A stretch of DNA of 20,176 nt, taken from positions 1-20,176 of IMG/VR virus record IMGVR_UViG_3300046804_000399. One strand, 5' to 3'. The notes under the pieces were generated by a model, which was given only the letters and a program-made list of their open reading frames with translations, did no database searches and was not told where the DNA came from. Every line of letters begins with the position of its first letter. Position 1 is the first letter of the stretch. The stretch is from a virus. This document shows positions 1-20,176 of the stretch, piece after piece. The position numbers and the translations under genes are program-made.

Positions 1-357
1 AGCGGAAATTTGTTTAAAATTGTACCTAATCTGTCATTACAAGACGGTATTCAAGCTACAAGGATGGCATTGGCTAGGACTTGGTTTGATGCGATGAAAT
101 GTAGTGAAGGCATCGAGTGTTTGCGTCAATATCAACGGGAATACGATGAAGATAAAAAGGTATTTCGAGATAAGCCTAGACATGATTGGACAAGTCATGG
201 AGCGGATGCTTTTAGGATGCTTTCTATTGCTTGGCGAGATGAAACAGAGATTGAGCGACAAAATGCACCGATTCGTGGCATTACTGTCGGACAGAATGAA
301 ACTACGCTAGAAGAACTATGGCGAAGCACACCAACAATTAAACACCAAAGGTATTAG
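1..357 (+). CDS. terL: Terminase large subunit, C-terminal part (cut by window edge)
   Basis: The frame is open from base 1, so this is the end of a longer gene starting outside the window; the TTG at base 10 is not its start. The 118 visible residues look like the C-terminal RNase H-fold nuclease of phage packaging terminases. The motif DWTSHGADAFR (about residues 62-72 from base 1) matches the segment with the last catalytic aspartate, in the usual D-x-x-S-H-x-A-D-A-x-R form. In the family this domain cuts concatemeric DNA at the start and end of packaging, while a missing N-terminal ATPase drives translocation. The portal gene starts two bases after the TAG stop, the normal terL-portal order. 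The family call is an inference from motif and position; no ATPase motif is visible here. Confidence 0.9.
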   Translation, partial: SGNLFKIVPNLSLQDGIQATRMALARTWFDAMKCSEGIECLRQYQREYDEDKKVFRDKPRHDWTSHGADAFRMLSIAWRDETEIERQNAPIRGITVGQNETTLEELWRSTPTIKHQRY

Positions 358-359
358 GT

Positions 360-2639
360 ATGAACGATACGCTAAACAAGACTTATGAGGACTGGTTTAA
401 TACTATTGCCCAATATGACAAGTCATTTCGGGAATGGGAATCAAGAGTACCCCGTATCATTAAGCGTTACCGTGATGACAGCCGTACCCGTAATAACCCT
501 AATGCTCGTTTTAATATCCTTTGGTCAAATGTTCAGGTTATCAAGCCTGCTATCTTTGCAAGACTTCCCCGCCCCGATGTAAGCCGTAGATTCCGTGACA
601 ACGACCCGATTGGTCGTGTAGCGTCAATGATGCTTGAACGGGCGTTGGAGTATGAGATTGAACACTATTCTGACTACCGCTCCGCTATGGATAATGCGGT
701 TATTGACCGCTTATTGGGTGGGCGTGGCACAGCATGGGTGCGGTATGAGCCACATATTGTTGCCGAACAAAATGACCTAAACACAGGGTTAGCTGGTCAA
801 GATGTGGGCAACGGAATACAGATTACAGAGGATGCCGATGAAGCCGAAACGGAAAACGCTGAACTATTGGAATCGCAAGAACGCATTGAATATGAGTGCG
901 CCCCTGTGGATTATGTTCATTGGCGTGACTTTGGTCATACTGTTGCTCGTACTTGGGAAGAAGTAACTGCGGTATGGCGTAAGGTCTATATGAGCCGCCA
1001 AGCTTTGATTGACCGCTTTGGCGAGGAAGTAGGTGGGCGTATCCCGCTAGATACTAAGCCTGAATCCGACAAATGGGCTACCAAACAAATGGTTGCCGAG
1101 CATTACCAAGCTTGTATATACGAAATTTGGGATAAAGAGCAAGGCAAAGTCTTTTGGATTAGCAAGTCGATGGGCGAGATTCTTGATGAAAAAGATGACC
1201 CATTGCAGCTAGAGGGATTCTTCCCATGCCCTAAACCTTTGTATGCAACCCTAACTACAGACAACCTTGAGCCTGTGCCTGACTTTGTTCTGTATCAAGA
1301 CCAAGCCAAACAGTTAGATACCCTTGCAGACCGCATAGATGGCCTTGTAAACGCTTTGAAAGTGCGTGGTGTATATGACGCATCTGAGTCCGCATTAGCC
1401 CGCCTATTCTCTGAGGGCGAGAACAACGCCTTAATTCCTGTTAAGAATTGGCAAGCCTTTGCCGAGAAACAAGGTATGCGTGGTGCGATTGACCTTGTTG
1501 ACTTAGCCCCGTTTGCTCAAGCTTTACAGATGGCTTATCAGGCGATGGAGCAAGTCAAGGGCCAAATCTACGAGATTATGGGTATTGCCGACATTCAGCG
1601 TGGTCAAACCGACCCCAATGAAACGCTTGGCGCACAGATTATTAAGTCCAATAATGCTAGTGGTAGGCTTAAATACCTACAACACGCAGTTGTGGATTTT
1701 GCTACTGAACTGCTCAAAATTAAGGCGCAGATTATTTGCAAGCACTTTACTGAGGATACGATTGTCAAGATTAGTGGTGCAATGCAACTTAGCCCACAAG
1801 ACCAACAGTTAGTGCCACAAGCCCTACAACTGCTTAAGGATGAACCCGCTAAAAACTTCCGTATTGAAGTCACTAGCGATTCGATGATTTACCAAGACGA
1901 GCAACAAGAAAAGGCTGACCGTGTTGAGTTCTTAACAGCAGTTAGCCAGTTTATGAACAATGCGTTGCCGATTGCTACTAACGCACCTGAACTAACCCCA
2001 TTACTTATGGAAATGCTTAAATTTGGCGTGACTGCATTTAAGGCTGGAAAAGGCATGGAAGGGCTTATTGATGAAACTGCCGACCAATTTAGAAATCAAG
2101 CTAAAGCGATGGAAGGCCAACCCAAACCACCGCCTGTTGAGGTGCAAAAGATTCAGGCTCAATCTCAAGCTAAGATTCAAGAAATGCAGATGTCAGTTCA
2201 GCTTGAACAGCAGAAGATGGCTGCCGAAATGGAATTGGAAAAAGCTAAACAGGAATATCAAGCACAAGAGAATCAGCTTAAATTCCAACTGGAAGAACAG
2301 CGTAACGCTCAAGAGCGTGAGATGGAGATGAAGTTGGCACAGATGAAGATGATGACAGAGCGCAATACTCAACTCCTATTGGCTTACATTAACAATGGGG
2401 CTAAGATTGAAACCGCCCGCATTTCGGCTGGTGTAGATAGCGGTGAGGGAATAGCCGAGCAATATGACCAAGACGAGAATATGATTCAGAATCTTGAACA
2501 TCCATTAGCCCCAATCGCCCAAGCCATTACGCAAGGCAACCAAGAAATGTCAGCTACACTAGCTGCATTAATTGACAGACTAAGCCAACCTAAACAAGTG
2601 GTTCGGGATGAAGCAGGCAAAATTATCGGGGTTCAGTAA
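360..2639 (+). CDS. Portal protein (P22-type, with C-terminal coiled barrel)
   Basis: A 759-residue protein directly after terL. Its length is close to the P22 portal (about 725 residues). The N-terminal half has the pattern of P22-like portals: an early FNILWSNVQVIKPAIFARLP segment, then VxDRLLGGRG and a run on an aromatic-rich region. Residues about 590-670 are rich in Q, E, K, M and A with heptad character (VEVQKIQAQSQAKIQEM and onwards), as expected for the long helical barrel of P22-type portals. The dodecameric portal is the vertex through which TerL pumps DNA and on which the tail assembles. The start ATG follows the terL stop by two bases; the ribosome binding site is weak (AGG only). 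The stop overlaps the next start as TAATG. Confidence 0.9.
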   Translation: MNDTLNKTYEDWFNTIAQYDKSFREWESRVPRIIKRYRDDSRTRNNPNARFNILWSNVQVIKPAIFARLPRPDVSRRFRDNDPIGRVASMMLERALEYEIEHYSDYRSAMDNAVIDRLLGGRGTAWVRYEPHIVAEQNDLNTGLAGQDVGNGIQITEDADEAETENAELLESQERIEYECAPVDYVHWRDFGHTVARTWEEVTAVWRKVYMSRQALIDRFGEEVGGRIPLDTKPESDKWATKQMVAEHYQACIYEIWDKEQGKVFWISKSMGEILDEKDDPLQLEGFFPCPKPLYATLTTDNLEPVPDFVLYQDQAKQLDTLADRIDGLVNALKVRGVYDASESALARLFSEGENNALIPVKNWQAFAEKQGMRGAIDLVDLAPFAQALQMAYQAMEQVKGQIYEIMGIADIQRGQTDPNETLGAQIIKSNNASGRLKYLQHAVVDFATELLKIKAQIICKHFTEDTIVKISGAMQLSPQDQQLVPQALQLLKDEPAKNFRIEVTSDSMIYQDEQQEKADRVEFLTAVSQFMNNALPIATNAPELTPLLMEMLKFGVTAFKAGKGMEGLIDETADQFRNQAKAMEGQPKPPPVEVQKIQAQSQAKIQEMQMSVQLEQQKMAAEMELEKAKQEYQAQENQLKFQLEEQRNAQEREMEMKLAQMKMMTERNTQLLLAYINNGAKIETARISAGVDSGEGIAEQYDQDENMIQNLEHPLAPIAQAITQGNQEMSATLAALIDRLSQPKQVVRDEAGKIIGVQ

Positions 2640-5347
2640 TGGCAATTACAATTAAGCACAAAAAAGTATCGACCATTCTTGATACTGATGATACAAGCCT
2701 TGTACGCCCATCCGATTGGAACGATACCCATGACTTGACGGGTACTATTTCTGTTTCTAATGGTGGTACTGGAGCAGATAACGCAACAGACGCAACCAAC
2801 AATTTATTGCCTACCCAAACAGGGCAAAGCGGTAAATATTTAAGCACTGATGGCACAAATACTCAATGGCTAACCGTGCCATCTTCAGGCGGTGGCTCAT
2901 CGGTTTCTTATTATTTAAACGGTGGCGTAAGCCAAGGAACATTTGGTGGTAACACTTATTACCAAATGAACAAAACGCCTGTTACGGCAACCCCCGCAAA
3001 TTTTACTATTGCCACTAACGGATACATTGCGCAATTTATTACTGATGTTAATGACCCATCTTTGCTTAATATTCCAGCAGGTAATTGGAATTTTGAGATG
3101 TATTTTAGTGCATCGTCAGGCGGTGGTAGCCCAAGTTTTTATGTAGAACTTTATAAATATAACGGCACTACTTTTACACTTATTTCAAGCGGTTCAACCA
3201 GCCCCGAATCAATTACAGGTGGCACAGTTAAGGATGTTTACATATCCGCTTTAGCAGTTCCTGCAACAACTTTAGCTTTAACTGACCGATTAGCCGTCAG
3301 AGTTTATGTAAACAATAGTGGCAGAACGATTACGCTTTACACGCAAGACAATAATTTATGCCAAGTAATAACCACATTTTCTACAGGAATTACGGCTCTT
3401 AATGGCCTTACTGCTCAAGTTCAAACATTTGCGACAGGAACTACAGGTACTGATTTTAATATTTCAAGTGCAACATCAACTCATACTTTTAACTTACCAA
3501 CAGCATCAGCGTCAAACCGTGGTGCTTTAAGTTCCTCAGATTGGTCTACATTTAATGACAAAGCTAACGCTTTTACCTATACGACTAACTACATTCCGTA
3601 TGGTCAAGGCACAACCACGCCATTGCAATCGGCTAATTTACAGTTTAATGGCACAACCCTTACAGCCAACGATATTACCGACTCATCCCTAACTGCTGGG
3701 CGAGTTACCTACGCTGGCACAGGCGGTAATTTAAGAGATGCGTCTAACTTTACTTACGATGGCACAAACTTAGTAGCTGGTGCTATTCAGAATACCCCGA
3801 TTGGTTCTACGACAGCCAATACAGGTAAATTTTCCACATTAGAAACCACTGGAACAAGCACTTTAGGAACAGGCTCTAGCCAATATATACAAGTTGAAGG
3901 TGGTGCAACAGCAGTTCTATTATCTGCCCAAGGTGCTGGTTCAAATATTCCATTAGCTTTACAGCCTAAAGGAACAGGCGCAATTCAAGCACAAGCTACT
4001 ACATCTACAAGTGCTGGTGGTAATGCTAGGGGTACTAATGCTGTTGATTGGCAGACAAGTAGAGGAAATGCAGTCAATGTGGCTAGTGCAACTGGAAGTG
4101 TTTTAACAGGTGGATTAAGTAACACTTGTAGTGGGGCGGCAGCATTTGTAGGTTCTGGACAAAGTAATCAAGCAACAGGACTTTATTCATTTGTTGGAAG
4201 TGGTATAGCAAATGTGGCATCAGGACAAAGTTCAGCTTTATGTGGTGGTGCTAGCAATACTGCATCTGGTTATTACGGATTTGTTGGTAGCGGTCAATCC
4301 AATTCAACAACTTCTAATTCTGCAGTAACAACTCAAACTGGCACAATGAATGGCACTACTGCCGTAACTTTGTCAGGTTCAAACGCAAATATTAAAGTAG
4401 GTCAGTTAATTACTGGTACAAGTATCACAGGTTTCCCTTCTACTTATGTAGCCGCCATCAGCGGAACAAGCCTTACCTTATCCCAAGCCGCATCAGGCTC
4501 ATCCACCTCAACCCTATCTTTCTTTACTCCTCATGGAGTAGTAGTAGGCGGTGGTAATAACCAAGCTACAGGTGCTTACTCATTTATCGGTGGTGGTGGT
4601 GACGCTGGTACTGCGGCTAATAGGAATGTGGCTAGTGGGGATTGGTCTGCTGTAGTAGGTGGTAGAGCTAATCAGGCTACAGGAAATTCTGCGTTTGTAG
4701 GAGCTGGTGGATGGGATGGTACATTTTTAGGGGGTAATACTGCTAGTGGTTCTTATTCATCAGTTGTAGGTGGTTTTTCTAATACGGCATCTGCCAATGG
4801 TGGATTTATTGGGGGTGGTCAAAATAATACAGCCAATGGTATTCACTCATTTATGGGTGCTGGGGCTTATGGCACTGCTAGAAGCATAGTTGGAAATCAT
4901 GTGTTTTCTGCTTGTAATCAACCATTGGGAGCTAGCCCTGGCATTTCCCAATCAGCTTTACTCGTTTTGGCAGTACAAACCACAGACGCTACAGCTACAG
5001 CATTACGCTCTAACACTTCAGCCGCAGGAACAACAAACCAAGTAATACTACCTAACAACTCTGCTTACTTCTTTACTGGAGAAGTTATATCAGGAGTAAC
5101 TGGCGGTGGCAACACCAAAGGCTGGACTATTGAAGGTGTAATTAAACGAGGTGCTAATGCGGCATCTACAGCCTTGGTCGGAACTCCTACAATCACATCC
5201 ATGTACGCTGATGTTGGTGCGGCAACATGGGCTATTGCAGTTACAGCCGATACGACTAATGGCGGTTTAAGAGTTACCTTTACAGGACAAGCTAGTACAA
5301 CTATTCGTACAGTTTGCCAAATCCGCACAACCGAAATGACTTACTAA
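2639..5347 (+). CDS. Tail fibre/spike-like protein with YadA-like beta-roll repeats
   Basis: A 902-residue, G/S/T/N/A-rich protein. The N-terminus (MAITIKHKKVSTILDTDD, then SDWNDTHDL) is a common opening of fibre proteins in environmental phages and probably mediates virion attachment. Residues about 485-555 and 632-740 hold repeats of the form GGxxNxASGxYSxVGxG, resembling the trimeric left-handed beta-roll of YadA-like adhesin heads. A 65-70-residue domain (about 562-632) interrupts the repeats. The C-terminus (about 760-902) is beta-rich without a recognised enzyme motif. The likely role is host or surface binding as a trimer. Its place between portal and scaffold is unusual for a fibre. 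It starts in the portal stop codon (TAATG). A decoration fibre on the head is an alternative to a tail fibre. Confidence 0.75.
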   Translation: MAITIKHKKVSTILDTDDTSLVRPSDWNDTHDLTGTISVSNGGTGADNATDATNNLLPTQTGQSGKYLSTDGTNTQWLTVPSSGGGSSVSYYLNGGVSQGTFGGNTYYQMNKTPVTATPANFTIATNGYIAQFITDVNDPSLLNIPAGNWNFEMYFSASSGGGSPSFYVELYKYNGTTFTLISSGSTSPESITGGTVKDVYISALAVPATTLALTDRLAVRVYVNNSGRTITLYTQDNNLCQVITTFSTGITALNGLTAQVQTFATGTTGTDFNISSATSTHTFNLPTASASNRGALSSSDWSTFNDKANAFTYTTNYIPYGQGTTTPLQSANLQFNGTTLTANDITDSSLTAGRVTYAGTGGNLRDASNFTYDGTNLVAGAIQNTPIGSTTANTGKFSTLETTGTSTLGTGSSQYIQVEGGATAVLLSAQGAGSNIPLALQPKGTGAIQAQATTSTSAGGNARGTNAVDWQTSRGNAVNVASATGSVLTGGLSNTCSGAAAFVGSGQSNQATGLYSFVGSGIANVASGQSSALCGGASNTASGYYGFVGSGQSNSTTSNSAVTTQTGTMNGTTAVTLSGSNANIKVGQLITGTSITGFPSTYVAAISGTSLTLSQAASGSSTSTLSFFTPHGVVVGGGNNQATGAYSFIGGGGDAGTAANRNVASGDWSAVVGGRANQATGNSAFVGAGGWDGTFLGGNTASGSYSSVVGGFSNTASANGGFIGGGQNNTANGIHSFMGAGAYGTARSIVGNHVFSACNQPLGASPGISQSALLVLAVQTTDATATALRSNTSAAGTTNQVILPNNSAYFFTGEVISGVTGGGNTKGWTIEGVIKRGANAASTALVGTPTITSMYADVGAATWAIAVTADTTNGGLRVTFTGQASTTIRTVCQIRTTEMTY

Positions 5348-5356
5348 GGAGAAATC

Positions 5357-5623
5357 ATGGCATTAAAGCTCGCTGTTCAGACCCAATTTGGCGTACCAGC
5401 CCCCGAAGCCTACGCTCGAATCACTAACTTTTTTGGAACTAAAGACCAAATCCAAGTCCAAGTCGCTATTCATTACGATGAGTCGGCAAGGCATAGCAAT
5501 ATGGCTACGGTCAAGGAAAATGCTCATTACATCAATATGGAAGATTTAAAAGGCGATTTAATTCCCGCCATTTATGAGGTTTTAAAAACATTTAGCGATT
5601 ATGCTGGTGCAGAGGACTGCTAA
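5357..5623 (+). CDS. Small conserved-type phage protein, function unknown
   Basis: An 88-residue protein with a strong ribosome binding site (AAGGAG at 5346-5351, five bases before ATG) that overlaps the stop of the fibre gene. I do not recognise a family. It is mixed alpha/beta, soluble, slightly acidic, and lacks a signal peptide, transmembrane segment or cysteine cluster; a single Cys is the last residue. Its translation appears linked to both neighbours: the following gene starts on the base after this stop. It may assist the fibre or the head, but that is only a guess from context. Confidence 0.75.
   Translation: MALKLAVQTQFGVPAPEAYARITNFFGTKDQIQVQVAIHYDESARHSNMATVKENAHYINMEDLKGDLIPAIYEVLKTFSDYAGAEDC
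5611..5616 (+). promoter_or_regulatory. Ribosome binding site that supports the TTG start at 5624
   Basis: AGAGGA ends seven bases before TTG at 5624, which comes directly after the TAA stop of the previous gene. No ATG or GTG lies in frame near the start of the conserved-looking sequence, so this site decides in favour of TTG. Confidence 0.65.
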
Positions 5624-6103
5624 TTGTTTCAAACCGCATTTCAAGTCTTAGCGTTTCAAACCAATGCGTTTCAGATAGGACAAATACCCCCTAATCCTTA
5701 CACTGACACGCATGACGGTTTCACGCCCGAAGAAATTAGGCGGGCTAAAAACATAGACCGAAAAATACGGGAAAAAGAATTAGCATTATTAAAAGCCCAA
5801 CGAGCAGACCGTGAAGCTCGCAAGGCCAAGATTCGGGATTTAGTTGACCCGAAGCCTAAAAAAGTTGCAAAACAGCAACAAAATAAATTACAATATATTC
5901 AAGAGGTTAAGGCTGATATACCGTCAGTTGATACTACAGAACTAGAGCAGTCTATCGCCTACCTTGAGAACCAAAGAAACAACCTGCTAAATGCGGTTGC
6001 TAATAGGCAAAAGGCAACACGGTTAAAAGCCGAACTCGCCATCCTAGAAGCTAAACGCCTAGCAGAACTAGATGACGAGGAAAGCATATTACTACTAATG
6101 TAA
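5624..6103 (+). CDS. Coiled-coil phage protein with AFQ repeats, TTG start, function unknown
   Basis: A 159-residue protein starting with TTG immediately after the previous stop, supported by AGAGGA seven bases upstream. The N-terminus repeats a short FQ-containing unit (FQTAFQVLAFQTNAFQIG); such AFQ openings occur in small virion-region proteins of phages. Residues about 35-150 are highly charged and helix-forming (K, R, E, Q, A, L) with few breaks, so one or two coiled coils are likely. No catalytic motif, signal or membrane segment is visible. The end overlaps the proposed start of the glycosyltransferase gene, indicating translational coupling. Function is not assigned. Confidence 0.75.
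   Translation: MFQTAFQVLAFQTNAFQIGQIPPNPYTDTHDGFTPEEIRRAKNIDRKIREKELALLKAQRADREARKAKIRDLVDPKPKKVAKQQQNKLQYIQEVKADIPSVDTTELEQSIAYLENQRNNLLNAVANRQKATRLKAELAILEAKRLAELDDEESILLLM
6077..6084 (+). promoter_or_regulatory. Ribosome binding site ahead of a possible ATT start
   Basis: GAGG at 6077-6080 (within GAGGAAAG) ends seven bases before ATT at 6088-6090. It is the only good Shine-Dalgarno-like site near the beginning of the open frame of the glycosyltransferase-like gene. It lies inside the preceding coding region. Confidence 0.5.
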
Positions 6104-6987
6104 AAGCCTTATACAAAGCCGCTTACGACCATTTACACGCAGGGCGGTACGAAGCTGGTTTTCGGTTATTTGAATACCGTTGGCATGAAGAAATTATGGG
6201 GGAACAAACAACCCCAACTCGCCCTATTTTGCCTATTCCTGTATGGCGTGGGGAATCCCTATTAGGCAAGTCCATTGTGGTGCAGATGGAGCAAGGCTAT
6301 GGCGATGTATTACAGTTCTATCGCTTTCTACCCGCATTAAAAGTTTTAGGGGCTAAGAAACTGATTGTTTTGCAAGAATCTTCATTGCACTACCTTCTTG
6401 GGCAGATGGAATGTATTGATGTTATTACCAACGCCACCGATGAAGGCGAAGCCTTTGAAGCGGATTATTGGATTGGCTCAATGTCTTTGCCCTACTATAT
6501 TTCATGCAGCTTACCTTATGTTAAAAGCCTATTTCCGATTACTACGCAAAAGATTGTCGGCTCAGAAGGTTATTTGGAAGCTACGCCTAGCAATATACCG
6601 CCAAAAATAGGGGTTAATTGGGAAGCGTCAAATCGTGGACTTTACTACATTAAATCCATTGATTACAAAGAAATGCTCAAATTGACAGGGGATAATTGCT
6701 ATTCTTTTAACCCCAAAACTGAAGCTTTATTTCATCCCTTACCCAACGATGGTTGGAAGAAAGATTGGCTAAAAACCGCCCAACACATGAAAGCCTGTAA
6801 AGGCATTGTGACTGTGGATACGGGTACTGCTCATCTTGCTGGGGCGTTAGGAATTAAGACGATTGTGCTTTTGCCTAAAGAAGAATTTGTATGCTGGCGT
6901 TGGAAAAACGGGCGTTGGTACGATTCGGTGGTAACTTTAAGACCCCATGAATACGACAAAGTGCTTGAGTTAATAAGGAGAATGTGA
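6088..6987 (+). CDS. TPR-linked GT9/heptosyltransferase-like protein (probable ATT start)
   Basis: The protein has features of TPR-linked GT-B glycosyltransferases of the heptosyltransferase (GT9-like) type. A segment near residues 65-85 reads IVVQMEQGYGDVLQFYRFLP, and the C-terminal donor-site part contains VDTGTAHLAGALG (about 243) followed by W-rich CWRWKNGRWYDS. The first ATG is at 6196, but the frame is open upstream to 6076. That upstream part encodes a fitting TPR-like lead (YKAAYDHLHAGRYEAGFRLF, then EYRW), which normally precedes this domain. No ATG, GTG or TTG exists there; ATT at 6088 has GAGG seven bases upstream, giving 299 residues. The role is probably glycan modification of a virion or host surface component, which is inferred. 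Starting at 6196 would give 263 residues without the TPR lead. Confidence 0.72.
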   Translation: MTTNVKALYKAAYDHLHAGRYEAGFRLFEYRWHEEIMGEQTTPTRPILPIPVWRGESLLGKSIVVQMEQGYGDVLQFYRFLPALKVLGAKKLIVLQESSLHYLLGQMECIDVITNATDEGEAFEADYWIGSMSLPYYISCSLPYVKSLFPITTQKIVGSEGYLEATPSNIPPKIGVNWEASNRGLYYIKSIDYKEMLKLTGDNCYSFNPKTEALFHPLPNDGWKKDWLKTAQHMKACKGIVTVDTGTAHLAGALGIKTIVLLPKEEFVCWRWKNGRWYDSVVTLRPHEYDKVLELIRRM

Positions 6988-7361
6988 TGATATGCCCTAA
7001 GTGTGGCTACTCTGAAAGTAACCATGTAGAAACTAAGTCAGACAAGGAAAAGTACCTAGATTTTTGGGGATTCACGCTTGGTACTCCTGAAGCCGAAGAA
7101 GCATGGAAACAAAAGCAAGAAATGACCGCTAAAGAAGCCCCAATCGTTATGTCAGATATTGAGGGTTATGTTTCTCAGGTTGATGGCACATGGATTAAAA
7201 GCCGAAGTCACCACAGAGAACACCTTAAACAGCACCGAATGATTGAACTAGGCAACGATGTGCCAATGCAACATAAGCCTGTTGAATTAAGCCGTAAAGA
7301 ACAAGAAACCCGTAAACGCAAGATTGCCGAGCTTGCTTACGCCAAACTAAACTATCGTTAA
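6987..7361 (+). CDS. Small CxxC protein, function unknown
   Basis: A 124-residue protein beginning ATG ATA TGC; the ATG shares its A with the TGA stop of the previous gene (TGATG). AAGGAG (6975-6980) is six bases upstream, so this ATG is favoured over the in-frame GTG at 6984, which is only three bases from the site. The N-terminus has one CPKCGY knuckle typical of zinc ribbons, but no second CxxC follows, so a metal site would need His residues or a dimer. The rest is charged and mostly helical, ending in a K/R-rich stretch (SRKEQETRKRK). Position just before the scaffold gene suggests a head-related role, without direct proof. Confidence 0.75.
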   Translation: MICPKCGYSESNHVETKSDKEKYLDFWGFTLGTPEAEEAWKQKQEMTAKEAPIVMSDIEGYVSQVDGTWIKSRSHHREHLKQHRMIELGNDVPMQHKPVELSRKEQETRKRKIAELAYAKLNYR

Positions 7362-7370
7362 GGAGCAATT

Positions 7371-8456
7371 ATGGCAGACCGCAAAGAGATGTTAGAAGCA
7401 GCATTGGCAGAAGTTGAAACCCCACAAGATGAGGGTAAACCCGTAGATACAGAGGAAAAACATGAGGAAGTGCAAGCCGAAGTTTCTAAAGACGAACCAG
7501 TACGGGATGAAAAAGGTCGCTTTGTCGCAAAAGAGGAAACGCCTACAGAGGAAGCAAGCGTTGAAGATATTGCAGAAAATGAGGTTGCAACCGAACAGCC
7601 CGAAGAACCAAATGCGGAAGTTGATATACCAAAGCCTACAACTTGGAAGAAAGACCTTTTACCTTTATGGGATAAGATAGCTAAAGGGGAAACCTTAACT
7701 AAAGAAGAAAGCAAAAAACACCTTGAATACCTTAACCAACGAGAAAACGAGTTTAAAAAAGGCGTTAGCGTATATAAAGCGGAAGCGGAACGAGCAAAGG
7801 CACTTGAAGAAGCGATTAATCCATTCGTACCTGAACTCCAAGCACAAGGAATCCACCCCGCAGCGTGGATAAATAATTTAGGTCGGGCGCACATGATTTT
7901 GACCAAAGCCCCATACGACCAAAAAGTGCAAATGTTTCATAGACTTGCACAAGATTATGGAGTAAACTTAAACGCAGATGCTCAACCAACTGCTGAACAA
8001 GCACCGACTGATGCTTACACTCAACAGTTAATGCAACAACTTTATCAAGTTAATCAAGAGGTTAGCACGATAAAGTCTAGGTTTGAGCAAGAAGAACAAC
8101 AACGCTTGGCTGGTGAAATCGAGCGTGTAAGAAGTAACAAAGAGCGGTTTCCGCACTTTGACATGGTTAGGGAAGAAATGGCTCAACTACTTGAGCTAGG
8201 TAAAGCACCCGACCTTGAAACGGCTTATGCCAAAGCTGTACGGCTAAACGATGAAGTTTGGGCGATGGAACAGGAACGACTCCTGTCTGACGCAAAAAAA
8301 CAAGCATCTCAGGCCCAGCAAGTAGCACGAGCCAAAGCAACGGCTGTTAGTCCAAAATCCGTTACTCCTAACGGAACTCAGGCAAAAGTCGAAGCAAAGG
8401 ACAGGCGTTCTCTGTTAATGGCGCAAATGACCGAAGCAGAGAGCGGTAGGCTTTAA
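7371..8456 (+). CDS. Capsid scaffolding protein
   Basis: A 361-residue, strongly acidic, E/K/A/Q-rich, largely helical protein immediately upstream of the capsid gene, as scaffolding proteins are in P22-like phages. The first 85 residues are disordered-looking and acidic (repeated EE, ETP, EV), followed by a central helical part (about 90-260) and a basic, Q/A-rich C-terminus (KKQASQAQQVARAKA, about 305-320), which suits the coat-binding end of scaffolds. TAAGGAG overlaps the previous stop and sits five bases ahead of ATG, indicating strong translation. It is expected to guide coat assembly and then leave the procapsid. The call rests on composition and position; sequences in this family diverge strongly. 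Confidence 0.82.
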   Translation: MADRKEMLEAALAEVETPQDEGKPVDTEEKHEEVQAEVSKDEPVRDEKGRFVAKEETPTEEASVEDIAENEVATEQPEEPNAEVDIPKPTTWKKDLLPLWDKIAKGETLTKEESKKHLEYLNQRENEFKKGVSVYKAEAERAKALEEAINPFVPELQAQGIHPAAWINNLGRAHMILTKAPYDQKVQMFHRLAQDYGVNLNADAQPTAEQAPTDAYTQQLMQQLYQVNQEVSTIKSRFEQEEQQRLAGEIERVRSNKERFPHFDMVREEMAQLLELGKAPDLETAYAKAVRLNDEVWAMEQERLLSDAKKQASQAQQVARAKATAVSPKSVTPNGTQAKVEAKDRRSLLMAQMTEAESGRL

Positions 8457-8478
8457 TTAACTTAAAAAGGATATTATT

Positions 8479-9692
8479 ATGGCTTTTGCTAACTCAGCAA
8501 TCACCGATATTATCGCTACCACCATTCAAAGTCGTAGCGGTGAATTGGCTGATAACTTAACGCAGAACAATGCGATTCTGCAAAGACTTAACTCAAAAGG
8601 CAATGTACGGCCTTTCTCAGGTGGTAATGTAATCCTTAATGTTGGGGTCACTCTGAATTAAAACTCAGATGTGAGAATTCTCTCTAATTGACTTGGAACT
8701 CCCGAAGGGGACAACAAGGGGCAAGCGAAAGCAGCCTGAACGACTAAACGAGAGAACACCTGAAAAGGTGAAGCGATAGTCTGACCTTTGGCATAACTTG
8801 TAGTACAAAGAAGCCAAAGAGTGTAGCGGAACAGAAACGACTACACCGAACTGTTGGGAGTTCGTAACAACCGAGCGAGGAAATTATGTACAATGATACG
8901 TCCACCAATAACGCTAATTCTTATAGCGGTTACGAAGTATTGAACATTGCTCCTGATAGCCCAATCTCGGCTGCTCAGTACAAGATTGCTCAATACGCTG
9001 CTGCTGTAACGATGAGCGGTTTGGAAATGCTCCAAAACTCAAGCAAAGAAGCAATCATTGACTTGTTAGATGGTCGTATGCAAGTTTCTGAAGCTCGCCT
9101 TTTGAACCGCATTTCGGGTGACCTTTATGGTGATGGTACTGGTAACGGTGGTAAGAACATTGACGGTCTAGCTGCCGCAGTTTCTACTTCCCCAACCACA
9201 GGTACTTACGGTGGTATTAACCGTGCAAACTGGTCTTTTTGGCAGAACCAAGTAACTACTGGTTTAACCTCTACCAACACCCTTGCAAAAATGACTGAAG
9301 CTGCCATCAAGCAGGTTCGTGGCACAGACAAGGCTGACCTTTACATTGCTGGTAACACCACATATCAGTATTTTGTAGGTGCATTGCAAGCAATTCAGCG
9401 TATTACTACCGAAGAATCGGGTGCTGCTGGTTTTGCATCCCTTAAGTTCTACGGTGGCGGTACATCTGCTGATGTAATACTCGGTGGTGGTATTGGTTCT
9501 CAAGAAACTGCAACTTATATGTATCTCTTGAACACCAACTACATTTTCTTTCGCCCACATAAAGAGCGTAATTTCGTACCGATTGGTGGTGAGCGTCAAG
9601 CCATCAACCAAGATGCGATTGTTAAGCTCTACGGTTGGGCCGGAAATTTAACTACCAGCAACGCTCAGTTGCAGGGTATTTTGACCACCTAA
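8479..9692 (+). CDS. Major capsid protein, split by a group I intron
   Basis: Two open segments belong to one gene. Exon 1 (8479 to about 8636) encodes MAFANSAITDIIATTIQSRS and onward to GGNVIL, the N-terminal arm seen in many podophage coat proteins. Exon 2 (about 8876-9692) continues EEIMYNDTSTNNANSYSGYE, then the HK97-type coat body. Unspliced, the frame hits TAA at 8659-8661. Joining 8636 to 8876 gives one 975-nt frame (324 residues) and rebuilds GGNVIL-EEIMYND across the junction. Joining 8640 to 8880 gives the same length with N for the first E. It follows the scaffold gene and has AAGGA upstream. The ATG at 8886 in exon 2 lacks the N-arm and is not considered a separate start. The coat forms the icosahedral shell. 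Confidence 0.9.
8637..8875 (+). ncRNA. Group I self-splicing intron, ORF-less, in the capsid gene
   Basis: The 239-nt insert folds by hand into a group I core. P1: exon CCUU (8634-8637) with GGGG (8644-8647), splice after U8636 in a U.G pair. P2: UCAC-UCUGA (8648-8656) with UCAGA-U-GUGA (8665-8674). P3: UUCUCUC (8678-8684) with GAGAGAA (8750-8756). P4: CUUG (8692-8695) with CAAG (8715-8718). P5: UCCC with GGGA (8700-8711). P6: GGGC (8719-8722) with GCCU (8734-8737), capped by GC-GAAA-GC. P7: GACUA (8742-8746) with UAGUC (8777-8781). P8: CACCU-GAAA-AGGUG (8757-8770). Peripheral helices: CUUUGGC/GCCAAAG (8786-8792/8813-8819) and GUGUAG/CUACAC (8821-8826/8841-8846). The last base is G8875 and CGA of exon 2 can pair with UUG (P10). 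Ends could shift by 4 nt (8641-8879). No homing ORF fits inside. Confidence 0.92.
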
Positions 9693-9711
9693 TTTGTAAA
9701 GGAAAATAATC

Positions 9712-10017
9712 ATGGCTTATTCAGTTCTTCCCATTTCGGGAGTTGATTTAAACAATACTACGCCTATTAGCTTTTCGTACACTAACGGCTCTACCGCAGT
9801 TGCTATTCCAGCTTTTGGCCCTGTCGGTGCTGAAACTTTTGGTAGCGATGGTAAGCGTTATGTGTTTGCACAAGCAGGTGCAGCTATTGGTGCATCCACA
9901 GCAACTTGCTCAATCAATGCTTCGACTTTCGTAGCAACTAGTTCGGGCGGGTCTTATCTATCGCAAGCTTCTATGGCAAGCGGTGATTTTGGTTGGTTCG
10001 CAGCAACTAGCGTTTAA
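9712..10017 (+). CDS. Small capsid-associated protein, possible decoration protein
   Basis: A 101-residue, A/S/G/T-rich, beta-looking protein 20 bases after the capsid stop, with AAAGGAAA upstream. It has no signal peptide, membrane segment or catalytic motif. A small beta-rich protein right after the coat gene and before a strong terminator is a typical place for a capsid decoration or stabilising protein, and co-transcription with the coat gene would give it a high copy number. The family is not recognised from sequence, so the role is inferred from position and composition only. Confidence 0.7.
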   Translation: MAYSVLPISGVDLNNTTPISFSYTNGSTAVAIPAFGPVGAETFGSDGKRYVFAQAGAAIGASTATCSINASTFVATSSGGSYLSQASMASGDFGWFAATSV

Positions 10018-10040
10018 TCAAAAATTGTAGTAAAAACAAG

Positions 10041-10069
10041 GGGCTACTCGTAATTGGGTAGCCCTTTTT
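10041..10069 (+). terminator. Rho-independent terminator after the capsid genes
   Basis: GGGCTACTC (10041-10049) pairs with GGGTAGCCC (10056-10064) in nine pairs including one T.G, with a six-base loop and then TTTTT (10065-10069). An A-rich run lies before the stem. It ends the scaffold-coat transcript and would lower expression of the head-completion genes. No convincing promoter was seen between it and 10108, so downstream genes likely rely on read-through or antitermination. Confidence 0.88.
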
Positions 10070-10107
10070 CTTTAACCGTAGTACCTTAACCACTTAAGGA
10101 GTTTTAA

Positions 10108-10746
10108 ATGATTGATAGCGATACCCAAGACGCAGATTCTCGTTTGGCAGTTAAGTTTTATAAGCGAGCAGTCAAACTAGAGCATGAATCCAACGAAGCA
10201 GGCAGACCCATCTACAAAGATTATGACTTTGTACGGATTATGGTCGCTGGGGATAATCTAACGGAAATTGATACCTACGCACAGGAAAGCCATAAACAGC
10301 GTTTTCCTCGTCAATGGCTTCAATATCAAGCTACCCAAGATTCAAGTAGCGAGATTTTAGGAACGCCCGTAGAACAATGGCCTTTAATTAGCCAATCTCA
10401 AGCCCAAGAACTCAAAGGCGTTAAGTTTATGACCGTAGAGTCGATTGCTAACGCTTCTGACCTACAGTTACAACGAATTGGCATGATTGCGGGTATGTCA
10501 CCCCATGCGTTTAGGGATAAGGCACGGACTTTCTTAAATCTTGCCGAAGAAACCGCAGAAGCGACTAAGCGGGCAGAAGAAATTAACGCTTTAAAACAAG
10601 AACTTGCCCAAAAAGCAGAGGAAAATGCTAGAATTAAGGCTGAAACTGATGCGAAGCTGGCACAAATGCAAGAGCAAATGGCGGCTGTACTTGCGGCAGT
10701 TAGTAAGCCTAAAGGCAGAAAACCCAAAGTTACAGAGGAAGCGTAA
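10108..10746 (+). CDS. Virion-region protein with C-terminal coiled coil, function unknown
   Basis: A 212-residue protein, the first gene after the terminator, with AAGGAG ahead of ATG. Residues about 45-80 include VRIMVAGDNLTEID and HKQRFPRQWLQYQ; a comparable D/N-x-T then KxRFPxxW pattern occurs in small structural-region proteins of podophages, without a firm function. Residues about 145-200 form a long charged helix (E, K, A, Q), likely a coiled coil, and the end is basic (KPKGRKPK). It may be a head-assembly or head-tail joining accessory protein. Its stop is followed two bases later by the next ATG, so translation is probably coupled. Confidence 0.72.
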   Translation: MIDSDTQDADSRLAVKFYKRAVKLEHESNEAGRPIYKDYDFVRIMVAGDNLTEIDTYAQESHKQRFPRQWLQYQATQDSSSEILGTPVEQWPLISQSQAQELKGVKFMTVESIANASDLQLQRIGMIAGMSPHAFRDKARTFLNLAEETAEATKRAEEINALKQELAQKAEENARIKAETDAKLAQMQEQMAAVLAAVSKPKGRKPKVTEEA

Positions 10747-10748
10747 TT

Positions 10749-11666
10749 ATGTCATCAACGATGCTCCAATTGGTTCAGCAGACCACTAGCGAGTTAAACC
10801 TTGCTATTCCCAACTATGTTGCGGGTAATACCAATCAAGATGTTCAACAAGTTTTAGCTTTAATGAACCGCACAGGCTATGATTTGGTCAAAGAATACGA
10901 TTGGCAAGCCTTGGAGTTGGAGTATCGTTTTTACACCGATGCGCAGACTTTTGTGGGCGATACGGTTAGCGCATCTAGTTACAACATTATCGTTACAGGC
11001 GATGCCACCGCCCTAAATAGCAATTATTCCATTACTGGCACAGGTATCAATCAAGATACCTATGTTTCTAGTGTTACTTTTGATGGCACATATTCAACTA
11101 TTGTTATGAGCCAATTAGCGAGTGGCACATACACGGGGGTAACTTTTACCTTTTCACAAACCAAATACGACTTACCAACTGATTTTGAAACCATTACCGA
11201 CAATACCCATTGGGACAAAACGAAGCATTGGCAAATGCTCGGCCCTGAAGATGCCCAACAATGGCAATGGCTAAAGTCGGGTTATATCTCCACAGGCCCA
11301 CGCATCCGTTGGCGTATTTTGGGGCAACAGTTTCAGATTTGGCCACCCTACAACACCCAAGAATACTTAGGCTTTGAATATCGTTCTAAAGGTTGGGCTA
11401 GAAGCTCAACAGGCACAGTTAAAAACAGCTTTACGGCTGATAACGACACAACTGTATTAGACGATACGGTGATGGTGTTAGGCACAAAACTTAAGTATTT
11501 CCAAATTAAAGGGTTTGATACTACTGCGTTGCAACAAGACTATTTCCGCTACTTAAATGTAGCGAAAGCCAACGACAAAGGTAGTGCAACCCTTAGTTTT
11601 GCCCCATATCCAAGCAAAGTGCTTATTGGTTACGCTAACATCCCAGACACTGGCTACGGAACTTAA
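10749..11666 (+). CDS. Head-completion (portal-extending) protein, P22 gp4-like
   Basis: A 305-residue protein whose N-terminus (LVQQTTSELNLAIP, then NRTGYDLVKEYDWQALELEY) and later LPTDFETITDNTHWD and GPRIRWRILG parts match the style of podophage head-tail adaptors placed after the coat gene. It should bind the portal from below and start tail assembly. A beta-rich, G/T/S/V insertion (about residues 67-140, TVSASSYNIIVTGDATALNS and on to TGVTFTF) splits the two halves. AGAGGA lies nine bases before ATG. The next gene starts two bases after its stop. P22 synteny (coat, gp4, gp10) supports the call; similarity to gp4 itself is not directly shown. Confidence 0.75.
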   Translation: MSSTMLQLVQQTTSELNLAIPNYVAGNTNQDVQQVLALMNRTGYDLVKEYDWQALELEYRFYTDAQTFVGDTVSASSYNIIVTGDATALNSNYSITGTGINQDTYVSSVTFDGTYSTIVMSQLASGTYTGVTFTFSQTKYDLPTDFETITDNTHWDKTKHWQMLGPEDAQQWQWLKSGYISTGPRIRWRILGQQFQIWPPYNTQEYLGFEYRSKGWARSSTGTVKNSFTADNDTTVLDDTVMVLGTKLKYFQIKGFDTTALQQDYFRYLNVAKANDKGSATLSFAPYPSKVLIGYANIPDTGYGT

Positions 11667-11668
11667 AC

Positions 11669-13438
11669 ATGGCAGTACCACAGCAACGAAGGGCTATGAC
11701 TGCATCGTTGCCATCCCCGATTGGGGGGTGGAACGCAAGGGATTCATTGGCAGAAATGAACCCGTTAGACGCAGTTCAAATGGTCAATTTCTTCCCCACG
11801 CCTACGGATGTAACGCTTAGAAAAGGCTACACTAAAATTTCTGAGGGCATTACAGGGCAAGTTTTATCGTTAATGAGCTACAGCAGTCCAACAACGACTA
11901 AATTGTTTGCTGCCACCGATAACATCATTTATGACGCAAGCACCTCAACCGCCACTTCAAGCCTAACTGGTAATACAAGCGGTAAATGGATACACGCCAT
12001 TATCACGACTGCTGGCGGTTCTTTTATGGCTGCTGTCAACAATACTGACCCTATGGTCGTTTATGATGGTACACGCTGGTCAAGAAGTGCTACAACAAAC
12101 ACCGCCCAAACAATTTCTACCATTACTAGGGGTGGCACAGGCAATTTAACCGCTACTTTAACAACTGCAAGCCCCCATAATCTTGTTACTGGCAATACGA
12201 TTACTGTTGCGGGGGCTATTCCTACCCAATTTAATGGTACTTATCGCATTACAGTAACAGGTGCAAGCACCTTTACATACACAATGGCATCTGCTCCTAG
12301 TGGAAACGCCACTACTGTAGGTACATACAGTATTAATTACTACATAACTGGCGCAAATAGCAATACTTTTGCTTATGTAAACTTGTTTAAAGAGCGTCTT
12401 TACTTTGTTCAAGAAAATAGCTTAAGCTTTTGGTATTTACCAGTAGATAGTATTAATGGTGCAGTCACCGAATTTCCTCTTGGTGGCATTTTTAAAAAGG
12501 GTGGTTACCTACAGGCAATGGGAACATGGACTATTGACGCTGGTTACGGGGTAGATGACCTAGCCGTATTCGTTACAAGTAACGGTGAAGTAGCTGTTTA
12601 CAAGGGTTCTGACCCATCTGACCCAAATGACTGGTCTTTAGTGGGTATTTGGAACATCGGACAGACTTTTGCTCGTAAATGCGTCTTTAAATACGGTGGT
12701 GACATCCTACTTCTAACCCAAGATGGTCTTGTACCCTTATCCGCAGGCTTGCAATCGACCCGTTTAGACCCCCGTATCAATATTACCGACAAGATTTTTT
12801 ACGCTATTAGCCAAGCAGCCGACCTATATTCAGCTAATTATGGTTGGCAAATCAATTATTTGGCTAAATACAATATGTTGCTTGTTAATATTCCCGTAAC
12901 TAGTGGTCAAGAACAGTATGTAATGCACAACATTACAAAATCATGGTCTAGATTTACTAATATCAGCGCAAATTGTTGGGAATTAAGCGGAGAAGATATG
13001 TATTTTGGTGGAAACGGCTATGTAGCTCGTTTTTATGACTCATTTTCTGACGATTCCAACAACATTAACGGCTTTGTACAACAAGCGTATTCGTATTTTG
13101 ACCGCAGAGGACAACAAAAACGCTTTACCTTAGTACGCCCTATTCTACAGACCGATAACGGCTTACCGACCGTTTTATGCGGTATATCAACCGATTTTGA
13201 CACCGTACCGCTAACCAATCAAATATCGTTTAACCCATCTACCCTTGATATTGGGGTTTGGGATATATCCACATGGGATGACACAAATTGGGGTGGAAAC
13301 CTTGTAGTAACGAAGTTTTGGCAAGGGGTGACAGGTATAGGCTATGCAGGTTCAATTAGTATGAATGTGGCAAGTCAAGGTATTGAGTTTCATTGGGCAT
13401 CAACCGATTATGTAATGGAAGCGGGTGGAGTCTTATAG
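11669..13438 (+). CDS. Tail hub / stabilisation protein, P22 gp10-like
   Basis: A 589-residue, beta-rich protein after the gp4-like gene. The opening MTASLPSPIGGWNARDSLAE, then NPLDAVQMVNFFPTPTDV, is typical of podophage tail/stabilisation proteins that sit under the portal ring. Repeated short beta motifs around LFAATDNIIYDAST and FVTSNGEVAVYKGSDP suggest propeller-like blades. Residues about 150-225 contain an extra domain (LTTASPHNLVTGNTITVAGA, then GTYRITVTGAST) that looks inserted. The ribosome binding site is weak, so coupling with the upstream gene is likely. Expected to be structural and part of the tail hub that plugs the portal and carries fibres or spikes. Confidence 0.75.
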   Translation: MAVPQQRRAMTASLPSPIGGWNARDSLAEMNPLDAVQMVNFFPTPTDVTLRKGYTKISEGITGQVLSLMSYSSPTTTKLFAATDNIIYDASTSTATSSLTGNTSGKWIHAIITTAGGSFMAAVNNTDPMVVYDGTRWSRSATTNTAQTISTITRGGTGNLTATLTTASPHNLVTGNTITVAGAIPTQFNGTYRITVTGASTFTYTMASAPSGNATTVGTYSINYYITGANSNTFAYVNLFKERLYFVQENSLSFWYLPVDSINGAVTEFPLGGIFKKGGYLQAMGTWTIDAGYGVDDLAVFVTSNGEVAVYKGSDPSDPNDWSLVGIWNIGQTFARKCVFKYGGDILLLTQDGLVPLSAGLQSTRLDPRINITDKIFYAISQAADLYSANYGWQINYLAKYNMLLVNIPVTSGQEQYVMHNITKSWSRFTNISANCWELSGEDMYFGGNGYVARFYDSFSDDSNNINGFVQQAYSYFDRRGQQKRFTLVRPILQTDNGLPTVLCGISTDFDTVPLTNQISFNPSTLDIGVWDISTWDDTNWGGNLVVTKFWQGVTGIGYAGSISMNVASQGIEFHWASTDYVMEAGGVL

Positions 13439-13873
13439 GTGAGAACAGTTATTACTGAAAATCAGCGATATTTGGGGGAATGGCTGGTTCGGATTCTTAA
13501 CTTTCCCCTACCTAAAACCACCCAATGTATAGGGCAATTAAAAGACGGTAATTTGGTAGCTGTCGCTGGTTATACCAATTTCATGCCAAAAGCGTGTGAA
13601 ATTCATATAGGTAGCGTAGGCGAAAATTGGGCTAGTAAAGATTTTTTGTGGGCAGTCTTTGACTATCCCTTTAATAAACTTGGACTTAGCGTTATACTAG
13701 GGCAAATCTGTGCTGATAACACGGATGCCCTAAAGTTAAACCGACATTTGGGCTTTAAGGTTGTCGCTGAAATACCTGATGCCCACATGAGTGGTGATTT
13801 GGTCATTATGGCAATGCGTAAAGAGGAGTGTCGGTTTCTTAACATCCGATGCCCCTTAAACAGAGGAGAATAG
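13439..13873 (+). CDS. GNAT-type N-acetyltransferase-like protein
   Basis: A 144-residue protein starting with GTG directly after the previous TAG; GGTGGAG lies eight bases upstream. The order of elements fits GNAT folds: an exposed beta strand (LVAVAGYTNF), then IHIGSVGEN, a helix (FLWAVFDYPFNKLG), and NTDALKLNRHLGF, which matches the usual N-x-x-x-x-x-L-x-x-x-L-G-F end of the domain. The canonical Q/RxxGxG/A acetyl-CoA loop is not clear, as in many phage versions. GNAT genes of this size are often found between tail and ejection genes of podophages. The substrate is unknown; a virion or host protein is possible. Confidence 0.72.
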   Translation: MRTVITENQRYLGEWLVRILNFPLPKTTQCIGQLKDGNLVAVAGYTNFMPKACEIHIGSVGENWASKDFLWAVFDYPFNKLGLSVILGQICADNTDALKLNRHLGFKVVAEIPDAHMSGDLVIMAMRKEECRFLNIRCPLNRGE

Positions 13874-13874
13874 T

Positions 13875-14930
13875 ATGGGTGGTGGTGGATTTTTAGGATT
13901 AGGGCCTGCGCCAAGCGCACCTGCACCCCCCGATTATGCGGGGGCAGCACAAGCTACAGCAACAGGTAATTTAGAAGCGGCTCGTGCGGCTACTGCGGCT
14001 AACCGTGTAAATCAGATTACGCCTTATGGCAACCTCAGTTACGCTATTACAGGGCAAGACCCATACGGTAACCCTACTTGGACTGCTACGCAGACTTTAA
14101 GCCCCGCACAACAACAACTTCTTGATTATCAAAACCAAGCTAGTATTGGACTTGGTGCGTTAGCAAATAAAGGACTGGGTTATGTAGAAAATATGCTACA
14201 AACCCCGTTTGATGTTAGCAAACTGCCAAGCACAGGATTTAATCCTAGTCAGACTTACCAAGAAGCGTATATGCAACGCCTTGCCCCACAATTACAAATG
14301 GGGCGTGAGCAACTTGCACAAGATTTAGCTAATAAAGGTATTGATATTGGCTCTAAGGCGTATGAAAACGCTATGCGTATGCAAGCCCAACGAGAAAATG
14401 ACCTATTAGCTGCCGCCACAACGCAAGGTTTTGGTGTTGGTCAACAAGCTCGTCAAACCGCTTTGCAAGAACAAGCGTATTTGCGTAATGAGCCACTTAA
14501 CACCTTATCTGCTGTTCGTACAGGCGCACAAGTGCAAGGCCCACAATTTGTTAATTCTGCTCAACAAGCGACTACCGCAGGCCCTGATTTACTAGGTGCT
14601 GCTGGTATGCAATATAACGCTGCTATGGGTGACTTTAACGCTAGACAAGCCGCACAAGCTAATCTAAATCAAGGTTTATTTGGTTTAGGTGGTGCTGCAA
14701 TGATGATGTGTGACCCACGCACTAAAGAAAATGTTAAACCAGTGGGCGTATTAGAGAATGGCTTGACCTTGTATAGCTTTGAATACAAAGATGAATTTAA
14801 AGACCGTGAGTATGCTGGTCATGGCGTTCATGTTGGCGTTATGGCTGACGAAGTAGAACAAGTTTACCCATTTGCAGTTAAGACTTTAGATGACGGCTAT
14901 AAGGTCGTAGATTACGGATTAATACCATGA
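13875..14930 (+). CDS. Virion protein with C-terminal S74-type chaperone domain; ejection-associated
   Basis: A 351-residue protein; AGAGGAG precedes the ATG and overlaps the previous stop. The N-terminal 275 residues are A/Q/G-rich and helical, beginning with a glycine run and a PAPSAPAPPDYAGAA linker, in the style of internal or ejection proteins. Residues about 279-351 are an intramolecular chaperone (peptidase S74-like) domain: CDPRTKENVKPVGVLENGL, then YSFEYK, HVGVMADEVEQVYP and DYGLIP. In autocleaving members the site is Ser-Asp with a Lys five residues after the Ser. Here Cys279-Asp280 with Lys284 is seen instead. The next ATG overlaps the stop (ATGA). Function is probably assembly or DNA delivery, as first of a virion-protein series like P22 gp7-gp20-gp16. 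Confidence 0.75.
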   Translation: MGGGGFLGLGPAPSAPAPPDYAGAAQATATGNLEAARAATAANRVNQITPYGNLSYAITGQDPYGNPTWTATQTLSPAQQQLLDYQNQASIGLGALANKGLGYVENMLQTPFDVSKLPSTGFNPSQTYQEAYMQRLAPQLQMGREQLAQDLANKGIDIGSKAYENAMRMQAQRENDLLAAATTQGFGVGQQARQTALQEQAYLRNEPLNTLSAVRTGAQVQGPQFVNSAQQATTAGPDLLGAAGMQYNAAMGDFNARQAAQANLNQGLFGLGGAAMMMCDPRTKENVKPVGVLENGLTLYSFEYKDEFKDREYAGHGVHVGVMADEVEQVYPFAVKTLDDGYKVVDYGLIP

Positions 14931-15247
14931 ACGCTTACAACCCATACATTATGCAAATGCCACAAACCCAAGATTTAGGTGGGTTATCACCATACTATCA
15001 AAATATTGCCCAACAGCAAGCCAATCAAAATATGGCAATGCAACAGGCTCAAGGACTGACCCAACAAGCTGGGCAAACCGCTCAAGGTGGCATGAATCCT
15101 ATGGCTATGGCAATGATGCTTAGAAAAGGACAAAAATCAGACCCTTACGCTAATGCCCAATCTGCTATGAATCAATATGGTGCAAGTAATGTATATGGTT
15201 ATGGCGGTCAAGGTGTTGTACCAACAATGACTTCAGGCATGGACTAA
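14927..15247 (+). CDS. Small Q/M-rich virion-region protein, function unknown
   Basis: A 106-residue protein that starts in the ATGA overlap with the previous stop. It is strongly enriched in Q, M, A, N, G and Y (for example MQMPQTQDLGG, QQQANQNMAMQQAQG, NPMAMAMMLRKGQK), so it is likely flexible or helical and of low complexity. No known domain is recognised. Lying between the S74-domain protein and the larger ejection-type protein, and sharing the Q/A-rich style of both, it is probably part of the same virion-internal set. The ribosome binding site is weak, so translation likely depends on the upstream gene. Confidence 0.7.
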   Translation: MNAYNPYIMQMPQTQDLGGLSPYYQNIAQQQANQNMAMQQAQGLTQQAGQTAQGGMNPMAMAMMLRKGQKSDPYANAQSAMNQYGASNVYGYGGQGVVPTMTSGMD

Positions 15248-15249
15248 TT

Positions 15250-16602
15250 ATGGCTAATGGACAATTACCGATGATTAATGTTGGTGGTAATGTGCCACCC
15301 GAAATATTGCAACAGCAACAGGCGTTAAATCGCCAACAGCAAATGGCTCAGTTGCTTATGCAACAAGGTCAACAAATGCCGTCAGGTCAAATGGTAAGCG
15401 GTCGTTATGTTGCGCCTAGCTTTTTCCAATACGCTGCTCCTTTGGCTCAAATGTATGCAGGCACACGCCTAGCAGAAAAAGGTGACAAAGCACAAGCAGA
15501 TTTAGCTAAAGCATTACGCCAACAATATGCAAACGAAATGACACAATATCGTGATTTGTTGCGTGGAAAAGAAGCTACATATGAGCCTGACATTCCTACT
15601 GAAACTTACGAAACAGTAAAAGGCAAAATGATTAGCCCTGCTGTGCCTGCTAATCCTGAAGCTGCTTACTTATTTGGTTCTACAGCTTATAACCCTGCCT
15701 TACAACAACTTTCTATTAAGAAACTTGGAGAAGGGCCAAAATGGGAAAAAGATGTTCGTTTTATTAATGGCAAAGAAATACATGGTTGGACTAATGTTAA
15801 TGACCCTAATTTGCCATTTTCTGCGGGTACTGAAAAACCAGCTTTATCTCAAAAAGATATTATGCAAGGCACTTACGAAGGATGGTATAACCCCAATGCA
15901 GTACCTCAAACTAGTGTTGCAAGGGGGCAAACAACTCAACCTGTAAGCACACCTACAGGTCAAGCTGTTAGTACACCTATGGGTCAACCTACTGTTGGCA
16001 ATCAACCCACTATGACACAAGCATCTTATACGGGTGGGCCAGCTATGTCGCCACAAGCAAGGGTTCAAGCTAATAAAGAAATTTATGTTGATAAGGCTAA
16101 ACGCCAACAAGAATATGCTGAAAAAGCTCCTGCGGCAATTAACTTTATGCAAGACACAATTAATAACATTAACGGTTTAATTGGTGATGCAAAAGTTGTA
16201 AAAGACCCTAAAACTGGCAAAGAACGGATTGAGTACGGCAAAATAGCACCACATGAAGGATTTAATACTGCTGTTGGTGTTAGCGGAATCACGGGTGGAT
16301 TTGGTGCTGCTGGCTTTATTCCTGGAACTTCTACAACTGATTTTAAAGAACGCTTTAAACAAATTGGCGGTCAAACATTCTTGGCAGCTTACGAAACAAT
16401 TAGAGGTGCAGGTCAAATTACTGAGCAAGAAGGTGCTAAAGCAACAGCAGCTTTAAACAGAATGAGCTTGGCACAATCTGAAGTTGAGTTTATTAAAGCA
16501 GCTAGAGAGTTTGAAGAAAATGTAACCAAAGGTATGGAATTGGCTCGTAAACGGGCTGGTATGCCAGCACAAACTCAACAAGGTGGCTGGAGAGTTAAAT
16601 AA
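15250..16602 (+). CDS. Probable internal virion / DNA ejection protein
   Basis: A 450-residue protein. The N-terminus (about 1-50) is Q/M-rich, the middle (about 195-265) is a low-complexity P/T/Q linker with an imperfect repeat (VSTPTGQ, VSTPMGQ), and the C-terminal part (about 345-440) contains GAGQITEQEGAKATAALNR and EVEFIKAAREFEENV. That G-x-I-T-x-x-E-G-x-x-A-x-x-A-x-x-R pattern recurs near the end of many phage internal or injection proteins. No signal peptide. In P22-like phages such proteins leave the head with DNA and build a conduit across the envelope. Its stop overlaps the next start (TAATG). The call is by motif style and location. Confidence 0.65.
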   Translation: MANGQLPMINVGGNVPPEILQQQQALNRQQQMAQLLMQQGQQMPSGQMVSGRYVAPSFFQYAAPLAQMYAGTRLAEKGDKAQADLAKALRQQYANEMTQYRDLLRGKEATYEPDIPTETYETVKGKMISPAVPANPEAAYLFGSTAYNPALQQLSIKKLGEGPKWEKDVRFINGKEIHGWTNVNDPNLPFSAGTEKPALSQKDIMQGTYEGWYNPNAVPQTSVARGQTTQPVSTPTGQAVSTPMGQPTVGNQPTMTQASYTGGPAMSPQARVQANKEIYVDKAKRQQEYAEKAPAAINFMQDTINNINGLIGDAKVVKDPKTGKERIEYGKIAPHEGFNTAVGVSGITGGFGAAGFIPGTSTTDFKERFKQIGGQTFLAAYETIRGAGQITEQEGAKATAALNRMSLAQSEVEFIKAAREFEENVTKGMELARKRAGMPAQTQQGGWRVK

Positions 16603-18101
16603 TGGCTGAAAAAGAATATACAGTCGTTGCCCCTGACGGTAAAGAAATAACATTGATTGGCCCTGTTGGGGCTACTCAAGAAGAAGTTATTGCTCAAGCC
16701 CAAAAACTGTATAACCCAAAAACTAAGCAAGTTTTAGGCTCAAACATTATTAACACAGATGTGCCAACAGTTGTTAGCCAAACACCAAGACCTGAACCAA
16801 AAGCTGAACCAAAACGCACAATGATGGATAGGGTAAAAGCTCTATACGAAGTGCCATTGACTGTTGGTTCTGCTGCTATTGCAGGCCCTGTAAGTTCTGC
16901 ATACGGTGTGTATAAGTCGGCTACAAGCCCTCAGTTTGGCACACAACAAGGGGTACAAGTAGGCCAACAAGCCCAAAGTGATTTAGCTAGACGCATGACT
17001 TACACGCCTACAAGCCCTGTAGCCCAAGAGTTTTTACAAGATGTTGGTCAGGTAGCAGAAGCCGCTAAATTGCCCCCTATTATTCCAACTACAGGAATGT
17101 TGCCAAGTTATGCTCGCATGGCTTCAACAGCAACACCTATAGTTAGACAAAATGTTGTACAGCCTGTAAGTCAAGCTATTCAAGCTGTGCCTGAAGTTGT
17201 TAAAACAGCACCTGCAAAAGTAGCAGAAGCGTTACGCAGAACTCCATCTGAAACTGAAATTAGAATTGCTAATGCGCCAAGCTCTGAAACACTTGCAGCT
17301 CAATCAAACAAATTATTTAATACAGCGCAAAAGAGCGGTGTTGAAATTGACCCCAAAGATTTTGCTAATAACATGAAACAAATTAGCAGGTCATTAGAAG
17401 ATATTGGATACGATGCAGAACTATATCCTGACATTGCTATTGTCATGAAAAGACTGGAAAATCCAACTGTTGCAAAAGATTTTAATAAATTAAAGGCTTT
17501 GCGCACTATGATTGGTGATTTGCAAGGCTCTCAAAAGAAAGCAGAAAGAAAAATTGCTACACAATTAAAAAATGATTTTGATGATTATTTGGCAAGCATT
17601 CCTGAATCCTCGATTGTTGGTGGCACAAAAGAAGGCTTGGCGCAATGGAAAGAAGCAAGAGATACATACAATCGTTTGAGTAAATCTCAAATATTTGAGG
17701 ATATGCTTGAGCGAGCCGAAACCGAAAAAACTCGATTTAGTATGTCGGGTTCTGAAAATTCATTAACCCAACAACTGCGACAACTTGCAAATAATCCTAA
17801 AAAAATGCGAATGTTTACCCCTGAAGAACAACAAGCTATTATTCAAGCCGCAAGGGGCGGTAATGTGCAAAATTTATTGCGTTATTTTGGCAAATTTGCC
17901 CCAACTGGCCCTGTAAGTTCAATCGTTCCATTGTTAACAACAGCCGCCAGCGCACCTTTAGGTCTTGCCGCTACTGCGGGCGCAATGGGCGCTAGAGTAG
18001 CCGCTACAAAAATAAGAAAATCTGATGTTAATAAATTAGCGGCTTTAATGAGGGCTGGCGCAAAAAAACCAAAGAAAAATTTAGGAGCAATCAATGAGTA
18101 G
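16602..18101 (+). CDS. Probable internal virion / DNA ejection protein
   Basis: A 499-residue protein; GGAGAG precedes the ATG, which overlaps the previous stop. It opens with a small domain (YTVVAPDGKEITL, then GPVGATQEEVIAQAQKLY) that recurs at the N-terminus of phage virion proteins. Residues about 75-110 are mildly hydrophobic (VPLTVGSAAIAGPVSSAYGV), the centre (about 205-400) is helical and charged, and residues about 440-478 are A/G/L-rich and hydrophobic (VPLLTTAASAPLGLAATAGA) before a basic tail. Weakly membrane-active segments at both ends suit an ejection protein that crosses the envelope. Its last codons overlap the relic start at 18094. Confidence 0.65.
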   Translation: MAEKEYTVVAPDGKEITLIGPVGATQEEVIAQAQKLYNPKTKQVLGSNIINTDVPTVVSQTPRPEPKAEPKRTMMDRVKALYEVPLTVGSAAIAGPVSSAYGVYKSATSPQFGTQQGVQVGQQAQSDLARRMTYTPTSPVAQEFLQDVGQVAEAAKLPPIIPTTGMLPSYARMASTATPIVRQNVVQPVSQAIQAVPEVVKTAPAKVAEALRRTPSETEIRIANAPSSETLAAQSNKLFNTAQKSGVEIDPKDFANNMKQISRSLEDIGYDAELYPDIAIVMKRLENPTVAKDFNKLKALRTMIGDLQGSQKKAERKIATQLKNDFDDYLASIPESSIVGGTKEGLAQWKEARDTYNRLSKSQIFEDMLERAETEKTRFSMSGSENSLTQQLRQLANNPKKMRMFTPEEQQAIIQAARGGNVQNLLRYFGKFAPTGPVSSIVPLLTTAASAPLGLAATAGAMGARVAATKIRKSDVNKLAALMRAGAKKPKKNLGAINE

Positions 18102-18138
18102 AAACGGGTCAGTTAATGAGTTCGATTGTATTGTCTAA
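18094..18138 (+). pseudogene. Relic 5' end of a fibre gene (MSRNGS start), cut off by the HNH cassette
   Basis: AGGAG (18083-18087) lies six bases before an ATG that encodes MSRNGS and then leaves the fibre sequence (VNEFDCIV, stop at 18136-18138). The intact fibre gene at 18743 starts MSRNGSGTYSLPAGNP. The six residues are identical but four of the five codons after ATG can be compared as AGT/TCC, AGA/CGC, GGG/GGC changed and AAC (with TCA) unchanged. The break is at 18111/18112, one base before the HNH stop codon. It is read as the original gene start, separated from its body by the insert. Only 18 bases match at protein level, so chance is not fully excluded. Confidence 0.7.
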
Positions 18139-18691
18139 TTCTATGACAAGCTCTGCACCTTCTCCATCCTTTGTAAATATGGGTGTTTTCTGCCGTAAAT
18201 TCATGCCCATTTTTGCAATGGGTCATGGCTCGTTTTTTAGCCCCGCTTGCTTGACCGCCAAGCGTAAGACCGCTTTTAAAAACTTTGCGTTTTTTATCTA
18301 CAAGTTCATCAAAAGTTTTTGCAGTTTTGGCTCTATTAACAATAGTGTCGTATTTAAAACCATATTTTTGAGCAATATCGCAAACAAGGTATTGAACATT
18401 ATCAATCGTTATTTTTTTAGTAATTCTGCGATTTCGTTGTTGTTCTTTACGACTAGACCATTTGCAATTTTGTGGAGCGTAATCGCCATTATTATCAATT
18501 CGGTCTATGGAATAACCTTGCGGTCTATCGCCCATATCGGAAACAAATTGATTAAAATTGTTTATCCATTGGTCGCAAACTTTAATACCTCTGCCACCGT
18601 AATTTGGGTAATGTTTATTGTTAAGGTTATAGCATCTTGCCTTCATGCCTTGCCAAACTTGGTAAAGAGGGTGTGGATTTTTAAACGGCAT
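18113..18691 (-). CDS. HNH homing endonuclease with HTH and zinc-finger parts
   Basis: A 192-residue protein on the strand opposite all other genes. Residues about 1-95 are an HNH nuclease of the phage homing type: YQVWQGMKARCYN, YGGRGIKVCDQW, SIDRIDNNGDYAPQNCKW, then SSRKEQQRNRR. Residues about 97-140 look like the helix-turn-helix DNA-binding part of such enzymes (IDNVQYLVCDIAQKYGFKYD then TIVNRA). The end has CKNGH and CRACH, a C-H-C-C zinc-binding set. AAAGGAG is six bases before ATG and an extended -10 is upstream, so it is expressed on its own. Expected to nick or cut a specific phage DNA site and spread its own gene. It interrupts the junction between ejection and fibre genes. Confidence 0.93.
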   Translation of the reverse strand: MPFKNPHPLYQVWQGMKARCYNLNNKHYPNYGGRGIKVCDQWINNFNQFVSDMGDRPQGYSIDRIDNNGDYAPQNCKWSSRKEQQRNRRITKKITIDNVQYLVCDIAQKYGFKYDTIVNRAKTAKTFDELVDKKRKVFKSGLTLGGQASGAKKRAMTHCKNGHEFTAENTHIYKGWRRCRACHRIRQYNRTH

Positions 18692-18710
18692 AACAATCTC
18701 CTTTATGGGG

Positions 18711-18719
18711 ATTATAGCA
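18711..18719 (-). promoter_or_regulatory. Extended -10 promoter of the HNH gene
   Basis: On the reverse strand the sequence reads TGCTATAAT: a perfect TATAAT (18716-18711) with the TG extension. The -35 region is weak (TTGTTT at 18740-18735, 18-bp spacer), which is usual for extended -10 promoters. Predicted initiation near 18704 would give a leader of only about 13 nt that begins close to the AAAGGAG site (18704-18698). Confidence 0.7.
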
Positions 18720-18742
18720 TTAAAAGGTAAAGGAAAACAATC

Positions 18743-19477
18743 ATGTCCCGCAACGGCTCAGGCACATATTCGCTACCAGCAGGTAATCCCGTAGTTACAG
18801 GCACAACCATTGCAAGTACATGGGCTAATAACACACTTAGTGATATAGCTACTGCTCTTACTGGCTCATTGGCAAGCGATGGTCAAACCCCAATGACGGG
18901 TAACCTAGACGCAAATAGTAACAAAATTGTTAATTTGGCTACCCCCACTTTATCAACAGACGCAGTAACTAAGTCTTATGCTGATGCGTTAGTCGGTGGT
19001 TCAAGCGCAGGCTCATTTACTAATCTAACGGTTACGGGCACTACAACCCTTGCTACATCCTTAACAGGCGTATTAAAAGGAACATCAGGTGTGGTATCTA
19101 CAGCCACGGCTGGAACAGATTATGTAGCCCCAGCAACTGCTACTAACTTTACTGCTCAACAATACTTTGGTAATGTGGCTTTAACCGATGCCGCTACGAT
19201 TGCATGGGCAGCGAATACGGCTCAAGTTGCTACCTTTACCTTTGTATCATCTAACCGCACTATGGGCGCACCCACAGGACTTGTAAACGGTGCTTATTAT
19301 GGCCTTGCTGTTATCCAAAACTCAGGCTCAAACACCTTAACTTGGAACGCAGTATTTAAATGGGCTGGTGGAACTGCACCTACCTTATCAACAGCCGCAA
19401 GTGCTAAAGATTACTTTGTATTTCGCTCTGATGGTACAAACCTATACGAGCAAGGTAGAAGTTTGGGGGTTGCATGA
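18743..19477 (+). CDS. Tail fibre protein
   Basis: A 244-residue, T/S/A/G/N-rich beta-type protein opening MSRNGSGTYSLPAGNPVVTG, followed by TIASTWANNTLSDIATALT, DGQTPMTGNLDANSNKIVNL and AVTKSYADAL. These are the common N-terminal elements of phage tail fibre/collar proteins, including the motif family seen around phage fibre attachment domains. The C-terminal half is a compact beta domain (VNGAYYGLAVIQNSGSNTL, ending LYEQGRSLG). AAAGGA is eight bases before the ATG. The first six codons duplicate, with synonymous changes, the relic at 18094. The stop overlaps the next gene (ATGA). Probably a short fibre or adaptor that binds the receptor-binding protein encoded next. Confidence 0.85.
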   Translation: MSRNGSGTYSLPAGNPVVTGTTIASTWANNTLSDIATALTGSLASDGQTPMTGNLDANSNKIVNLATPTLSTDAVTKSYADALVGGSSAGSFTNLTVTGTTTLATSLTGVLKGTSGVVSTATAGTDYVAPATATNFTAQQYFGNVALTDAATIAWAANTAQVATFTFVSSNRTMGAPTGLVNGAYYGLAVIQNSGSNTLTWNAVFKWAGGTAPTLSTAASAKDYFVFRSDGTNLYEQGRSLGVA

Positions 19478-20176
19478 CCCTACCTGTAGTCTTTACTGCT
19501 AATGGAGCGCAAGGTTATAACTTAACCAACTCCCTACGCTTTCGGGCTAGTGCTTCTGCTTATTTAAATAGAACATTTGCTACTGGAAACAGAAGAACTT
19601 TTACATGGTCTGGTTGGCTAAAACGAGGTTCATTAACAGGCAATCAAGCATTAATGAGTCCGTATACAAATGGCACAGGTAGCGGAACTTATGGTGTTCT
19701 TAGATTTGTTGATGGTTCAATAGAATTTTTTGATTACACAAATGGAACATATAATGCTTATTTTTACACTTCAAGTTCGCAATATACATTCCGTGACCCA
19801 TCTGCTTGGTATCATATTGTTTTGGCGGTTGATACTACACAAGCAACAGGCTCTAATAGAATAAAAATATATGTAAATGGCACACAAATAACTGGCACTT
19901 TTTATGCTACACCAACACAAAATTATGATTTGCAATGGAATAACAATTTAGTTAATTACATAGGATATACACCAACTGCTTCTCAATATTTTGATGGCTA
20001 CCTAGCAGAAGTAAACTTCATTGACGGTCAAGCCCTAACCCCATCTTCATTTGGTGCTACATCCTCAACAACTGGTGTATGGCAACCGATTAAATACACA
20101 GGCACATACGGCACTAATGGATTCTATTTACCGTTTACCGATAACTCTGCTCTGACTACATCATCGAATGTGGGAC
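19474..20176 (+). CDS. Fibre/receptor-binding protein with LamG/ConA-like domain (cut by window edge)
   Basis: The frame opens at ATG 19474, overlapping the previous stop (ATGA), and stays open to the end of the window (234 residues), so the gene continues beyond it. After an N-terminal LRFRASASAYLNRTFATGN strand there is a concanavalin A-like/LamG domain of about 190 residues: FTWSGWLKRG, WYHIVLAVDTTQATGSNRIK then IYVNGTQITG, YIGYTP and YFDGYLAEVNFIDGQALTP. These are the strand signatures of the Laminin_G_3 type, common in fibre proteins of environmental phages. It probably binds glycans on the host surface. Whether more such domains or an enzyme follow is not visible. Confidence 0.85.
   Translation, partial: MTLPVVFTANGAQGYNLTNSLRFRASASAYLNRTFATGNRRTFTWSGWLKRGSLTGNQALMSPYTNGTGSGTYGVLRFVDGSIEFFDYTNGTYNAYFYTSSSQYTFRDPSAWYHIVLAVDTTQATGSNRIKIYVNGTQITGTFYATPTQNYDLQWNNNLVNYIGYTPTASQYFDGYLAEVNFIDGQALTPSSFGATSSTTGVWQPIKYTGTYGTNGFYLPFTDNSALTTSSNVG

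Follow-up and report, generated by a model that had tools for sequence, protein, structure and literature searches.

The window analysed here is a whole virus record of 20,176 bases, in which a fibre-like gene and a gene for a glycosyltransferase-like protein (GT) lie among the head genes, between portal and coat. The genes and features needed for what follows are listed below in window coordinates.

5' of the portal gene: end of the terminase gene, named by position
360..2639, + strand: portal (phrog_12082, E 3.8e-177), the upstream boundary of the block
2639..5347, + strand: fibre-like protein of 902 aa, without a Pfam or PHROGs match
5357..5623, + strand: p88 (88 aa), small gene that partners the fibre C-terminus in a cassette, weak match to phrog_18037 (E 1.3e-5)
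5624..6103, + strand: p159 (159 aa), gene of the backbone with a TTG start, whose 3' end holds the presumed ribosome-binding site and start of GT
6077..6080, + strand: GAGG, presumed Shine-Dalgarno (SD) site of GT
6088..6090, + strand: ATT, presumed (AUU) start codon of GT
6088..6987, + strand: GT9-like glycosyltransferase (GT, 299 aa), residues 1-60 being an N-terminal segment and about 61-299 the GT-B fold of the model
6984..7361, + strand: p125, small conserved gene starting at GTG6984 or ATG6987 and overlapping the GT stop (phrog_21669, E 1.1e-4)
7371..8456, + strand: scaffold-like protein, bounding the block downstream and so named because it precedes the coat, its family matches being weak
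3' of the scaffold-like gene: coat, in two parts (phrog_9953, E 6.8e-78)
3' of the coat: SU10-adaptor-like gene (sub-cut-off match), then further virion and tail genes

The original prediction placed a fibre, two small open reading frames (ORFs) and, up to 6987, a GT9-like ORF behind the portal and ahead of the scaffold, and these ORFs are confirmed; closing the block at 6987, however, leaves out p125, through which the block actually runs. The genes had also been described as being all translationally coupled, which is right only in part: portal and fibre have a single nucleotide in common (TAATG), p88 and p159 abut, and fibre and p88 are separated by 9 nt (a gap that holds a GGAG). A GT start at ATG6196 would leave a 92-nt gap after p159, whereas GT read from ATT6088 overlaps p159 by 16 nt. 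A search against NCBIfam returned sub-cut-off matches only.

Viral contigs were scanned three times, with GT, portal and fibre queries, which gave 231 loci in 168 clusters, the relatives per scan being the best 80 of 252, 543 and 218 (and the best 80 of 365 and of 286 in two further scans); clusters are loci joined by shared exact 400-mers, with related contigs remaining across clusters, and the portal-to-scaffold counts take one locus per cluster. Among the matches listed, 61 clusters have both portal and scaffold, and p159 and p125 were found in all 61 of them, GT in 60 and p88 in 10. As p159, GT and p125 lie between portal and scaffold in 60/61 of these clusters (again among the matches listed), the gene order can hardly be a product of chance or an assembly artefact; the portal-to-scaffold locus without GT (L126) belongs to a cluster that also holds a locus (L059) whose contig has GT. 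The synteny comparison that had been proposed as a check thus bears out the order from portal through p159-GT-p125 to scaffold, but does not tie the fibre to GT. Judged from gene order, p159, GT and p125 almost certainly form a backbone joining a variable slot to the scaffold and coat. The slot itself, from portal to p159, is hypervariable, since its 79 distinct intervals (among the matches listed; picked for having p159 and hence uninformative on p159 presence) range from 1.1 to 5.7 kb and hold one to several ORFs, while GT stays; besides L126, three of these intervals are without GT, and they stop at the contig end. In a distant relative (L310, portal at 53%), the portal is followed by a p125-like gene, one more small gene, the scaffold and the coat, and the L310 locus gave no match for fibre, p159 or GT. 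The annotated phage collection held 10 records matching the portal, all below 60% identity, and a GT profile run against cellular genomes had 0/32 candidate contigs confirmed; searching genomes with the coat produced one contig, from a MAG filed as Saccharibacteria, where a binning error is possible.

Within the slot, the fibre gave no match at E<=1 against Pfam and PHROGs and two weak partial matches in the annotated phage collection. Repeats resembling those of the YadA head were noticed in it by eye only. Its N-terminus is matched in 54/79 portal-to-p159 intervals (among the matches listed), and the part behaving as a mobile cassette is the C-terminal one (about residues 428-902). Among the matches listed, and where a fibre locus extends for at least 1.1 kb beyond the fibre, p88 follows the fibre C-terminus in 53/54 clusters; in 40 of these 54, portal, p159, GT, p125 and scaffold all went undetected in the locus, and p88 is still there in 39 of the 40. 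When fibre copies are counted one by one, 62/81 C-termini have p88 within 1.5 kb, and most of those without it belong to earlier copies in tandem fibres. Across the 79 intervals, fibre C-terminus and p88 occur together in 12, both are absent from 65, and p88 stands alone in 2, both from a single cluster in which the fibre match reaches no further than residue 718, at 43%. From this co-occurrence, the fibre C-terminus and p88 can be regarded with near certainty as a portable cassette, found both in the hypervariable slot and in loci where no other block gene was detected, and p88 may well be a partner that assembles or caps the fibre C-terminus. The suggestion that both small proteins are partners of the fibre therefore fits the one encoded at 5357-5623, but not the one at 5624-6103, as p159 is present in 61/61 clusters and p88 in only 10. 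The AlphaFold2 model of p88 is of good quality by its pLDDT (86.3); compared with the PDB it gave nothing usable (best E 0.19), and the best named matches at the top of the list of viral models are uncharacterised phage proteins. No match was obtained for a p88 profile against PDB sequences, nor for p88 in the annotated phage collection at E<=0.01.

As for the enzyme itself, neither the single GT sequence nor a profile matched any PDB sequence at E<=1, and Glyco_transf_9 (PF01075) scored 20.6 bits on the GT of the window, below the cut-off of 22, with 41/44 GT members matching it at E<=0.1 (best 1.6e-5). The AlphaFold2 model is middling (pLDDT 72.5, pTM 0.56, residues 18-26 below 50). TibC is its top match in a Foldseek comparison with the PDB, at TM-scores of about 0.4, while VIA-align gave Z-scores of 11.2 for WaaC (219 residues, rmsd 5.6), 10.2 for TibC and 10.1 for WaaF, other GT-B-type or unrelated chains following close behind (Z 9.5 to 8). 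In this model, residues 61-299 look like a GT9-type GT-B fold. The GT9 part of the original label is thus backed by the fold, which agrees with heptosyltransferase-type GT-B enzymes, though not by the Pfam score; for its TPR part, no Pfam TPR match was found in the GT of the window or the 44 members, a search that a single degenerate repeat could escape. D73, invariant in the 44 homologues, maps to WaaC residue 13 if the alignment-start offset holds, and Asp13 of WaaC is presumably catalytic. A four-cysteine iron finger of the TibC type was not seen, C269 being the sole invariant cysteine among the 44 members. Across 50,697 annotated phage records, GT is matched only by TPR-annotated proteins of Synechococcus phage S-SRM01 and by Marine virus AG-345-E08. 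At the locus itself, GT occurs as two alleles about 50% identical to each other (class 1, that of the window, and class 2, its sister), each found in 14 clusters with a portal at least 88% identical to that of the window; both alleles accompanying portals of this similarity means that the GT locus has been exchanged.

The start of GT also differs from the one originally predicted (ATG6196), as the conserved protein begins 108 nt further upstream, inside p159, where ATT6088, with GAGG 7 nt 5' of it, is the best start. The frame is open upstream of ATG6196 back to a TGA at 6073-6075, and starting at ATT6088 adds 36 N-terminal residues; ten residues before Met37 (L16, H17, G19, Y21, G24, F25, E29, R31, W32 and H33) are invariant in the 44 homologues. 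Substitutions upstream of ATG6196 number 6156, 3745 and 20145 at codon positions 1, 2 and 3, a concentration at position 3 by which this region evolves as coding. Start regions were taken from the in-frame stop upstream as far as the conserved LHxGxY motif, and distinct ones were counted, an SD-like motif being GAGG, AGGA or GGAG 4-10 nt before an in-frame ATT; five motif-less rows were dropped (L022, L253 and L366 being cut short where the contig or locus begins, and L364 and L365 having an in-frame ATG methionine by eye). So defined, an SD-like motif precedes an in-frame ATT in 62/62 class-1 regions (GAGG at 7 nt in 58, at 10 nt in 3 and at 4 nt in 1), and 61 of the 62 have no ATG, GTG or TTG before LHxGxY, the one exception carrying a TTG 15 codons in (L037/L268). 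Class 2 has an ATG in 39/39 regions, as do two outlier sequences (2/2), and no SD-ATT; in 8 of the 39 there is an in-frame ATT, with no SD before it. As a control, 11 other genes were examined for regions in which the open frame offers no canonical start ahead of residue 20, and these amounted to 0/873 vs 76/79 for class-1 GT.

As the start lies within p159, the coding needs of p159 have to be considered as well. Synonymous recoding of p159 ends (2000 runs) kept the SD-ATT in a mean of 15% and a maximum of 9/22, vs 22/22 observed, so the arrangement is not forced by p159 coding. p159 coding does account for some of the SD-ATT signal, namely the 15% retained on recoding. The p159 glutamate codon forming the SD is GAG in 76/77 class-1 genes vs 6/22 class-2 ones, and another class-1 glutamate column is also mostly GAG (68/72). 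The key p159 leucine codon is TTA in 72/77 class-1 genes; in 4/77 it is CTA and the next codon, TTA, restores the ATT, and in L027 it is TTT (Phe), the ATT still being present. In L076, GAGG and ATT are shifted together 3 nt downstream, and in L126, which lacks GT, the ATT is present and GAGG absent (a single case). Anti-SD duplex energies did not separate class 1 from class 2, and the RNA structure around the GT start is weak (-3.5 kcal/mol, 8 pairs). In the GT tree, a branch with 100/100 support has the ATG sequences on one side, and 53 AUU rows and L268 (TTG) on the other; the sequences are related, and the AUU may have had a single origin. The sequence traits of an AUU-initiated gene, i.e., a conserved AUU, an SD at proper spacing and, in 61/62 regions, no canonical start, are all found here, and GT is, on this comparative basis, very likely translated from the AUU at 6088, which lies within the 3' end of p159 and is positioned by the GAGG 7 nt upstream.

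What such a start would be good for is a separate matter. An internal AUU start is found in T4 gene 26. IF3 is described as discriminating against start triplets without a 3' G, AUU included (PMC4611024), and excess IF3 in E. coli as inhibiting both non-canonical starts and re-initiation; infC and pcnB are reported to use AUU, with regulated or reduced expression (PMC1780047), a working AUU start is described for Yersinia rcsD, and a conserved AUU lowers the yield in S. aureus according to PMC13009471. By analogy, discrimination by IF3 against the AUU would lead to GT being made at a low level within the structural-protein operon, and an enzyme, being a catalyst, would not be needed in stoichiometric amounts; we would give such low output from an IF3-disfavoured AUU even odds. 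Going further, the clade-wide AUU and the SD spacing of mostly 7 nt could act as an IF3-sensed throttle on a virion-modifying GT, output rising when IF3 is limiting, an unlikely elaboration that, if true, would make virion glycosylation depend on the condition of the host ribosome pool. A somewhat less than even chance is given to the upstream part being real with the AUU kept merely by the overlap with p159, as a weak start without regulatory meaning: changing ATTA to ATGA would turn the p159 TTA codon, present in most class-1 genes as given above, into a TGA stop, but the sister allele starts with ATG and has a p159 of similar end, and an ATG would be obtainable by changes elsewhere over this divergence. 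Retention by overlap is compatible with the best explanation in everything except the low-expression step. Very improbable is a programmed -1 frameshift producing a p159-GT fusion, with GAGG as the frameshift stimulator, for which the GT frame does stand at -1 relative to p159, with a short, conserved overlap (in an alignment of 17 sequences chosen in one register); against it, a strict X XXY YYZ heptamer occurs within the final 60 nt of 0/77 class-1 p159 genes (strict pattern only), the local ATA, TTA and CTA codons do not re-pair in -1 by inspection, and the sister allele starts GT independently, from an ATG overlapping or beside the p159 stop.

The explanation that we favour overall, with a probability of roughly 0.6, combines the cassette, the backbone and the AUU start with a weakly expressed enzyme glycosylating a virion protein. 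GT would transfer a sugar to a protein acceptor, the donor being ADP-heptose-like only by fold analogy, and the likeliest acceptor would be a conserved virion protein, e.g., p159, scaffold or coat, rather than the neighbouring fibre. GT persists through the free exchange of the fibre, which makes this fibre a less likely target than a host glycan or a conserved acceptor (scaffold, coat, p159 or a tail protein); a conserved protein acceptor, taken as a claim of its own, falls slightly short of even odds. The original prediction had linked GT to the fibre next to it, which is favoured by their adjacency and by TibC, an adhesin-modifying heptosyltransferase, topping the Foldseek list. A specific link is contradicted by free assortment, as p88-type fibres occur with GT class 1 (7 clusters), class 2 (2) and no GT (1, L126), and 51/61 clusters have no p88 at all; WaaC also ranks above TibC in VIA-align, if by about 1 Z unit only. 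GT being kept whatever fibre is present, it is unlikely to serve the neighbouring fibre alone, and specific glycosylation of that fibre seems improbable. GT9 enzymes such as WaaC and WaaF build the LPS core, and WaaC is the top VIA-align match, so GT might instead alter host LPS or another surface glycan for superinfection exclusion or receptor masking; this is rather unlikely given that, in all but one of the 61 clusters, GT has p159 on one side and p125/scaffold on the other, surrounded by structural genes, and that the window shows no second gene recognisable as a surface-glycan gene.

AUU starts are already known, as are GT9-fold enzymes and mosaic fibres; an AUU-started phage glycosyltransferase in a structural operon was not found among the matches listed from the open-licence literature. 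What emerges appears to be a clade of uncultured phages that keeps a GT between its head genes, started at a rare AUU, while neighbouring fibre genes are exchanged freely. To our knowledge, common gene finders consider only ATG, GTG and TTG, so the enzyme is probably annotated at least 36 residues short, or its start missed, across the clade. The locus also offers a many-sequence case of a non-canonical start kept either by selection or by gene overlap, and the occurrence of AUU and ATG alleles at one and the same locus makes these two testable against each other, while the fibre/p88 pair provides a defined cassette for work on fibre assembly and exchange.

Compared with known enzymes, GT shares in its model the GT-B fold of WaaC, WaaF and TibC over residues 61-299, but is only 10-16% identical to them and has an extra short N-terminal segment; TibC is described as a heptosyltransferase modifying an autotransporter adhesin, with a four-cysteine iron finger motif common to TibC/BAHT (PMC4358343). 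The Synechococcus phage S-SRM01 and Marine virus AG-345-E08 proteins match GT residues 53-290 at 24-28% identity, leaving its N-terminal segment unmatched. An N-terminal segment choosing the protein acceptor ahead of a GT-B domain is an idea shared with FlmG, the TPR-GT of Caulobacter flagellin, whose TPR part, as described in PMC7591256, spans 313 residues, whereas the N-terminal segment of GT is about 60 residues long and without a TPR match. The glycans that mycobacteriophages are described as carrying on capsid and tail tube subunits (discussed in PMC12619734) are likened to the present case by theme, without sequence comparison. As for the start codon, infC (encoding IF3) and pcnB of E. 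coli, as presented in PMC1780047, share with GT the AUU start and a low or regulated yield (both of them predicted for GT), but are cellular genes, whereas here a phage enzyme lies in a structural operon with its start buried in the upstream gene. The AUU of Staphylococcus aureus cvfC1 is, according to PMC13009471, likewise conserved across relatives and SD-placed, and lowers the yield; cvfC1 is described there as leading its operon and having an extended SD of great strength, whereas the AUU of GT is accompanied by a GAGG and an overlapping upstream gene.

The coat gene of this virus is interrupted by a 239-nt insert, and the coat flanks on either side of it, once joined, form a single frame of 324 residues; the features considered here are as follows.

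8479-9692: interrupted coat gene (insert 8637-8875)
13439-13873: acyltransferase-like gene (phrog_4470, E 3.5e-36), within the virion gene cluster
18113-18691, minus strand, opposite to the surrounding virion genes: HNH endonuclease gene (phrog_3377, E 1.5e-49)
18743-20176: second group of fibre-like genes, truncated by the window end

The insert resembles a group I intron of small size, devoid of an endonuclease of its own, with P3/P7/P8 pairing seen by eye and a match to Intron_gpI that stays below threshold (21.8 bits vs. 50, E 0.0031); at the gathering score, Rfam returned no match for the insert or in relatives. The site is uninterrupted in 61 of the 69 clusters of related loci, while five carry related inserts at the identical position (L002, L039, L045, L072, L166) and three further ones carry inserts close to it. 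The HNH endonuclease could be a free-standing homing enzyme.

In the second fibre-like set, the first gene shows weak tail-fibre matches and the last encodes a Laminin_G_3 domain (E 4.4e-16); the fibre that follows the portal (2639-5347) is thus probably an additional one. Its C-terminal cassette occurs in tandem copies at loci L163, L182, L194, L206 and L213 on other viral contigs, where p88, the 88-aa partner gene, closely follows the final copy only.
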